A stretch of 64,000 nucleotides of DNA from positions 2,867,199 to 2,931,198 of the forward strand of contig CP000875.1 in the NCBI GenBank assembly GCA_000018565.1, given 5' to 3'. Every line of letters begins with the position of its first letter. The stretch's first letter is position 1. Source of the stretch: Herpetosiphon aurantiacus DSM 785. GTDB lineage: Bacteria; Chloroflexota; Chloroflexia; Chloroflexales; Herpetosiphonaceae. The position numbers were made by a program, and so were the translations under genes. Below, in pieces: positions 1 to 64,000 of this stretch. The notes under the pieces are model-generated. The model did not search any database, was not told the DNA's origin, and was given only the letters and a program-made list of their open reading frames with translations.

Positions 1-683
1 CCGACAAACAGCAACATACGATGAGGATGCGGCGGCACGCCTAATTCATTGCGGGCAATTTGATGCGCAATCGGGTGGAAATGCTCAACATCAACCCCAC
101 ACGGCACAACCACAATCCGCTCACACTCAGCGTCATAGTGTTCGAGCATCTGAGCACGATCAAGCGGCGTAGCCGCAACAACTCGATCAACTTCGTGCAA
201 CAGCATGCGTTCGATCGCGATTCGTTGTTCAGTTTCAGCTTCATCGCCACGGGCAATTGTATTTTTCATCGCCCCCAAGGTGTGAAACATATGAATAACT
301 GGTGTACCCCAAGCTTGGCGTAACTCTAGCGCGGCAACGCCAGAGAGCCAATAATGGCTATGAATCACATCGTAATGAATATCTTCGCCATCAGCAACAC
401 AGCGAATCCGATGGACAAATTCTGGTAAATAATCCAAAACCCAATTCTTATCGTAGGGCGCAGCCGGGCCGACACGCACCGCAAACACCCGCACATTTGG
501 CGCAAGATTGGTAATCAACGGTGTGTGAGGGTCTTGCGACCGAGTATAAATATCGACCGCCACCCCTTGGCGACCCAACTCACGGCTTAATTCACGAACA
601 TAAACATTCATACCACCAGCTTCTTTACCACCCAAAGCAGCTAGAGGACTCGAATGGACACTCAACATTGCAACGCGGCGCAC
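1..683 (-). CDS. GT4-family glycosyltransferase, MshA/sucrose-phosphate-synthase-like (3' end beyond window)
   Basis: Reading leftward from 683 gives an open frame to the window edge, so only the N-terminal ~227 residues are seen. They begin MRRVAMLSVHSSP and continue with the glycine-rich donor/acceptor loop GGKEAGGMNVYVREL typical of the N-terminal Rossmann domain of GT-B glycosyltransferases of family GT4. HSHYWLSG and VVVPCGVDVEHFHP, the usual family landmarks, follow. Such enzymes transfer a sugar from a nucleotide sugar in the cytoplasm; MshA and sucrose-phosphate synthases share this pattern, so the substrate cannot be fixed. A GTG start at 683 is chosen because GGGAGG lies 5 bases upstream (689-694); an in-frame ATG at 668 has no such site. 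The catalytic C-terminal half is missing from the window. Confidence 0.85.
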   Translation of the reverse strand, partial: MRRVAMLSVHSSPLAALGGKEAGGMNVYVRELSRELGRQGVAVDIYTRSQDPHTPLITNLAPNVRVFAVRVGPAAPYDKNWVLDYLPEFVHRIRCVADGEDIHYDVIHSHYWLSGVAALELRQAWGTPVIHMFHTLGAMKNTIARGDEAETEQRIAIERMLLHEVDRVVAATPLDRAQMLEHYDAECERIVVVPCGVDVEHFHPIAHQIARNELGVPPHPHRMLLFV

Positions 684-833
684 AGCTACCTCCCGTGTGT
701 GGTTTCTGATCATCAGCATACCACGAAACGCGCCATGCTTGCTGAATCCTAGGCCCGATTTCGAGTAGGGGTCAGGAGTTAGGGATCAGGAGCCAGAGTT
801 TAGGGATCAGGTTTTAGCACAGAGGCGCAGAGA

Positions 834-952
834 GAAGGATGAAGAATGAAGGATGAAGGATAAAGGATGAATCGCTCATTCGTGTAATTCGTGTAATTCG
901 TGCAATTCGTGGCTAAAAACTTAGCCTTCGTGACCTTCGTGTCCTTCGTGGA
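834..952. repeat. Intergenic 7-mer and 9-mer tandem repeats
   Basis: The gap 684-985 holds no credible gene. It contains five heptamer units of the type GAAGGAT (834-868), four nonamers of the type ATTCGTGTA (878-913) and three nonamers CTTCGTGNN (926-952). Just before them (about 771-812) a GGGATCAGG word recurs. Related TTCGTG nonamers sit in other gaps of this window (8763-8780, 13223-13273, 13404-13426, 21309-21335, 45033-45076), so this is a dispersed intergenic repeat class and not part of a gene. Confidence 0.8.
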
Positions 953-985
953 TCAAAAAACAATCTTCGCAGTTCAGCAACCTGG

Positions 986-1897
986 CTATTCAGCTACGGC
1001 AATGGGGGTACTGGTTGGGATGGCAACAAGTTTAGCCGGAGCAGCACTAAGAATCATGCAGGGGTCATGCTCAGCATCGCAAATGCGTGGCAACGTTGGG
1101 GGAACGAGCAACGAATCAGTATCCAAATAGCCTTGATCATACAACGATTTGGCTGAATCACGGCCTTGCCAGCGCCAATGCCATGGCTCACTGGTGTAGC
1201 CCATTAATTCATAGGTAATCAACTCGCCATCGCGATATTTAATTGGGTACGATTGAACCCAGCCATATTTGTAGGCATTGGCATTGAGCCAATCTTTCAA
1301 CGGATCGGGAATTCGAAAGCCAATTTCGGGCGCACCTTGGGGCAATAAATCGACAGTCAAGCCAGTTTGATGTTCGCTGGTGCCAGGTTTGGCGCTGTAG
1401 GTGGCGGCATAGGCAATCGCCTGTTTACGGCTAATCGGCTTGCCAGTTTGGGCGGCACTGCTTAATTCATATTGCACCCAACCCTCGAAGGTGCTCGCTT
1501 GCTCAGCATACGAACGATAGGCCGAGCGAATTTCCAGCACAAAGCCATCACGGCGTGCAGCATCAATTAACGCTTTGAGATCGGCTACTGCCTCGCGGCG
1601 CAAAAGTTGGCCCGAACGCGAGCCACGCACGCCAGCCAAGCGCAAATCAAGCAATTCAGCCTCAGGATCAAGCGTCGGCAACAGTGGTACAGCAATCGGG
1701 GTTGGGGTATTCGTCGGGCGCGGCGTTAAGGTCGGCGTTGGCACAGACGTGCGGGTTGGCTTGGGTGTTGGGGTGGCGCTTGGCGCAATCAATACTGGTT
1801 GCAAAGGGACTTGGCGATCAGTAATCGCCGCCTGTGAAACAGTTCCACAGCCAACTAACAAGCCCAAACCGCATAGTGCGACCAGCAAAAACTTCAC
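986..1897 (-). CDS. M15-family D-alanyl-D-alanine carboxypeptidase (VanY/DacY-like) lipoprotein
   Basis: Predicted to trim D-Ala from peptidoglycan stem peptides at the outer face of the membrane. The start is placed at the GTG at 1897: it gives a short hydrophobic signal ending in the lipobox LLVGC, whereas the frame upstream to 2038 has no signal and overlaps the preceding gene. A Thr/Pro-rich linker (TPTPKPTRT...) of about 40 residues follows, then the M15 domain. Visible zinc/catalytic motifs are SEHQTGLTVDL (His ~176 and Asp ~183) and EPWHW near the C-terminus, whose Glu and His complete the M15B site. RSAYRSYAEQ is the usual substrate-pocket motif. The ribosome site before the GTG is weak (GGGG), so the exact start is the least certain point. 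It follows the 2026-4689 gene on the same strand, separated by a hairpin. Confidence 0.85.
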   Translation of the reverse strand: MKFLLVALCGLGLLVGCGTVSQAAITDRQVPLQPVLIAPSATPTPKPTRTSVPTPTLTPRPTNTPTPIAVPLLPTLDPEAELLDLRLAGVRGSRSGQLLRREAVADLKALIDAARRDGFVLEIRSAYRSYAEQASTFEGWVQYELSSAAQTGKPISRKQAIAYAATYSAKPGTSEHQTGLTVDLLPQGAPEIGFRIPDPLKDWLNANAYKYGWVQSYPIKYRDGELITYELMGYTSEPWHWRWQGRDSAKSLYDQGYLDTDSLLVPPTLPRICDAEHDPCMILSAAPAKLVAIPTSTPIAVAE

Positions 1898-1974
1898 GCA
1901 AAGACCCCAATTCGTCAGCCAACGGCTGCGATTGTACCAAAACGCCGTAATTATGCAACTAGGTAGTAGCCACG

Positions 1975-2005
1975 ACCCCGCTCCCAATCGCAGCAGGAGC
2001 GGGGT
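1975..2005 (-). terminator. Perfect 10-bp hairpin after the secreted-protein gene
   Basis: ACCCCGCTCC at 1975-1984 pairs exactly with GGAGCGGGGT at 1996-2005 across an 11-base loop. It lies 21 bases past the stop of the leftward gene 2026-4689. No T-run follows on the transcribed strand, so it may be a weak terminator or an mRNA 3'-end stabiliser. Confidence 0.5.
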
Positions 2006-2025
2006 AGCTCGCACAAAACATAGGC

Positions 2026-4689
2026 TTAGGGTGTCCAAACGAGGTATAAGGGGGTCGCGCTATAAACACTCCCATAGAGATCCACAAACTCCACCGTTAG
2101 CGTCTGTCCAGCCCTTGGAATCAAGATGTTTGCTGGCACTTCGACCAACGCGGCCTGCGGCTGTCCATTGCTTCCATATTCGTAACGAAATAGCTCGGTT
2201 GGCCCCGCCCGTATAAGCACCGCATCATCAACTAAACCTGCTACAAGGCTGCTCGGGCTTGATGAAAGCCAATACGTTCCACCACTTGGTAGCACTGTCG
2301 GTAGACTGATTGTACCGGTAAAAAAGACGAGGCCTGGGGTTGCGATTGGGTTAGTCGGTATCGCAGCTGATCCGAGGGTCGCAATTGAGCCAAGTCGGCT
2401 CATGGTTACAAAGGGCAAATATCGAATAAATGTTGTGGGCACAGGCGTGTTGGTTGGTGTACCAGTCGGCGTATTCGTTGGTGTGTTACTAACCGTTGCT
2501 GTCGCGGTATTGGTTGGCGTATTGGTTGGTGTGTTGCTAACCGTTGCTGTCGCGGTATTGGTTGGTGTATTGGTCGGCGTGTTGGTTGGTGTATTCGTCG
2601 CGGTATTAGTTGGCGTGTTGGTTGGTGTATTCGTCGGTGTGTTGGTTGGAGTGGCCGTCGCGGCTGCAACGATCGTTACAATCCCGCTGGTGCTGTCAAG
2701 GCTCTGACCATCTGGGTTAGTTACCGTCACAATGCGTGCACCAGCACTAGCTCCAGGTGCAACCGTGATGTTGAGGGTAATTTGGGTTGGGCTGTTGTAG
2801 GTAACACTATTTACTGTTACCCCGCCACCATTGATGCTGGCAGTAATTCGGTTGCTAAACCCTGCCCCAGGATCATAAAAGCCCGAGCCAGCGCTCGAAG
2901 TACCAGTAATGATGATATCCGTCGTCGTTCCCTGATCGACCGAGGCTGGATTACTGGTAGTAGGGGTTGCTGGCGGCGGAGCTAGTACTTTGACAACCTG
3001 CACCCCATACGAATCGGTGGCATTGGTAAACTGCTGAATCGTCCACATGGTCATATCATCGCTGGGGTCGAGGCTCGTATAGGAGGTAGTGCCCCAAAGT
3101 CGCCCAGCCGCCCCACCAGGATCAGCGGCGGGATTGTAATCAAAGCTGCTCGCCGTATAGAGCGTCGGCGCTTGCATTGTTCCAAGAGTATCGCCAGCCA
3201 AGCGGCTGGTCATGGATGCATTGGCGCGGGCTGTGGCTCCGGCACTACTGAAGCCCATCACAGCGTGGCCTTGGCCTGAAACAGCAACGCTTGGAATCCA
3301 TTGAAAGAGCGGGTTGGCAGCAGCATTATCAAACACCGTTCCCGCTTGGCGCAAGGTTGGTGTCGTATCAAGATTCTGAAACTCGTACCAACGCACAGAG
3401 TTACGTGCCCCGGTTGCGGTGCTTGCAACCCCAGCGGCATTGGTTCTGAAGCTGTGCGCCGTCCACAGCCGACCATTACGAATCATGGCTGAATACAAGC
3501 GATCATCAATGCCATCGAGTTGACCGTTCGCCCCCCCAGTATTGCCTAGGTGGGGAACGCGGGTAGGAAAGGTCGTGGTGGGTACGGTCACCGCGATATT
3601 GGCCGAAATCGTGGGGGTCATACTGCCTGGATTGCTCACCCTCCGAAACATGATTGTGCTAAATGTGGCATTATCAACCCCCACAAAGTAGCCTGCGGTT
3701 GCAGTTGGGTCAAAATTATCAACCCCTTGTGGGGCAAATGGGCCAGCGCCAGTCCCACCTGCCACTAACCCAGCAAAGGTGGTTACCACCATTGGCCCAG
3801 CCCCAAGGATCGAGCTTTTTTGCACCACATAACCATTGGTGCCAACAAAGGCACCAGCGGTGGTGAACATGTTAGCGCCAATATACAAGGCATTAACATC
3901 AACGCCTAAGCTCGCATAATCCATCACATCGGTGTTGCTGCCTTGAAAAAAGTAGAATGTCCAGACCGTGCTAGGCGTAATAACTCCCGCACTGGCAGCA
4001 TCGCTAACCGCCAGCAACAGCCGATTGACTTGATTGCCCGAAAGGCCTGGCAGATCGGTGACCGTCAGAAACCAGCGCTGGGTCATTCGATCATAGCGAA
4101 TCCGTGGATCGTTGGTGATGTTATTGGCAATCGGTGGGGTCATCACCGAACTAAAAAACGTTTCCAGCGTACTATCGATCACGCCATCAGCAACACCCGT
4201 CGCTTTATTGAAGGTTCGCAAGCGGCCATTAATTGCCACCACAAATTGGCCTGGCCCAACCGTGCCCATGGTGCCCGGCGGAATTCGATTAGTATCAGCC
4301 AAGGTTGCACCGGTAAAAGTAGTGCTCAAACTGCTCAAGGCCGTGGCATTCGATGCTCCAACTGGGGAAGTATCTGCTTGAGTCGGCCATTGGGTAACCG
4401 CTGGAGCATTGGGATTTTCAGCTAAACGCTGGCGATCAAGCTGAAAGCGTGGTTTTGCTATACGTACTGGCTGCGGTTGTTGATCGGCTAAGGCTTGGCT
4501 GGCCATAATTGCAGCGCTGGTGCGTTGGATGCCAGCTGCCCCAATTTGGGTGCTACCACGCGATTCACCAGCAAGGATTGATTGAACTGGAGCGTCAAAC
4601 CGCGCGTAGGCACGAAATCTCGCACCAGTCTGAGCCATGGTCAAAAGCAGGAACGTCATAATAAGAAGCTGAACAGGCTTCAAGCGCAT
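2026..4689 (-). CDS. Large secreted protein with TIG-like domain and Thr-Pro-Asn linker
   Basis: A protein of 887 residues starting [15 protein letters not shown], chosen because AAGGAG lies 7 bases upstream; this start exposes a clean signal peptide. Residues ~115-580 form a region beginning [17 protein letters not shown], with many Trp/Tyr beta-like segments, seen in large secreted proteins of Chloroflexota. I do not know its function. Residues ~585-675 resemble an IPT/TIG immunoglobulin-like fold ([18 protein letters not shown]). Residues ~676-750 are an extended TNTPTNTP linker encoded by a 12-base DNA repeat (about 2437-2660). A last ~135-residue domain begins [10 protein letters not shown]. 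No enzyme motif or cell-wall anchor is visible. A role in surface structure or adhesion is only a guess from the architecture. Confidence 0.8.
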
Positions 4690-4941
4690 GCAGAATCTCC
4701 TTAGACTGTGTGGATTCACCACCATAATGGTTTTGAAGCTATCAAACTCAATCAGATTGATCGTTTGTTTTGGTAGATGTTAAACAGCAACAGCCAGCAA
4801 CGTCACGTTGTCGATCAGCTGCTTGATGGTTATCGAAATACCGATCATTTGAAAATCGTTTGGGTTAAGCCTATCGTATCATGATCAGCTAAACTAGGCT
4901 ATGAGCCAAATACGACGGGCAGTAGCAAGTTAAGTATTGGT

Positions 4942-6468
4942 TCACATAGCATCATGCAGGCTGAAAATTGGGGTTGGGCTAGCCTTGCCTTTCAAGTTGA
5001 TTGTGCCCAAATCAACACATGGCAATTGGTGATCAATCAGTTGTTGCAGACTGGCTTCGAGCAAAATCTGACCCTGTTCAGCGGCAGCCATCAAACGCGC
5101 GGCAGTATTAACCACATCGCCCAGCAAATTAAACTCGCGTCGCCCACGTGGCTCGCCAATTTCGGCGGCAAACGCTGGGCCATAGGCAAGGCCAATTTTG
5201 CAGCGAATTCGTTGTTGATACCGCCGAAAATGCAGTTCTGGCGATTGCTCGACCAATTTTTGAATCGCTAGCGCCGTTTGAGCAGCTCGCAAGCCATCAT
5301 CAACATGTGCTCCGGTTACCCCAAAATGAATCAAAATATTCGAGCCAGATTTATCGTAAGTCACGTTTTTCAGAATCCCGCCAGAGGTTTCGACCGCTGC
5401 ATTAATCAAGGCAAAAATCCGTGAATAGGCTTTAATCAACAGGGGTTCTTCGTCGGGGTCAAGATATTCGGGGGCATCGCTGATGCCGCTCAAATTCATA
5501 TAGATAACGGGAAGTTGCAGCCATTGCGGCGGCACTTTACGCTGCGCCGCAGTTTCAACCAACAAGCGGAGCACTGACACCGGCAAAAAACTGGCTAATG
5601 GCTCGGTGGTGTTGAGCATTTCTTCAATTTCATGCACCAAAGCCGCAACACTGCGATCAAGCAAAAATCCGCCTGCTTGGCGACGTTTGGTTGGCGCAAT
5701 ATCGTATTCGCCCAAGGCCTGCTCGGCCAAATCATCACAAACCAAGGCATAGCCATCGCTCAGCAACTCACAGCGATACAAACCCTCAACCGCGTGCAAA
5801 GCCGCTTGACTGAGACAAACGCGCCCAACTTCACCTGCGCCTTCAGCATATTTCGTCGCTTGCACTGCCTCGCCCAGCAGTACATATTCCATGCGTTTGG
5901 GTGTGCCAATATCGGCAGCAATAAAACGCCCGCGATGCAAGCCAATCCGCATACCCAGCGAAATAACGCCTTGGGGCGTGGTTAATTGATTAAATTGCTT
6001 CATCGCCCGCTGCATGCGCAGGCCAGCCCGCACCGCCAATGCTGTGTCGTTGCGCTCACCATCAGCCGGAAATTGCACCAACATGGCATCGCCTGTCCAT
6101 TCCAAAAGATTGCCACCCGATTTGCTGATAATTTCAACCATCTGGGCAAAATAGCTATTCAGCACATTTAACACTTGATCGGTAGCATGATCATCGGCGT
6201 GGGCATCCATTAATGTGGTAAAGCCCGCCAAATCGGTAAACATTAAGGTGCCTTCTTGCCACGCGGAGCGTGCTAGGCCTGGAGTTGGCGGGGTTTCGGC
6301 AACAAAACGCGGCACATAATCACCCAACATGCGTCGCAAGGTGCGCAAATGCTCAAAAACCTGAATCAAGCGTTCTGGAATCGGCTCGACCCAAACCGAG
6401 GCATACAACATCGCTGGCAATAACGAGCGCAAGCGTGGCTCTAGCAACGTTAATGGATGATTTGGCAT
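4942..6468 (-). CDS. Tandem class III adenylate/guanylate cyclase-domain protein
   Basis: A cytoplasmic protein of 508 residues with two cyclase homology domains and no membrane segment. The first (about 73-235) has both metal-binding aspartates, D79 in MFTDLAGFTT and D127 in WTGDAML, but lacks the Asn/Arg transition-state pair (LGEAVQATKYAE replaces it). The second (about 325-500) has no metal aspartates (VIYMNLSG) but has the Asn/Arg pair (N454, R458, in LGDVVNTAARLM) and a YDKSGS motif. One complete composite site could therefore form between the halves, as in mammalian cyclases. The base-selecting position is Asn, so ATP versus GTP use cannot be told. Start at 6468 is supported by AAGGAG 7 bases upstream. 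No ATPase or TPR part follows, unlike the protein at 14611. Confidence 0.85.
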   Translation of the reverse strand: MPNHPLTLLEPRLRSLLPAMLYASVWVEPIPERLIQVFEHLRTLRRMLGDYVPRFVAETPPTPGLARSAWQEGTLMFTDLAGFTTLMDAHADDHATDQVLNVLNSYFAQMVEIISKSGGNLLEWTGDAMLVQFPADGERNDTALAVRAGLRMQRAMKQFNQLTTPQGVISLGMRIGLHRGRFIAADIGTPKRMEYVLLGEAVQATKYAEGAGEVGRVCLSQAALHAVEGLYRCELLSDGYALVCDDLAEQALGEYDIAPTKRRQAGGFLLDRSVAALVHEIEEMLNTTEPLASFLPVSVLRLLVETAAQRKVPPQWLQLPVIYMNLSGISDAPEYLDPDEEPLLIKAYSRIFALINAAVETSGGILKNVTYDKSGSNILIHFGVTGAHVDDGLRAAQTALAIQKLVEQSPELHFRRYQQRIRCKIGLAYGPAFAAEIGEPRGRREFNLLGDVVNTAARLMAAAEQGQILLEASLQQLIDHQLPCVDLGTINLKGKASPTPIFSLHDAM

Positions 6469-6606
6469 GATACCGCTCCTTGATCAGGCAATTGACTATC
6501 GGCCTAGCTACTGAAAGTATACCGTGCATCCCCAACATCAACCACATATTCTCTTCACGAGTTCCTCACACTTGCTGACTAGAATTGATAGCAGATTAAT
6601 CGATAT

Positions 6607-6652
6607 TCCCTCACCCCCAGCCCCCTCTCACACAAGTGAGCGAGGGGGAAGG
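6607..6652. repeat. GC-rich dispersed palindrome (CCCTCACCCCC / GAGGGGGAAGG type)
   Basis: The arms CCCCCTCTCAC and GTGAGCGAGGGGG form an imperfect stem in the gap before the DUF4353-like gene. The reverse complement of 50330-50379 has the same order of words (CCCTCACCCCC, CCCCCTCTC, GCGAGGGGGA), so these are two members of one repeat family. No coding content. Confidence 0.65.
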
Positions 6653-6718
6653 ACTCAAACAACATCGTAATCAGGTAAGGGAATCGACTATGTTACAGAT
6701 TTTATTGGGAGCTTTCGC

Positions 6719-8572
6719 ATGAAACCATTTACCAGAGCACTCATCACCAGTATGCTGGTGGCAATTTTAGCAGCCTGTGCAAATAGCCAAACGACGAGCA
6801 ACAGCAACCCGACTTCGAGCAACAGTCAAGCGGTGGTCAGTGCAACGAGCGCGACAACGACCAGCCCAACCGTGGTCGTGCCAACCGTCGAATCAATCGA
6901 TGAGGCACTAGCTACCAAAGCTACCCCCCACGATACCTCAGCAGATTTGGCTTGGGATACGGCGGAGTTGGTCGAAATTAAACTGAGTGATAGCACCATC
7001 ACCGCCAGCAGCCCCAATGTCAAGGTTGAGGGCACGACCGTCACAATTAGCGCCGCCGGAACCTACCAATTAAGTGGCAGTTTGAGCGATGGCCAAATTA
7101 TCGTTGATACTACTGATAACGATTTAGTGCGCTTAATCTTGAATGGTGTAACGATTCATAGCTCAACCAGTGCTCCCATCGCGATTATGCAAGCCGAACA
7201 AGTGGCGGTAATTTTGGCCGATGGTAGCCAAAATACGCTTTCAGATACAATTGATGCCTCAGCCAATGCTACGACCGAAGAAGATTTGCCCAACGCCACG
7301 CTGTATAGCAAAGCCGATTTAGCGATTGATGGCACTGGCAGTCTGACGATTCAGGCCAACGGCAACGACGGCATCACTGGCAAAGATGGCTTGGTGATCA
7401 ACAGTGGCACGATCGATATTAGCGCAGTTGATGACGGCTTGCGCGGCAAAGATTATCTGGTGGTCAACGGCGGCACAATCAGCATTAATGCTCAAGGCGA
7501 CGGCCTAACCGCTGATAACGAAGAAGATCCGACCAAAGGCTATATTTCGATCACAGGTGGTACATTCACGATCAACGCTGGCGGCGATGGCCTCAGTGCC
7601 GTCACCGATCTCTTGATCGACACTGGCGATTTGACGATTAGCGCTGGTGGCGGCAGTAGTGCTAGTGTGAGCGCCGATGCTTCAGCCAAAGGCTTGAAAG
7701 CTGGCCAAAATTTAGTGATTGCCGATGGCACGATCACGATTGACGCTGCTGAAGATGCGCTGCATTCCGATAGCAATGTCACGATCAATGCTGGCACAAT
7801 CAACCTCGCCGCAGGCGATGATGGTGTGCATGCCGATGCAAACCTCACAATCAACGGCGGCGATCTGGCAATTAGCACCTCGTATGAAGGCCTTGAAAGC
7901 GCCGTCATCACGATCAACGATGGCGCAATTAGCCTTGTAGCCCAAGATGATGGGGTGAATGTGGCCGGTGGCGATGGTTCGAGTATGCAGGGTGGCGGCA
8001 TGGGTCGGCCCAATCGCAACGATAGCTTTGCCGCTGGCACCTACTTCTTGTATATCAACGGCGGTACATTGGTGGTCAATGCTGCTGGCGACGGCTTAGA
8101 TGCCAATGGTTCGATTGAGATGAACGGTGGTTTGGTGTTAGTTCACGGCCCAACCGAGCAAATGAACGGCGCATTGGATTATGATGGTGGTTTCGCGTTG
8201 AATGGTGGGATTTTAGTTGCTACTGGCAGCGCGGGCATGGCCCAAGCACCCGACACCAGTTCAACTCAAGCCTCAGTGCTGATCAACTATAGCTCGGCTC
8301 AGGCTGCTGGCAACTTGGTGCAAATTCTTGATCAATCAGGCAAGGCGATTGTGAGCTTTACGCCCAGCAAACAATACCAAACCTTGGTCTTCTCATCGCC
8401 AGAGCTGCAACAAGGCGCAAGCTACACAATCAATAGCGGTGGCTCACTGCAAACGCACTCGGCCAGTGGCCTCTCGTCGGAAACAGCCAATGCAGGCGGC
8501 ACAGCTTACGCCAGCTTCAGCGTCAGCGATATCGTGACCCAAGTTGGCCAACGCATGGGACGACAACGCTAA
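6719..8572 (+). CDS. DUF4353-like carbohydrate-binding domain lipoprotein
   Basis: A secreted lipoprotein of 617 residues. The N-terminus carries a signal with lipobox ILAAC, then a Ser/Thr-rich tether (residues ~20-75). The rest is built from ~20-residue units of the form DGL...LVINGGTISINAQGDGL, giving a repetitive, Gly/Asp/Asn-rich beta structure. This is the hallmark of the carbohydrate-binding-domain family Pfam calls DUF4353. The fold is probably a parallel beta-solenoid; sugar binding is the family's label and is not shown here. A Gly/Met-rich loop (SSMQGGGMGRPNR) interrupts the repeats near residue 425. GGGAGC 7 bases upstream supports the start. It stands alone between gaps, facing rightward. 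Confidence 0.8.
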   Translation: MKPFTRALITSMLVAILAACANSQTTSNSNPTSSNSQAVVSATSATTTSPTVVVPTVESIDEALATKATPHDTSADLAWDTAELVEIKLSDSTITASSPNVKVEGTTVTISAAGTYQLSGSLSDGQIIVDTTDNDLVRLILNGVTIHSSTSAPIAIMQAEQVAVILADGSQNTLSDTIDASANATTEEDLPNATLYSKADLAIDGTGSLTIQANGNDGITGKDGLVINSGTIDISAVDDGLRGKDYLVVNGGTISINAQGDGLTADNEEDPTKGYISITGGTFTINAGGDGLSAVTDLLIDTGDLTISAGGGSSASVSADASAKGLKAGQNLVIADGTITIDAAEDALHSDSNVTINAGTINLAAGDDGVHADANLTINGGDLAISTSYEGLESAVITINDGAISLVAQDDGVNVAGGDGSSMQGGGMGRPNRNDSFAAGTYFLYINGGTLVVNAAGDGLDANGSIEMNGGLVLVHGPTEQMNGALDYDGGFALNGGILVATGSAGMAQAPDTSSTQASVLINYSSAQAAGNLVQILDQSGKAIVSFTPSKQYQTLVFSSPELQQGASYTINSGGSLQTHSASGLSSETANAGGTAYASFSVSDIVTQVGQRMGRQR

Positions 8573-8579
8573 AAGTCAA

Positions 8580-8613
8580 AGTCAAAAGGCAGAAGTCAAA
8601 AATCAAAAGAGTT
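8580..8613 (+). repeat. Degenerate heptamer repeat (GTCAAAA type)
   Basis: Just past the DUF4353-like gene the sequence runs as seven-base units AGTCAAA, GTCAAAA, GGCAGAA, GTCAAAA, ATCAAAA. The period matches the GAAGGAT units at 834-868 and the CCTTTTG array at 45192-45280, whose complement is CAAAAGG. Confidence 0.6.
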
Positions 8614-8650
8614 ACCAAGCGTAAAATTTAACGCAGTGGCACAGAGCAAG

Positions 8651-8781
8651 CATATTCTCTGCGCCGCTGCGTTAAACATACTAGTTAGTTGTTGGAGATC
8701 ACGCTAGTAATCCAACAGCATAATCAAATAAATCTGTGCTCATCTGTGGCAAAAAACTTAACCTTCGCGTCCTTCGTGGTT
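8651..8781 (+). repeat. Copy 1 of a ~125-bp intergenic direct repeat
   Basis: From CATATTCTCTGCGCCG to CTTCGTGGTT this stretch is nearly identical to 13307-13426 in the same orientation. The main difference is a 10-base insertion (GCTCATCTGT) here, plus a few substitutions. The two copies bracket the STAND gene at 8829-13157. It ends in the TTCGTG nonamer words seen in other gaps. Confidence 0.8.
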
Positions 8782-8828
8782 CTGACCACTCCCAAGCTTC
8801 AAGCCAACACAGCTTTTATTCAAACGTT

Positions 8829-11800
8829 TTAATTCAATCGGGCTAATTGCTGCTCAACCCATGGCACGCTATCGAGCACGGCAGTGCCAAGCCAAGGATG
8901 GGTTGAATCAAACGGCAAGACGATTGTCCGCAGCTCCCATAGATCAGCAGCAGCACCACAATTACGCCATGCGGCTTGAATAATCTGAATACTTTCGGCA
9001 ATCTGCCCACGCTCAACGTAGTAGTTAACGATTTGGTGCAAGAACTTAATCCGTTTCGTCAGCCTAGTAAACCCATGCGAGATCTGATATGCAGCAACGA
9101 CAGCATCGGTTTGCAGCAAAGCTGGAATCAGATAATCCAAGACAGCATCTCGTTCTTCAGATGCTTCATCATTGGCAATCAGCGTTTGAGCAAAAGCCAA
9201 ATCGCCTCGTTGCGCATAGATCAAAGCGACAGCATCAAGACTTAAGTAATTAGGCGAAAGTCGGCTTATTTCAGCAATAATCATTTCTACCATCACGCGG
9301 TCATCAACTTTAGCATAGCCATTGGCGACGCTTCTTAGGGCTTGGGCACGCTGCCACGGCACTGAAATAGCCATAGCAAACTGATAGGCTTTGGCAAAAA
9401 AATCTGGATGCCCACGCACCGCATAGGACGCACAGCTATTGGCTAATGCATTAAATAGATCATTTGCATAGCTACTCGGTGCAATACCATTGGCTAAACG
9501 AAGCATATCAGCCAAAAATATCTCTGTATCTGAATCGGTAGCATGGCAAAGATATGTGATCGCAACATAATGATAAGCAGCAACTTTGGGACGCGACTCA
9601 ATCACAATCGATTGAGCAATGGAATGGGCATACGCTAACCAATCGGCAAAATCTGGGTAATTGGCTTGTTTGATATAGGCTCTGGCAATTTCACAAAGCA
9701 CTTCCACATACTGATACTCAGCCAAGGCTGGATGTCGAATAGTGCGGATGGCCTCCAATAGGCTGGGGAGATACTGATTGGAGCCATAGTTAATCTGGGC
9801 AATCGCCAGATCCTTTAGATCCTTAAGCAAGCGAATCGGATCGGCAATTACACTCCATGCTTCAATCAACTCATCATAATACTCTGCTGCAAGCGTAGCT
9901 AAACCATGCTCATGCGCTTTAATAATAATCTGGCACAAATTCCGTGCATACACTTCAGTTTGAGTATTGATAACCTTCAGCGTTGCATAAGCTTGGGCTA
10001 GCTGTCCACTATCAGCATAACAAAGACTTATTTCTACCATAATGTGATCGTGTGTTTGCGAAACGGTCATTACCTGGGTTATCGTAGCCGCACTCGCTAG
10101 CATCCCATGGCTATAATAGCGACGAACAAGGCCCACCCCAGCCCAACGCTGCTCGTTTTCAGCAGTGATTACGGGCAGCAGTTGCGTAGCTTCGCCGAGA
10201 ATTGTTTTAGCGAGTAGCTCAAACCCACTAGCTAAGGCTATATCAGCAAGTTCACCCAGGAGACTCACCCGATAGCTAGGATTTTCAAGCTTTCGTGCAT
10301 GGTTCAACGCCTCGAACAAGTATAGTTGAGCTTGAGGATGATCCTGTTGCTTAATTGATTCAGCTATAAGTATTTGTAATAAGTTAACTGCCACATATGG
10401 TCCAACACTTGTGTCAATAATCTGGCGAACTTGGTCTATCTCACCATGATTAAGATGGAGCATAGCATGCTCAAACGGCAAAGAATACTCAAAATCCTCG
10501 TGTTTACCAACTAAAAACGTGGTGTAGATCACTCGCTGACAGAGATCATCATAGTTATAGCGTTTAGCAAAATGAGCAAGCTGCAATAAATCATACATTT
10601 GGTCATTCAAAAACGAGTTTGATGTGGCCAAAATCGCTGTCAACGCATGCTCAAACATAGACTGAGCACGGTCATGCGCATGCTGAAAAGCATATGCATC
10701 GGCAAGTTGCAGCCAGCATTTTGCTAAAGAGATCGAGCTTATAACCGAACTCAAAGACAGCTGGGCCGACTCCAGCAGCCGCATCCATTGAAATCGATCG
10801 GCATGGCTATTTGCCAATAAACAATAGCTTTTAATCTGTTGATCAGGCGCTTTGATTAATCCAAGCGCTTGCTCGGCCTTCGAGAAATCAGCTTCCTTAC
10901 AATACCAGGCAACTAGTGCGGCATAAGCCAGATCACTGGAGTGCCAGTGGGTAATGGTAGCCGCAAGCTCAACCGCGATTGCAATATCATCACGATTAAT
11001 ATAGATATCAACTAATTCCCGACGAAATCGATTTAATTTGATCTCATCATGCAAATTATAGGCTTGTGCTAAATTCCCTTGTGCCAAGTACCCTTTAATT
11101 ATTGCCAAAAGTGCTGCAATTTTTGCATCATCAGCAAAATATTTGTGCATGGATCGAGCTTCAGCTAGTAATATATCGGCCTGTTGATGATCACCCAACC
11201 GCCATGCAATTGTTGCAAGTAAGCTTTTAATTTCAACTACTTGCTCGTTTTGAGCAAATGGTAACGTTTCAATTAATAGTTGTCGAGCCTCGATAAATTC
11301 AGTTTCTTCAATCAGGGCATTAGCTAGCAGCATAGAACTCTTAATTCGATATTTTGGAGTTTGAATTTGTCCAATGATCAGCTTAACTCTTGCCAAATCA
11401 TGCTGTTTAATCACCACGTCAACCAAATAAGCAAGCGTTTCATCACGAGTATTCCCCAGGCTAATCGCAATCGGGTAGGCCATATTTAGCAAGCCATGGT
11501 CAGCATAGGCCATTGCAACGAGATGCAACGCATAATCACGCTCTTCAGACTCATGCAAGCTTCGCGCAACTTGTTCCATGCGCTGAAAAATATGCAAACG
11601 CAGCTCAGGCTCTGTATAAGCAACTACACGTGACCATAACAGCACTTGACGTACTTGATCCGAGCAAATTTCAATCTGGGCAAGCGCCTCAGATACCCGC
11701 CCAAGCATCGCCAAAATCACAAATACATCATCATGCCATTGATCGGCATGGGCCGTGAGGCTGGTGCGCAGCAGGCTATAGCGCCACAAGCGTGGCAATA

Positions 11801-13157
11801 ATTCAAGCTGCTGTTCGATGCTCTGGCCAGCGGCAATTACGCTCTCGCGGGCCCGATCCAAATCCAAGCCATACAAGCGCGTGCTTGGCTCAAACCGCAC
11901 TTTGTGCTCGCCATAATCGCCCGCATCGATCACTTGCCACAATGCTTCCCATTGTTCTGCGCAATCCAAATGGGTGATGTAATGCTGGCGTGCATACCAG
12001 CGCCGTGCCTGTTCAACGGATTCTGTACTATCGTGCCAAATCTGGTCAAGTGCTGCGCCACACCATTGCGTCATGCGTCCATGCCACACTTGCAATTCTG
12101 GCTGGGTAAATTCGTGTTGGATCAGAAAATCGTGAAACAACAAATGGCGTAGCGCCACGCGCTGATCGGCGGCAACACTCACCCAATCGCTCATCAGGGT
12201 CAGCGCCTCGACCACTGTAGCGGTTGGTCGTTCAATAATCGCCGCAAGCACCGCTGGCTCAAGCGGTTCTTGGGTTATCAACAACACCGCCAACAACGGG
12301 CGAATCAGCGGTTGCCAGTGGCGCGGCGCTGCTTGTTCGATCCGCCCAAGGCTCAGCCGAAAGAGATTGGTTGCGTCAGCGCTGGCGTGGTCGAGTAATG
12401 CAAGCATTTCACTAGTCGAAGTGTGGCGCAGCACATTGGCCGCCAGTTCGATCAACAAGGCATTGCCCTTGACGGCTTGCGCTAAACCGTGCAACAACGC
12501 TGGCTCCAGCGTCGGCTGCACCTGCTGCCAACGCCCAATCGCATCCTGTTCGTGCAACGGTGGAACCTGATAAACGACCCCATGCTCAAGTGCTAAACTA
12601 TCGATCGTCTCGTTGGGACGCGAGCCAAGCACTATCACGATGCCAGGCGGCAGCTGCAAGGGTAAAAAGCTGAGATCGCGGGTTCCATCCACCTCAGGCT
12701 GCAATTGATCCAGTCCATCGAGATAGATCGTTTCACTGATGCCACGCGCCGAGAGGGTTTGTAACAACTGACCAAATTCGAGGCGCAAGGCGGGGTAGCT
12801 ATCGGCAGGAAAATAGTTGCTCGCCAGATCATGTTTAAGCAGCAGTTGAGCAACGATGCTACGCAACACGTCGAGTTGATAGGCGCGGCCTGGAGTCAGC
12901 GCAATAAAATGCTGCGGGGTTTGGTCTAGCCCAGCATTCACAATTAGTTGGGCGAGCAGACTACTTTTGCCCGCCCCAGCCTCACCCGTCACCAACACAT
13001 AGCCACCGCTTGGGCGGGTTTGGTCGATTAATCCGCGAATCGCTGTTTGTTCGGCTTGACGACCAACGAAGCCAGTGAGCCGCAATTGCAACAAACGGGC
13101 ACTTTCACGCTGGTTGGCGGCTTCATGCAAAACCTGAGTGTTTGGGGTCGTCATCAT
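8829..13157 (-). CDS. STAND/AAA_16-type ATPase with very long helical-repeat C-terminus
   Basis: A protein of about 1442 residues. Residues ~30-330 form a STAND-class NTPase: LTGFVGRQAE leads into the domain, Walker A is GEAGAGKSSL (~50-60), Walker B is TIYLDGLDQL, and a sensor strand IVIVLGSRP follows. A winged-helix-like segment comes next (LLAVLLITQEPLEPAVLAAII). The remaining ~1000 residues are degenerate 35-40-residue helical hairpins (LADIALASGFELLA, YAKVDDRVMVEMII) of TPR/SEL1 type. STAND proteins are signal-dependent switches that oligomerise on ligand recognition. No N-terminal effector domain is visible, so the output is unknown. GAGGAG precedes two adjacent ATGs (13157, 13154); either could be used. 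The repeat part looks AT-richer than the NTPase part. It is bracketed by a ~125-bp direct repeat. Confidence 0.85.
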   Translation of the reverse strand: MMTTPNTQVLHEAANQRESARLLQLRLTGFVGRQAEQTAIRGLIDQTRPSGGYVLVTGEAGAGKSSLLAQLIVNAGLDQTPQHFIALTPGRAYQLDVLRSIVAQLLLKHDLASNYFPADSYPALRLEFGQLLQTLSARGISETIYLDGLDQLQPEVDGTRDLSFLPLQLPPGIVIVLGSRPNETIDSLALEHGVVYQVPPLHEQDAIGRWQQVQPTLEPALLHGLAQAVKGNALLIELAANVLRHTSTSEMLALLDHASADATNLFRLSLGRIEQAAPRHWQPLIRPLLAVLLITQEPLEPAVLAAIIERPTATVVEALTLMSDWVSVAADQRVALRHLLFHDFLIQHEFTQPELQVWHGRMTQWCGAALDQIWHDSTESVEQARRWYARQHYITHLDCAEQWEALWQVIDAGDYGEHKVRFEPSTRLYGLDLDRARESVIAAGQSIEQQLELLPRLWRYSLLRTSLTAHADQWHDDVFVILAMLGRVSEALAQIEICSDQVRQVLLWSRVVAYTEPELRLHIFQRMEQVARSLHESEERDYALHLVAMAYADHGLLNMAYPIAISLGNTRDETLAYLVDVVIKQHDLARVKLIIGQIQTPKYRIKSSMLLANALIEETEFIEARQLLIETLPFAQNEQVVEIKSLLATIAWRLGDHQQADILLAEARSMHKYFADDAKIAALLAIIKGYLAQGNLAQAYNLHDEIKLNRFRRELVDIYINRDDIAIAVELAATITHWHSSDLAYAALVAWYCKEADFSKAEQALGLIKAPDQQIKSYCLLANSHADRFQWMRLLESAQLSLSSVISSISLAKCWLQLADAYAFQHAHDRAQSMFEHALTAILATSNSFLNDQMYDLLQLAHFAKRYNYDDLCQRVIYTTFLVGKHEDFEYSLPFEHAMLHLNHGEIDQVRQIIDTSVGPYVAVNLLQILIAESIKQQDHPQAQLYLFEALNHARKLENPSYRVSLLGELADIALASGFELLAKTILGEATQLLPVITAENEQRWAGVGLVRRYYSHGMLASAATITQVMTVSQTHDHIMVEISLCYADSGQLAQAYATLKVINTQTEVYARNLCQIIIKAHEHGLATLAAEYYDELIEAWSVIADPIRLLKDLKDLAIAQINYGSNQYLPSLLEAIRTIRHPALAEYQYVEVLCEIARAYIKQANYPDFADWLAYAHSIAQSIVIESRPKVAAYHYVAITYLCHATDSDTEIFLADMLRLANGIAPSSYANDLFNALANSCASYAVRGHPDFFAKAYQFAMAISVPWQRAQALRSVANGYAKVDDRVMVEMIIAEISRLSPNYLSLDAVALIYAQRGDLAFAQTLIANDEASEERDAVLDYLIPALLQTDAVVAAYQISHGFTRLTKRIKFLHQIVNYYVERGQIAESIQIIQAAWRNCGAAADLWELRTIVLPFDSTHPWLGTAVLDSVPWVEQQLARLN

Positions 13158-13222
13158 GCTTCTCCTCAATTCAACCTATCGTGCCAGAGCATAGCACAGA
13201 TGGATTTAATTATATCGTTGAT

Positions 13223-13273
13223 CCACGAAGGGCACGAAGGCTGAAACCACGAAGAACGCGAAGAACGCAAAGG
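13223..13273. repeat. Nonamer CACGAAGNN/CGCGAAGAA repeats upstream of the STAND gene
   Basis: The gap 13158-13514 holds no gene. It starts with the complement of the TTCGTG nonamers (CACGAAGGG, CACGAAGGC, then CACGAAGAA, CGCGAAGAA, CGCAAAGGC). It then carries repeat copy 2 (13307-13426) and a TGACCCCTAA word near 13441 that echoes those at 45165 and 21230. Confidence 0.7.
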
Positions 13274-13306
13274 CTGCTTATTCCAAAGCCCTGCCCCCTG
13301 TCCCTC

Positions 13307-13426
13307 ATTTTCTCTGCGCCGCTGCGTTAAACATACTAATTAGTTGTTGGAGATCACGCTAGTAATCCAGCAGAATAATCAAATAAATCTGTGGCAAAAA
13401 ACTTAACCTTCGCGATCTTCGTGGTT
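13307..13426 (+). repeat. Copy 2 of the ~125-bp intergenic direct repeat
   Basis: Near-identical to 8651-8781 and in the same orientation, including the unusual stretch TTAGTTGTTGGAGATCACGC. It lacks ten bases present in copy 1. Together the copies flank the STAND gene and could recombine to delete it. Confidence 0.8.
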
Positions 13427-13514
13427 TCAATCCTAGCTCCTGACCCCTAACAACTAATCCCGCATCGCTCAATTCGGCTAAAATATGGCTATCGCCTAGT
13501 ATGGGAGCCTAGTC

Positions 13515-14651
13515 ATGACCGCAAACAGCAAACATCAAGCTTGGCAAATTGGCCTAATCATCGGTTTTTGGCCGATTGTGCTTTTTGCCCTGTTCAATGA
13601 TTCGGCTTGGCTCTATGCCCAAAGCTTCAACGGCCAAATCATTAGCAACATCGCCGCGCCGCTCTACTTTGGCTTGATGCTCTATCACTTGCGCCCCGAC
13701 CAACGCCTGATTGCCTTGGTATTTGTGCCATTTTCGGCGCTCGGCGAATATGTATTTAGCCTATTGCTTGAGCTTTACAGCTACAAATTTGAGGCAATTC
13801 CGATCTATGTGCCGTTTGGTCATGCAATTTTACTTAGCACAGGCCTGTTGATCAGTGAATTGGCCTGGGTTAAACAACGTGAAAAACAGCTACGTTGGAG
13901 TCTATTACTTGGTCATGTCAGTTTGTTTATTGGGGCATTTTTGCTCTTCGATGATAGCTTGAGTTTGCTGTTTGGGCTGGGGTTTAGTCTGATTTTATTG
14001 CTCTATCGTGCCCAATTATTACATTTAATTATGGGCTTTTTGGTGCTTTATATCGAGCTATTGGGCACATGGCTTGGCTGTTGGCGCTGGGATCTCAACC
14101 CACTCAATGGATTATTGCACACTACCAACCCGCCAGTTGGAGCGTTTGTCTGCTATGTGATTGCCGATATTATTGTGATTATGAGCTTACGCTGGCTACG
14201 CTGGATGCGGGGCTACCGCCGCAACCCGCATGCCAAAGGCTCAGCCGCCTATTACCAGCAAAAACTAGCCTTGACCCAACAAATTTATGCCGAGCAAGGT
14301 GGCAAATCGGCCATTAGCAACGACGATGGTTTTGGTAAAGGCTATGCTTTGGGCACAGTCGGTTTACGTTATGTTGAATTAAATCAAGATTCAGCGGCAA
14401 TTACCTGTTTTGAGCGTACCCGCCAACTAGCCCAAAGCCGAAATGATCAAGCGATTTTCCATTTGGCGGGCTGGCATCTAGGCCAAATCCTGCTCCAACA
14501 AGGCCAAGAACATGAGGCGATGACGTTATTACAAGCTTATGTCAATTATCTTCAAGCTAGCAATTCGACGCAGGCTGAGCATTTTGCAGCACAACTTGCT
14601 CAGGCGCAGCCTAATACAAATGATAACTCAAGTTCAGCAGTGTTGCGATAG
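13515..14651 (+). CDS. Polytopic membrane protein with C-terminal TPR-like domain
   Basis: A protein of 378 residues. The first ~240 residues hold about seven hydrophobic segments (IGLIIGFWPIVLFALF, LGLGFSLILLLYRAQ and others), ending in a basic cytoplasmic stretch (RWLRWMRGYRRNPHAKG). The remaining ~135 residues are soluble helices of TPR character (ALGTVGLRYVELNQDSAAITCFERTRQLA, split here only by description). No enzyme motif was seen and I cannot name the family. GGGAG 7 bases before the ATG supports the start. Its last 41 bases overlap, tail to tail, the end of the cyclase-like gene on the opposite strand, which is unusual at this length. It may be a membrane receptor working with the neighbouring signalling proteins, but that is guesswork from position. 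Confidence 0.75.
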   Translation: MTANSKHQAWQIGLIIGFWPIVLFALFNDSAWLYAQSFNGQIISNIAAPLYFGLMLYHLRPDQRLIALVFVPFSALGEYVFSLLLELYSYKFEAIPIYVPFGHAILLSTGLLISELAWVKQREKQLRWSLLLGHVSLFIGAFLLFDDSLSLLFGLGFSLILLLYRAQLLHLIMGFLVLYIELLGTWLGCWRWDLNPLNGLLHTTNPPVGAFVCYVIADIIVIMSLRWLRWMRGYRRNPHAKGSAAYYQQKLALTQQIYAEQGGKSAISNDDGFGKGYALGTVGLRYVELNQDSAAITCFERTRQLAQSRNDQAIFHLAGWHLGQILLQQGQEHEAMTLLQAYVNYLQASNSTQAEHFAAQLAQAQPNTNDNSSSAVLR

Positions 14652-17600
14652 CACGCGCAGTGTTTGACTCACTTAAACCAACCACGTCGGATGAATTTTG
14701 ATCTAATTGGCGTTTCAACCAAGCATGACCATCGCGAAATTCTGGCTCAAAAATCGTATCGAGGCTTGCAATAATTGTTTCAGCTGCGAGCATAAACTGA
14801 TGTGCAAGCCGATATTTAAGCATTCCAGCCGCGACACAGCCAAACCCGACCAAATTTTCAGCCAATCCACGCTGATCATCAAGTGCTAAAAAACCATGAA
14901 TACTTTGCTGGAACAAGCCATAAGCCTGATAAAAATCGTCTGTTCGCAGTGCCAAAAAGCCCATTGCTACCTGCGATTGAGCAATTCCTAAACGATGATT
15001 AATCGCGCAACGAATCGTAAATGCATCACGATGATGCATCCAAGCCGCTTTGAAATCCCCTAAAGCCGCGTATGTATTGCCCAAATGCGCCAGTGAGATG
15101 GCAATCCCGCGTTGATGGCCGACTTGTCGCCGATAAACTAAAGCTTCCTCAAGCAACTGACGAGTTCGCTGATAATCACCCGAAACAAACACTGCATTGG
15201 CTAAATTGCTTAACGATTGAGCCATCCCACGGACAAAACCCAAATCACGGCGAATAGTAAAAGCCTCGGTATACAATTGCTCAGCTGTCGTATGATCACC
15301 ACGATCAAAAGCAATAATGCCGAGATCGTTCAGCGAACTCGCCATCGCGAACAAGTCTCCGGCCTCACGCCGTAGCTCTAAACTTTGCTCTAAGGCATGA
15401 TAAGCCTCGGTATATCGCCGTTGATCGGATAAAATCACTCCTAATTGAAACAAGGCGCGAGCTGTTCCCAACGAGTTAGATAACTGTCGCCAAAGCGCAA
15501 GGCTTTGCTCCACATGAGCAAGACCTTGCTCATAATGGCCTTGTTGCCACAGAATATTCGCAATATCGATTAACACTTCGGCAACACCTTCCGCATTGCC
15601 TCGCGTTAAATAACGGGTTCGAGCTTGTTCAAGCCAATCCAAGCCTTGACGAAATTGTCCAAGTTCGCCATAAATCTTGCCAATGCTCCAATGGCTTTTA
15701 CCAATAGCCGCATCAGGAGCTAATAGCCCATTAATAATCGTTTGATAGGTTTCAATCGCTGCATGCGGCTTACCAATAATTTGGAGAATCTCACCAATAG
15801 GCAACAACACTGACCAATGCTCAACGTCCGCTAATAAACTCAATAATTGTTGATAAAACAATAAGGCTGCTTCATTGGCATAGGATCGTTGGGCAGCATC
15901 AGCAGCCTTCCATAAATATTCAATCTGCTTACTACGATTATCGCTACGCATAAAATGATAGCAAATCAGATCAAGATAGGCGGGATCATCAGCATAGTGT
16001 TGCTCAAGAAAATGGCCAAATTGCTCATGTAAGGTTGAGCGTGTCGCATAGGTTAAACTCTCGTAGGTTACTTCATAGGTCAACATATGCTTAAAAATAT
16101 AGGCAACCTCTGGTTCAAAACTATATTTAATTGTTAACTCCAGTCGATCAAGCGTTTCAAGATCGGTTTGAATTGTCTGATGCTCACCCAGCTGAGGATA
16201 AACACCCCATAACCAGTGCAATTTAAACAACCGACCAATAATACTCGCAACTTTAATTGTCAATTGCTGGCGCTGATTAAGCTGATCAATTCTGCTTAGA
16301 ATCAAGCTCGATAAACTTGCAGGAAGTTGTAATTTACCAATAACCGCAGCATCATTGAGATCTAAGCCTTGCGTATACACATAATTGAGTAATTCCTCCA
16401 AGTAAAAAGGATTTCCCTCGGCCTGATTAATTAAATGGTCGGCTAATAGACTTGAGATATGGTGCTCGCCAGGCCAATGCTGCATTTTATAAGCAACCAA
16501 TTGGCTCGCTTCGCTCTGATTAAATTCATTAAGGTTCAAGCGATGCCAATACGTCAATTGCGGTAAGCGCTGAGCAATTACTTCATTCTGTATCGATGGG
16601 CGAAATCCTAAAATAATACAAATTGGTAACGCTTCAATTATTTGACTAATCGCCCATAGTAAATCCGCCGACAATGGGTCGATCCAATGACAATCCTCTA
16701 ATACTAAGATCATTGGTTGATTGGTAGCGCGAGTTCGTAAGCATTGAACCAAAATCGCTTCACGAGCCAGTTTTTGCAGTTGGGGTTCAAGTAAGGCTGT
16801 CGTTTCGTTGGGTGGAATCATTAGGTTGAAGATCGTTCCCAGTAACGGTAGGCGATTGAGTAAACTTGGATCGATTAGTTCTAATTGGAAGCTCAAAACC
16901 CGAATTTGGGTAGCCAGATCCCACATTGGCTCAATACAGAAGAAGGCTCGCCAAATTGCATTCCAGACCAAATAAGGGCTATTTTCACCATAGGCCTCGC
17001 ACTCGCCACGATAAATATTCCAGCGCTCAGCGTCAAGTTGTTGGATGAATGTATTAATCAAATGCGATTTTCCGATCCCAGCATCGCCAACAATCGCTAT
17101 AATTTGCCCATGACCAGTCAAGGTTTGCTCGGTTGCTTGCAATAACATGGTTAATTCGCTGGCACGCCCAATTAATCGCAGATTACTAACAAATTCAGGC
17201 AAGCGGACTGAGGCTTCAAAAGCTCGTTGCTGTAAGGCCATCAGGGCAATTGGTTGTGGTTTGCCTTTGAGTCGAGCATCAGGTAAGAGTTGCCAACGAA
17301 ATTGGGTTTGGGCCAGCTTGGCAAGCTCCATACTCACCAAAATCTGATCAGCCTTAGCATGCTCCATCAAGCGGGCCGCCACATTAATTGCATCGCCAAT
17401 CGTTGTATAATCGCGGCGAATAACTGAACCCACCAGCCCACAATACACTACACCACTATTTAAGCCTAAAGCCGATTGATAGCCCATTTGGCTGGTTTGC
17501 TCACGTACAGCCAAGCCACAATCTAAAATGCGCAAAGGATCATCTTCGTGAGCAATTGGTGCTCCAAACAAAATCATGCTCGTGATGCCTTTATCACCAA

Positions 17601-18498
17601 CTGCGACATGGCTAAGATAACCATCATACTGAGCACTAACTGTTGTAAGCATGCTCGCCCATTCACGAATGATCGCAAGCTCATGGGCTGGTTGTTCGAT
17701 ACATAATTGGGCAAATAAAACATAGACCAGCCGATGTTCATTAATGAACGCAGCTTGATTATCGTGCAGCCGTTTGGCAATTAGGGGGTGAATAAAGCTT
17801 TCAGCCCATGTAGGCAGTGGCGGCGCTGCTAATGATGGATAAGCAGTTGCAACTCCCGTTTCGCAGCCTTGCAACCAATAATAACCATCGCGCAATTGTG
17901 CCTGAGCATAGCTCTGAACAACCAGCCAAAGCTCAGTGGTTAAGCCAATTGAGCCCTCGCTTGCTTGGTGTTCAACCAAACTACTTTCAATTAAAGGCTG
18001 GCCAGCCAATAATGCGACTAATCGCTGGTGGGGAATACCTGCCATACCACACATAAGCACACCATGAGCCAAACCAATTTTCATGGTTAAGCGAATAGTT
18101 GCCAGCTCATCAAGCATAGCACTTGTCTGAAATTGGGCCATGGCTGCTTGCATTGCAAGACTACACGTTAAGGCTTGTTGGGCAATCGCCGCTTGATTCT
18201 CAGTTTCATACCGAAAAAGCGCAGTTAATGCATCGCCACTAAAGCCCCAAACCATCCCGCCCGCTGCCTGAATCAAGTCGATCATCGCCTCAAAAACATG
18301 ATTTAACAGCAGAGTTAGCTGTTCAGTCCCACGAGCACCAACGTCGCGCACCTGATCGCTCAATGTGGTAAACCCTGCAATATCAGCAAATAAGACAACC
18401 GCGTTAAACTGCTGTTCGGCCATTAATGTGTTTGGCTGGTCAGAGGCGTTCAGAAGTCTGAGCAATGGTGAGGGAAGCAATGGCAATAATGATGACAT
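14611..18498 (-). CDS. Soluble adenylyl cyclase (ADCY10)-like protein: two cyclase domains, AAA ATPase, TPR array
   Basis: A protein of 1295 residues with the order known from eukaryotic soluble adenylyl cyclase. Cyclase domain 1 (~33-190) has metal aspartates D39 (LFADIAGFTT) and D89 (FSGDAL) but no Asn/Arg pair. Cyclase domain 2 (~265-420) lacks the aspartates but has DKG, a Thr at the base-recognition position (TTIGDAIN) and the pair N372/R376. The two should make a single composite site, with Thr fitting ATP. An ATPase follows (~455-760): Walker A GDAGIGKSHL and Walker B ILVLEDCHWIDP. From ~860 onward there are about ten TPR repeats. No membrane segments. The start is the ATG at 18498 with a weak AGGG upstream; an in-frame TTG at 18534 is less likely. 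Activity is inferred from residues only. Confidence 0.87.
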   Translation of the reverse strand: MSSLLPLLPSPLLRLLNASDQPNTLMAEQQFNAVVLFADIAGFTTLSDQVRDVGARGTEQLTLLLNHVFEAMIDLIQAAGGMVWGFSGDALTALFRYETENQAAIAQQALTCSLAMQAAMAQFQTSAMLDELATIRLTMKIGLAHGVLMCGMAGIPHQRLVALLAGQPLIESSLVEHQASEGSIGLTTELWLVVQSYAQAQLRDGYYWLQGCETGVATAYPSLAAPPLPTWAESFIHPLIAKRLHDNQAAFINEHRLVYVLFAQLCIEQPAHELAIIREWASMLTTVSAQYDGYLSHVAVGDKGITSMILFGAPIAHEDDPLRILDCGLAVREQTSQMGYQSALGLNSGVVYCGLVGSVIRRDYTTIGDAINVAARLMEHAKADQILVSMELAKLAQTQFRWQLLPDARLKGKPQPIALMALQQRAFEASVRLPEFVSNLRLIGRASELTMLLQATEQTLTGHGQIIAIVGDAGIGKSHLINTFIQQLDAERWNIYRGECEAYGENSPYLVWNAIWRAFFCIEPMWDLATQIRVLSFQLELIDPSLLNRLPLLGTIFNLMIPPNETTALLEPQLQKLAREAILVQCLRTRATNQPMILVLEDCHWIDPLSADLLWAISQIIEALPICIILGFRPSIQNEVIAQRLPQLTYWHRLNLNEFNQSEASQLVAYKMQHWPGEHHISSLLADHLINQAEGNPFYLEELLNYVYTQGLDLNDAAVIGKLQLPASLSSLILSRIDQLNQRQQLTIKVASIIGRLFKLHWLWGVYPQLGEHQTIQTDLETLDRLELTIKYSFEPEVAYIFKHMLTYEVTYESLTYATRSTLHEQFGHFLEQHYADDPAYLDLICYHFMRSDNRSKQIEYLWKAADAAQRSYANEAALLFYQQLLSLLADVEHWSVLLPIGEILQIIGKPHAAIETYQTIINGLLAPDAAIGKSHWSIGKIYGELGQFRQGLDWLEQARTRYLTRGNAEGVAEVLIDIANILWQQGHYEQGLAHVEQSLALWRQLSNSLGTARALFQLGVILSDQRRYTEAYHALEQSLELRREAGDLFAMASSLNDLGIIAFDRGDHTTAEQLYTEAFTIRRDLGFVRGMAQSLSNLANAVFVSGDYQRTRQLLEEALVYRRQVGHQRGIAISLAHLGNTYAALGDFKAAWMHHRDAFTIRCAINHRLGIAQSQVAMGFLALRTDDFYQAYGLFQQSIHGFLALDDQRGLAENLVGFGCVAAGMLKYRLAHQFMLAAETIIASLDTIFEPEFRDGHAWLKRQLDQNSSDVVGLSESNTARAIATLLNLSYHLY

Positions 18499-18654
18499 AG
18501 ATAAAGCCCTAGTAGCATGATCATCGCTGTACAATCACTATCCTAGCATACCTAGACGAAAATGCTATCCCCAACAACCAGCCCCACGCTATAGACAAAG
18601 CCTAACGCTAAGCGCTATCATATGCCTAGCACTCAATCGTTGGGAGATGTTGCG

Positions 18655-21141
18655 ATGACGACCCTGCCTAATGCTGAAACGCTGCAACAAGCCGAAGCCT
18701 TGCTCGCTCAAATTCCACTTGATCGCATTCCAGCCCATCAACGCCCACGCGCTGATTGGATGCTTGACGATCAGTTTCCGATCAGCAGTTTTGTTGGGCG
18801 CGAAGATTTGTTAAAGCAATTAGCGGCGGCCATGGCCTCAACCACCCCAACTATGATTGTGCCAACGCTGGCGATTACTGGCATGGGCGGCATTGGCAAA
18901 ACCAGCCTTGCGCTCGAATTTGCCTATCGCTATGGCCATTATTTTGCTGGTGGCGTATATTGGATCAACGCCGACTATACGCCAATCGCCACCACGGCTG
19001 CAACGATCTTGCCCTCGGTTGATCGATTGTGGCAAAAGTTATTTCCTCAGCGTGATAGCAGCCAAATCAGCCCTGAACAGCGGCTTAACGAGATTAAAAG
19101 CTTTTTCAATAGCCCAATTCCGCGCCTGTTGATTTTTGATAATTGCGAGCAACAATGGATTTTTGAAAGCTATCGGCCAGGCCCGCAAAGCGGCTGTCGT
19201 GTGCTGATGACTAGTCGCAACGCGGTTTGGTCATCGAGCAATGTTCGTGCAATTGCGATTGATTTGCTGACCCCAGCTGAAAGTCGCCAGATGCTGCAAA
19301 AACTTGCTCCACGAGTTACCGATGCTGAGGCCGATGATTTAGCCAAACTGGTGGGTTATTTGCCTTTAGCATTGCATGTAATGGGCGTGGCCTTGGGAAC
19401 ACTTGAACCATCATTACCTGTCGCCAATTATTATCAACGAGTGCAGCAAGCCTTAGTAGCCGAACTCGAAACCAGCGCCAACACCTTGCAAAACCTCCAT
19501 CGTTCGCCAACTAACCATCAATGGAGCGTCGTTGCTACGGTGCGCGTGAGCTATGGCCTGCTCAAACGCAGCTATCAGGATGAAGCCAAACTACGCCATC
19601 TGTTATTGTTGCTGGCATGTTGTGCGCCAAATGCGCCAATTCCAATCGATCTGTTGGTACGAGCAACCGAGCAGGATTCGGCGACCGTTGGCGGATGGTT
19701 GTACGTACTACGCCAAAGCGGCTTTTTCGATCACGACCCACCGCAGTTGCACCCGCTGATGCGCGAGGCGATTCGCATTATTGAAGCCGAGCACTACCCC
19801 AACGCCGCCAACATAATGACCGCTGCTTTGGTGGCTGAGGGCAAGGATGCTCATGAAAAATGGCAGCGTGAGGCGATGTTGGCTCTAGTGCCTCACCTAA
19901 GCGCTTGCCATGAAACCGAAAAAACGAAGCAAGGTTATACGGGCAATGTACTAGCAATTATCGCTCAAATTAACCAACGACAAGGTAACTACCGCCAAGC
20001 AGAGCAATCTATGCGTGAAGTGTTAGAGTATGAAATTGCCGTGTATGGTTACGAGAAACAAGAAGTGATTACAACTCAGCATAATCTTGCTAATATATTA
20101 TACGATCAAGGTCTATATATAGAAGCATTGAACCTCTTCCAAGAAATACTAACTATCGAACAACAAATATTAGACGCAGAACATCCCCATATTCTAGCTA
20201 CTAAACATGAACTCGCAAGGGTTTTACAGGCCCAAGGTGAATATGCACAAGCCTTGGAGTTATATCAAACCGTCCTTGCTAGTAACCAACGAGTTTTAGG
20301 CACTGATCATCCTTCAACTCTCGCTTCTCAGCATAATATTGCAAGTGTGTTTCTTGCCCAAGGAGATTACATCCAAGCACAGGAACTCTACCAAACAGTC
20401 TTTACCATTCAACAACGAGTTTTGGGCGAAAATCATCCTTCTACCCTTGCCGCTCAACATGAGCTTGCGAGGGTGTTAGTCGCTCAAGGCAACTATGTAA
20501 AAGCACAGGATATTTTCAAGGCAGTCCTTGTCATTAATCAACGAAACTTAGGGACGGATCATCCTCATACACTCACCACCCAACATGAACTTGCGAGGGT
20601 ATTCCTCATGCTAGGTGACTATGATCAATCCTTGGATCTCTTTCAAACAGTTCTCGTTATAAATCAAAGGGTTTTAGGGGCAGAGCATCCTTTGACCCTC
20701 TCCACTCAACATCATCTAGCAAGCATATTTCTCGCTCAAGGCAACTATGTAAAAGCACAGGAAGTTTTTCAGGCAGTTCTTCCTACCAAACAACAGGTTT
20801 TAGGCGCGGAGCATCCCGATACCCTCGCTACCCAGCATAATATAGCAAGTATATTTTATAGCCAAGAAGCCTACGACCAAGCCCTAGATATTTCCCAAAC
20901 AGTCCTCAACATTGAAAAACAAACTTTAGGAGATGATCATCCTGATACTCTCATAACTCAATCCAATATTGCTGTATGCATGGCCCGACAGGGCCAATAT
21001 TACGAGGCTGTAGCGTTGTTCTATGAGATTATCCCCAAGCAAATTCGCTGTTATGGAGGAACTACTCATCCCAAGGTGCAGGCGAGCATTGAAATTCGTG
21101 ATGCAATTGTGGCGGCTTTTTGGCAAAAGGAGCAAGGCTAG
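18655..21141 (+). CDS. NB-ARC ATPase with kinesin-light-chain-type TPR array
   Basis: A STAND protein of 828 residues. Residues ~45-300 form an NB-ARC module: P-loop GMGGIGKTSLA, Walker B RLLIFDNCE, RNBS-B CRVLMTSRN and a GLPL-like box GYLPLALHVMG. A winged-helix region precedes residue ~420. From ~450 to ~800 come about eight 42-residue TPRs of the kinesin light chain pattern (GAEHPDTLATQHNIA, YDQALDISQTVL), alike enough to show recent duplication. Such proteins act as nucleotide-gated switches in regulation or defence. No effector domain is recognisable in the ~40-residue N-terminus. The start at 18655 has GGGAG 8 bases upstream; the ATG at 18622 has none. It is divergent from the cyclase-like gene, with ~155 bp between them that may hold both promoters. 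Confidence 0.87.
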   Translation: MTTLPNAETLQQAEALLAQIPLDRIPAHQRPRADWMLDDQFPISSFVGREDLLKQLAAAMASTTPTMIVPTLAITGMGGIGKTSLALEFAYRYGHYFAGGVYWINADYTPIATTAATILPSVDRLWQKLFPQRDSSQISPEQRLNEIKSFFNSPIPRLLIFDNCEQQWIFESYRPGPQSGCRVLMTSRNAVWSSSNVRAIAIDLLTPAESRQMLQKLAPRVTDAEADDLAKLVGYLPLALHVMGVALGTLEPSLPVANYYQRVQQALVAELETSANTLQNLHRSPTNHQWSVVATVRVSYGLLKRSYQDEAKLRHLLLLLACCAPNAPIPIDLLVRATEQDSATVGGWLYVLRQSGFFDHDPPQLHPLMREAIRIIEAEHYPNAANIMTAALVAEGKDAHEKWQREAMLALVPHLSACHETEKTKQGYTGNVLAIIAQINQRQGNYRQAEQSMREVLEYEIAVYGYEKQEVITTQHNLANILYDQGLYIEALNLFQEILTIEQQILDAEHPHILATKHELARVLQAQGEYAQALELYQTVLASNQRVLGTDHPSTLASQHNIASVFLAQGDYIQAQELYQTVFTIQQRVLGENHPSTLAAQHELARVLVAQGNYVKAQDIFKAVLVINQRNLGTDHPHTLTTQHELARVFLMLGDYDQSLDLFQTVLVINQRVLGAEHPLTLSTQHHLASIFLAQGNYVKAQEVFQAVLPTKQQVLGAEHPDTLATQHNIASIFYSQEAYDQALDISQTVLNIEKQTLGDDHPDTLITQSNIAVCMARQGQYYEAVALFYEIIPKQIRCYGGTTHPKVQASIEIRDAIVAAFWQKEQG

Positions 21142-21150
21142 CACAATTGA

Positions 21151-21340
21151 TTCACGAAGGACACAAAGGGGTCAAGTTTCAGAGTTCAGTTTAAATTCAT
21201 AAGACTACTAGCCACTAGCCCCTGAAACCCGACCCCTATTAGTCCTCTGCGTTCAACCGCGAACCATTTTTTTGCCACGAATTTCTCGAATTCCACGAAA
21301 ATATACATCCTTCGTGCGCTTCGCGTCCTTCGTGGTTTCA
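21151..21340. repeat. TTCGTG-type intergenic repeat cluster
   Basis: The gap 21142-21375 carries CACGAAGGACACAAAGG near 21152, a GACCCCTATT word near 21230, CACGAATTTCTCGAATTCC near 21275 and three nonamers (CTTCGTGCG, CTTCGCGTC, CTTCGTGG) at 21309-21335. I see no gene or hairpin terminator here. Confidence 0.65.
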
Positions 21341-21375
21341 GTTAACTTATCTTTTGTGCTCTATGCTCTATGCTC

Positions 21376-22968
21376 TTACTTAATCGTCATTGGCAACGCC
21401 ACTTGATACCATAACGAGCCACTTTCGACCGCGCCCATATCGCAGGCCGCACCCACAAAGCCTGCCAAACCACGTTGATCGGTCACAGCAGAGCTTGAGC
21501 ATGAGCCAGCATCGGTCGATGCGCTATGGCTGAGTGGCAAGTAGGTTGGGGTTGGGCCACCATACCAGCCCAATGGTCGCAAGCTTGGCCCAGTAAATGG
21601 TTTATTACCATCGATGGTTTGCGTGCCACAACTTCCATCACTCCACATACTAAAGCTCATGCTCGGCACTTGGCTGGCATAGCCACATTGCGCTCCTGCC
21701 GGGGCATTATTATAGGTAAGAATGCTGTTATCGACCGTAAATAGAGTGCCAGCATGATAGATTCCACCGCCAGCGATCTCTGCATTATTGGCGGTCATGG
21801 TCACACGATCGATTACCAGTGTGCTATTCGGGCGATTATTCAGCCCAGCCCCACGCTGAGCCTTGTTTTTGGCGAGAGTGCTATACCTCAAGACGGCCAC
21901 GCCTGTATTATCAAGTGCTCCGCCATCGCTCTGTAAAGCTTCATTATTAGTTAGGGTCGAGCGTTCGATCAACAGGCCACCCTGGTTGGCAATGCCGCCA
22001 CCAGCTACTGCCGACAAATTCTGATCAATAATGCCATTTTTGAAGGTCAAGCTTGAATTAGCGGTAATATAGCCCCCAGCGCCTTCGTTAAAAGCCACAT
22101 TATCGGCAATTTTGCTGGCGTTAAATTCAATTGTGCTGCCTCCGCGCAGATAAATGCCACCGCCTTGACCAGCAATATTACTCCAGATACGTCCGCCTTG
22201 AAACACCCCGTAGCTTTGCTGAATCACGAGGCCACCACCAAAATCGGTATGTTCACGGCCTTGTAATTCGTTTAGCTCAAAATTCGTTTGGCTAATATCT
22301 AAATTTGCCGTCCATGCCTCAAGCCCAGCGCCTTCGGTCTCGGCTTTGTTAGTGCTAAATTTGCTATTACGAATTGTTAGATTGCCAGTATTAAAACTTA
22401 CGCCACCGCCGCTGCCACTCGATCGATTGGCTTCAATCAGGCTATCAATCAGGCTCAGGTTGGTATGTTGCGCCCCAATCCCACCACCAAAAGTTGTCGC
22501 TTGGCTATGCTTAATTGTTACTTGGTTGAGGGCCAAATTGGTAAACTCGCCGCTCCAATTTGGCTCGGCAAAAATCGCCCCGCTATGCTGAGCATTGCCA
22601 TTCGTCAGGATGATGCGCTGAATTTCGACCCGCGCTTGTTGGCTGACCCAAAAAATTCGCGTGGTATTGCCGCCAGAGAGCGTAATTTTGCCGCCACCAT
22701 CAATCACCGAGCCATCGTGCAAAAATTTTTGGCTGGTTAAAACAATCGTATGCGGATTCGGCCCACAATTAAAGGTCAGCGTGCCGCCAGGGGCTTGTTC
22801 GCCTGGAAAAAGCTGAGCCAAGCCAGCATCAAAGGCCGCCTCGTTACAACTAGCAGGTGTGCCAGTGCCTACCACCACGCTATCGGCAGCAACTGGGCGG
22901 CTATCCCAAACTAGCCCTAAACCAAGCATGATCAATCCACTTAACAGAATTTTTTTACGCCGTAGCAT
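21376..22968 (-). CDS. Secreted right-handed beta-helix protein with choice-of-anchor Q-type C-terminus
   Basis: A protein of 530 residues. Residues 1-28 are a signal peptide (KKILLSGLIMLGLGLVW, cleavage near VAA-D). The body has repeated turns such as GGGIYLRGGSTIEF and NAEIAGGGIYHAGTL, the pattern of polymorphic-outer-membrane/pectate-lyase-like parallel beta-helices. The C-terminus (HSASTDAGSC ... DQRGLAGFVGAACDMGAVE) matches the choice-of-anchor Q family, often found with such helices. No catalytic residues were identified, so it is more likely structural or adhesive than an enzyme. AGGAGC 7 bases upstream supports the start. It precedes the eut genes' end by a short gap and seems independent of them. 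Confidence 0.82.
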   Translation of the reverse strand: MLRRKKILLSGLIMLGLGLVWDSRPVAADSVVVGTGTPASCNEAAFDAGLAQLFPGEQAPGGTLTFNCGPNPHTIVLTSQKFLHDGSVIDGGGKITLSGGNTTRIFWVSQQARVEIQRIILTNGNAQHSGAIFAEPNWSGEFTNLALNQVTIKHSQATTFGGGIGAQHTNLSLIDSLIEANRSSGSGGGVSFNTGNLTIRNSKFSTNKAETEGAGLEAWTANLDISQTNFELNELQGREHTDFGGGLVIQQSYGVFQGGRIWSNIAGQGGGIYLRGGSTIEFNASKIADNVAFNEGAGGYITANSSLTFKNGIIDQNLSAVAGGGIANQGGLLIERSTLTNNEALQSDGGALDNTGVAVLRYSTLAKNKAQRGAGLNNRPNSTLVIDRVTMTANNAEIAGGGIYHAGTLFTVDNSILTYNNAPAGAQCGYASQVPSMSFSMWSDGSCGTQTIDGNKPFTGPSLRPLGWYGGPTPTYLPLSHSASTDAGSCSSSAVTDQRGLAGFVGAACDMGAVESGSLWYQVALPMTIK

Positions 22969-23054
22969 TGCATTTGCTCCTACTAGCCATCAATCCGATA
23001 GCAGTAGCCTAGCAAAGCACAGCCGATAAAACTTGACATTTTCTACCAAGTTTA

Positions 23055-23828
23055 TTATTCAAGCGTGGGATTATTGGTTGCGCCAAGTTGCTGGCGCTCG
23101 TCCTTGAGGGCGACTCCGGTCAAACGCCGTTGACGAGCCTGCCCCAACAAATACATCAATAAATCGCTAGCTGCTACATAACTCAAGCCTTGGGGGTGAA
23201 TGTTGGAGATGCAGTTGCGCTCAGCATCGTTGCGGCCTCGCTGCGGCGCATAAGTTAAATAGATGCCCAAACTATCGGCAACGCTCAAGCCAGGTCGCTC
23301 ACCAATTAATATCACCACTAACTCGGCCTTGAGCAATTCGCCAATTTCATCGCCAATTGCCACCCGCCCTTGTTCAACCAGCACCAACGGCGCTAGCGAC
23401 CAACCAAGCGACTCAAGTTGCGGTTTGATTATGTTCAGCAGCGGTACAGCATGACGTTCAATCGCCACCGCCGACAAGCCATCGGCTACCACCAAGGCTA
23501 CAATGCATGGATCAGTTTGCAAGGCCTCTAGTTGCAGACGCGATTCAACATGCAAGCTGCGGCCTAAATCTGGTCGCTTGAGATAGGTCGCCCGATCCAA
23601 AGCGGCACTTTTGAGCCTGAGTATTTGGGGAAATTCAGGTTGTAACGCGCTGGCAATCGCCGCAAAATCGACCTGGGCATGGACTGCATCACGGGCTAAG
23701 GCATGGTCTTGTTGAAACGCCAAATTGGCCTTGGTTGGCAGCGCATCGCCCACTCGACCAATGCCAATCCGCGCATTTGTAAATTGGCGCAAGCGTTGCC
23801 AAAGCTCATTTTCAGATTGTTCGGCCAT
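23055..23828 (-). CDS. eutC: Ethanolamine ammonia-lyase, small subunit
   Basis: A protein of 257 residues, near the usual EutC length. With EutB it forms the adenosylcobalamin-dependent lyase that converts ethanolamine to acetaldehyde and ammonia. Family landmarks are LRQFTNARIGIGRVG at the N-terminus, ALARDAVHAQVDF, VVADGLSAVAIE and LIGERPGLSVADSLGIYLTY. Its ATG overlaps the eutB stop by one base (TAATG), which implies translational coupling. No carboxysome-like shell, EutD/E or EutA reactivase genes are nearby, so the acetaldehyde must be handled by enzymes encoded elsewhere or left free. Confidence 0.95.
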   Translation of the reverse strand: MAEQSENELWQRLRQFTNARIGIGRVGDALPTKANLAFQQDHALARDAVHAQVDFAAIASALQPEFPQILRLKSAALDRATYLKRPDLGRSLHVESRLQLEALQTDPCIVALVVADGLSAVAIERHAVPLLNIIKPQLESLGWSLAPLVLVEQGRVAIGDEIGELLKAELVVILIGERPGLSVADSLGIYLTYAPQRGRNDAERNCISNIHPQGLSYVAASDLLMYLLGQARQRRLTGVALKDERQQLGATNNPTLE

Positions 23829-25219
23829 TACAATGCTCCCAACTGGGCGGCTGATTGCAACAAACGATGGCGCTCGTTGGCAATCAAACGGCCTGCTTGA
23901 TCGCTAATGCCAAGCTGTTGCAGCCATGCTTCAAACTCGGGGGCTGGGCGCAAACCCAAGGTTGTTTGCACAAAACGAATATCGTGATATGAGCTGCTTT
24001 GATAATTGAGCATAATATCGTCAGCGCCAGGCACGCCCATCACATAGGTGCAACCAGCGCTGGCCAGCAGCACCAGCAAATTATCAATATCGTTTTGATC
24101 AGCCTCGGCATGGTTGGTATAGCAGGCATCGCAGCCCATCGGCAGGCCCAACAATTTGCCACAAAAATGATCTTCTAAGGCCGCTCGGGTAATTTGCTTG
24201 CCATCGTAGAGATATTCAGGGCCGATAAAACCCACAACGGTGTTGAGCAGCAATGGCTCAAAGGCTCGCGCTACCGCATAAGCACGCGCCTCGCAGGTCT
24301 GTTGATCAACGCCATGATGGGCATTAGCTGAAAGTGCGCTGCCTTGGCCAGTTTCAAAATACATCACATTATTGCCAATTGTGCCACGCTGCAAGCCGCG
24401 TGCTGCTTGATTGGCTTCGTGCAACAGCGCCAAATCGATGCCAAAACTACGATTGGCCGCCTCGGTCCCGGCAATCGATTGAAACACTAAATCGACTGGA
24501 GCACCGAGCTCGATCACCTGCAAGGCGGTGGTGACATGAGCCAACACACACGATTGCACCGGCATGGCATAGCGCTGACGTAATTCATCAATTAAATGCA
24601 GCAAACTGGTCATAGCTTGCGGGCTATCGGTCGCTGGATTGATCCCAATCACCGCATCGCCACAGCCATACAACAAGCCATCGAAAATTGCCGCTGCAAT
24701 GCCTTGGGGATCATCGGTTGGATGATTGGGTTGCAAGCGTGAGGAAAAACGCCCCGCCAAGCCCAAGGTATTACGAAAGCGCGTAATCACTTGGCACTTT
24801 TTGGCAACCGCAATCAAATCTTGGTTGCGCATAATTTTGGAAACTGCCGCCGCCATTTCGGGCGTAATGCCTGCGGCAACCGCCGCCAATTGCTGGCTAT
24901 CAGTGCGATAATCGAGCAACCACTCGCGCAAACCACCAACCGTCAAATGGCGAATTGGTGCAAACGCTGCCTGATCATGGCTATCGATGATCAAGCGTGT
25001 TACTTCATCGGTTTCATAGGGGATGACGACTTCGTTGAGAAAGGTCGTTAGGGGAACATCAGCCAAACACCACTGCGCCGCCACTCGTTCCTCAGCACTA
25101 GCGGCGATTAAGCCCGCCAAAGCATCGCCCGAACGTTCAGGCGTAGCCTTAGCCAAGAGAGTTTTGAGCGAATCAAATTGATACTGGCGTTGGCGAATTG
25201 AATGCTGATAGCTGGTCAT
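23828..25219 (-). CDS. eutB: Ethanolamine ammonia-lyase, large subunit
   Basis: A protein of 463 residues, close to the usual ~454. It is the catalytic TIM-barrel chain that binds ethanolamine and the adenosylcobalamin cofactor together with EutC. Conserved segments are visible: GLAGRFSSRLQPNHPTDDP, YGCGDAVIGINPATDS, QTCEARAYAVARAFEP, NTVVGFIGPEYLYDGKQI and GLPMGCDACYTNHAEADQND. The start is placed at the ATG at 25219 with GGGAG 7 bases upstream; the frame to 25240 has no ribosome site. The upstream ~230 bp lie between divergent genes. I saw no cobalamin-riboswitch signature there, though I could not fold it. Confidence 0.96.
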   Translation of the reverse strand: MTSYQHSIRQRQYQFDSLKTLLAKATPERSGDALAGLIAASAEERVAAQWCLADVPLTTFLNEVVIPYETDEVTRLIIDSHDQAAFAPIRHLTVGGLREWLLDYRTDSQQLAAVAAGITPEMAAAVSKIMRNQDLIAVAKKCQVITRFRNTLGLAGRFSSRLQPNHPTDDPQGIAAAIFDGLLYGCGDAVIGINPATDSPQAMTSLLHLIDELRQRYAMPVQSCVLAHVTTALQVIELGAPVDLVFQSIAGTEAANRSFGIDLALLHEANQAARGLQRGTIGNNVMYFETGQGSALSANAHHGVDQQTCEARAYAVARAFEPLLLNTVVGFIGPEYLYDGKQITRAALEDHFCGKLLGLPMGCDACYTNHAEADQNDIDNLLVLLASAGCTYVMGVPGADDIMLNYQSSSYHDIRFVQTTLGLRPAPEFEAWLQQLGISDQAGRLIANERHRLLQSAAQLGAL

Positions 25220-25451
25220 AGGCAGTCTCCCACAGCACAAGCATTGCCAATTATGGCATTGTTTCTAGCGCATTGCAATCAGAGCGCAAGCCACAAAGAA
25301 CAACAACATTCGATTTGACCAATTGTAGACAGCTAGCTATGCTTAATCGTAGGAGCCAGCATGGTTCCATTCATGCTGACTCACGATTCCACAGACTGCT
25401 CAAGTATCCGTTCACCACAGGTTATACCACCCAACGGAGTAAGGAATTACG

Positions 25452-28130
25452 ATGATCCAGTGGTTGCGCCAATCGCTGCTCCGCCAAGTATTCAGTGGCT
25501 ATTTATTATTTGGGAGTGTGATTATTGGGGTTGGTTTAGTGATGAATGGCATTGTGCGTCAGCAACTGATGCGCGAGTTTCAGGCCAGCGATCAAGCCTT
25601 AGGCCAAGCCATCGCCGTGCAAACCGACAGTCGGCTGCAAAATGCCCGCGATTCATTAGTCGCGTTGGCCGCCTTAGATCCCGAAATCTTTACCACAAGC
25701 GCCTATCCCGCGATGGAGAATGCATTTAAGGCCTTCAAGGCAGCCCGCCCAGATATTGATCGGGTTTATTGGATCGATCGGCGTGGCCATATGCAAGTTT
25801 CAGTTCCCTACGATATTCGCACGCTTGGAACTGATTTTAGCGAGGAACGAATTTTTCTGCGGGCAAGTCAAGCTGATACGCCCTTTATCAATGGCGGCTC
25901 GGTTGATCTAACCACATTTAATGCGGTGGCAATTATTGCGATTCCCATTCGTGATCAGCAAAACCAATTTGTCGGAATTTTGGCAACCAATGTGCTTTTA
26001 GCCGATTTTAGCCAGCCCTTGAATCTGATTGTGAATCAACCAAGCCAGCAAGCCCAAGGCTTGCGCCTGAGTATGCTTGATGATCGCGGGATGTTAATCG
26101 CCAGCCAAGAGCGTGAGCGCTTACTCCAGCCAATTGGCAGCGAAATCCCAGGCGTTGAGGCGGCACTGCTAGGCCAGCCAACCAGCCAACTTGGGCTTGA
26201 TCTGCAACAACAGCAATGGTTATATAGCTCGGTTCCAGTTCCTAGTGTTGGCTGGGTGGTGATTGTGCAACGCCCTGCAAGTGCAGTTTTTCAAGTTGTC
26301 AATCGCTTTAGCACTTGGCTGTTGGTGGTGGCTTTGTTGTTTGCTGGTGGTGGTTGGCTTTTCTGGCTTTTTTTGGTGCGCCATATGATTCATCCCTTGC
26401 ATCATTTGGCCACGAGCTATCAGCTGGTCGAGCCTACGGTCAATCGCCCGAAAACCAGCCAGCTCAGCGTTCGCCACGATGAAGTTGGGACGCTCGCCCG
26501 CTCGTTGCAACGGCTTGATCAGGATATTAGCAAACGCCTGAGTGAACTTCAAATTTTATTGGAGACCTCGAATGCAGTGGTCGGCACGCTTGATCCGCAA
26601 ACCGTTATTGATACAATTACCCATGAAGTGCAGCGCTTAGTTGATAGCCAAGCGGTTGTGGTTTTAGTGCCCGATGATCATGGAGCCTTGCGCGTTTTAG
26701 CCAGCACAGGCCGTAGTAAAGCCTATGATCAGACTGTTTCAGTTCAACCAAATGACCCCTTATCGCCCTCGGCTACTGCCTTGCGCCAAGGCCAACCAGT
26801 TCAAATGTTGGCCGATAGCGGCGAGTATTTCCCAGCGTCGATTGCCAAACAAGGCTTTCGTTCCTTGCTAGCGATTCCGATTATTAGCCATCATGTCGGC
26901 AATGTGGTGGTAATGGTCTATCGCACCAACGCCCAAGCCTTCGATGCCAATGATCTAAAATTGCTCTTGATGTTTGCCAATTACGCAACCCTTGCCTGGG
27001 AACACGCGGTGTTGTATGAACGCAGTGATGTGCGCTTACAAGCGGTTGCCCACGAAAATGAGCAACTTTATTTGGCGGCAACCCATGAAAAACAAACCTT
27101 AGCCGCAATTATCGATAGTATGCGCGATGGGCTGATTCTGGCAGGCGTTGATGATCGGTTGCTGGTGGCGAATCCGCGTGCCCGTACACTTTTAGCGCTT
27201 GGCGATGGGGCAATCGATCAGCTAAGCTTAACTGAAATCTATCAACGCCTACGGCAGCAGGCGGTCGATCAAGCACAGTATGATCGCGGTTTTGCCCAAG
27301 CCCAAAGCCGCCAGCCGCAGGTTTGGCTGCTCGAAACGGTCAACGATACCAATACCATTGTTTTTGAGATCCACCATTTCCATGTTGGTGATCAGCAACA
27401 GTTGATTGGCTATGGCTTGGTCTTGCGCGATATTACCCATGAACATGAAGTTGAGCAATTCAAAACAACCCTGCTGGCGGCAGTTGGCCATGAGTTACGC
27501 ACGCCATTAGCTGCAATTAAAGGCAATGCCTCGACCCTGCTGCAAGATGATATTGTTTGGCCGCTGGCTGAGCAACGTCACTTTTTAAGCACGATTAGCA
27601 GTGAAGCCGATCGCTTGGCCAGTATGGTGACCAATTTGCTAGATATCTCACGCTTTGAAGCTGGATTATTGCCACTCCAGCGTGAATGGTATGCACTCGA
27701 TCAACTGATCGCTGCCGGAATTCAGCGCGTGGCCCGTCCAATCCCACGCTTGGAGCTCGATTTACCTACTCCAGCCCCAGCGATTTATGTCGATGCTGCT
27801 CGCTTTGAGGTCGTGATTCGCAATTTGGTCGCCAATGGGTTAGCCTATGGCGAAGGCTTTATTCAAATTCAGGCTCGTTGTGAGCAACAGCACTTAATTG
27901 TTCAGGTGCGTGATGATGGCCCAGGCATCGCCAACCATGATCTGCCCTATGTTTTCCAGCGCTTTTATCGCGCACACCATGGCATTCAACGTCGTTCGGG
28001 TGGCACTGGCTTAGGATTGGCGATCTGCAAGGCCTTTATTGAAGCTCATGGCGGTAAAATCTGGGGTGAAAACGATCAGGCTGGAACAACGATAGTCTTT
28101 CAAATTCCAATCGTGGGCAACGCCGGATAA
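25452..28130 (+). CDS. Membrane sensor histidine kinase (dCache-HAMP-GAF-PAS-HisKA-HATPase)
   Basis: A protein of 892 residues. One membrane helix (VFSGYLLFGSVIIGVGLV) precedes an extracytoplasmic double-Cache-like ligand domain (~40-285, with VYWIDRRGHMQVSVPYD), and a second helix lies at ~290-312. A HAMP linker, a GAF-like domain (~375-520) and a PAS-like domain (~550-660, SMRDGLILAGVDDRLLVANPRA) follow. The HisKA phospho-acceptor is H680 in GHELRTPLAAIKG. The ATP-binding domain has N-box VVIRNLVANGLAYGEG, G1 DDGPGI and G2 GGTGLGL. It would phosphorylate the regulator encoded 38 bases downstream. Cache domains often bind small organic acids or amines; the ligand is unknown. It is divergent from eutBC, so sensing linked to amine use is possible but unproven. 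Confidence 0.9.
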   Translation: MIQWLRQSLLRQVFSGYLLFGSVIIGVGLVMNGIVRQQLMREFQASDQALGQAIAVQTDSRLQNARDSLVALAALDPEIFTTSAYPAMENAFKAFKAARPDIDRVYWIDRRGHMQVSVPYDIRTLGTDFSEERIFLRASQADTPFINGGSVDLTTFNAVAIIAIPIRDQQNQFVGILATNVLLADFSQPLNLIVNQPSQQAQGLRLSMLDDRGMLIASQERERLLQPIGSEIPGVEAALLGQPTSQLGLDLQQQQWLYSSVPVPSVGWVVIVQRPASAVFQVVNRFSTWLLVVALLFAGGGWLFWLFLVRHMIHPLHHLATSYQLVEPTVNRPKTSQLSVRHDEVGTLARSLQRLDQDISKRLSELQILLETSNAVVGTLDPQTVIDTITHEVQRLVDSQAVVVLVPDDHGALRVLASTGRSKAYDQTVSVQPNDPLSPSATALRQGQPVQMLADSGEYFPASIAKQGFRSLLAIPIISHHVGNVVVMVYRTNAQAFDANDLKLLLMFANYATLAWEHAVLYERSDVRLQAVAHENEQLYLAATHEKQTLAAIIDSMRDGLILAGVDDRLLVANPRARTLLALGDGAIDQLSLTEIYQRLRQQAVDQAQYDRGFAQAQSRQPQVWLLETVNDTNTIVFEIHHFHVGDQQQLIGYGLVLRDITHEHEVEQFKTTLLAAVGHELRTPLAAIKGNASTLLQDDIVWPLAEQRHFLSTISSEADRLASMVTNLLDISRFEAGLLPLQREWYALDQLIAAGIQRVARPIPRLELDLPTPAPAIYVDAARFEVVIRNLVANGLAYGEGFIQIQARCEQQHLIVQVRDDGPGIANHDLPYVFQRFYRAHHGIQRRSGGTGLGLAICKAFIEAHGGKIWGENDQAGTTIVFQIPIVGNAG

Positions 28131-28168
28131 TGCTGATTCGATGATCGCTTGATGAAGGAGCACTCTGC

Positions 28169-28864
28169 ATGGCAACGCAGCCAGTTCGGGTATTACTTGC
28201 CGAGGACGAAGATGTTTTACGGGATTTTATTCGGCGGAATCTCCAGGTGCGTGGGTTTGAGGTGTTGGAAGCAACCAATGGGCTTGAGGCCTTGGCGCTG
28301 TGGCATACTGAACAACCCCAATTAATTATTTTGGATTTAATGATGCCGCGTTTAACGGGCTTTGAGGTTTGTCAGCGCATTCGCGAGCAATCGATTGTGC
28401 CAATTATTGTGCTAACTGCCTTGGATGCCGAGCGCGATAAAGTTATGGCCTTTGATTTAGGCGCTGATGATTATTTATGTAAACCTTTTGGGGTCGATGA
28501 GTTACTGGCGCGAATTAGGGCAGTCTTGCGACGTAGCCAATGGAGTGTTCAGCCCCAAGCTTCAGGCACCAAACGCTATGGCGAGTTGGAGATTGATCTT
28601 GAAGCGCATAGCGTTCGGCGAGCAGGCCTCGATGTGCGGTTAACCCCAACCGAATTTGCCCTCTTGGCCTATCTGATCACTCATCCCAATAAAGTGCTGA
28701 CCCATCGCATGCTCTTGCAACACGTGTGGGGCGATCAATATCGCGATGAAGCTGAATATTTACGGGTCTATATTGGGCGCTTACGCCGCAAACTCGAAGC
28801 TGATCCCAGCAATCCACGCCATTTGCTGACCGAGGCCGGCATTGGCTATCGCTTTGTTAGTTAG
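28169..28864 (+). CDS. OmpR/PhoB-family response regulator
   Basis: A protein of 231 residues with a receiver domain (~6-118) and a winged-helix DNA-binding domain (~135-230). The acidic pocket is E12/D13, the phospho-acceptor D56 (LIILDLMMP), and the conserved Lys lies in DYLCKPFG. The C-terminal recognition region is KVLTHRMLLQHVWG. It is the partner of the kinase immediately upstream; AAGGAG lies 8 bases before its ATG. Its end overlaps the stop of the opposite-strand CoA-transferase gene by four bases (TTAG). Targets are unknown. Confidence 0.92.
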   Translation: MATQPVRVLLAEDEDVLRDFIRRNLQVRGFEVLEATNGLEALALWHTEQPQLIILDLMMPRLTGFEVCQRIREQSIVPIIVLTALDAERDKVMAFDLGADDYLCKPFGVDELLARIRAVLRRSQWSVQPQASGTKRYGELEIDLEAHSVRRAGLDVRLTPTEFALLAYLITHPNKVLTHRMLLQHVWGDQYRDEAEYLRVYIGRLRRKLEADPSNPRHLLTEAGIGYRFVS

Positions 28865-30035
28865 ATCATGGCTTGGGTTTTCAATATCTCAATCTCGGCT
28901 TGGGTATAGCCAAGCTCGTGCAAAATAGCCTGAGTAGCAGCACCCAAAGCTGGAATACCCTGCATTGCTGGGGTAACGTTTGACCAATTGACTGGTGGCA
29001 GTAGCGCTTGAATTGGCCCAACCTCGCTCATCACGCTGCGCCAACGCCCTCGCGCCGCCAATTGCGGATGCTGCCAAAAATCTAAAACGCTATTTAGTCG
29101 GGCGTTGGCAATCCCCAAAGCATCAAGCTGGGCTAGCGTTTGATCAAGATTCAACGCGCGGGTATGCTGATTGATTAGGTTTTCTAAGGCTTGACGATTC
29201 GCCACCCGCTGACTGACCGTTGCAAACGCTGGTTGCTCGATCAGCGCTGGTTGGCGCAAAAAAGTGCCACAAAATTGCTGCCACTCGCGCTGGTTCTGCA
29301 CTGCCAAAAAGACCTGCCCATCAGCACAATCGAATGCTCCATACGGCGCAATCGCGGCATGTTGCAAGCCAGTGCGTGGCAAATTCTGGCCGCTATAGCC
29401 ACTATAATACGCCGGAAAACCCATCCATTCGGCTAATGCCTCAAATAGGGAAACCTCGATCTGGCAGCCTTCGCCAGTTGCTTGCCGCTGATATAAAGCA
29501 GTCAAGATGCCCGTGTAGGCATACATTCCACCAGCAATATCGGCAATTGGAATACCAACTTTGGCTGGTTGATCGGCGCTGCCAGTTACCGAAACCGCGC
29601 CCGCCTCGCATTGAATCAATAGATCATAGGCTTTTTTATGCTGATACGGCCCGCTACTCCCATAGCCCGAAATATCGCAGACAATCATTTGGGATTTGCG
29701 CGACGCAACGTTTCGGCACCAAAGCCTAAGCGTTGGCTCGCTTGTGGCGCTAAATTTTGAATAAAAACATCAGCCGTTGCTAATAATTGGTGCATAATCA
29801 CTTGCGCTTGTGGCTGCTTCAAATCGAGCGTAAGGCTTTCTTTACCACGATTCAGCCAGACAAAGTGCGACGATAAGCCGTGAACAGCCTGATCGTAGTG
29901 ACGAGCAAAATCGCCAGCTTCAGGCCGTTCGATTTTAATCACCCGCGCCCCCAAATCGGCCAATTGACGGGTAGCGAATGGCGCAGCAACCGCTTGTTCA
30001 AGGGCAACAACCGTAATTCCAGTTAATGGCAACAT
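28861..30035 (-). pseudogene. CaiB/BaiF (class III) CoA-transferase, frameshifted
   Basis: The gene is split into two frames. The first (30035 to 29685, MLPLTGITVVALEQAVAAPF...) carries the N-terminal Rossmann part and ends in TGA right after RANPK. The second (29688 to 28861) resumes with MIVCDISGYGSSGPY. In intact relatives NP-x-hIxxxISGFGxxGP is continuous, so one base is missing: AAATGATT where AAAATGATT would restore frame. The shift sits at the A-run at 29688-29690. The family moves CoA between carboxylic acids; the YDLLIQCEAG segment that follows holds the conserved catalytic Asp. The intact product would be about 391 residues, a normal length. It may be a true pseudogene or a homopolymer sequencing error; the second half shows no other damage. 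GAGG 5 bases before 30035 supports the start. Confidence 0.8.
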
Positions 30036-30231
30036 AGATACCTCATAGGCGCTAACCCAATTTCAATCCTAGATATACCTGAAATTTGGCTTAATTTTGC
30101 AAATATTTATATTTTGTTTACGCCGAGCTAATTAATTTTTACGTCGTTTTTACATTGATCAACTAAGCTACTACTCAATCCAGCGACGCACTGAACAACC
30201 CTCCTCTCAAACAAGCGACGGAGTAAACCCA

Positions 30232-31374
30232 ATGAAAAGCCATTTCACGCGCATTGTGGCGCACGTGTTCACTGTCGGACTCATGGCCTCGTTGATCAGT
30301 TGTGGGAGCACGCAAGTAACGCCTACCGTCAGCCAAAGTGCCCAATCAGTTTCAGCCTCAAACGCCGATCCCGCTTTAGTTGAAGCCTCAAAAAAAGAAG
30401 CCGATGGTATTTTGATTTATTCGATTATGAGTGAGAAAAATTGGCAGCCAGTGATTCAAGGCTTTAACGCCAAATATCCTTGGATCAAAGTAACAACTGC
30501 TGATTTAGGAGCTTACGAGGTATTCGAACGCTACTACACCGAAGCCGCTGGCAATGCCCGTACTGCCGATTTTATCTCCACCACCGCGCCTGATGGCTGG
30601 ATCAACTTTATCGATAAAGGCGAAGTCCAGTCGTATGTTTCCAGCGAAGATGCCCAAATTCCTGAGCTTGGCAAAATTGCTCAAGGGGTCTATGCCGCCT
30701 CAACCGATCCGATGGTCTTTATTTGGAACAAGCAATTGGTCGCTGATCCGCCGCAAACTATGGCCGAACTGATCAGCATGATCGAAAAAGACCCCAGCGC
30801 CATGCAAGACAAATTGGTGAGCTACGATGCCGATGGCGAAGGCTTTGGCTATGGTCTCAACTGGTTTTATACCAAGGCCAAAGGTGCTGATGGTTGGAAA
30901 ACTTTAGAAGCAATTGGTTCAAGCCAGCCCAAAATTTTAACCTCTGGCGGCAAGATGATCGATTCAGTGCTTTCGGGCGAATCCAGCATCGGCTACTTTG
31001 TCTCGAATATCACAGTTCAGCCACGCTTGGAAGCTGCTCAACAATTGCTTGGCTATAGCTTTGTGCCTGATGCTCAAGTTGTCGCGGTGCGGGGCATGGC
31101 AGTCACCAAACATGCTGCTAGCCCTAATTCAGCCAAATTGCTACTCGATTATATTCTCTCAGCCGAAGGACAAATGGCCTTCTCGCAAGGTGGCTTAACC
31201 GCCTATCGCCCCGACATTGCCGCCTCTGCGCCACTGCATCTTTCGCAAGTAAGCCAAGCGGTTGGGGGCGAGCAAAATATCATCTTCTCACGGCCCGATA
31301 AAGCCCTGGCTGACCCTCAACAACGCAGCCAGTTCCTCAACCAATGGAAACAAGCCCTCGGTCGCAACCAATAA
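30232..31374 (+). CDS. ABC-importer substrate-binding lipoprotein (iron/polyamine-type, SBP family 1-like)
   Basis: A protein of 380 residues. The signal peptide ends in the lipobox LISC, followed by a Ser-rich tether to ~50. The mature part begins ILIYSIMSEKNWQPVIQGFNAKYP, the typical opening of the Fe(III)/thiamine/putrescine-type binding proteins; VFIWNKQLVADPP and SPNSAKLLLDYILSAEGQ are further landmarks. It should capture the solute outside the membrane for the permease and ATPase encoded next. I see no diagnostic iron ligands, so the substrate is open. It is followed by a strong hairpin before the permease gene, an arrangement that favours higher levels of the binding protein than of the membrane parts. 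Confidence 0.87.
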   Translation: MKSHFTRIVAHVFTVGLMASLISCGSTQVTPTVSQSAQSVSASNADPALVEASKKEADGILIYSIMSEKNWQPVIQGFNAKYPWIKVTTADLGAYEVFERYYTEAAGNARTADFISTTAPDGWINFIDKGEVQSYVSSEDAQIPELGKIAQGVYAASTDPMVFIWNKQLVADPPQTMAELISMIEKDPSAMQDKLVSYDADGEGFGYGLNWFYTKAKGADGWKTLEAIGSSQPKILTSGGKMIDSVLSGESSIGYFVSNITVQPRLEAAQQLLGYSFVPDAQVVAVRGMAVTKHAASPNSAKLLLDYILSAEGQMAFSQGGLTAYRPDIAASAPLHLSQVSQAVGGEQNIIFSRPDKALADPQQRSQFLNQWKQALGRNQ

Positions 31375-31390
31375 GCCCCACTTAACTTAA

Positions 31391-31452
31391 ATGGTGCTGG
31401 GTAGAGCGCTGTAGGCCAGTGAGCCGGCTTACAACGCTCTACCCAGCACCAT
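31391..31452 (+). promoter_or_regulatory. Long intergenic hairpin between binding-protein and permease genes
   Basis: ATGGTGCTGGGTAGAGCG (31391-31408) pairs perfectly with 31435-31452 for 18 bp. After one C-A mismatch the stem continues for 8 more pairs (31410-31417 with 31426-31433, one G-U) around an 8-base loop. It ends 2 bases before the AAGGAG that serves the permease gene. It has no T-run, so it probably protects the upstream mRNA or lowers downstream translation instead of terminating transcription. Confidence 0.75.
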
Positions 31453-31467
31453 CCAAGGAGTTTGCAG

Positions 31468-33195
31468 ATGGCAGCAACAGCCCAGACTCGCCCAATTAAG
31501 GCGATTGCAAAAGCACCCAAATGGCGGCTCGATCGGGTTATTCAATGGTTGATCGCACTGGCAGTCGTTGGTTTAGTCTTATTTCCAACTTGGCCAATTC
31601 TCTATCAAAGCCTCTTAGAAAAACCCTTGTACGAAGCCAGCAATACCCTGAGTTTGCAAAATTTCCCACGGGTTTTGGGTAATCCCAAAATTTGGCAGGT
31701 GATCGGCAATACAGCGGTTTTTATGCTTGGCAGCACGATTGTGGGAACCCTGATTGGAATTGGCTTTGCAGTGCTCTTGATTCGCACTGATCTGCCTGGG
31801 GCGCAATGGCTGCAAAAATTGATCACGATTCCCTACTATGTTTCAGCACTGATTTTGGCCTTTGGCTGGGCGGTGATGTATGGCCCCCAAGGTTTTATGA
31901 CGGTGATGGTGCGCGAATGGGGCTTGCCAACCTGGAATCTCTATACGATGCCAGGCTTGATTATGGTCAGTGCGCTCTATTTTATGCCGTTGACTTTTAT
32001 GTATTGTAGCTCCTCGCTGAGCATGGCCGACCCGCAACTGGAATCAGCCGCACGGATTGCTGGCGCAAAACCGTTGCGCATTTTGCTGCGCATTACCATC
32101 CCCCTGATTCGGCCTGCAATGCTATATGCGCTGGTATTGACCATGGTTTCCAGTATCGAATTACTATCAATTCCCTTGGTGCTCGGCGAAAGCGCCCAAA
32201 TTGATGTGCTTTCAACCTTTCTCTATCGCACAGCGCTGGTGAGCGGGACGACCGATTATGGCACCTTGGCAGTTGTGGCAATTATGGTGGTGCTGTTTAT
32301 TTCAGTCTTGGTTATGCTGCAAAACCACCTGATGAAGCAAGAACGACGCTTTGTATCGGTCAGCGGCAAAATCTCACGAGCGCGGGTTTTGCATTTAGGC
32401 TGGTTGCGCTGGCCTTTGGGATTCGTCGTCTATCTGTTTGCGGGCTTGACGATTTTGGTGCCGCTTGGCGGGATTATTCTGCAAGCCTTCACGCCATTTC
32501 TCAGCGCCCTGATTAATCCATTTTCAATTTTGACTATGGATAATTTCAAACAAGCCTTTGAGTTTGAAACCTATCGGGTTGCGATTATCAATAGTTTGTT
32601 GATTGCAGGCGTTGGCGGAGTCGTCGCAACCCTATTTATGGCAGCCGTTGCCTTATTGACCTATCGCTCGAAATTCCCGATGCGCGGCGCAGTCAAATAT
32701 ATCGCCCAATATCCACGGGCTTTTCCGGGCACCATTATCGGCTTAGGGTTTTTATGGGCGTTGCTCTCGTTTCCGGCCTTGGGCGGTCTACGCAATACAA
32801 TTTGGATTTTGATCATTGCCTACACCATGCGCTATTTACCATTAGGATTTAGTGCGATGAGTCCCTCGATTTTGCAAATCTCCGATGAGCTTGATCGGGC
32901 GGCGCGAGTGAGCGGCACAACGTGGCTAGGAGTGATGCGCCATATTATGCTGCCATTGTTACGGCCAGCGTTGCTTACAACCTTTACCCTCTTATTTATC
33001 ACCTTTTTAAAAGAATACTCAGTAGCGCTGTTTTTGTTCACCCGTGGCTCGCAAGTGATTGGCACAACCATGCTCGAAGTTTGGGCGCAAGGTGGGCCTG
33101 GCCCAGCCGCCGCCTTGGCCGTAATTCAATTATTAATTATTGGGGTTGTGCGCTGGCTAAGTAGCTTTATTCCGACGGTCAAAGTTCGCGAATAA
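31468..33195 (+). CDS. ABC-importer permease, two fused permease domains (FbpB-like)
   Basis: A membrane protein of 575 residues with about 12 helices in two homologous halves. Each half has the cytoplasmic EAA-type loop that contacts the ATPase: ESAARIAGAKPLRILLRITIPL (given in two parts, ESAARIAGAKP and ILLRITIPL) and DRAARVSGTTWLGVMRHIMLP. Fused two-domain permeases are typical of the ferric-iron and related uptake systems. The start at 31468 has AAGGAG 7 bases upstream; this excludes the TTG six bases earlier. The gene is followed after 17 bases by the ATPase gene. Confidence 0.9.
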   Translation: MAATAQTRPIKAIAKAPKWRLDRVIQWLIALAVVGLVLFPTWPILYQSLLEKPLYEASNTLSLQNFPRVLGNPKIWQVIGNTAVFMLGSTIVGTLIGIGFAVLLIRTDLPGAQWLQKLITIPYYVSALILAFGWAVMYGPQGFMTVMVREWGLPTWNLYTMPGLIMVSALYFMPLTFMYCSSSLSMADPQLESAARIAGAKPLRILLRITIPLIRPAMLYALVLTMVSSIELLSIPLVLGESAQIDVLSTFLYRTALVSGTTDYGTLAVVAIMVVLFISVLVMLQNHLMKQERRFVSVSGKISRARVLHLGWLRWPLGFVVYLFAGLTILVPLGGIILQAFTPFLSALINPFSILTMDNFKQAFEFETYRVAIINSLLIAGVGGVVATLFMAAVALLTYRSKFPMRGAVKYIAQYPRAFPGTIIGLGFLWALLSFPALGGLRNTIWILIIAYTMRYLPLGFSAMSPSILQISDELDRAARVSGTTWLGVMRHIMLPLLRPALLTTFTLLFITFLKEYSVALFLFTRGSQVIGTTMLEVWAQGGPGPAAALAVIQLLIIGVVRWLSSFIPTVKVRE

Positions 33196-33212
33196 TTGGT
33201 AAGGAGCAACCG

Positions 33213-34304
33213 ATGAGCAACATTCATCACGATTCAGCCGGATTAACCATCGAACATCTCAGTAAAATGTATAATCGCAGTGCCAAAGCGCTTGATGATC
33301 TTAGTTTGTCGATTCAAGCTGGCGAATTGGTCAGCTTTTTGGGGCCATCAGGCTGTGGCAAAACCACCACACTCAACTGTATTGCTGGGCTAGAACATCC
33401 CGACACTGGCACGATTCGGGTTGGCGATTTCGTGCTGACCGATAGCGCCAAAAAGCTCTTTTTGCAACCTGAAGATCGCCAACTTGGCATGGTGTTTCAA
33501 TCGTATGCACTTTGGCCGCATATGACGGTTGCCGATAATGTTGGGTTTGGCTTACGGGTCGCTAAAATCGCCAGCAGCGAGATCAAACAGCGGGTAGCAA
33601 CAATTTTAGAGTTGGTTGGATTAGGTCATGTTGCCGAGCGCTATCCCTTCCAACTTTCGGGCGGGCAGCAGCAACGGGTAGCGCTAGCCCGCGCGGTGGT
33701 AACTGAGCCACGCCTGCTCTTGCTCGACGAGCCATTATCCAACCTTGATGCCAAAGTGCGGGAGCAAGCTCGCACATGGCTGCGTGATATTCAAAAACGC
33801 CTGGGCATTACCACCGTCTATGTGACCCATGATCAAGCTGAAGCGTTAGCGATGTCTGATAAAATTGCCGTAATGTCGGCAGGTAAACTTGAGCAATTTG
33901 ATACGCCGCAAGCAATTTATGAACAACCAGCAACCCGTTTTGTAGCCGAATTCATTGGAGCAACCACCTTTTTACCAGCAACCGTGGTACAGCATGCACC
34001 AACGCTGAGCCAAGTCAGCCTGAGCGATGGCACATGCCTTGAGGTGCGCACAGCGCTCAAGCTCCAACAACACCAAACAATTGATTTGGGCATTCGCTCC
34101 GAACGGGTGCAAGTAGCGACGAGTGATCATCAGACCAACGTGATTGCTGGGGCAATTCGCAGCTCGGATTATTTGGGCGCAAAATGGCATCATCAAGTTG
34201 AAACCACAATTGGAGCCTTGATGGTCGAGACCTTGGATTACACCAGTGGCAATGTGCGAATTTATTTGCCGCCTGAAGCATTGATGGTCTTGAAAGCGGC
34301 TTAA
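33213..34304 (+). CDS. ABC-importer ATP-binding protein (PotA/FbpC-like)
   Basis: A protein of 363 residues that powers the importer. The ATPase core shows Walker [14 protein letters not shown]-loop QSYALWPHM, signature [14 protein letters not shown], Walker [13 protein letters not shown] and the H-loop [11 protein letters not shown]. Residues ~240-360 form a TOBE-like regulatory domain ([10 protein letters not shown]). This layout and length are those of the PotA/FbpC/UgpC group. AAGGAG lies close before the ATG, and it sits 17 bases from each neighbour, so it is plainly in the operon. Confidence 0.92.
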
Positions 34305-34321
34305 AGCATACGAGGTCGGTT

Positions 34322-35563
34322 ATGTGGCAACAACGCTGTTGGCTTCGACGCTTAGCTTATTTGATGATCATCGGTTTGTTAGGCGGTTGTATCAGCACCA
34401 GTGCCAACCAACAACCGCTGGTGATCACCTTTGGCGCATCGATCTCGATTACTGGCAAAACCGCCAAAGAAGGCGAATATGTGCGTGATGGGTATCAATT
34501 TTTTGTTGATACCCTGAATGCCCAAGGTGGGATTCTGGTCGGCGGCCAACGCTATCAGTTGCGTTTACGTTATTATGATGATGAATCGAACCTCGAACGC
34601 ACAGCTGAGCTGTATGAAAAATTAATCAATCACGATCAAGTTGATTTTTTATTGGGGCCATATGGCTCGGATGCTACCAGCGTTGCGGTAGCGATCGCCG
34701 AAAAATATCATATTCCATTGGTTTCGGGCCATGGCTCGGCCAGCAGCATTTATGCCAATAACTATCACTATATTTTCAGTGTGCAAACGCCCGCCCGCCA
34801 CTACTTAAACGGAGTGATGGATGCAGTATTGGCGGCTGACCCAAGCCTCAAAACGCTGGCCCTGTTGAGCGAAACCGATTCGTTTTCGCAGGATGTCGCC
34901 CAAGGTGTGCGTGATTACGCCCAACAGCGCGGCTTAAACGTGGTTTATCATGGCGATTATCCCAGCGATGCGCGTGATGTGAGTCATCATTTAAATATCA
35001 TTAAGCAACTTCAGCCCGATATGTTGCTCGGTGCAGGTCATCTGCAAGAGGCTTTGTTAATTGTCAAGCAAGCCAAAAGCCTCGATCTTAGCCCTAAAGC
35101 AATTGGATTAAGTGTGGGGCCATTATTGCCGCAATTTCGCGCTAATTTACAACATGATGCCGATTATATCCTTGGCCCAACCCAATGGACTCCTGCCCTC
35201 GACTATCATGGCGATGATAGCTGGCAAACCCCAGCGGCTTTTGCCCAAGCCTTTCGTCAGCAATACCCCCAATATAAATCGGTGCCCTATCAAGTTGCTG
35301 AGTCGGCGGCATCATTGATCGTCTTTCAACGGGCCTTTGAGCGGGCAGGAACGATCGATCGCTTAGCGGTGCGCGATACAATTAAAGGCTTAAAACTTGA
35401 TACTTTTTTCGGGCCGATTCAATTTGACGCGCAGGGCGTAAACAGCGAAAAGCCCATGGCAGTTGAGCAGTTGCATCCTGATGGTCAAAAATATACGGTA
35501 TTTCCCCAAGCCGTGGCCGAACAACCACTGTTGTATCCCATGCCCACGTGGAGTCAACGCTAG
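34322..35563 (+). CDS. Second substrate-binding lipoprotein, branched-chain amino-acid type (Peripla_BP_6)
   Basis: A protein of 413 residues. The signal ends in lipobox LLGGC. The mature part opens LVITFGASISITGKTAKEGEYVRDGYQFFVDTLN (core words ITFGASISITG and EYVRDGYQFF), then LRYYDDESN and DFLLGPYGSDATSVAVAIAEK, all features of LivJ/AmiC-type binding proteins. These normally work with LivHM/LivFG permeases, which are absent here. It lies 17 bases after a PotA/FbpC-type ATPase gene and is probably co-transcribed. It could serve another permease, or act as a sensor or alternative receptor. GAGG 6 bases upstream supports the start. Confidence 0.88.
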   Translation: MWQQRCWLRRLAYLMIIGLLGGCISTSANQQPLVITFGASISITGKTAKEGEYVRDGYQFFVDTLNAQGGILVGGQRYQLRLRYYDDESNLERTAELYEKLINHDQVDFLLGPYGSDATSVAVAIAEKYHIPLVSGHGSASSIYANNYHYIFSVQTPARHYLNGVMDAVLAADPSLKTLALLSETDSFSQDVAQGVRDYAQQRGLNVVYHGDYPSDARDVSHHLNIIKQLQPDMLLGAGHLQEALLIVKQAKSLDLSPKAIGLSVGPLLPQFRANLQHDADYILGPTQWTPALDYHGDDSWQTPAAFAQAFRQQYPQYKSVPYQVAESAASLIVFQRAFERAGTIDRLAVRDTIKGLKLDTFFGPIQFDAQGVNSEKPMAVEQLHPDGQKYTVFPQAVAEQPLLYPMPTWSQR

Positions 35564-35688
35564 CAGCTTTATTTGATTGTGGTGTGGACATAAATTTATC
35601 GGTGCATTGGCATAGCAGCAAGGCCATTCAGCGAACAAATGCCCTGCGATAGGTGGGGCGTTCGGGTGTACAAATCGTGGGTTTACCT

Positions 35689-36051
35689 CTAATACGCTGG
35701 ATCAAACCATTCAACATTGACAATCGTCCGTTCCGCCGTATAGTCAAGGTCTAGAAAGTGATACTGTGCCCTGATACTTCCATGGTCGAGTTCAACCGTG
35801 CCAAGCGCGACCATTGCACTCATCGTCCATGTCGCAGCACCGACAAAGCGGCGCTGGAAGATTTTTCTGATGACCGTCAGGGGCACGGGATAGGGGATGG
35901 TCAGCGGCGAGACCCGTCCACCGTAAGAGGTAACCAGGACCGCGACGCTTCCATCTTGGACGAGACTTTCAAGGATGGCGGTCGTATCGGCCAACACTTG
36001 CTGATCGGGAAGCACGGCATCCAACAGCCGTTCGATTGTGGCAAGACTCAT
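35689..36051 (-). CDS. Small protein of unknown function, paralogue of the next gene
   Basis: A protein of 120 residues with no signal or membrane segment. The N-terminal ~35 residues look helical (TIERLLDAVLPDQQVLADTTAILESLV), followed by a strand-rich part with PYPVPLTVIRKIFQRR and a Trp/Tyr-rich C-terminus. It aligns by eye over its whole length with the protein at 36073: ILESLVQDGSV vs ILEEWAVNGIF and PVPLTVIRKIF vs DAPITVIRTTF. I do not recognise the family. AGGAGC 5 bases before 36051 supports the start. An open frame on the opposite strand (35758-36396) overlaps both paralogues and is judged a shadow. Confidence 0.7.
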   Translation of the reverse strand: MSLATIERLLDAVLPDQQVLADTTAILESLVQDGSVAVLVTSYGGRVSPLTIPYPVPLTVIRKIFQRRFVGAATWTMSAMVALGTVELDHGSIRAQYHFLDLDYTAERTIVNVEWFDPAY

Positions 36052-36072
36052 GGCTTGCTCCTAAGCAGTACA

Positions 36073-36417
36073 CTAGTCAAGGTAAAAATCGGTGGTAAAG
36101 ACCTGTCCTTCGTCATTGTAATACAGCCTGACAAAACAATACTGAGGCAGGATGGTGTCATCGTGGATAGTAATGTCTCCCAACCCAACAATCGCCTTCA
36201 CTGGACCAAAGGTATAGTCCAACGCAGAGCATTCGAAGGTGGTGCGGATGACGGTGATCGGTGCATCGTGGGGGATGGGGATGAAGTGGTCGTCTTCCAC
36301 TGCAGCCTGAAAGATGCCATTAACTGCCCATTCCTCAAGGATGTGGCGGGTATCGCGCACGATTTGCGCACGCGAGACAAAGGACTCCAAACATGATTCA
36401 AGCTCATCGATGGTCAT
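36073..36417 (-). CDS. Small protein of unknown function, tandem paralogue
   Basis: A protein of 114 residues starting MTIDELESCLESFVSRAQ, chosen because AGGAGG lies just upstream; the open frame back to 36516 has no such site. It shares layout and several motifs with the 120-residue protein encoded next on the same strand, so the two arose by tandem duplication. It is acidic (EDDHFIPIPHDAPITVIR). The pair is probably one transcript, with 21 bases between them. Small acidic tandem paralogues are sometimes immunity or regulatory proteins, but nothing here proves that. Confidence 0.7.
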   Translation of the reverse strand: MTIDELESCLESFVSRAQIVRDTRHILEEWAVNGIFQAAVEDDHFIPIPHDAPITVIRTTFECSALDYTFGPVKAIVGLGDITIHDDTILPQYCFVRLYYNDEGQVFTTDFYLD

Positions 36418-36647
36418 AGCCCCTCCTGCGTGTAGTAGCGTACAAACATCTACTGCGAATTTGTGCGTCTTAGTCGAATCTGATGTGGTCATGAGGCCAT
36501 GGATAATTCTGATCACATCACCTCATGGCCAAGAGTTTACCATGGAATTATCAGACAGCGCCCAAGCGCTCTTCGCGTCCTGCGCGGTTCCAAAACTTCG
36601 TGCGCTTCATGTTCTGCGTCGATCAAAACTCCTCAGCCAATTCTCAG

Positions 36648-36675
36648 TTCTTAATTAATTTTAAGCAGGTATACT
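36648..36675 (+). promoter_or_regulatory. Possible sigma-70-type promoter of the amidase gene
   Basis: TATACT at 36670-36675 is a good -10 box. TTCTTA at 36648-36653 is a weak -35 box with a 16-base spacer. The start codon is 42 bases downstream. Judged by eye only. Confidence 0.4.
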
Positions 36676-36716
36676 AAACCTACGAGTTAGGTCTTTTAGT
36701 TGTTGAGGAAGCAATA

Positions 36717-38963
36717 ATGAACCATCGTTGGTTACGATCACGTTTGCTGATCGTTTTTGTTATTTTAGGGCTGGGCCTTGGCTATTTGCCATTGCCAAGC
36801 TTTGCCAACAGCCCAAACCCAGCTGCCAGCAATTTGCATATGGCTTTCACCGCAGCTGCCGCCGAATTCCATGTACCAAGCGAAGTATTGCTAGCGCTGA
36901 GCTACAATCTTTCACGCTGGGAGCATCACGCAGGCCAGCCCAGCACCAGCGGCGGCTATGGAATCATGCATTTAACTCAAATCGATTTGAGCCATTGGCA
37001 CGCCAGCAAAGGCCTTGATTGGGCCACACTACTTAAACAACCTGACGAATTGCAAACCTTAACTCAAGCTGCCAAGCTAATCGGCCAACCACCCAGCACA
37101 TTAATCAATGATCCAGTGCAGAATATTCGCGGTGGCGCGGCGTTGTTGGCCGAATATAGCCGCAGCATCAACCCACGATTGCCCAACAATCTCGCCGATT
37201 GGTATGGCGCGGTGGTGTTGTATAGCGGCGGCAAAGAGCGTTCGACCGCGTTTGGCTTCGCCGATCGGGTCTACGCCACCTTGCAGCAAGGTGCAACTCG
37301 TAGCCTCGATAACGGCGAAGCGCTAACGTTGGCTCCAAGTACCATCACAATCAATCGCCAAAGTGCCGCTAGCTTGCAGCTGTATTTGGGTGATGATTTT
37401 CCGTTGGATTGCCCAACGACGCTCAATTGTGAAGTGATTCCAGCGGCCTATGCCTTGAATAACCCCAATGATCGCAGTGATTATGGTAACTACGATTTAG
37501 CCAATCGCCCAGCCGATGGCTTAGATTTTCGCTATATTTTGATTCATGACACCGAAATCACCTACACCCAAACCGTCAATGTGTTTCAAAATCCAGCCAC
37601 TGGTGCATCAACCCATTATGTCATTCGGGCCAGCGATGGGCATATTGCCCAAATGGTTGAGAATAAAAACGTGCCTTGGCATGCAGGCAATTGGGATGTT
37701 AACGGCCACTCGATCGGCATCGAACACGAAGGTATTGCGATTGAAGGCGCAACCTGGTATAGCGAGGCCATGTATCAAGCCTCGGCGCAACTCACCCGCT
37801 ATCTCGCCGATAAATACCAGATTCCATTAGATCGTAGCCATATTATTGGCCATGACGAGTTGCCTGGCCCGCTGCCGCAACATCAAGCAGGCATGCACTG
37901 GGACCCAGGCCCGTTTTGGGATTGGGCGCATTATATGGATTTGGTGCGTGGTGGCCCCGCACCCATCAGCAATCCCGATCCGCAGTTGGTTACCATTAAT
38001 CCCAATTTCGATAGCAATATGCCCGCTTTGACCTATTGTTATAGCAGCAACGATTGCCGCGATGTACCAACTCAAAGCGCTAATTTTCTCTATTTGCACA
38101 CGCAACCCAACGCCAACTCGCCCTTGATTACCAATCAATACATTGGCTCAACTCCGACTCACGCCAACAACTGGAGCAACAAAGTTGTTACAGGCCAAAC
38201 CTATGTTGTCGCTGATCAACAGGGCGATTGGCAGGCGATTTATTTTGGTGGCCAGAAAGCTTGGTTCCACAACCCCGATGGCTCAAATACCACGGCGGGA
38301 CAAGGGCTAAAAGTGCGACCAAAAGTTGGTCAAGCCACTATTCCAGTCTATGGGCGAGCTTACCCTGAAGCAGCTGCCTATCCTCAAGGCATTTCACCGC
38401 AGGCTATCACCCCAATTTACAGCTTACCCGCCGATAATATGGTGGTGGCAACGCAGCTTTACACCAGCACCTACTACTATTCGCCAGTCTATACCCCAAC
38501 CCTTGATCCAAGCTCACATATCGTTGTCAGCGGCCAAACCAAGTATTATCAAATTAATTTCAACCATCGTTTTGGCTTTCTTAAAGCGAGCGATGTCGAA
38601 GTGCAATCGAGCGTTCTTAGTTTGACCACGCCTAAACTTGCGCAAAGCAATCTGCATGGTACGAGCATCACCTACACCCTGACATTGCGCAACCTCAGCC
38701 AACAAACTGTGCCAATTAGCCTCAACCTCATCGGCAATACTTGGCTAACCACCATAACGAGTGCCATGCCGAACGACCTTGGGCCAAATGCCAGCCAAAC
38801 GATCACGCTGCGCGTCGATCTGCCGGCGGGGCCAAGCCCAGCGGCTGATCAAGTGTGGGTTAAAGCTCAAACCAGCGCCGACCCTGAACGCAGCGCTGTG
38901 CTCTTGCTGCATTCAAGCGCCGAAACTAATATCAACTTTTTACCGCTAATTACCAAGCAATAA
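36717..38963 (+). CDS. Secreted N-acetylmuramoyl-L-alanine amidase (Amidase_2) with transglycosylase-like N-terminus
   Basis: A protein of 748 residues with a signal peptide ending near SFANS. Residues ~40-200 resemble a lysozyme/transglycosylase-type helical domain (VPSEVLLALSYNLSRWEHH, GGYGIMHLTQIDLSHW). Residues ~260-410 are the zinc amidase: first ligand in LIHDTE, THYVIRASDGHIAQMV, GIEHEG and the later HxxxxxxxD-type site GMHWDPGPFWDW after IIGHDELPG. SH3b-like repeats follow (~430-640, VTGQTYVVADQQGDW). The last ~100 residues are beta-sandwich-like (SITYTLTLRNLS). It would cleave peptidoglycan outside the cell, for growth or for lysing other bacteria. GAGGAAG lies upstream of the ATG, and a bidirectional terminator follows. 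Confidence 0.85.
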   Translation: MNHRWLRSRLLIVFVILGLGLGYLPLPSFANSPNPAASNLHMAFTAAAAEFHVPSEVLLALSYNLSRWEHHAGQPSTSGGYGIMHLTQIDLSHWHASKGLDWATLLKQPDELQTLTQAAKLIGQPPSTLINDPVQNIRGGAALLAEYSRSINPRLPNNLADWYGAVVLYSGGKERSTAFGFADRVYATLQQGATRSLDNGEALTLAPSTITINRQSAASLQLYLGDDFPLDCPTTLNCEVIPAAYALNNPNDRSDYGNYDLANRPADGLDFRYILIHDTEITYTQTVNVFQNPATGASTHYVIRASDGHIAQMVENKNVPWHAGNWDVNGHSIGIEHEGIAIEGATWYSEAMYQASAQLTRYLADKYQIPLDRSHIIGHDELPGPLPQHQAGMHWDPGPFWDWAHYMDLVRGGPAPISNPDPQLVTINPNFDSNMPALTYCYSSNDCRDVPTQSANFLYLHTQPNANSPLITNQYIGSTPTHANNWSNKVVTGQTYVVADQQGDWQAIYFGGQKAWFHNPDGSNTTAGQGLKVRPKVGQATIPVYGRAYPEAAAYPQGISPQAITPIYSLPADNMVVATQLYTSTYYYSPVYTPTLDPSSHIVVSGQTKYYQINFNHRFGFLKASDVEVQSSVLSLTTPKLAQSNLHGTSITYTLTLRNLSQQTVPISLNLIGNTWLTTITSAMPNDLGPNASQTITLRVDLPAGPSPAADQVWVKAQTSADPERSAVLLLHSSAETNINFLPLITKQ

Positions 38964-38967
38964 ATTC

Positions 38968-39004
38968 AAAAACGCCGTCTAGTTTAGGGCTAGACGGCGT
39001 TTTT
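38968..39004. terminator. Bidirectional intrinsic terminator
   Basis: AAAAACGCCGTCTAG (38968-38982) and CTAGACGGCGTTTTT (38990-39004) form a perfect 15-bp stem with a 7-base loop. A-run and T-run arms let it work both ways. It sits exactly between the convergent amidase and P450 genes. Confidence 0.93.
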
Positions 39005-39007
39005 AGG

Positions 39008-40225
39008 TTAAAATTCGACTGGCATTTCGATCATGCCGCGAATCAGCATGCCAGGCCGCCAAATCAATTCATGAGCTGGCACTGCTAAACGTAAATTGGG
39101 CAAGCGCTGCACCAACGAATTAATCGCAATTGCGCCTTCAAGGCGGGCCAACGGTGCTCCCAAACAATAGTGAATGCCATGACCAAAAGCAATGTGGTTA
39201 TGCTCAGTCCGCGTAATATCTAGCTGATCAGGCGCGGCAAAATGCTGAGGATCACGATTGGCCGAGGTGATCACCGCTAGAATTTGCTCGCCACGCGGAA
39301 TCTTAACCCCGGCAAACTCCAGATCTTCACAAGCCCAGCGAATTGTTGAGGTTTCGACTGGGCTGTCATAACGCAGCAATTCTTCGACGGCGTTACGAAT
39401 CAGGTCGGGGGTTTCGCGCAGCAAATTCAATTGCTCAGGATGTTGTAATAAGGCCAGCATACCATTGCCAATCAAATTAACCGTGGTTTCGTGGCCAGCA
39501 ACCAACAAGAAAAACACCAGCGAAAATAATTCTTGCTCGGTCAGTTTAGCGCCAGCCTCTTCAACCTGCACCAAAGCACTGGTCAAATCGTTGGCGGGGT
39601 TGGCGCGTTTTTCTGCGAATAATTCACGCAGATAATTACCAAACTCCTCCATCTCACCCGCCATGCGCGTAAAGCGATCTGGCGAAGGATCAACAGTCAC
39701 CACCAAGCCCGACCAATAACGAAACTTTTCGCGATGATCCAGTGGAATTCCCAGCAATTCGGCAATGACGGTCAAGGGCAACGGGAAGGCATAGGCCGTC
39801 AGCAAATCGGTGCTGCGCGGGCCAGCCAGCATCGCATCGAGCAACTCATCGGCAATTTGCTGAATGCGTGGGCGGAGTTGCTCAACCAATTGCGGGGTAA
39901 AGGCCTTATGCACCATCCCACGAATGCGTGTATGGTCGGGTGGATCGAGCGCTAGCAAATGTTTAAACAACAATTGCACGACTGGTGGCATCACTGGCAT
40001 GAGCTTTTGCTCTTCAGGATTGAGCACTTTGCGCCAATTTTTGATAAATCGTGGATCTTTCAGCGCGGCTTTAACATCCTCAAAACGAGTAATCATCCAC
40101 AAACCACGACCATCGGGTAGGCTAATTCGGTGAATCGGGGCTTCGGCACGCAGAGCAGCATAGGTGGGGAAGGGGTCTTGGACGAACTGCTGATTGAATA
40201 GCTCAGCATAGGTCGAATGGATCAT
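39008..40225 (-). CDS. Cytochrome P450 (bacterial class I, CYP107-like)
   Basis: A soluble heme monooxygenase of 405 residues. Landmarks in order: I-helix LLVAGHETTVNLIG with the acid-alcohol-type ETT, K-helix ExxR in EELLR, the PSPDR and FRYWSG segments, and the heme loop FGHGIHYCLGAPLARLE whose Cys is the fifth iron ligand. It needs an external ferredoxin and reductase; none are encoded nearby. The substrate is unknown; similar P450s hydroxylate secondary metabolites, fatty acids or drugs. The start at 40225 has GAGGAG 5 bases upstream; the frame above it to 40249 is not needed. It stands alone between two terminators. Confidence 0.94.
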   Translation of the reverse strand: MIHSTYAELFNQQFVQDPFPTYAALRAEAPIHRISLPDGRGLWMITRFEDVKAALKDPRFIKNWRKVLNPEEQKLMPVMPPVVQLLFKHLLALDPPDHTRIRGMVHKAFTPQLVEQLRPRIQQIADELLDAMLAGPRSTDLLTAYAFPLPLTVIAELLGIPLDHREKFRYWSGLVVTVDPSPDRFTRMAGEMEEFGNYLRELFAEKRANPANDLTSALVQVEEAGAKLTEQELFSLVFFLLVAGHETTVNLIGNGMLALLQHPEQLNLLRETPDLIRNAVEELLRYDSPVETSTIRWACEDLEFAGVKIPRGEQILAVITSANRDPQHFAAPDQLDITRTEHNHIAFGHGIHYCLGAPLARLEGAIAINSLVQRLPNLRLAVPAHELIWRPGMLIRGMIEMPVEF

Positions 40226-40260
40226 CGATACTCCTCTACATATGATCAATCCATGGCTCT

Positions 40261-40288
40261 ATCTTAAGCTGTTTTTGATAAAGATCAA
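40261..40288 (-). promoter_or_regulatory. Possible P450 promoter with overlapping palindrome
   Basis: On the minus strand TTGATC (40288-40283) and TAAGAT (40266-40261) are -35/-10-like boxes with a 16-base spacer, 35 bases before the P450 start. The -35 box lies inside the palindrome TTGAT-CTTT-ATCAA (40275-40288), a plausible repressor site. Confidence 0.35.
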
Positions 40289-40349
40289 GTGGACAACATG
40301 CCTAAATCATGGTGTTGCGATAGGCGATGGTATGAGAGTAACAACCAAA

Positions 40350-40380
40350 AGCCCTTCTTCCATAATCTGGAAAAAGGGCT
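40350..40380 (-). terminator. Intrinsic terminator of the Tat-exported protein gene
   Basis: AGCCCTTCTTCCA (40350-40362) and TGGAAAAAGGGCT (40368-40380) pair at 12 of 13 positions around a 5-base loop. On the minus strand it is followed by TTTTGG. It lies 20 bases past the stop at 40400. Confidence 0.75.
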
Positions 40381-40399
40381 AAATCTAAGCACGTCCAGT

Positions 40400-41539
40400 T
40401 TAGATTTGGTAGGCGAGATCCTTAATTTGGGTCAGACTGGCATCCTGCAACCGCCCAGCCAAGTGCCGTTCCCGAATGTGGCAGGCCACGCCAACCAAGT
40501 GGCTCGCTCGCATAATTTGGTCGCCAAGTTTAATTCGATAGGGTTGTGGTGGCGGACGATCGGCAAAATCAACCAATTCATCAATTAAACCATCGTGGAA
40601 TGGCCATGGATAAGGATCGTTAGGATCTGGTGGTGGTCGATCGACGATATCATGCTCAAGCCAACCTGTTAGTGTGCCAGCATAGGCCGACAGCTGATTG
40701 GCCAGATCGTGAATGGTTGGGCGGATACTGTCACGCCGATAGCTGGCTTGTTCGCTATCGCTATAGCGCTCAGCAACTGCCAGTTGAATTAAACCGCGCT
40801 GCACATTCACCGCCAACTCGCGTAAATCGCAGGGAGGAATCGGAATTGGTGGTACAGGCCAATCACGGTCGTGCAAATGCAGCCAATTCGGCTGGGGATA
40901 CGGCCACCACCACGGGCAAATATCATCGTCATCAGGGAATAAGCCCGCCAAACTTGGCGCATTGATCAAGCGTTGGAACTGGGTTTGCATTTCAACCAAG
41001 GCCAAATGTTGGCTCAATTCGGCAAATTCAAGCTGTTGCGAATAAAATGCTACCGTATAGCCATCAAGGCTGCGTATAATATCCAAGATAAGTTGGCCAG
41101 CGTCGGGGATCGATTCATGGCTGAGTTGGCCGCGATAATGGCGAACACGTCGTTTGGGCCACCACCATGGCCGCGTCGGCAAACTCTCTTCGGGGTTTGG
41201 CCGATAGCTCACCAGATCGCTGGTGCCCAGTCCGATTAGCTCTTGTAGGTTACTTTCGAGATCTTTGAGGCCAATTTCGTAGACTTCGGCACTAAATGCG
41301 GGATCAGTTAGCTGCGAACTCATGGTTAGCATGGTCAGTGAGCGCAAGCAGCGAATACTGATTTTGGCACTTGGTGGCAATTCCATCGCATTGGTTGCGG
41401 TTAAGCCTGAATTGGGGGCACTCGCTGGAGCCGCTGCGGCCTGCCCGTGCTTGCCCAACACGCTACCAGCTGCAACTGCCGCCAAGCCGCTCGTCGTCAG
41501 AAACTTTCGCCGTGAATGAGGTTTGTTCAGTCCATCCAT
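40400..41539 (-). CDS. Tat-exported protein of unknown function
   Basis: A protein of 379 residues. It begins with a twin-arginine signal (SRRKFLTTSGLAAVAAGSVLG, cleavage near AAA-AP), so it is folded before export and may carry a cofactor. The mature chain is helical with Trp/Pro-rich patches: RPWWWPKRR, DDICPWWWPYPQP and PPDPNDPYPWPFHDG. No cysteines line up as a metal site, and I recognise no family. AGGAG 7 bases before the ATG at 41539 supports the start; a GTG one codon earlier is possible. It is divergent from kdpD. Confidence 0.75.
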   Translation of the reverse strand: MDGLNKPHSRRKFLTTSGLAAVAAGSVLGKHGQAAAAPASAPNSGLTATNAMELPPSAKISIRCLRSLTMLTMSSQLTDPAFSAEVYEIGLKDLESNLQELIGLGTSDLVSYRPNPEESLPTRPWWWPKRRVRHYRGQLSHESIPDAGQLILDIIRSLDGYTVAFYSQQLEFAELSQHLALVEMQTQFQRLINAPSLAGLFPDDDDICPWWWPYPQPNWLHLHDRDWPVPPIPIPPCDLRELAVNVQRGLIQLAVAERYSDSEQASYRRDSIRPTIHDLANQLSAYAGTLTGWLEHDIVDRPPPDPNDPYPWPFHDGLIDELVDFADRPPPQPYRIKLGDQIMRASHLVGVACHIRERHLAGRLQDASLTQIKDLAYQI

Positions 41540-41635
41540 CACACAACTCCTGTTGGTTAATTCGATGGCGCTAGCTTAGCTCAATATATTGCTTAAAACT
41601 TGACATTTTCTACCAACCTATTGAAGGCTTTTCCG

Positions 41636-44323
41636 ATGGAACATCAACGCCCAAATCCAGATCAACTGCTCGAACGGATTCAGAGTGCCAACCAACAAGC
41701 CCAACGCGGGCGTTTGAAGGTATTTTTTGGGGCGGCGGCAGGTGTTGGCAAAACCTATGCCATGTTGCAGGCCGCCCAACAACGCCGTGCCGAAGGCATC
41801 GATGTGCTAGTTGGCTATATTGAAACCCATGGCCGCGCCGAAACTGATGCCCTTTTGGTGGGCTTGCCTCAACTGCCAGCCTTGCAGGTTGAATATCGTG
41901 GCACAAGCTTACGCGAATTTGACCTTGATGCCGCCTTGGAACGTAAACCGAGCCTGATTTTGGTTGATGAATTGGCGCATAGTAACGCGCCCAATTTGCG
42001 CCATGCCAAACGCTGGCAAGATATTAACGAGTTGCTGCACGCTGGCATTGATGTCTATACCACAGTCAATGTGCAACATCTCGAAAGCCTGAATGATCTG
42101 GTGGCCCAAGTCACGGGGGTGATCGTGCGCGAAACGGTGCCCGATGCGGTGCTGGAATCCGCCGATGAAGTGGAATTGATCGATTTGCCACCCGATGAGT
42201 TGCTTGGGCGTTTGAATGAGGGCAAGATTTATATCGCCAGCCAAGCAGCGCAAGCGGCCCGCAATTTCTTTCGTAAAGGCAATTTGATTGCCCTGCGCGA
42301 ATTGGCGCTACGCCGCACTGCCGATCGGGTCGATGCCCAAATGCAGCGCTACCGCCATGATCACGCGATTCCTACAACATGGCCAACCCGCGAACGCTTG
42401 TTGGTAGGGGTTGGCCCAAGCCCACTTTCCGAGCGCTTGGTTCGCGCAACCCGACGCATGGCCAACGATCTCAAGGCTGAATGGCTGGTGGTGTATGTTG
42501 AAACACCCAAGCATTTGCGGCTCAGCGAGGCCGATCGCGATCGGGTGACCGCAACCTTGCGTCTCGCCGAAAGTTTGGGAGCACAAATCGTCACGCTTGG
42601 CGGAATCAATCCAGGTGAAGAGATGCTGCGCTATGCTCGCCAACGCAATGTGTCGAAAATTGTAGTCGGCAAGCCAGCCCAGCCACGTTGGCGCGAGCTG
42701 CTTTTTGGCTCGATCGTTGATCAACTGATTCGCCAGAGTGGTGAAATTGATGTGTATGTGATCAGCGGCGAGCATGACGATACCCATAAACCCAACGCCA
42801 AACCAAGCCTACAACCCCATTCGCCAAAAATAAATTATGTCAAATCGAGCGGCGTGGTGTTAGCTTGCACAATGGTTTGTTATGGCATCTTTCCGCATCT
42901 CGAATTATCGAATTTGATTATGTTGTATTTGTTGGGGGTAACGTGGGTGGCGGCGCGTTACGGACGCGGGCCTGCGATCAGCGCCTCAATTTTAAGCGTA
43001 GCAGCCTTTGATTTCTTTTTCGTCCAGCCCTATTTGACCTTCGCTGTCTCCGATGTGCAATATATTTTGACCTTCATGGTGATGTTGATTGTGGCGTTGA
43101 CGATCAGCACCTTGACCGTGCAAATTCAAGCGCAGGCCGAAACTGCCCGCCAACGCGAACGCCGCACCGCCGCGCTCTATGCCATGACCCGCGAATTTGC
43201 CAGCATTCGCGGCTTGGATAATTTGCTGCAAACAGCGGCTCAACATATTAGCAGCGTGTTTGAAGGCCAAACCGCAATCTTATTGCCCAACCCTAAGGGC
43301 CAACTGCGGCCAATTGTTGGTCAACAATGGCCATTCATCAGCGATCAACGCGAACTGATTACTGCGCAATGGGTCTATGATCATCAGCAAAAAGCTGGAA
43401 TGCACAGCGACACCTTGCCCAGTGCCCAAGCTATGTATCTGCCGCTGATTGCGACGCGCGGAGTTGTGGGAGTCTTGGCATTGCAGCCAGAACAACCACG
43501 CCGTTTGCTCGATCCCAGCCATGTGCATTTGCTCGAAACCTTTGCCAACCAAACCACTGTAGCGATCGAACGTGCTCACTTGGCCGAAGAAGCGCAAGCT
43601 GCGAGCGTGCAAATTGAAACTGAACGTATGCGGAACTCGCTGCTTAGCTCAGTTTCCCACGATTTACGCACACCTTTGGCGGCCATTAGCGGCGCTGCCA
43701 GCACCTTGCTTGATCAAACCAACCAGCTTGATCAACACATCCAACACGAATTAATTCAAACCATCGCCGATGAAGGCCAGCGACTCAATCGGTTACTAAG
43801 CAATTTGTTGGATATGACGCGACTAGAGGCTGGCGCAGTTCAAGTGCATAAAGAATGGCAAGCGCTCGAAGAAGTGTTGGGCACGGCCTTGGCACGTTTA
43901 GCCCCGCAAATCGATCAACGTTCAATCAGCATCGAGCTACCAAACCAAGCGTTTGTGCCTTTCGATAGCATTTTGATCGAGCAAGTGTTGGTTAATTTGC
44001 TGGAAAATAGCCTCAAATATAGCCCCAGCAGCAGCCCGATTGAAATTCGGGCGGTTGAACGGATTGGTTTGATCGAAGTGCAGATTGCAGATCATGGGCC
44101 TGGGATTCCCCCAAGTGCGCTTGAAACAATCTTCGAGAAATTTTTTCGGGTGCAGGCCAAACGTTCAGCCAGCAGTGGGGTTGGGTTGGGCTTGACGATT
44201 TGCCGTGGAATTATCGAGGCCCATGGTGGTACAATTTGGGCCGAAAATCGCCCAGCTGGCGGCGCAATCTTTGCCTTCACCCTGCCAATCGAAGGCCAGC
44301 CACCGCAAATTCGAGGAGAATAG
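41636..44323 (+). CDS. kdpD: Potassium-sensing histidine kinase KdpD
   Basis: A protein of 895 residues, the normal KdpD length. Residues ~20-230 are the KdpD N-terminal domain with Walker A FFGAAAGVGKTYAML and LVDELAHSNAPNLRHAKRW. A universal-stress-protein-like domain follows (~250-370). Four closely spaced membrane helices (DUF4118) lie at ~400-500, then a GAF-like domain, the HisKA box with phospho-acceptor H675 (SHDLRTPLAAISG) and the HATPase domain (N-box LVNLLENSLKYSP, GLGLTICRG). It senses low potassium or turgor and controls KdpE. The start at 41636 has GAAGG 8 bases upstream. kdpE follows after 5 bases. Confidence 0.96.
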   Translation: MEHQRPNPDQLLERIQSANQQAQRGRLKVFFGAAAGVGKTYAMLQAAQQRRAEGIDVLVGYIETHGRAETDALLVGLPQLPALQVEYRGTSLREFDLDAALERKPSLILVDELAHSNAPNLRHAKRWQDINELLHAGIDVYTTVNVQHLESLNDLVAQVTGVIVRETVPDAVLESADEVELIDLPPDELLGRLNEGKIYIASQAAQAARNFFRKGNLIALRELALRRTADRVDAQMQRYRHDHAIPTTWPTRERLLVGVGPSPLSERLVRATRRMANDLKAEWLVVYVETPKHLRLSEADRDRVTATLRLAESLGAQIVTLGGINPGEEMLRYARQRNVSKIVVGKPAQPRWRELLFGSIVDQLIRQSGEIDVYVISGEHDDTHKPNAKPSLQPHSPKINYVKSSGVVLACTMVCYGIFPHLELSNLIMLYLLGVTWVAARYGRGPAISASILSVAAFDFFFVQPYLTFAVSDVQYILTFMVMLIVALTISTLTVQIQAQAETARQRERRTAALYAMTREFASIRGLDNLLQTAAQHISSVFEGQTAILLPNPKGQLRPIVGQQWPFISDQRELITAQWVYDHQQKAGMHSDTLPSAQAMYLPLIATRGVVGVLALQPEQPRRLLDPSHVHLLETFANQTTVAIERAHLAEEAQAASVQIETERMRNSLLSSVSHDLRTPLAAISGAASTLLDQTNQLDQHIQHELIQTIADEGQRLNRLLSNLLDMTRLEAGAVQVHKEWQALEEVLGTALARLAPQIDQRSISIELPNQAFVPFDSILIEQVLVNLLENSLKYSPSSSPIEIRAVERIGLIEVQIADHGPGIPPSALETIFEKFFRVQAKRSASSGVGLGLTICRGIIEAHGGTIWAENRPAGGAIFAFTLPIEGQPPQIRGE

Positions 44324-44328
44324 CGCTT

Positions 44329-45024
44329 ATGTCAAACACAATTAACGTTTTGGTGATTGAAGATGAAGCACCCATTCGGCGTTTTTTGCGAGCTTCGCTG
44401 CCAAGCCATGGCTATCACTTGATTGAGGCTGAAAATGGCGAAGATGGCTTATTGCAAGCCGCCATGCAACGGCCCGCAATCATTATTCTCGATTTGGGTT
44501 TGCCCGACCTTGATGGCTTGCAAGTCACGCAACGGCTGCGCGAATGGACGAATACGCCGATTATTGTGCTTTCGGCGCGTGGCCGCGAGGACGATAAAAT
44601 TGCAGCCCTCGATGCGGGAGCCGATGATTATTTGACCAAGCCCTTTGGTATGGGCGAATTATTGGCGCGTTTGCGGGTAGCCTTGCGCCATTTACACCAG
44701 CATGGCGGAGAAAAAGGCGAGCCAGTATTTCAAGTTGGCGCATTACGCGTCGATTTGGTACGGCGGCAGGTGTTTGTCGCCGAGCAAGAGGTACATCTCA
44801 CCCCCAACGAATACAATTTGCTGACAACTTTAGTGCAACATGCTGGCAAAGTTATGACCCATCGCCAGCTTTTACGCGAAGTTTGGGGGCCAGCCTACAC
44901 CGAGGAAAACCACTATTTGCGGGTGTATATGGGCCAGTTGCGCCATAAACTTGAAGCTGATCCCGCCCGCCCACGCTATTTACTGACCGAGCCAGGCGTA
45001 GGCTATCGCTTGGCAATCGAATAA
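44329..45024 (+). CDS. kdpE: Response regulator KdpE
   Basis: An OmpR-family regulator of 231 residues. The receiver has E11/D12, phospho-acceptor D55 (IIILDLGLP) and Lys in DYLTKPFG. The C-terminal winged helix includes KVMTHRQLLREVWGPAYTEE. Its ribosome site GAGGAG lies within the end of kdpD, and the genes are 5 bases apart, so they are one transcript. The likely target is the row of TTGA boxes at 45283-45332, upstream of the pump genes. Confidence 0.95.
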   Translation: MSNTINVLVIEDEAPIRRFLRASLPSHGYHLIEAENGEDGLLQAAMQRPAIIILDLGLPDLDGLQVTQRLREWTNTPIIVLSARGREDDKIAALDAGADDYLTKPFGMGELLARLRVALRHLHQHGGEKGEPVFQVGALRVDLVRRQVFVAEQEVHLTPNEYNLLTTLVQHAGKVMTHRQLLREVWGPAYTEENHYLRVYMGQLRHKLEADPARPRYLLTEPGVGYRLAIE

Positions 45025-45032
45025 TTTTCGAT

Positions 45033-45076
45033 CCACGAAGATATTCTAGCCACGAATTGCACGAATTACACGAATG
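45033..45076. repeat. CACGAA-type intergenic repeats after kdpE
   Basis: The 354-bp gap 45025-45378 starts with CCACGAAGAT and then CACGAATTGCACGAATTACACGAATGG, members of the 9-base intergenic class. A GACCCCTAGCC word lies near 45173. The CCTTTTG array and the TTGA boxes follow. Confidence 0.65.
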
Positions 45077-45191
45077 GTTATTATTTTAGCCACAGATACG
45101 CACAGATGTTCAGGATTATATTACTATTCTCAACAGGACTCCCTCCATTTCCGCAGCCCATACTGATCCCTGACCCCTAGCCACTCCTTTG

Positions 45192-45280
45192 CCTTTTGCC
45201 TTTTGCCTTTTGCCTTTTGCCTTTTGCCTTTTGCCTTTTGCCTTTTGCCTTTTGCCTTTTGCCTTTTGCCTTTTGCCTTT
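45192..45280 (+). repeat. Perfect heptanucleotide array (CCTTTTG, about 12.7 copies)
   Basis: Twelve uninterrupted CCTTTTG units plus CCTTT, preceded by one 6-base variant (CCTTTG). It lies between kdpE and the pump genes, directly before the TTGA boxes. The low sequence drift suggests recent slippage, so copy number may vary between strains. It creates an artefactual open frame on the other strand. Confidence 0.95.
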
Positions 45281-45282
45281 AT

Positions 45283-45332
45283 CTTGATACTTTCTTGATC
45301 TCCTTTTGATCGATTTTGATGCCTGCTTGAGG
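45283..45332 (+). promoter_or_regulatory. Candidate KdpE operator: TTGA boxes at 10-11-bp spacing
   Basis: TTGAT begins at 45284, 45295, 45306 and 45316, and TTGAG at 45327: steps of 11, 11, 10 and 11 bases. OmpR/PhoB-family regulators bind direct repeats of this spacing, on one face of the helix. The last box (TTGAGG) could also serve as a -35 element. The first pump-operon gene starts at 45379. Assignment to KdpE is inference from position. Confidence 0.6.
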
Positions 45333-45378
45333 TCTTTTCTGGTTGAATAGATCTGTTCAAGTTTGATTGAGGTTTGTC

Positions 45379-45471
45379 ATGGATCTATGGTTTCTTGGGC
45401 TGTTTGTGGTTGTGGCGCTCCTAACTTGGGGCTTGCTACGCATGTGTGCTGCGTTGGGAGGCAATCGATGA
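45379..45471 (+). CDS. Small hydrophobic protein preceding kdpF
   Basis: A 30-residue protein, MDLWFLGLFVVVALLTWG then LLRMCAALGGNR: one membrane helix and a short basic tail. GAGG lies 6 bases before the ATG. Its stop overlaps the kdpF start (ATGA, 45468-45471), which is typical of coupled real genes and hard to explain by chance. From memory, similar short proteins ending in a Leu-Cys motif occur before kdpF in other bacteria and are usually left unannotated. It may be an extra KdpFABC subunit or a leader that couples translation; neither is shown. Confidence 0.65.
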   Translation: MDLWFLGLFVVVALLTWGLLRMCAALGGNR

Positions 45472-45557
45472 GTACGTTATATCTGATCGCAGCAATCGTA
45501 ACGCTGGGCTTAGTAATCTATCTGTTCTGGGCCTTGATGCAGCCTGAGGTGTTTTAA
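45468..45557 (+). CDS. kdpF: Potassium-transporting ATPase small subunit KdpF
   Basis: A 29-residue single-helix protein, MSTLYLIAAIVTLGL followed by VIYLFWALMQPEVF. The length, the Tyr/Leu/Ala-rich helix and the PEVF-like tail match KdpF, which stabilises the KdpFABC complex in the membrane. It ends immediately before the kdpA ATG at 45558 with no gap, and overlaps the preceding 30-residue gene by four bases. Confidence 0.88.
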   Translation: MSTLYLIAAIVTLGLVIYLFWALMQPEVF

Positions 45558-47297
45558 ATGATTAGCAATAGTGTGATCCAAATTGGGATCTTTTTGGTGG
45601 TGCTGATGGCCTGTGTTGTGCCACTAGGCCGCTATATGGCCAAAGTTTATGGCGAAAACCCACCACTTCAAGGTTTTTTCGGCCCAATTGAGCGTTTGAT
45701 CTATCGCTTGTTAGGCATCGACGCAAAGAGCGAAATGCATTGGAAGCATTATGCCCTAGCCTTGTTAGGATTCAATGCGATGGGCATGCTGTTGCTCTAT
45801 GGGTTGCAACGGATGCAGGCATGGCTCCCGCTCAATCCGCAACAATTACCAGCGGTAAGCGCCGATTCTGCCTTTAATACCGCAGCCAGCTTTGTAAGCA
45901 ACACCAATTGGCAGGGCTACGCTGGCGAAACCACAATGAGCTATCTAACTCAAATGTTGGGCCTGACGGTGCAGAATTTCGTCTCGGCTGCAACGGGTAT
46001 GGCTGTACTTATTGGCTTGATTCGTGGCATCGCTCGCCGATCCACCAGCACAATTGGCAATTTTTGGGTCGATCTGACGCGCTCGACCATCTATATTTTG
46101 TTGCCATTAGCCTTGGTGTTATCAGTTACCTTGGTTTCGCAAGGGGTTGTCCAGACATTTAGTCCATCCCAAACGGTTGAGTTAATCCAGCCAATCGTCA
46201 ATGCCGATGGCACGACGATCAGCCAACAAACGATTGCCCTAGGTCCAGCCGCTTCGCAAATTGCAATCAAGCAGCTTGGCACTAATGGCGGGGGATTTTT
46301 CAACGTCAATTCGGCGCATCCCTTGGAAAATCCAACGCCGTTGAGCAACTTTTTAGAATTACTCAGCATTCTGCTGATTCCAGCGGCATTGTGTTACACC
46401 TTTGGCCTGATGGTCGGCGATAAACGCCAAGGCTGGGCGATTCTGGCCACGATGACGATTATTTTGCTGGGCTTTACGGTCTTGGCGGTGAGCGCAGAAC
46501 AAGCAGGCAATCCGCTCTACCAAAAACTGGGCGTTGATGATCAAGCCTCGGCATTACAGGCTGGCGGCAATCTGGAAGGCAAAGAAACCCGCTTTGGCAT
46601 CGTCAACTCGGCTTTGTGGGCTACCGTAACCACTGCCGCCTCGAATGGCTCGGTCAATTCGATGCACGATTCGTATACACCGCTTGGCGGTTTGGCTCCG
46701 ATGGTGCTGATGCAACTAGGCGAGGTGGTTTTTGGCGGCGTTGGCTCAGGCCTGTATGGCATGCTGATTTTTGCAATTATCGCGGTGTTTGTGGCGGGCT
46801 TGATGGTTGGCCGCACGCCAGAATATTTGGGCAAGAAAATCGAAGCCTTTGAGATGAAAATGGCAGCGCTGATTATCTTGATTCCCTGTGTGATGACCTT
46901 GTTGATCACAGCAATTGCAGTGAGCAGCGAATCAGGCCGCGCTACCGTGTTCAATAGCGGCGCACATGGCTTCAGCGAGGTGCTGTATGCCGCCACTTCA
47001 GCCGCCAACAACAACGGTAGCGCCTTCGCTGGGCTTGGCGCAAACACCCCGTTTTATAACACATGGCTTGGGATTGCGATGTTGGTTTCGCGCTTTTGGC
47101 TGATTGTACCAACCTTGGCGATTGCTGGCTCGTTGGCTGGCAAAAAGCTGATTCCGCAAAGCGCCGGAACCTTGCCAACTCATACGCCGTTGTTTGTGAG
47201 CTTGTTGATTGGCGTGGTGTTAATTGTCGGGGCACTCACATTTATTCCAGCGCTGGCGCTTGGCCCAATCGTTGAACATTTATTGCTGAGTTTATAA
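45558..47297 (+). CDS. kdpA: Potassium-transporting ATPase subunit A (ion channel subunit)
   Basis: A membrane protein of 579 residues with about ten helices, belonging to the superfamily of K+ transporters. Its four selectivity-filter loops are visible: [40 protein letters not shown] and [13 protein letters not shown]. It takes K+ from outside and passes it to KdpB. The gene begins directly after kdpF and ends 10 bases before kdpB. Confidence 0.97.
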
Positions 47298-47307
47298 GGC
47301 GAGAACG

Positions 47308-49401
47308 ATGAATCATTCACTACCAAAAAACCGCTCACTATTTGATCGAGCGATTGTTGTGCCAGCGCTCAAAGCGGCTTTGCTCAAACTTAATCCACGC
47401 TTGCAGGTACGCAATCCAGTGATGTTTGTGGTCTTTATTGGCGCGATTTTTACCACAGGCTTATGGATTCAGGCGTTATTGGGCAGCGGCGAAACGTCAG
47501 CCAATTTTAGCTTGGCAATCGCTGGTTGGCTCTGGCTCACCCTATTATTTGCTAATTTTGCCGAAGCCATGGCCGAAGGTCGTGGCAAAGCTCAAGCCGA
47601 CACGCTACGTCAATCACGCCGCGATGTGCAGGCAGTTAAATTAAGTGGCCCACAATACAGCAGCAGCCAAACAATTGTTGCTGCTAGTGCCTTGCGCAAA
47701 GGTGATTACATTCTGGTCAGCGCTGGTGAAACAATCGCAGGCGATGGCGATGTGATTGAAGGCGTGGCGGCAGTCGATGAAAGCGCGATCACTGGCGAAA
47801 GCGCTCCGGTGATTCGCGAAAGTGGCGGTGATCGCTCGGCGGTTACTGGGGGCACGCGGGTGCTTTCCGATTGGCTAATTGTGCAAATTACTGCCAATCC
47901 AGGCGAAACCTTTCTCGACCGCATGATTGCTATGGTCGAAGGAGCCAAACGCCAAAAAACACCCAACGAGATCGCCTTGAACATTTTATTGACGGCCTTG
48001 ACGATCATCTTTTTGATGGCAACCGCGACGCTGCTACCATTTTCGATCTATAGCGTTGAGGCCGTCAAGGCGCTCGACTCAAGCAGCCAAGCCTTGCCAA
48101 TCACGGTCACTGCTTTGGTTGCCTTGCTGGTCTGCTTGATTCCAACCACAATTGGCGGTTTGCTCTCAGCAATCGGCATCGCAGGCATGGATCGCATGAT
48201 TCAAGCCAATGTGATCGCGATGTCGGGGCGGGCGGTCGAGGCTGCAGGTGATGTTGATGTGCTGTTGTTGGACAAAACGGGCACGATCACCTTGGGCAAT
48301 CGCCAAGCAACCAACTTTATGCCAGCTGCTGGCGTGGATATCAACGAATTTGCTGATGCCGCTCAATTGGCTTCGCTAGCCGACGAAACGCCTGAAGGTC
48401 GTTCGATTGTGTTGCTGGCTAACCAACGCTACAACATTGCCGAACGCCAAGCCAACCAGCTTGAGGCCGAATTTGTGGCCTTCACTGCCCAAACCCGCAT
48501 GAGTGGCATCAATATCGCTGGTCGCCAAATTCGCAAAGGTGCAGTTGATGCGATTGAACGTTATGTGCAAACCCAACAAGGCAATTTACCAAGCGATGTG
48601 CGAGCCAATGTTGAAACAATTGCCCGCGCTGGTGGTACGCCTTTGGTGGTTGCCGATGGCAAACGAGTTTTGGGCGTGATTCAACTCAAGGATATTGTTA
48701 AAGGTGGCATGAAAGAGCGCTTCGGCGAACTACGGCGCATGGGCATCAAAACCGTCATGATCACTGGTGATAATCCTTTGACCGCTGCGGCGATTGCTGC
48801 CGAAGCTGGAGTTGACGATTTCTTAGCCGAGGCCACGCCCGAAGCCAAACTCAGCTTAATTCGCGAGTATCAAGCTGGCGGGCGCTTGGTAGCGATGACT
48901 GGCGACGGCACCAACGATGCACCCGCCTTGGCGCAAGCCGATGTCGCCGTGGCGATGAATACGGGCACAAACGCCGCCAAAGAAGCGGGCAATATGGTCG
49001 ATCTCGACTCCAACCCAACTAAGTTGATCGAAGTGGTCAAGATTGGCAAGCAACTATTGATGACCCGTGGTGCACTGACGACATTTTCAATCGCCAACGA
49101 TATTGCTAAATATTTTGCAATTATTCCAGCGGCCTTTGCCAGCACCTACCCAGTGCTGAACCAACTCAACATCATGGGCTTGGCCTCACCTGAAAGCGCG
49201 ATTATCTCGGCGGTGATTTTCAATGCCTTGATTATTGTTTTTCTGATTCCCTTGGCTCTGCGCGGGGTGCGCTATCGGGCTGTCGCTGCTGCCCAGGCCT
49301 TGCGCAGCAATCTGCTGATTTACGGGCTTGGCGGCTTGATTGTGCCCTTCATCGGAATCAAACTGATTGATTTATTGTTGGTAGCCTTGGGTTTAGCCTA
49401 G
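47308..49401 (+). CDS. kdpB: Potassium-transporting P-type ATPase subunit B
   Basis: The energy-coupling subunit, 697 residues. Phosphorylated Asp is D322 in [13 protein letters not shown]. The A-domain loop is [15 protein letters not shown]; the Ser of TGES (S165) is the residue whose phosphorylation inhibits the E. coli pump. The P-domain has [15 protein letters not shown] and [23 protein letters not shown]. Membrane helices include the Pro-containing CLIPTTIGG segment. The length and all motifs are normal. A small unknown gene, not kdpC, follows after 9 bases. Confidence 0.97.
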
Positions 49402-49410
49402 GAGAAAATA

Positions 49411-49677
49411 ATGAAACGCCGCACAACTACTTGGGTTTGGCTCGATGCAATCTGCGCTGGCATGATTTTGACAATTGGCGAAATTGAAATTCTCCATTTG
49501 AGCCATGCCTTAACTACATTTTTATCAATTGGCGTATTAATTATCGGCTATGCTGCACTTGGGATGTGGGTTTGGCATCAAACTGCGACTAATCCCACCC
49601 AAGGCCATTTGCAATACATTCGCCGCGACCAACAAGCAACGACCTATCGATGGATTAGTGACGAGGAAGATCAATAA
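49411..49677 (+). CDS. Two-helix membrane protein of unknown function inside the kdp operon
   Basis: A protein of 88 residues with a basic start ([10 protein letters not shown]), two predicted helices (~9-30, [18 protein letters not shown]; ~33-55, [19 protein letters not shown]) and a polar C-terminal tail of ~30 residues ([23 protein letters not shown]). It lies 9 bases after kdpB, and its stop overlaps the kdpC ATG by one base (TAATG), so it is embedded in the operon and translationally coupled to kdpC. Standard Kdp operons have nothing here. It may be an accessory or regulatory subunit of the pump. I do not recognise the family. Confidence 0.8.
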
Positions 49678-50258
49678 TGCGTACATTTTTTCGCCCAGCC
49701 TTGGCTGCGATCATCATATTCAGTGTTTTGACTGGAGTTATTTACCCAGCTTTAGTTACCGTGATTGCGCAAGTAACTTTTCCGGGCCAAGCTAATGGTA
49801 GCCTGATTGAGCAAGCAGGCCAGCAACGTGGCTCTAGCTTAATTGGTCAACAATTTGATCAGCCGGAATATTTTTGGGGTCGGCTTTCGGCAACTGGCCC
49901 AGTGCCCTACAATGCAGCAGCCTCAAGCGGCTCAAATTATGGCCCACTCAATCCAGCCTTAGCCGAAGCAGTTCAAGCCCGAATTGATGCGCTCAAGGCC
50001 GCCGATCCCAGCAATCAGTTGCCAATCCCTGTTGATTTGGTCACCGCCTCGGCCAGCGGGCTTGATCCCGAAATTTCGCCAGCTGCGGCAAATTACCAAG
50101 TGCAACGAGTCGCCGCTGCCCGCGGCTTGGCGGTCGAGCAAGTCCAACAGTTGGTTGAGCAGCATACAAGCCAGCGCACCTTAGGGGTTTTAGGCGAGCC
50201 ACGAGTAAATGTGCTGCAATTAAATATCGCACTCGATCAAATTAAATCGCTTGATTAA
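49677..50258 (+). CDS. kdpC: Potassium-transporting ATPase subunit C
   Basis: A protein of 193 residues, normal for KdpC. One N-terminal helix ([20 protein letters not shown]) anchors a soluble domain with the family words [30 protein letters not shown]-like [32 protein letters not shown] and [17 protein letters not shown]. KdpC acts as a chaperone-like subunit that raises the pump's ATP affinity. It is the last kdp gene; a palindromic repeat follows. Confidence 0.96.
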
Positions 50259-50270
50259 CGGTAATAATTG

Positions 50271-50379
50271 TGCCCTGACCCCCTCGCCCACTGCGGCGGG
50301 CGAGGGGAGCTTCAGCCGTCATGATGGAGGGATTCCCCCTCGCCTCGCGTGCGGGAGAGGGGGTCAGGGGGTGAGGGCA
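50271..50379. repeat. GC-rich double-hairpin dispersed repeat
   Basis: CCCCTCGCCC (50280-50289) pairs with GGGCGAGGGG (50298-50307). A second stem joins CCCCCTC near 50335 with GAGGGGG near 50356. The outer arms TGCCCTGACCCCCTC and GAGGGGGTCAGGG are also complementary. The right half is the reverse complement of the element at 6607-6652. It fills the gap between the convergent kdpC and TPR genes, so it may end transcription from both sides. Confidence 0.7.
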
Positions 50380-50384
50380 TGGAT

Positions 50385-53300
50385 TTAGCGTTGCAGCGAA
50401 TCAAGCAAACCCTCAATCCGTTGTTGAACCTTTGGCTCACGAGTGCTAGCCAAAGCTTGGGTTAATTTTTGAATCGCTTCAGGAATTTGGCCAACCTCGA
50501 TATATGCCGAGCCTTGAGCTTCAAGCAATACCGTCCGCTCCTCAGGGTTGGCTTGATGTTGCTCAATCGCAATATCAATTAATGTAATCGATTCGCTCTC
50601 AAATTGGGCAATTCGTGCCCATTCGGCTTCGCTGCATGGATTGGCTTTACAACGGGCTAACTCAGTTAATGCCCAATTATGATAAGCCAGCGCCTGAAGG
50701 CGTGCATCATATTGGCGGCTATTGACAATCGCTGTATATTGCTGACTAGCTTCTTCCCAATCGCTGTTTTGACTCGCCAAGACGGCTTCTTCTAAAACCA
50801 TGGGTCGTTCAAACATCGCAGTGGTTTGAGCTGCCTCGCGTAAACGATCGTCAGCTGCCGCCGCTTCGTTGCCCTGCACAGTATAGGCATAGGAGCGAGC
50901 ATGATAGAACTCGCGCCACACCGTTTCACGAACAATCAACATTGCTGCCAGCAACAAACCAAAACCAACAATTGTCACCCCAGCTCGCCAACGACGATCT
51001 CGGCCACGTCGCACGCCCAGTTGATAAATACCTTCGCTAAAAACATAGACCCCAGCAATAAACAGCGACACACTGAAAATCGGCACGCGCACAATTGAGC
51101 CATCGGTGATGATAAACAGCACCATCACAATCAACCCAATTGTCGCCGCCAACGCTGGCAAACGCTCATCTAAAGCAAATTCGTTATCCAGCCGTAATGG
51201 GCGAATCACGGTCCAGAAAATTGTTGGGCCAATTAGCAAAATACCGCTAAATGCCAACAATTGGAGCACTGAATAGAACGTCGCTGGCAAAAACTCAGCA
51301 ATATTGGGAATCCAGCCATTGACGCTGGTGATCAGCAGAATCAGCAACACCGTGCCAACCCCAATCACCGAACCCCAAACACTGCGCAGCAAGCTAATAT
51401 CAGCGCTCAGATAGCGAATCGTTGCGCCTGCTTCACTCGCCCGTTTATCAATCAGGTACAGCAAGGTATTGTACCAACCAGTAATTCCATCAATTCGGAG
51501 TAACGGCTGCATCGTCGAGCGCACAAAACTGCGCGAAAATACCATCAATGGGCGTTTCCAAACCCGCCGATCAGCAGTGATGATTTCGGTCACATCTTTC
51601 CATTTGATTCGATGCGATTCTTGGCCATATTGATCTTGATGAATCAGCTCATTGGGGGTGATGATATGCACAATTGGCTGATTATTACGCAACTGATTCA
51701 TCGGCATGCGCCACAGCACAATCAAGCCCAGCACACTATAGCCAATCCCCGTCAATACCAACATCGTTAATGGCGCGATAATCAGCCGATACCATGGAAA
51801 AACATAGACATCGGGCGCTGGCAAAACCAAATTGCTGCTCGATTGAATGATCGTTTGGGCCTGAAGCGTTGGCGCAACGATCGCAGCAAACACCAAAATC
51901 AACGGAATCAACAGAGTTTGGCCAACTTGCAAATAGGGCAAGAGGAAGCGCGGAAAGCGTGCGACAAAGCGTTGGGTTGGCTCATCACGCAGAATTTCGC
52001 CAATTTCGCTGGGGTAGCTTAATTCCGAGCGCCGCCAACTGCGTAATTCATATAAAATCCGTTCGCGGCTAAGCACCGAGCCAATACCACGCGCACGGGT
52101 CAAACCTTCTTTGTAGGCAGCTAAGGCTGCTTCAGCCTGACCTGATTCTTGTAAGGCACGGCCTAGCGTGGTCAAAGCTCGTGATTCCCAACGCCCATCA
52201 TCAACCGCCCGAAATACAGTCAAGGCTTGATTCACAACTTCAATTGCTTGAGCATAATCTTGTTTGGCGATTAATGCACGGGCAAAGGTTACCTGAACCC
52301 GAGCTTTACGATAAGGTTCCTCGCAGCCAGGTCGTGCCAAACTTTGCTGCGCCAAAGCAATTGCTTCATCAACACTGCCAAACAACACATCAATATCGAT
52401 CAAACGCATCTCGCAGCGAATCATATTGACTTGATCGTTCTGCTGGCGGAAGATCGTATACGCCGCCATGGTTTGGTCACGCGAGGCACGGAAAATTCGC
52501 GCTAGTAGCCAATTTTGGTAGCGCAGCAAAATCACGGGCTTCGGCACAGCCGCACCTAAACGCCGCAAAATGCTCACCAAAATAAACATCGGAATGATTG
52601 CAATTGACTGGAACAGTTTGGCAAAGGCTCGCGCAATCGGATATTTCTGAATTTGTGGTTGATGCCAGCCACCTGAGCTAATCGCAATTTCATTATAGGC
52701 ATCGGCAATTCCAAGGTGCGCTTCGGCCTGCTGAGCTGGCTCGATTTTGGGAGTTGCCAAGGCTTTTTGATACGACAAGATCGAAGCCGACCATTTGCCC
52801 GCCTCAACTTGCACATCGCCGAGGCTGATTGCTACCAAAACCTGCAACTCAGAGTCAAGATCATCGCGCTTGAGCAAAATTTCAAAGCAACTAATCGCCT
52901 CGTCAAGCCGCACCATGGCAAAATTCATCTTGCCGCGATAATACAGCAGCCAATCGCGCACCAACGGGGCAAGAATATTGCTTTGCTCTTCGGCGGCCAA
53001 CAAAATTGCCTCGGCCTCAGCCATGCGATGGGCAGTAAAAGCGCCCTCGAACAAATTGCGAAAGCGCAACAAAGCTCGTTCAACCCGCGCCGCGACGACT
53101 GCCTGAGTCAAGAGCCAAGGATTATTATCATCTTGTTTTTGATGCTTAACGCTGGTTGTCGAGGCGAGAAGCAAATCGTAGGTGACAATTTCCCGTAGCC
53201 ACGTCGCACGATTATCAGCCATGGTCGAACCCATGCGCCGCTCGAAATAGCGATACAAACGCTGCTGAATCGGGTGCAAATCATCGGGGCGCAGCCGCCA

Positions 53301-53648
53301 ATCTTCCAACAAATATTGGCGCACATCGTCGATATAGGCATAACGGCCATCGCCAACTTGGCGCACAAAACTATATTCGATCACTTGCTGGAGAATTTTG
53401 GCATTATTGCCATCCTCGCGTTCGCGCAGCACCGCCAAAATTTCTTCATCAAACCAGCGCGGAATCGCACAACGGCGCATCACCTCGGCCTGACCAGGCT
53501 TCATGCTTTCAAGAATTTGGGTGATCGAGAGTTGCAAGGCATTGCTGACGGTTGGCATAATCGGCGTGCCACAGCGCGGACAAAATAGGGTAGTAGGGCG
53601 CAAGACAGTTTCGCATGTAGGACATTGATGCGTTTCAGAGCCAGTCAT
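50385..53648 (-). CDS. Zinc-ribbon, winged-helix-like, TPR and membrane protein (partner of the upstream ATPase)
   Basis: A protein of 1087 residues. Residues ~8-32 are a zinc ribbon with two CxxC pairs (CPTCETVL, FCPRCGTP). Residues ~40-150 look like the winged-helix segment that follows STAND ATPases (ITQILESMKPGQAEVMRRCAI, YIDDVRQYLLEDWRL). TPR-like repeats run to ~560, then two blocks of membrane helices (~580-660 and ~755-890) around a soluble PH-like part (IVHIITPNELIHQDQYG), and a further TPR stretch ends the chain. I cannot name the family. GGAGG precedes two adjacent ATGs; 53648 gives the better spacing. Its start overlaps the end of the ATPase gene by 14 bases, which ties the two products together. 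Confidence 0.75.
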   Translation of the reverse strand: MTGSETHQCPTCETVLRPTTLFCPRCGTPIMPTVSNALQLSITQILESMKPGQAEVMRRCAIPRWFDEEILAVLREREDGNNAKILQQVIEYSFVRQVGDGRYAYIDDVRQYLLEDWRLRPDDLHPIQQRLYRYFERRMGSTMADNRATWLREIVTYDLLLASTTSVKHQKQDDNNPWLLTQAVVAARVERALLRFRNLFEGAFTAHRMAEAEAILLAAEEQSNILAPLVRDWLLYYRGKMNFAMVRLDEAISCFEILLKRDDLDSELQVLVAISLGDVQVEAGKWSASILSYQKALATPKIEPAQQAEAHLGIADAYNEIAISSGGWHQPQIQKYPIARAFAKLFQSIAIIPMFILVSILRRLGAAVPKPVILLRYQNWLLARIFRASRDQTMAAYTIFRQQNDQVNMIRCEMRLIDIDVLFGSVDEAIALAQQSLARPGCEEPYRKARVQVTFARALIAKQDYAQAIEVVNQALTVFRAVDDGRWESRALTTLGRALQESGQAEAALAAYKEGLTRARGIGSVLSRERILYELRSWRRSELSYPSEIGEILRDEPTQRFVARFPRFLLPYLQVGQTLLIPLILVFAAIVAPTLQAQTIIQSSSNLVLPAPDVYVFPWYRLIIAPLTMLVLTGIGYSVLGLIVLWRMPMNQLRNNQPIVHIITPNELIHQDQYGQESHRIKWKDVTEIITADRRVWKRPLMVFSRSFVRSTMQPLLRIDGITGWYNTLLYLIDKRASEAGATIRYLSADISLLRSVWGSVIGVGTVLLILLITSVNGWIPNIAEFLPATFYSVLQLLAFSGILLIGPTIFWTVIRPLRLDNEFALDERLPALAATIGLIVMVLFIITDGSIVRVPIFSVSLFIAGVYVFSEGIYQLGVRRGRDRRWRAGVTIVGFGLLLAAMLIVRETVWREFYHARSYAYTVQGNEAAAADDRLREAAQTTAMFERPMVLEEAVLASQNSDWEEASQQYTAIVNSRQYDARLQALAYHNWALTELARCKANPCSEAEWARIAQFESESITLIDIAIEQHQANPEERTVLLEAQGSAYIEVGQIPEAIQKLTQALASTREPKVQQRIEGLLDSLQR

Positions 53649-54531
53649 CATCGCCTCCACTATCTTGTGAGCGTAGGATATTATCAGCCAACATCGCGAG
53701 CAGTTGGGGTTGTCCGGTGCTACCTTGAAAGAGCGCTTTAATTACATTTGGATCATCGATAAGGCCGCGCCGCTGAACCAAATATTCCTTAACATACGGT
53801 TCAGAAAAGAGATCCAGCCCAGTTCGCGCAATCATCCGATCCCACTGATTATCGAGTTTGGGCACCGAACGCCCAGCAATCACCACTACCACATTTTGAA
53901 TCAAGCCATCGCGCACCCGCGGCAAAAGATGGCCCATGAGCCAAGCTTCAGCTTCGACCGTGACTTTATCATAGGTATCAAAGAAAAAACAGAGTGGGCC
54001 TTGGGCCGCCAAAGCGGTTAAACATTCAAAAAACGCCAAGGTCAAGCGATCTTGCAAGGCCTGGCGCACAACCGCATTATCAGCATTAATCACAAACGAA
54101 TTATCTTTGATCACATTGCCAGCAACTACCTCGCCAACATTCACATTCGAGCCTGAGAACGTATTGCCCTGGCCCAAGAGATTGTTGATGGCATTGGTGT
54201 TGGCCGTGCCCGTTTCGATCCGCACGGTTGGCTGAGTTACTTCGTTGAGTGCTTGGGTAAATTGATTAAACGCCGCTGGCCCCAAACCATCGCGGGCACG
54301 GCGCAACATCGCCAAATAATCATAAACAACACTATCGGCAAAATCAATTTCAGTATTCGGAATGCCCCGCCGCTGACATTCAGCTCGCATAAATTCGACA
54401 GTCCACGATTTACCCAACCCACCGCCAGCCTCAATCATCATGATGCGTTTGGGCGTTTCGCCTTGCACCATCTTCACAAAGCCAGCAGTTTGTTTTTCGC
54501 GGTTTACAAATAGTTTGTCGATACTCTGCAT
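53635..54531 (-). CDS. AAA/STAND-like ATPase, stand-alone
   Basis: A protein of 298 residues starting MQSIDKLFVNREKQTAGF. Walker A is EAGGGLGKSW (~36-45), Walker B CFFFDTYDK (~190), and a later strand VVVVIAGRSVP fits sensor 1. Between them (~120-150) is an unusual Gly/Asn/Val-rich insert, GNTFSGSNVNVGEVVAGNVI, like the short beta-repeat linkers found in some bacterial STAND/effector proteins. It ends STGQPQLLAMLADNILRSQ, where a STAND protein would normally go on to a winged helix. That part instead begins the overlapping next gene. The ribosome site is weak. The pair probably works as one switch; the signal and output are unknown. Confidence 0.8.
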   Translation of the reverse strand: MQSIDKLFVNREKQTAGFVKMVQGETPKRIMMIEAGGGLGKSWTVEFMRAECQRRGIPNTEIDFADSVVYDYLAMLRRARDGLGPAAFNQFTQALNEVTQPTVRIETGTANTNAINNLLGQGNTFSGSNVNVGEVVAGNVIKDNSFVINADNAVVRQALQDRLTLAFFECLTALAAQGPLCFFFDTYDKVTVEAEAWLMGHLLPRVRDGLIQNVVVVIAGRSVPKLDNQWDRMIARTGLDLFSEPYVKEYLVQRRGLIDDPNVIKALFQGSTGQPQLLAMLADNILRSQDSGGDDDWL

Positions 54532-54551
54532 AGGCGTTGCTCAACACTCCA

Positions 54552-54589
54552 TTCAAGCCTGCGCCTGCCTCAACCGACGCAGGCTTGAA
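54552..54589 (-). terminator. 12-bp hairpin between oxidase and ATPase genes
   Basis: TTCAAGCCTGCG (54552-54563) pairs perfectly with CGCAGGCTTGAA (54578-54589). It lies just past the stop of the leftward oxidase gene. No T-run follows on that strand, so termination efficiency is doubtful. Confidence 0.5.
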
Positions 54590-54595
54590 ACACCC

Positions 54596-55753
54596 CTAGA
54601 TTACATTGCGCTCAGCGTGTAGTTCGCCAGCAGCAAAGCGTTCGATTCGCAGCTCGTCAATCTCGATTGAGTGAGCGCGGCCATCAAGAATTTCTTCGGC
54701 AATCAGCAAACCAGTCGCGGGCGCATGCATCACGCCATGGCCGCTAAATCCGGCGGCATTCAGCCAATTAGGGCAATTGGGCATCCGGCCTAAAATAGGT
54801 AGGTGGTCGGGCGTAATTTCATACGAGCCAGCCCACGATTGGCGCTCGGAAAGCCCCGCCCGCTCCAAAATTGGAAAACGATTGAGCATGGCTTCCAAGA
54901 CCGTATCCAGCCAATCCCAATCGACCGTTGTATCGTGTGATGATGGCTCGTTGAGATTACTCAAGCCCATCAGCACCGTCTCTTGCTCTTTGCGAATATA
55001 GGCTCCCGTGCCAACATCAATTGTTAGCGGAATATCCTTGGGCAAGGCCGGAAATGGATCGGAAACATAGATGCAGCGGCGATACGGCTTGATCGGAATC
55101 TCGAAGCCAGCGGTTTTGCCAACCTCGCCAGCATAAGGGCCAGCAGCATTGACCACATACTTGCAATGAATCGTGCCTTGGGGTGTTTGCACCCCAACCA
55201 CCTGATCATCGGCAAATTCAAAGCCCAACGCCGGAGCATCGCGTAAAACCTTCACGCCCAACTCTCGGGCTTTGTTCAAATAGCCCATTGCAATGCCATG
55301 CGGGTCAACAAAGCCATCTTCGGCACAATAGGTTGCGCCAACGATATCGCTAATATTTAATTCGGGAATATAGCCAGCGGCCTGTTCTGGCGTAAGCACC
55401 TGCACTGGTACATTTAAGCTACGTTGCAATTCGAGCACCGCTTGGTAGGCTTGCCAGGTAGCGGAATCATTAAACAAAAAGAGATAGCCATGTTGATGTA
55501 ATTCGGCATGGCCGCCAATTTCTTCGGTAAAATGTTTGTAGCGTTCGATGCTATATTGGGAAAGTAAGATATTGGTGCGTGATGAGAACTGATGGCGAAC
55601 CCCAGCCGCAGAACGAGCAGTCGAGCCAGTAACCTCAACCGCCTCTTTTTCTAACACCACTACCTCGGTACAGCCCCGCGCAGCAAGATGGTAGGCAACA
55701 GAAGCCCCAATGATGCCTGCCCCAATAACGACAACCTGTGCTTGGTGAACCAT
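54596..55753 (-). CDS. FAD-dependent oxidoreductase of the DAO family (glycine/sarcosine oxidase-like)
   Basis: A cytoplasmic flavoenzyme of 385 residues. The FAD Rossmann motif is VVVIGAGIIGASVAYHLA (8-25) with the second-strand Glu in VVLEKE. SAAGVRHQFSSRTN and the C-terminal flavin loop GFSGHGVMHAPATGLLIAE are typical of sarcosine oxidase beta, glycine oxidase and related enzymes. The substrate is an N-methyl or D-amino acid, which cannot be told from sequence. AAGGAG lies 10 bases before the ATG, a rather long spacing. It is on the same strand as the genes on both sides but separated from them by ~65-95 bp. Confidence 0.9.
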   Translation of the reverse strand: MVHQAQVVVIGAGIIGASVAYHLAARGCTEVVVLEKEAVEVTGSTARSAAGVRHQFSSRTNILLSQYSIERYKHFTEEIGGHAELHQHGYLFLFNDSATWQAYQAVLELQRSLNVPVQVLTPEQAAGYIPELNISDIVGATYCAEDGFVDPHGIAMGYLNKARELGVKVLRDAPALGFEFADDQVVGVQTPQGTIHCKYVVNAAGPYAGEVGKTAGFEIPIKPYRRCIYVSDPFPALPKDIPLTIDVGTGAYIRKEQETVLMGLSNLNEPSSHDTTVDWDWLDTVLEAMLNRFPILERAGLSERQSWAGSYEITPDHLPILGRMPNCPNWLNAAGFSGHGVMHAPATGLLIAEEILDGRAHSIEIDELRIERFAAGELHAERNVI

Positions 55754-55847
55754 TCCGAACGATCTCCTTTGATGTGCAATGATGTTTGCACTATTGTACC
55801 AAAGGATGCTATGGCGTGGCGGCTGATTTTAGCCCAAAATGGCTGTA

Positions 55848-56555
55848 CTATTGGCCCTCTTTGGGCGCAGGTTGGGCATAACGAAACTCAGGTTGGTTGC
55901 TAACGCGCGGCATGGTAATCACGTTGGTTGGCTCAATCGTAATATCAACCCCATCAATTTCGTTCCAAATCCGCAACAGGCCGCCAACCCGATTCAATGC
56001 GCCCATCAAGGTTTCTTTATCGCCAATAGCCTGAATGGTGTAGGGTGCGTGTTGAATTTGGCCGTCAAGATACAACTCGGCATTGTCATCTTCTTCGATG
56101 CGAGTTCGCGCAACGATCCGCCGCCCGTTTATCGCAATCGCTTCGCCGCTGGCATTGCGCACTTCATTGGTCAGGGCAATCACATCGGCAGCTCGCAGGG
56201 GATAATTAATGGTAATTGTGACCCCGCCGCCTTGGACTTGCACCGCGCCAGTATGCAATTTATAGCGATTCAAATCGTTGGCCAATTGATCAAGCGTGCT
56301 AGTGCCATTCGATTGGGTGCGGCGATAATCTTCATTTTGCTGGCGCAAGGCAATAATTTCGCGCTCAGTCGCCGCGTTACGATCGATCAAGCTAATCATT
56401 AATTCGGCACGTTGCTCAGGCGAAAGCTTGACCACATCATTGGCAATATTTTCATAGGTGCGCAGTTGGGTCACTACCGCAAAGCCAATCAACATACACA
56501 TCAAGGTCAACAAGCTTTGGCGCAAAATCCCGCGCCGAATGCGAAAGCGGTTCAT
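55848..56555 (-). CDS. DUF881-family membrane-anchored coiled-coil protein (second of pair)
   Basis: A protein of 235 residues. A basic N-terminus and one membrane helix (SLLTLMCMLIGFAVVTQL) precede a coiled coil (~35-85, AATEREIIALRQQNEDYRR). The DUF881 domain follows: LHTGAVQVQGGGVTITINYPLRA, EAIAINGRRIVARTRIE and APYTIQAIGDKETLMGALN. Homologues (YlxW/YlxX) sit near cell-division genes in Firmicutes, but their role is unproven. The ATG overlaps the preceding DUF881 gene by four bases, so the two are coupled and probably form a complex. Confidence 0.88.
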   Translation of the reverse strand: MNRFRIRRGILRQSLLTLMCMLIGFAVVTQLRTYENIANDVVKLSPEQRAELMISLIDRNAATEREIIALRQQNEDYRRTQSNGTSTLDQLANDLNRYKLHTGAVQVQGGGVTITINYPLRAADVIALTNEVRNASGEAIAINGRRIVARTRIEEDDNAELYLDGQIQHAPYTIQAIGDKETLMGALNRVGGLLRIWNEIDGVDITIEPTNVITMPRVSNQPEFRYAQPAPKEGQ

Positions 56556-57301
56556 GGCGCAACCTCCAGATGGCGATTGGCCAAGGGGCCAGTGTAGGCT
56601 GGCACTTGCACTTGGGCTTTTTGCTTAACATCGACACCAATGCCAAATTCGCGCTGGCGATTCCATAAATCGCTGAGCAAGGGCGAATTACTGGCGGCAT
56701 TAGCTAGGGTGTTGGGGTCGCCGATTGCGCGAATCGTAAACGGCGGGGCCATTAACTCTTGGTTGATCAAAATCGTTGAGCCAACACAATAGATCGAGGT
56801 TTGATCGGTGATGCGCTGATCGTTGATCGAAATTGCCTCAGCGCCGTTGCTCCACAGCACGCCAACCAAGGTCACCAGCTGTTGCTGATGAATGATATAG
56901 CGATTCACGTCGGCAACTTCATCGGGTAACGAATTGGCGTTGCTATCGTTGAGAGTCACAACCACGCCTGGCCCGCGCATCGCCACCAAGGCTGCCATTT
57001 GTTGCTGCTGATCGATTTGGGTGCGAATTTCTTCAAAGTTGCTTTGGCTGGAGGTTGATTGTTGTTGCAACTCAGCTTGTTCATCGCGTAAACGGCTGAG
57101 TTCAGCATTTAATTCTTGCTGATGCTCACGCAGCGTACCGATGCGATCGACGCTCAAACTAGCTGAGCTATTGCGCGAACTACTACTACTCGAAAGTGCC
57201 ACTTGGGGTCGTACCGACATGAGCATGCCGACAAACAACCCGCCAAAGAGCAAAGCGAACAGCGACAAAATGGCACGATGCTGAGGTAATAGTTGACGCA
57301 T
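56552..57301 (-). CDS. DUF881-family membrane-anchored coiled-coil protein (first of pair)
   Basis: A protein of 249 residues with one N-terminal helix (AILSLFALLFGGLFVGMLM), a Ser-rich spacer, a coiled coil (~55-95, LREHQQELNAELSRLRDEQ) and the DUF881 domain: MRGPGVVVTLNDSNANSLPDE, NGAEAISINDQRITDQTSIY and PPFTIRAIGDPNTLANAA. It shares its whole layout with the overlapping downstream gene; the two are old paralogues. It lies 15 bases after the small lipoprotein gene in the same direction. Confidence 0.88.
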   Translation of the reverse strand: MRQLLPQHRAILSLFALLFGGLFVGMLMSVRPQVALSSSSSSRNSSASLSVDRIGTLREHQQELNAELSRLRDEQAELQQQSTSSQSNFEEIRTQIDQQQQMAALVAMRGPGVVVTLNDSNANSLPDEVADVNRYIIHQQQLVTLVGVLWSNGAEAISINDQRITDQTSIYCVGSTILINQELMAPPFTIRAIGDPNTLANAASNSPLLSDLWNRQREFGIGVDVKQKAQVQVPAYTGPLANRHLEVAP

Positions 57302-57316
57302 AGGTGCTCCCGCAGA

Positions 57317-57781
57317 CTATGGCTCGACGCGGATGGTAAATTCGCGCGTATTATTGCTAGTCAGAGTTTCTTGGCTTAGTGGTTCAGCCCGCACAACCAG
57401 GCTATAAACATCAGCGTTGGCTGGTATCGCTCCCTCAGGCTCGATCCGTACAACCAAGATTTGGCCTGGAGCCAATTCGGTAACGCTTCTACTACCACTG
57501 AGCATAAGTATATCATCACTACTGCGGCGCAAACGCGCATTAACTTTAATATTGTAGGCGGTTAGCAGGCCGCGATTCTCCAAAGCCACCAAAACCGCAT
57601 ATTTATCGCTAATTGGCAAGCGCGAACCTTGCAATGCTGGGTCGAAATCGACGCTGACCACCGCAACATCATAATCATCACTAGCGACTGATTCTGGCGG
57701 GGCGGGCTTGGGTTCAACTGCAATTTGGCCACAACCAACCAATAAAAACAGACACCACGTGAATAATTTAAGCCGTTGCAT
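57317..57781 (-). CDS. Small lipoprotein with CARDB-like beta domain
   Basis: A protein of 154 residues. The start at 57781 (MQRLKLFTWCLFLLVGCG) has GGAGG 5 bases upstream and gives a short signal with lipobox LLVGC; the frame above it is discarded. The mature domain has VALENRGLLTAYNIKVNARLRR, ELAPGQILVVRIEPEG and TSNNTREFTIRVEP, the strand pattern of a CARDB/immunoglobulin-like fold (cell-adhesion-related, or carried on extracellular enzymes). Here it is alone and tethered to the membrane. Function is unknown. It may be co-transcribed with the DUF881 pair. Confidence 0.75.
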   Translation of the reverse strand: MQRLKLFTWCLFLLVGCGQIAVEPKPAPPESVASDDYDVAVVSVDFDPALQGSRLPISDKYAVLVALENRGLLTAYNIKVNARLRRSSDDILMLSGSRSVTELAPGQILVVRIEPEGAIPANADVYSLVVRAEPLSQETLTSNNTREFTIRVEP

Positions 57782-57830
57782 AAAAACCTCCAAAGGCATG
57801 GCAGATCATAACTGATCAGCAAACAGGGCA

Positions 57831-58634
57831 TTAATCAAGCTTGATGATCGTGCCAGGGCCATTTAATTGTCCTGATAACGCAGATTGCAACTGTTGAGGA
57901 CCACAAATCCAAATTTCAAGCTGCGGCGCTTGTTGGACTAATTGCCACATTGCTTCAACTTTATTGCGCATGCCTCCGGTGACATCAACGCCATGCGAGC
58001 CACCGAGACGGGCAATAATGGTAGCGTAGTTTGTCCGATTGATCAAAGGAATTGGTTGAGCATCGGCGTGTTGGCGGGGGTCGGCATCATAGACGGCCTG
58101 TTCGCCAAGTAGGATGATTTGGGTTGGCTGGAGTGGGCCAACCAAGGCACTAAAAATCCGTTCGGTCGAGGCGATCGTACAACCTTGGGCGACATCAAGC
58201 AAGACATCGCCATAAATCACTGGAATCGTTCCAGCAGCCAACAATGTCGCGAGTGGTTGGCTGCCAATTTGTTGAATCTCGCCAGCATTGGCGAGGCTTG
58301 AGGCCATCGGTTGAATGCCAATCGCGGGTAAATCGGCATCCAAACAAGCTCCAACCACCGCGCGATTGAGTCGCGCCATAGCATCGGCCACCCGTGCCAC
58401 GCCCCACCAGCTTTGCTCGTTGATAATGCCCTGAGCAGTTTGATAGCGTTCAGCCCAATAATGGCCAAACGAGCCACCGCCATGGCCCAGCAAGATCGGC
58501 TGGTTAGGATGCGCTTGTCGCCAAGCCGATAAATCGGTCACAACCTGCTTGAGCGTTTGATCGACCAAACGTTCGGCGGTGGTTTTATCGGTCAACATCG
58601 AGCCGCCAAGTTTGATAAAAATAGGCTTATTCAT
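57831..58634 (-). CDS. Isopentenyl phosphate kinase
   Basis: An amino-acid-kinase-fold protein of 267 residues. FIKLGGSMLTDK is the phosphate-binding start, and LGHGGGSFGHYWAERY carries the His typical of isopentenyl phosphate kinases as opposed to glutamate or aspartate kinases. VIYGDVLLD, RIFSALVG, YDADPRQH and GSHGVDVTGGMRNKVEAMWQLV match the rest of the family. It converts isopentenyl phosphate to the diphosphate with ATP, the last step of the archaeal-type (alternative mevalonate) pathway. Such enzymes are known in Chloroflexota. No other isoprenoid genes are nearby. The ATG overlaps the zinc-ribbon gene by 8 bases; no good ribosome site is seen, so translation is probably coupled. Confidence 0.9.
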   Translation of the reverse strand: MNKPIFIKLGGSMLTDKTTAERLVDQTLKQVVTDLSAWRQAHPNQPILLGHGGGSFGHYWAERYQTAQGIINEQSWWGVARVADAMARLNRAVVGACLDADLPAIGIQPMASSLANAGEIQQIGSQPLATLLAAGTIPVIYGDVLLDVAQGCTIASTERIFSALVGPLQPTQIILLGEQAVYDADPRQHADAQPIPLINRTNYATIIARLGGSHGVDVTGGMRNKVEAMWQLVQQAPQLEIWICGPQQLQSALSGQLNGPGTIIKLD

Positions 58635-59022
58635 CGCGAATGATCAAACGCTCCACAACATGGCGACGCAAGGTTCCCTGTTCATCAAACTCTTGCCACT
58701 CACGTTGGCGCAAAAAGACCCGTTGCGCGGCAGCAGGTTTGGTTGCCAAGCTGGTGGTTGGGGCTGCGGCAGGTTTTTGACGCTTGCTCAACAAATTCGA
58801 GCCAAGATCGACGGCCAAAGCTGCCAAGCCAAGTGCCACCGATTTAGCCACGGGGCTGCGCAAAATCGGCGATTGGCGCAGGCGCGTGGTCAAGCTGGTT
58901 GAAGCCTTGGTTGCGAGGCTAGTCGTCGTGGTCGATTGGGCAAGGTCGGCCCCACACCCAGCACAATGAGTTTGGTCGAGGCTATTGCCAGTTTGGCACT
59001 GCCAACATGGTCGTTCAAGCAT
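58627..59022 (-). CDS. Small zinc-ribbon protein
   Basis: A protein of 131 residues. An N-terminal zinc ribbon has two CxxC pairs (CWQCQTGN, CAGCGADL). The middle is Thr/Ser/Ala-rich with a possible weakly hydrophobic stretch (SVALGLAALAVDLGSNLL) and the C-terminus has RVFLRQREWQEFDEQGTLRRH. I do not recognise a family beyond the ribbon. AAGGAGG 6 bases before the ATG is the strongest ribosome site in this block. It is the first gene of a leftward group and overlaps isopentenyl phosphate kinase by 8 bases, which suggests co-translation but not a shared pathway. Confidence 0.75.
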   Translation of the reverse strand: MLERPCWQCQTGNSLDQTHCAGCGADLAQSTTTTSLATKASTSLTTRLRQSPILRSPVAKSVALGLAALAVDLGSNLLSKRQKPAAAPTTSLATKPAAAQRVFLRQREWQEFDEQGTLRRHVVERLIIRDE

Positions 59023-59294
59023 AAGCCACCTCCTTCACAGGTGGTACTATTGTACTAGAAATCTGGTAACACAATGTTGGGGCTAGATGAGAGTTGTGGG
59101 GCTAAAGCGCAAGGATTCGCCAAGCGGTTGCTCTCAGCGAATCATTACGGCTGTCCATAGTTACTATTTAGCGCACAATTATTTCACGTAATAGCCTAGC
59201 CCGATTAAAGCCAGCATGCAATTTGCCTGGATATCGCTTGTAACGTGGGGCAAACAATATCGTACTAAATGCAAATCATGCAGGGAGAATATGG

Positions 59295-59663
59295 ATGGAG
59301 ACACTATTTTTTGGCATTATACTGGTAGTTATTGGTCTGATCGTCGCAAGCCACTTAGCCTATCTATCCAAGCAGGAAGAAGCGAAACAGAGATCAAAAC
59401 AACGCTATCAACAAGCATTGCACGACGCACGTAAAAATCCTCAAGATCCACGTTTAGAAAATGCAGCCCGCTTACATAGAAAGCGTTATATTGAACTGCT
59501 TGAAGCAGAACAACGCCAGCGATTGCGTGATGAACAGCCAATTTCTAGGGATATTGAAACTGAAATCGCTCAGGTTAAACAACTCGCGGCTATCGCCAAT
59601 CGCAAACCTAACCAAAACCCAACTTCATATGCTGAGTGGCAACAACACAATCAGCAAAAGTAA
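59295..59663 (+). CDS. Small membrane-anchored charged protein of unknown function
   Basis: A protein of 122 residues. One N-terminal helix (LFFGIILVVIGLIVASHLAYL) is followed by a highly charged helical cytoplasmic part (KQEEAKQRSKQRYQQALHDA, AARLHRKRYIELLEAEQRQ) that may form a coiled coil. AGGGAG 7 bases before the ATG supports the start. It is divergent from the zinc-ribbon gene, and I know no relatives. Confidence 0.7.
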   Translation: METLFFGIILVVIGLIVASHLAYLSKQEEAKQRSKQRYQQALHDARKNPQDPRLENAARLHRKRYIELLEAEQRQRLRDEQPISRDIETEIAQVKQLAAIANRKPNQNPTSYAEWQQHNQQK

Positions 59664-59895
59664 GAATTGAATCCAACCACGAAGACCTATCCTCCTGTGG
59701 ATGGTTTATTTTTAAGTATGCAAAGCCAGCTTGATCCAACCGTTGTAAATAATCTAAAAACTCGGGCTAGCCCAACATTTTATCAAGCTAGCCCTACTCA
59801 ATCCTCTCTCCTATTGCCTAACAATAAAGTTCCCCTTTCGCCAAGCTACCTAATAGTGTATGATAGGGTAATTTCATCGCACAGCATAGCAGCGA

Positions 59896-59939
59896 AACCA
59901 TTAGGTTAAGTACACTTTACGTCAAGTAACCTAATGGTT
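59896..59939. other. 13-bp perfect inverted repeat upstream of the IS-disrupted gene
   Basis: AACCATTAGGTTA (59896-59908) and TAACCTAATGGTT (59927-59939) are exact complements with an 18-base loop, ending 19 bases before the reconstructed ATG at 59959. It could be an operator or a transcript hairpin controlling that gene. The rest of the gap 59664-59958 shows no convincing gene. Confidence 0.6.
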
Positions 59940-59969
59940 ATAGTTAAGGGATTGGTGTATGTCTAAATA

Positions 59970-60874
59970 ACCACTATTGCTAGTTCAAATCACAAAATCA
60001 AGGAAAGACAATCTTCCATTTGTGAGCTGCAACAATGCATTAAAGCATGCGGCAACAAAGCCCAACCGCATATCCATGCCGCGTGCCGTTCGATGGGTGA
60101 GTTTCTTGATCTGAAAGACCCGTTCCAACAAACTAAAGGTGGTTTCAATCAAAAACGGCAGTTCCAGTCACCTTGACCACAGATTTTAATCGGCACGCCA
60201 TCATCCTCGTCAGCGCGAACGCGAAACCCACGATCACCAAGCGCAATCGTTTGCCCGGCCCGCCATGCAACGACATCGCGAAATTCCTGATCACTGACGT
60301 TGGCGGGGAGCCACGACCATTCGACGACCTCGCCGCGCTGATTAATCAGCCATGCCAGCTTAATGCCCACGATCCAGCGGTGATTTGAGATGCCTTTCTT
60401 GCCTAGAGGTGCGCTGCTCCGCCCTTCGCGCCGGGGATGGATCACCGCAATCCCAATAGAGTCAATAATGCCAAGGATCGTGGGATCGGCCAAAAACTGG
60501 TCGGTATACCCATGCGCCTTGACCAGCACCCGATACAGCCGCGATTGTTCTGGCAATGCGGGGAAGAGATGGCGGTAATTGGCCGACAACCAGCGATAAA
60601 AGGCGCGATAACTGCGACCTTTGAGGGCCAACAACAACCCAATGGTGACAACTTCACTCGGATGAAGATTGGCCAGTGGATGCTTTTTGACAGCAGCGAG
60701 CCGATCATCGACAATACAAAACACGCGGATGATACTGTCGTCTGTGGGCATACTCGTTCTCCGGATGATGTGATTTCAGCACTCCCATCATAGAGGACGA
60801 GTTTGTTTTTTGCGAATCCATGGCCATGGATACGAACAAGCGACAAAACACGTTTTTGAACTAGCAACACTGGT
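59970..60874 (-). mobile_element. IS982-like insertion sequence, 905 bp
   Basis: Terminal inverted repeats are ACCACTATTGCTAGTTCAA (59970-59988) and the complement ACCAGTGTTGCTAGTTCAA at 60856-60874, alike at 17 of 19 positions. TAAATA flanks the element on both sides (59964-59969 and 60875-60880) as a six-base target duplication. The ACC ends, the size and a transposase ending in an IETTFSLLE-type catalytic Glu motif fit the IS982 family. The element fills codons 3-4 of the gene at 59959. Ends and target site are intact, but its transposase is frameshifted. Confidence 0.82.
59985..60751 (-). pseudogene. IS982-like transposase, frameshifted
   Basis: The first frame (60751 to 60149) gives 200 residues starting MPTDDSIIRVFCIVDDRL, with the DDE-type Asp segments (TILGIIDSIGIAV, IALGDRGFRV), and stops after GDWNCRF. 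A different frame then continues with LPFLIETTFSLLERVFQIKKL, which holds the catalytic Glu, and ends at 59985. One base is missing near 60160-60170. The stop of the first frame removes the Glu, so the product should be inactive unless ribosomes shift frame. GGAG 7 bases before 60751 supports the start. Confidence 0.78.
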
Positions 60875-62051
60875 TAAATATGACCAATTAAATCTTGAAC
60901 AACTTGAAGAGTTACTAATCCAAAATCGGCGTAACCTCCATAAGCTTGAAATTCAAATTGCCCAATATGGAGGATTAATGTCTGCTCCACTGCTACTTAT
61001 GAATCAACGGGAACTTACAAAAGATGAATTAAACTTAATTCAGGCAACAATTGATCGAAAAACAGGCAATCAAACATTACAACAATCAAATACGTCAATC
61101 CAGCAACAATCAGCAAATAAAAATACATCCAATCAAGCGACCCATTCTTCAATCTCTAATCCTAAATTGAAACTCAACGAACCAAGAGCTATTATCATAG
61201 GTGCGATAATCACCGCCTTGGCAACCATTTTAGTGATACTTAAACCTTTCGGGTTAGGTTCAAACGATACATTTAATTATCAAGTTGAGGTATTAGATAC
61301 TTCAACCAACAAGCCAATTGGCCTAGCTAAAGTGACGATAACCTTGCCAAATCTAGCACCGCTTGAGGCCTTTAGCGATAATAACGGTTTTGCCCGACTA
61401 TCCATTGGTGATCAATATAATGATCAAGCAGGAATTTTGAGGCTTGAAAAAACTGGTTACGATTCAGTAATATTTAATGTCGATATTCAAGCTGATCGCT
61501 TACCAAAACAAATCAAGCTTACTCCAAATCAATCAAATACCCCTCAACCTACCGCGACCGAGGCAGCGGCAGCAGCAACCCCAGAGACAGGATCAGGTAT
61601 ACCAACAGCAGGAGGCGCTACAGCACCACTATTAATCGGCTGTTGGAATAATGATAGCAAACCGCGTAACATTACAAATATCAATATTCGCGAAAGTGCT
61701 GACGGAATTAAAATTGGGTTCAAGGCCAATTGTGCCGATAGCGCAATTACCGATGAGCAAGATGCAGTCATTTCTGCCGAGAATGAAATTAGGCTGAGCC
61801 AGGTTGATGAAACTTGGACTTTTAGCCTCAGGCCAGATGGAACCCTGCGGCTCGCAATCGAAGGCCAAACTGGTTTTGAGGAATTAACATTTTACAAGAA
61901 ATAGACACCCGCAGACTATTTATTAAGTGACTACGGCTCAATAACCACCCATGATTAAATAGGTCGCGTGATAAGTCTGTGCGCACATTTTGTGCATAGC
62001 TTAGTATGGTAGAACTTAATTACTTGCTTAATTGAGAGGATATCAGCAGCG

Positions 62052-64000
62052 ATGCGTTCTACTATCCGCTTATTAATCGGTCTAGCTATTGCGGGAGTGC
62101 TCTTGCTCGGCTCACGCTTGGGGGTGAATGCCTACCAACCAGCTAGAGGCTTACCAATTGCAGGAACATGGGACACCACATTTGCCCAAAACTTGCAGCA
62201 ACCAGCAACAATCTCCTCATTGACGATCGACCAAAACGGAGATTTGTATGTGCTGGGGGATTTTCACTATGTTAATGGTCAAGCAATTAATGGATTAACC
62301 AAATGGGATGGGACAACGTGGGAAACCTTTAACTTGGAACCCGATGATATTAATAAAATTCGCGCAGTTACGACCTATAGCGATACGCTCTATATCGCTG
62401 GACGATTTAAGACCCTTCAACAGCAGATCCTCAATGGGGTTGCGGCTTGGAATGACACGACCTTCCAAGCCTTAGGTTCAGGCCTCAGCGGAACGCTTGA
62501 AGAAGCCGCAGCCGAACCAATCGCCTATGCCCTGCACGTTTATAGCGATACATTGTATATTGGAGGGAACTTTAGTTTTTTTAATGGTGGTGAGTCCTAT
62601 GGGATTGCCCAATGGAATGGAGCCGGGATTGCCCAATCTGTTGAATTCAATAGTACTGTTGGCAGCTTCATCAGCACACCAGAAGGAATAATTGCTGCTG
62701 GAGAATTCTGGACTGTTAACTTTGAACCTGCCCAGCTTGCTCGGCGTGAATACAATCGCTGGACTCCGATCAATTTTGGCTGGCCCAGCATGACACTACA
62801 AGCCTATACCATTCATGACACGCCGTATCTTGTAACACGATCACGGTATGCACCCTATCCAAGCCAACTGTATCGTTGGCAGAATAGTCAAAGACAGCTA
62901 ATTGGGCCAACTCATCCTGGGGCAATTGATATGCTGGTTGGCTTTGATGATACGTTTTATATGCAAAGCGGGAATAAACTTTGGTTCTTAAATCAAAATC
63001 AATGGGTTCCAGCTCAATTGCCTTTCGAGATATCAAAACTTACTGCGTTAGCATCGGATGGGGAAACGCTGTACCTGGCTGGCGATTTAACCGTTGATGG
63101 TCAATCGCGCCAATTGGTTGCGTGGGATGGCTCCACCACCCAATCACTTGGGAGCTTTGTTGGTAAACAGAATGTACAGAGCATAACTGGGGATTTTGGG
63201 CAACCCATGATCGCGACCAAGCCGATAACTGTTAGCAATTCAGGCACGATTCAACGCTGGAATGGCAGCCAATGGAATACACTAGCCTTTGGCGATACAA
63301 CTATCAGTGAAGCCCAGCTGCAAACGTTGGGACAACGGGCGTATGTGTTGTTGAACGTTCCCCGTGCATTGAATAGTGCTGCTCCGGCCAGCAATATTTG
63401 GCATTGGGAGAATGAGAGCTGGCAAAGTGGTGTGCTCAGCACTACTAGCTCTATTAAATGGCATCGATCGGGCCAACAATTGTTTACCGTTCTTCTTCCA
63501 CTCCAATCGAATCTCCCAATTACTGGGGTAGTGGAGTTTGACGGAGAAACCTTGACCCAACGACTAGCTATTAACTCGCTCTCGCCCTATGAGGAACAAG
63601 TTTTTGTCCATCACAATGAGTTTTACTTGCTGATTATTGCGCCATGGCAGTGGGTTGATTTTCTCCATATTTACAAATGGGATGGAATTTATTGGCAATC
63701 GCTGCCAACCCAAAGCTTAGCCAAAATTGATCATTATTTTGCTGCATGGAACAATCAGTTGTATATGGCCAATACCGATGGTCAATTGTATCGCTTTGAT
63801 CAAGCGATGCAACCAATTCAAATCGCCCAATTTGACGGGCCGATTACTACCATGCAAAGCCTCGAAGGTGGTGGTTTATATATCGGTGGCGATTTTATGC
63901 AGGTCGATGGCGTAACAACTGGCCCAATCGCTCGTTTTGATGGCACAACCTTTCGTGGCTTGCCAAGCTATCCCAATGGTACAGTGCGTAAACTTGCCGT
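62052..64000 (+). CDS. Secreted beta-propeller-like repeat protein (3' end beyond window)
   Basis: The frame opens at 62052 with a signal peptide (LLIGLAIAGVLLLGSRLGVNA) and stays open to the window edge, about 649 residues. It has irregular units of the form SDTLYIAGRFKTL ... NGVAAWNDTTFQALGSGL, with later copies DTLYIGGNFSFFNGG and GGLYIGGDFMQVDGV. This is the delta-60/kelch-like pattern of secreted proteins that probably fold as beta-propellers. No catalytic motif is visible in this part; a function in adhesion or surface binding is a guess. A GAGAGGA about 11 bases before the ATG is a rather distant ribosome site. Confidence 0.78.
   Translation, partial: MRSTIRLLIGLAIAGVLLLGSRLGVNAYQPARGLPIAGTWDTTFAQNLQQPATISSLTIDQNGDLYVLGDFHYVNGQAINGLTKWDGTTWETFNLEPDDINKIRAVTTYSDTLYIAGRFKTLQQQILNGVAAWNDTTFQALGSGLSGTLEEAAAEPIAYALHVYSDTLYIGGNFSFFNGGESYGIAQWNGAGIAQSVEFNSTVGSFISTPEGIIAAGEFWTVNFEPAQLARREYNRWTPINFGWPSMTLQAYTIHDTPYLVTRSRYAPYPSQLYRWQNSQRQLIGPTHPGAIDMLVGFDDTFYMQSGNKLWFLNQNQWVPAQLPFEISKLTALASDGETLYLAGDLTVDGQSRQLVAWDGSTTQSLGSFVGKQNVQSITGDFGQPMIATKPITVSNSGTIQRWNGSQWNTLAFGDTTISEAQLQTLGQRAYVLLNVPRALNSAAPASNIWHWENESWQSGVLSTTSSIKWHRSGQQLFTVLLPLQSNLPITGVVEFDGETLTQRLAINSLSPYEEQVFVHHNEFYLLIIAPWQWVDFLHIYKWDGIYWQSLPTQSLAKIDHYFAAWNNQLYMANTDGQLYRFDQAMQPIQIAQFDGPITTMQSLEGGGLYIGGDFMQVDGVTTGPIARFDGTTFRGLPSYPNGTVRKLA

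Follow-up and report, generated by a model that had tools for sequence, protein, structure and literature searches.

A conserved 88-residue protein encoded between kdpB and kdpC in Herpetosiphon as a candidate lineage-specific subunit of the Kdp potassium pump

The Kdp pump is regarded as a complex of four subunits, and a sequence-only reading of the DNA described here took kdpFABC to be the standard operon. This statement overlooks exceptions. The Synechocystis pump is written KdpABGCD in a 2026 paper (PMC13099474), so a gene between kdpB and kdpC already has a published name. The passage concerned gives the operon name alone; judging by position, the published G would be an extended KdpF. 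KdpF was found in 44 of 146 cyanobacterial genomes, and 25 of 30 cyanobacterial KdpF loci encode a KdpF of 66–108 aa flanked by kdpB and kdpC (lengths counted from the first start codon, set mechanically). In the remaining five, the stretch read lacks one or both flanks, and two of them are short 29-aa forms. The kdpB–kdpC interval of pAQ7 (Picosynechococcus PCC 7002; L136, 15986–17135) contains genes for a response regulator and for an 83-aa protein with the annotation subunit F, whose C-terminal KdpF domain (PF09604) scores over the Pfam cut-off, as well as a 47-aa ORF. The 47-aa ORF is very basic and is also found in L137 and L138.

In the open-licence literature, no title on a kdp operon was among the matches listed for “kdpG”, and where kdpG was sought together with kdpB and kdpC, KDPG proved to be a metabolite abbreviation. 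The phrase “between kdpB and kdpC” had zero occurrences in the same literature, and no paper was among the matches listed for Herpetosiphon together with kdp. Small accessory membrane subunits are described in several P-type ATPase families, and phospholamban, sarcolipin, and FXYD of the animal P-type ATPases are given as single-helix peptides (PMC10654040). The protein discussed below is likened to these peptides in its proposed mode of action alone, and no homology is claimed. By its anatomy and hydropathy, it is likewise a small, predicted membrane-spanning protein encoded in a pump operon.

The window (the whole stretch of 64,000 nucleotides of Herpetosiphon aurantiacus DSM 785 that was analyzed) carries a kdp operon, ordinary apart from one added gene, in which all genes lie on the + strand, in the order kdpD-like, kdpE-like, kdpF, kdpA, kdpB, an 88-aa ORF, and kdpC. 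The identities of KdpF, KdpA, KdpB, KdpC, and the response regulator were obtained from Pfam or NCBIfam. The features are as follows.

41600–44323, + strand: KdpD-like sensor kinase gene, assigned by eye from the sequence, with a mechanical start
44329–45024, + strand: KdpE-like response regulator gene (Pfam Response_reg and Trans_reg_C), its start being the ATG after AGGAG
45468–45557, + strand: canonical kdpF, 29 aa with a QPEVF end (PF09604, 29.8 bits against a cut-off of 21.2)
45558–47297, + strand: kdpA (PF03814, 824.9 bits)
47308–49401, + strand: kdpB (NCBIfam TIGR01497, 1074.1 bits)
49399–49404, + strand: TAGGAG, in which the kdpB stop (49399–49401) overlaps the likely Shine-Dalgarno sequence of the 88-aa ORF
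49411–49677, + strand: 88-aa ORF, with its ATG at 49411 and its stop ending at 49677
49663–49679, + strand: GAGGA and TAATG, the GAGGA inside the last codons of the ORF being the likely kdpC Shine-Dalgarno sequence, followed by the stop/start overlap
49677–50258, + strand: kdpC (PF02669, 259.9 bits)

Re-reading of the sequence confirmed the earlier placement of 88 codons between kdpB and kdpC at 49411–49677, with 9 bases between the kdpB stop (49401) and the ORF and an overlap of one base with the kdpC ATG (49677). At this TAATG junction, the ORF stop (TAA) shares its final A with the kdpC start codon (ATG). Both the TAGGA ahead of the ORF and the GAGGA and TAATG ahead of kdpC are unchanged in all six sampled genomes of the genus, and this invariance makes coupled translation of the ORF and kdpC very likely, so that both proteins would be made in step. 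The co-transcription and translational coupling proposed earlier are well supported by the operon anatomy.

The protein has a short, basic N-terminus (residues 1–7), followed by a probable first transmembrane segment (about 8–27), a short loop, a probable second segment (about 36–56), a linker, and a tail (65–88). Glu24, close to the end of the first hydrophobic segment, is invariant in the six genomes. The two helices claimed by the sequence-only reading agree with hydropathy, which gives two segments in all six genomes, the first weak (1.55–1.82) and the second stronger (1.93–2.39). They do not agree with AlphaFold2, which, from the single sequence, draws residues 3–60 as one continuous helix (mean pLDDT 81, pTM 0.45). 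This 58-residue helix, from a model built without an alignment, was judged implausible; given this model, a topology with two helices is likely, not certain. The protein is basic at either end, which by the positive-inside rule favors a cytosolic location of both termini. The predicted cytosolic tail (consensus GHLQYxRRDQQAxxYRWIxDEExQ) is the most conserved region of the protein. Invariant columns number 19 of 24 there and 51 of 88 in the whole protein (permutation p ~0.011), and between-clade identity is 82% in the tail, compared with 68% and 59% for the two hydrophobic segments. Part of this conservation is explained by the last codons, which double as the likely kdpC ribosome site.

In each of the six genomes sampled from the genus, the ORF was found between kdpB and kdpC. 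The window protein is 94–95% identical to that of two genus members and 60–64% identical to that of the other three, which form a second clade. Between-clade identity in the same loci reaches 88–90% for KdpC and 95–96% for KdpB (residues 203–688); since the pump proteins are more conserved, the 88-aa ORF is constrained but faster-evolving. The sequence-only reading had held that a protein sequence without conservation would speak against an accessory or inhibitory subunit, and this was not what was found. In length, the two clades differ by no more than a single complete codon, and dN/dS is 0.04–0.25 (Nei-Gojobori, 15 pairs from the six genomes), with the between-clade pairs at dS 1.0–1.7, near synonymous saturation. 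On these comparisons, the ORF is a genuine gene, more than a chance ORF, under purifying selection. A separate KdpF is present in all six genomes, so the ORF adds to the operon and does not replace KdpF.

No homologue of known function was found for the ORF in Pfam, NCBIfam, or solved structures. Pfam returned nothing over the cut-off (the sole row was LPD14, E 0.15), and NCBIfam gave no match. The KdpF profiles PF09604 and TIGR02115 both match the KdpF upstream and do not match the ORF at E≤1. Among solved structures, the one match was the Rubisco large chain (E 0.2), which was taken as chance. Plasmid sequences gave no match at E≤1, and of 28 pattern matches in viral contigs none was confirmed. 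An origin from another kdp protein of the window was also considered and rejected, as the profile found nothing among the six (best E 0.14).

The sequence-only reading had further proposed a search for the ORF in other Chloroflexota, and had counted its absence from close relatives against the idea of a subunit. The outcome is divided: the ORF is kept throughout the sampled genus and was not found in any kdp locus read from another genus. The profile A1, built from the six genus proteins, was run against 82 genomes of the order and gave six matches at E≤0.01, all in the window's genus. KdpC is present in 24 of these 82 genomes, so across most of the order the absence of the ORF goes with no KdpC found. 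Outside the genus, both kdpB and kdpC could be read at 13 loci of the order, and none has the ORF; one of them is that of G007, which belongs to the same family as the window's genus and has a kdpB–kdpC spacing of 16 bases. In 400 Chloroflexota genomes, A1 matched the six genus members, G098 (E 3.3e-6), and G344 (E 0.005); the G344 match lies inside a 545-codon frame and was taken as chance. Against 142 cyanobacterial genomes, it gave one marginal match (G452, E 0.0088, 44 positions covered). As far as sampled, the ORF thus appears restricted to the window's genus. No other sampled genus has it in the pump operon, so the pump does not need it.

The G098 match (L178, 1501–1698, minus strand) is stronger than the chance expectation over 400 genomes. 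It can be read only through two in-frame stops, overlaps the ends of two other ORFs in antisense orientation, and lies on contig C16, with kdpC on C2. It was taken as chance, though it may be a decayed copy.

The kdpB–kdpC gap was also measured across the Chloroflexota. KdpC was detected in 116 of the 400 genomes, and 80 upstream regions were taken, nearly all from full-length KdpC matches; those left out were most of the matches that were split or partial, the full-length matches with the lowest scores, and some second copies. Together with 25 loci of the order these make 105, of which 97 were measured and eight dropped (seven had no kdpB upstream, and one had no KdpC match). In 64 of the 97 loci, all outside the genus, the gap is ≤98 bases, and in 33 it is >100 bases, loci of one genome or genus not being independent counts. 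Among the 33 long gaps, the window family accounts for six loci, one holds a 74-aa ORF with two hydrophobic segments, and 16 others contain no ORF with a predicted helix. Among the gap ORFs, selection was measured for that of the window and its genus.

Several other kinds of gap gene were seen in this survey. A one-helix ORF of ~50 aa, unlike that of the window, occupies the gap of L031 (G036), L047 (G068), and L051 (G067), the three genomes representing three genera of the same order as the window. A protein of ~250 aa lies in the gap of L057 (G306), L060 (G291), and L064 (G107). The one tested, that of L060, has a DUF4118 domain, the membrane domain of KdpD, and the protein looks as if part of the sensor had been relocated to the pump operon. 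Of the three genomes, G306 gave a KdpF match, and none was found in G291 or G107. A further ORF of 109–135 aa with a hydrophobic N-terminal half (A3) is present in L113 (G417), L130 (G210), and L092 (G350), and a one-helix relative in L065 (G250) is likewise just upstream of kdpC. At a threshold of 1.5, the number of hydrophobic segments in A3 is two for G417, one for G210, and zero for G350 (1.46). An A3 profile run against the 400 genomes at E≤0.01 matched six: its own three rows, G250 (E 4.6e-4), and G184 and G314 (0.005–0.007), the G314 match being off its kdpC contig.

These systems offer several ways to read the window's protein. Its resemblance to the cyanobacterial extended KdpF covers position and general architecture: the operon spot is the same, the length similar (66–108 aa in cyanobacteria), and an extra hydrophobic stretch ahead of the KdpF helix counts as a further likeness. 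The cyanobacterial protein, however, ends in the KdpF domain with a PE[RK]F ending, whereas the window protein has no KdpF motif, carries a conserved C-terminal tail of its own, and coexists with a normal KdpF. KdpF itself is also small, hydrophobic, and encoded in the same operon, but it is 29 aa long in the window, has the PE-F ending, and shows no detectable similarity to the 88-aa protein. In hhalign against 27 cyanobacterial sequences, the window family reached P 0.16, weaker than reversed controls (0.035 and 0.051). As a normal kdpF is also present, the ORF is not a moved KdpF, and identity with KdpF or KdpG was rejected on Pfam, on the separate KdpF, and on hhalign with its reversed controls; we therefore consider it hardly credible that the ORF is a KdpF that was displaced or duplicated, or a KdpG of the cyanobacterial type. 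It is somewhat less implausible, although still very unlikely, that the ORF works mainly as a spacer whose translation sets the dosage of KdpC through stop–start coupling, with a peptide of little importance. The TAATG overlap and GAGGA, invariant in 6/6, would suit such a role, but dN/dS well below 1 and the 51 invariant residues argue for a peptide that matters, and the 64 of 97 gaps of ≤98 bases indicate that a long spacer is not needed.

Two other readings deserve more weight, and both are nonetheless improbable. One places the ORF, as a divergent member, in a wider family of small Chloroflexota proteins (A3), a question of ancestry that is compatible with a pump subunit. A3 occupies the same kdpB–kdpC position (G417, G210, and G350, with the one-helix relative in G250), combines a hydrophobic N-terminal half with a soluble tail, and weakly resembles the window family in motif, the common pattern LS..GH......YGAL..W giving 38% over 26 columns. 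The hhalign comparison of A3 with the window family (P 0.023 over 26 columns) was the best of those run, the window ORF stands about sixth among non-family ORFs against the A3 profile (redundant background of 2,925), and the one independent strong A3 match in 400 genomes (G250) is also just upstream of kdpC. Yet the hhalign probability is 2%, a reversed-sequence control reached P 0.035, and hmmsearch gave E 1.8; the likeness is no more than suggestive. The reverse search with the window family placed no A3 member among the top 25 rows, of the four best A3 places, three belong to the rows used to build the A3 profile, and the two tails differ and fail to align. The other reading, to which we assign a similarly low probability, is that the protein acts on KdpD and not on the pump, for example by reporting pump level or K+ status to KdpD/KdpE via its tail. 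The KdpD-like and KdpE-like genes are directly upstream on the same strand, the tail is predicted from hydropathy to be cytosolic, and KdpD is reported to act on the pump at the transcriptional as well as the post-translational level (PMC11018627). Against this, in position and coupling the ORF goes with the pump genes and not with kdpD/E. No similarity to the window's other kdp proteins was found, which says nothing about contact.

On balance, the 88-aa protein is probably a genus-specific fifth subunit of KdpFABC, a small inner-membrane protein with both ends cytosolic that adjusts assembly or activity of the pump. It would be made in step with KdpC through coupled translation and would join KdpFABC in the membrane. 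Its conserved basic/acidic tail (65–88) would, judging from the anatomy, be the part that contacts a partner; this partner may be KdpB/KdpC, and the effect may be modulatory. The data speak neither for nor against the inhibitory role that the sequence-only reading had put forward. By analogy, the mode of action could be like that of the small single-helix peptides that bind other P-type ATPases. The constant position in 6/6 genomes, the dN/dS of 0.04–0.25, the invariant junctions, the conservation of the tail, and the retention of KdpF were counted in favor of a fifth subunit, as were the small subunits of P-type ATPases and the cyanobacterial extended KdpF at the same position, which argue by analogy. 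The restriction to one genus, the faster divergence than in the pump subunits, and the lack of a homologue of known function were counted against it. The conserved gene fits the unrecognized accessory subunit suggested from the sequence earlier, and its product is a lineage-specific candidate fifth subunit that can be put to the test; if the protein does not bind the pump, the ORF would be a minor lineage-specific operon gene.

A small gene at the kdpB–kdpC junction is known from cyanobacteria, and what appears to be new here is an apparently unrelated, genus-restricted protein. The junction is suggested to accept such small genes repeatedly. A broader idea, tentative and in our view rather unlikely, is that it serves as a recurrent docking point, where lineages unrelated to one another each added small membrane subunits of their own to the Kdp pump, and that in the window's genus the conserved cytosolic tail of the added protein regulates the pump. 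The cyanobacterial extended KdpF, apparently at least three other kinds of Chloroflexota gap gene, and the window's protein look like cases of this kind.

Promoter-like and terminator-like sites in the window operon showed no excess over shuffles. Between kdpE and kdpF, a TTTGCCT heptanucleotide array (45188–45280, 13.3 copies, 100% match) sits in the likely kdpFABC promoter region, where a change in copy number could shift expression. Upstream of the array is a 9-base tandem repeat, CACGAATTA (45051–45075, 2.8 copies).
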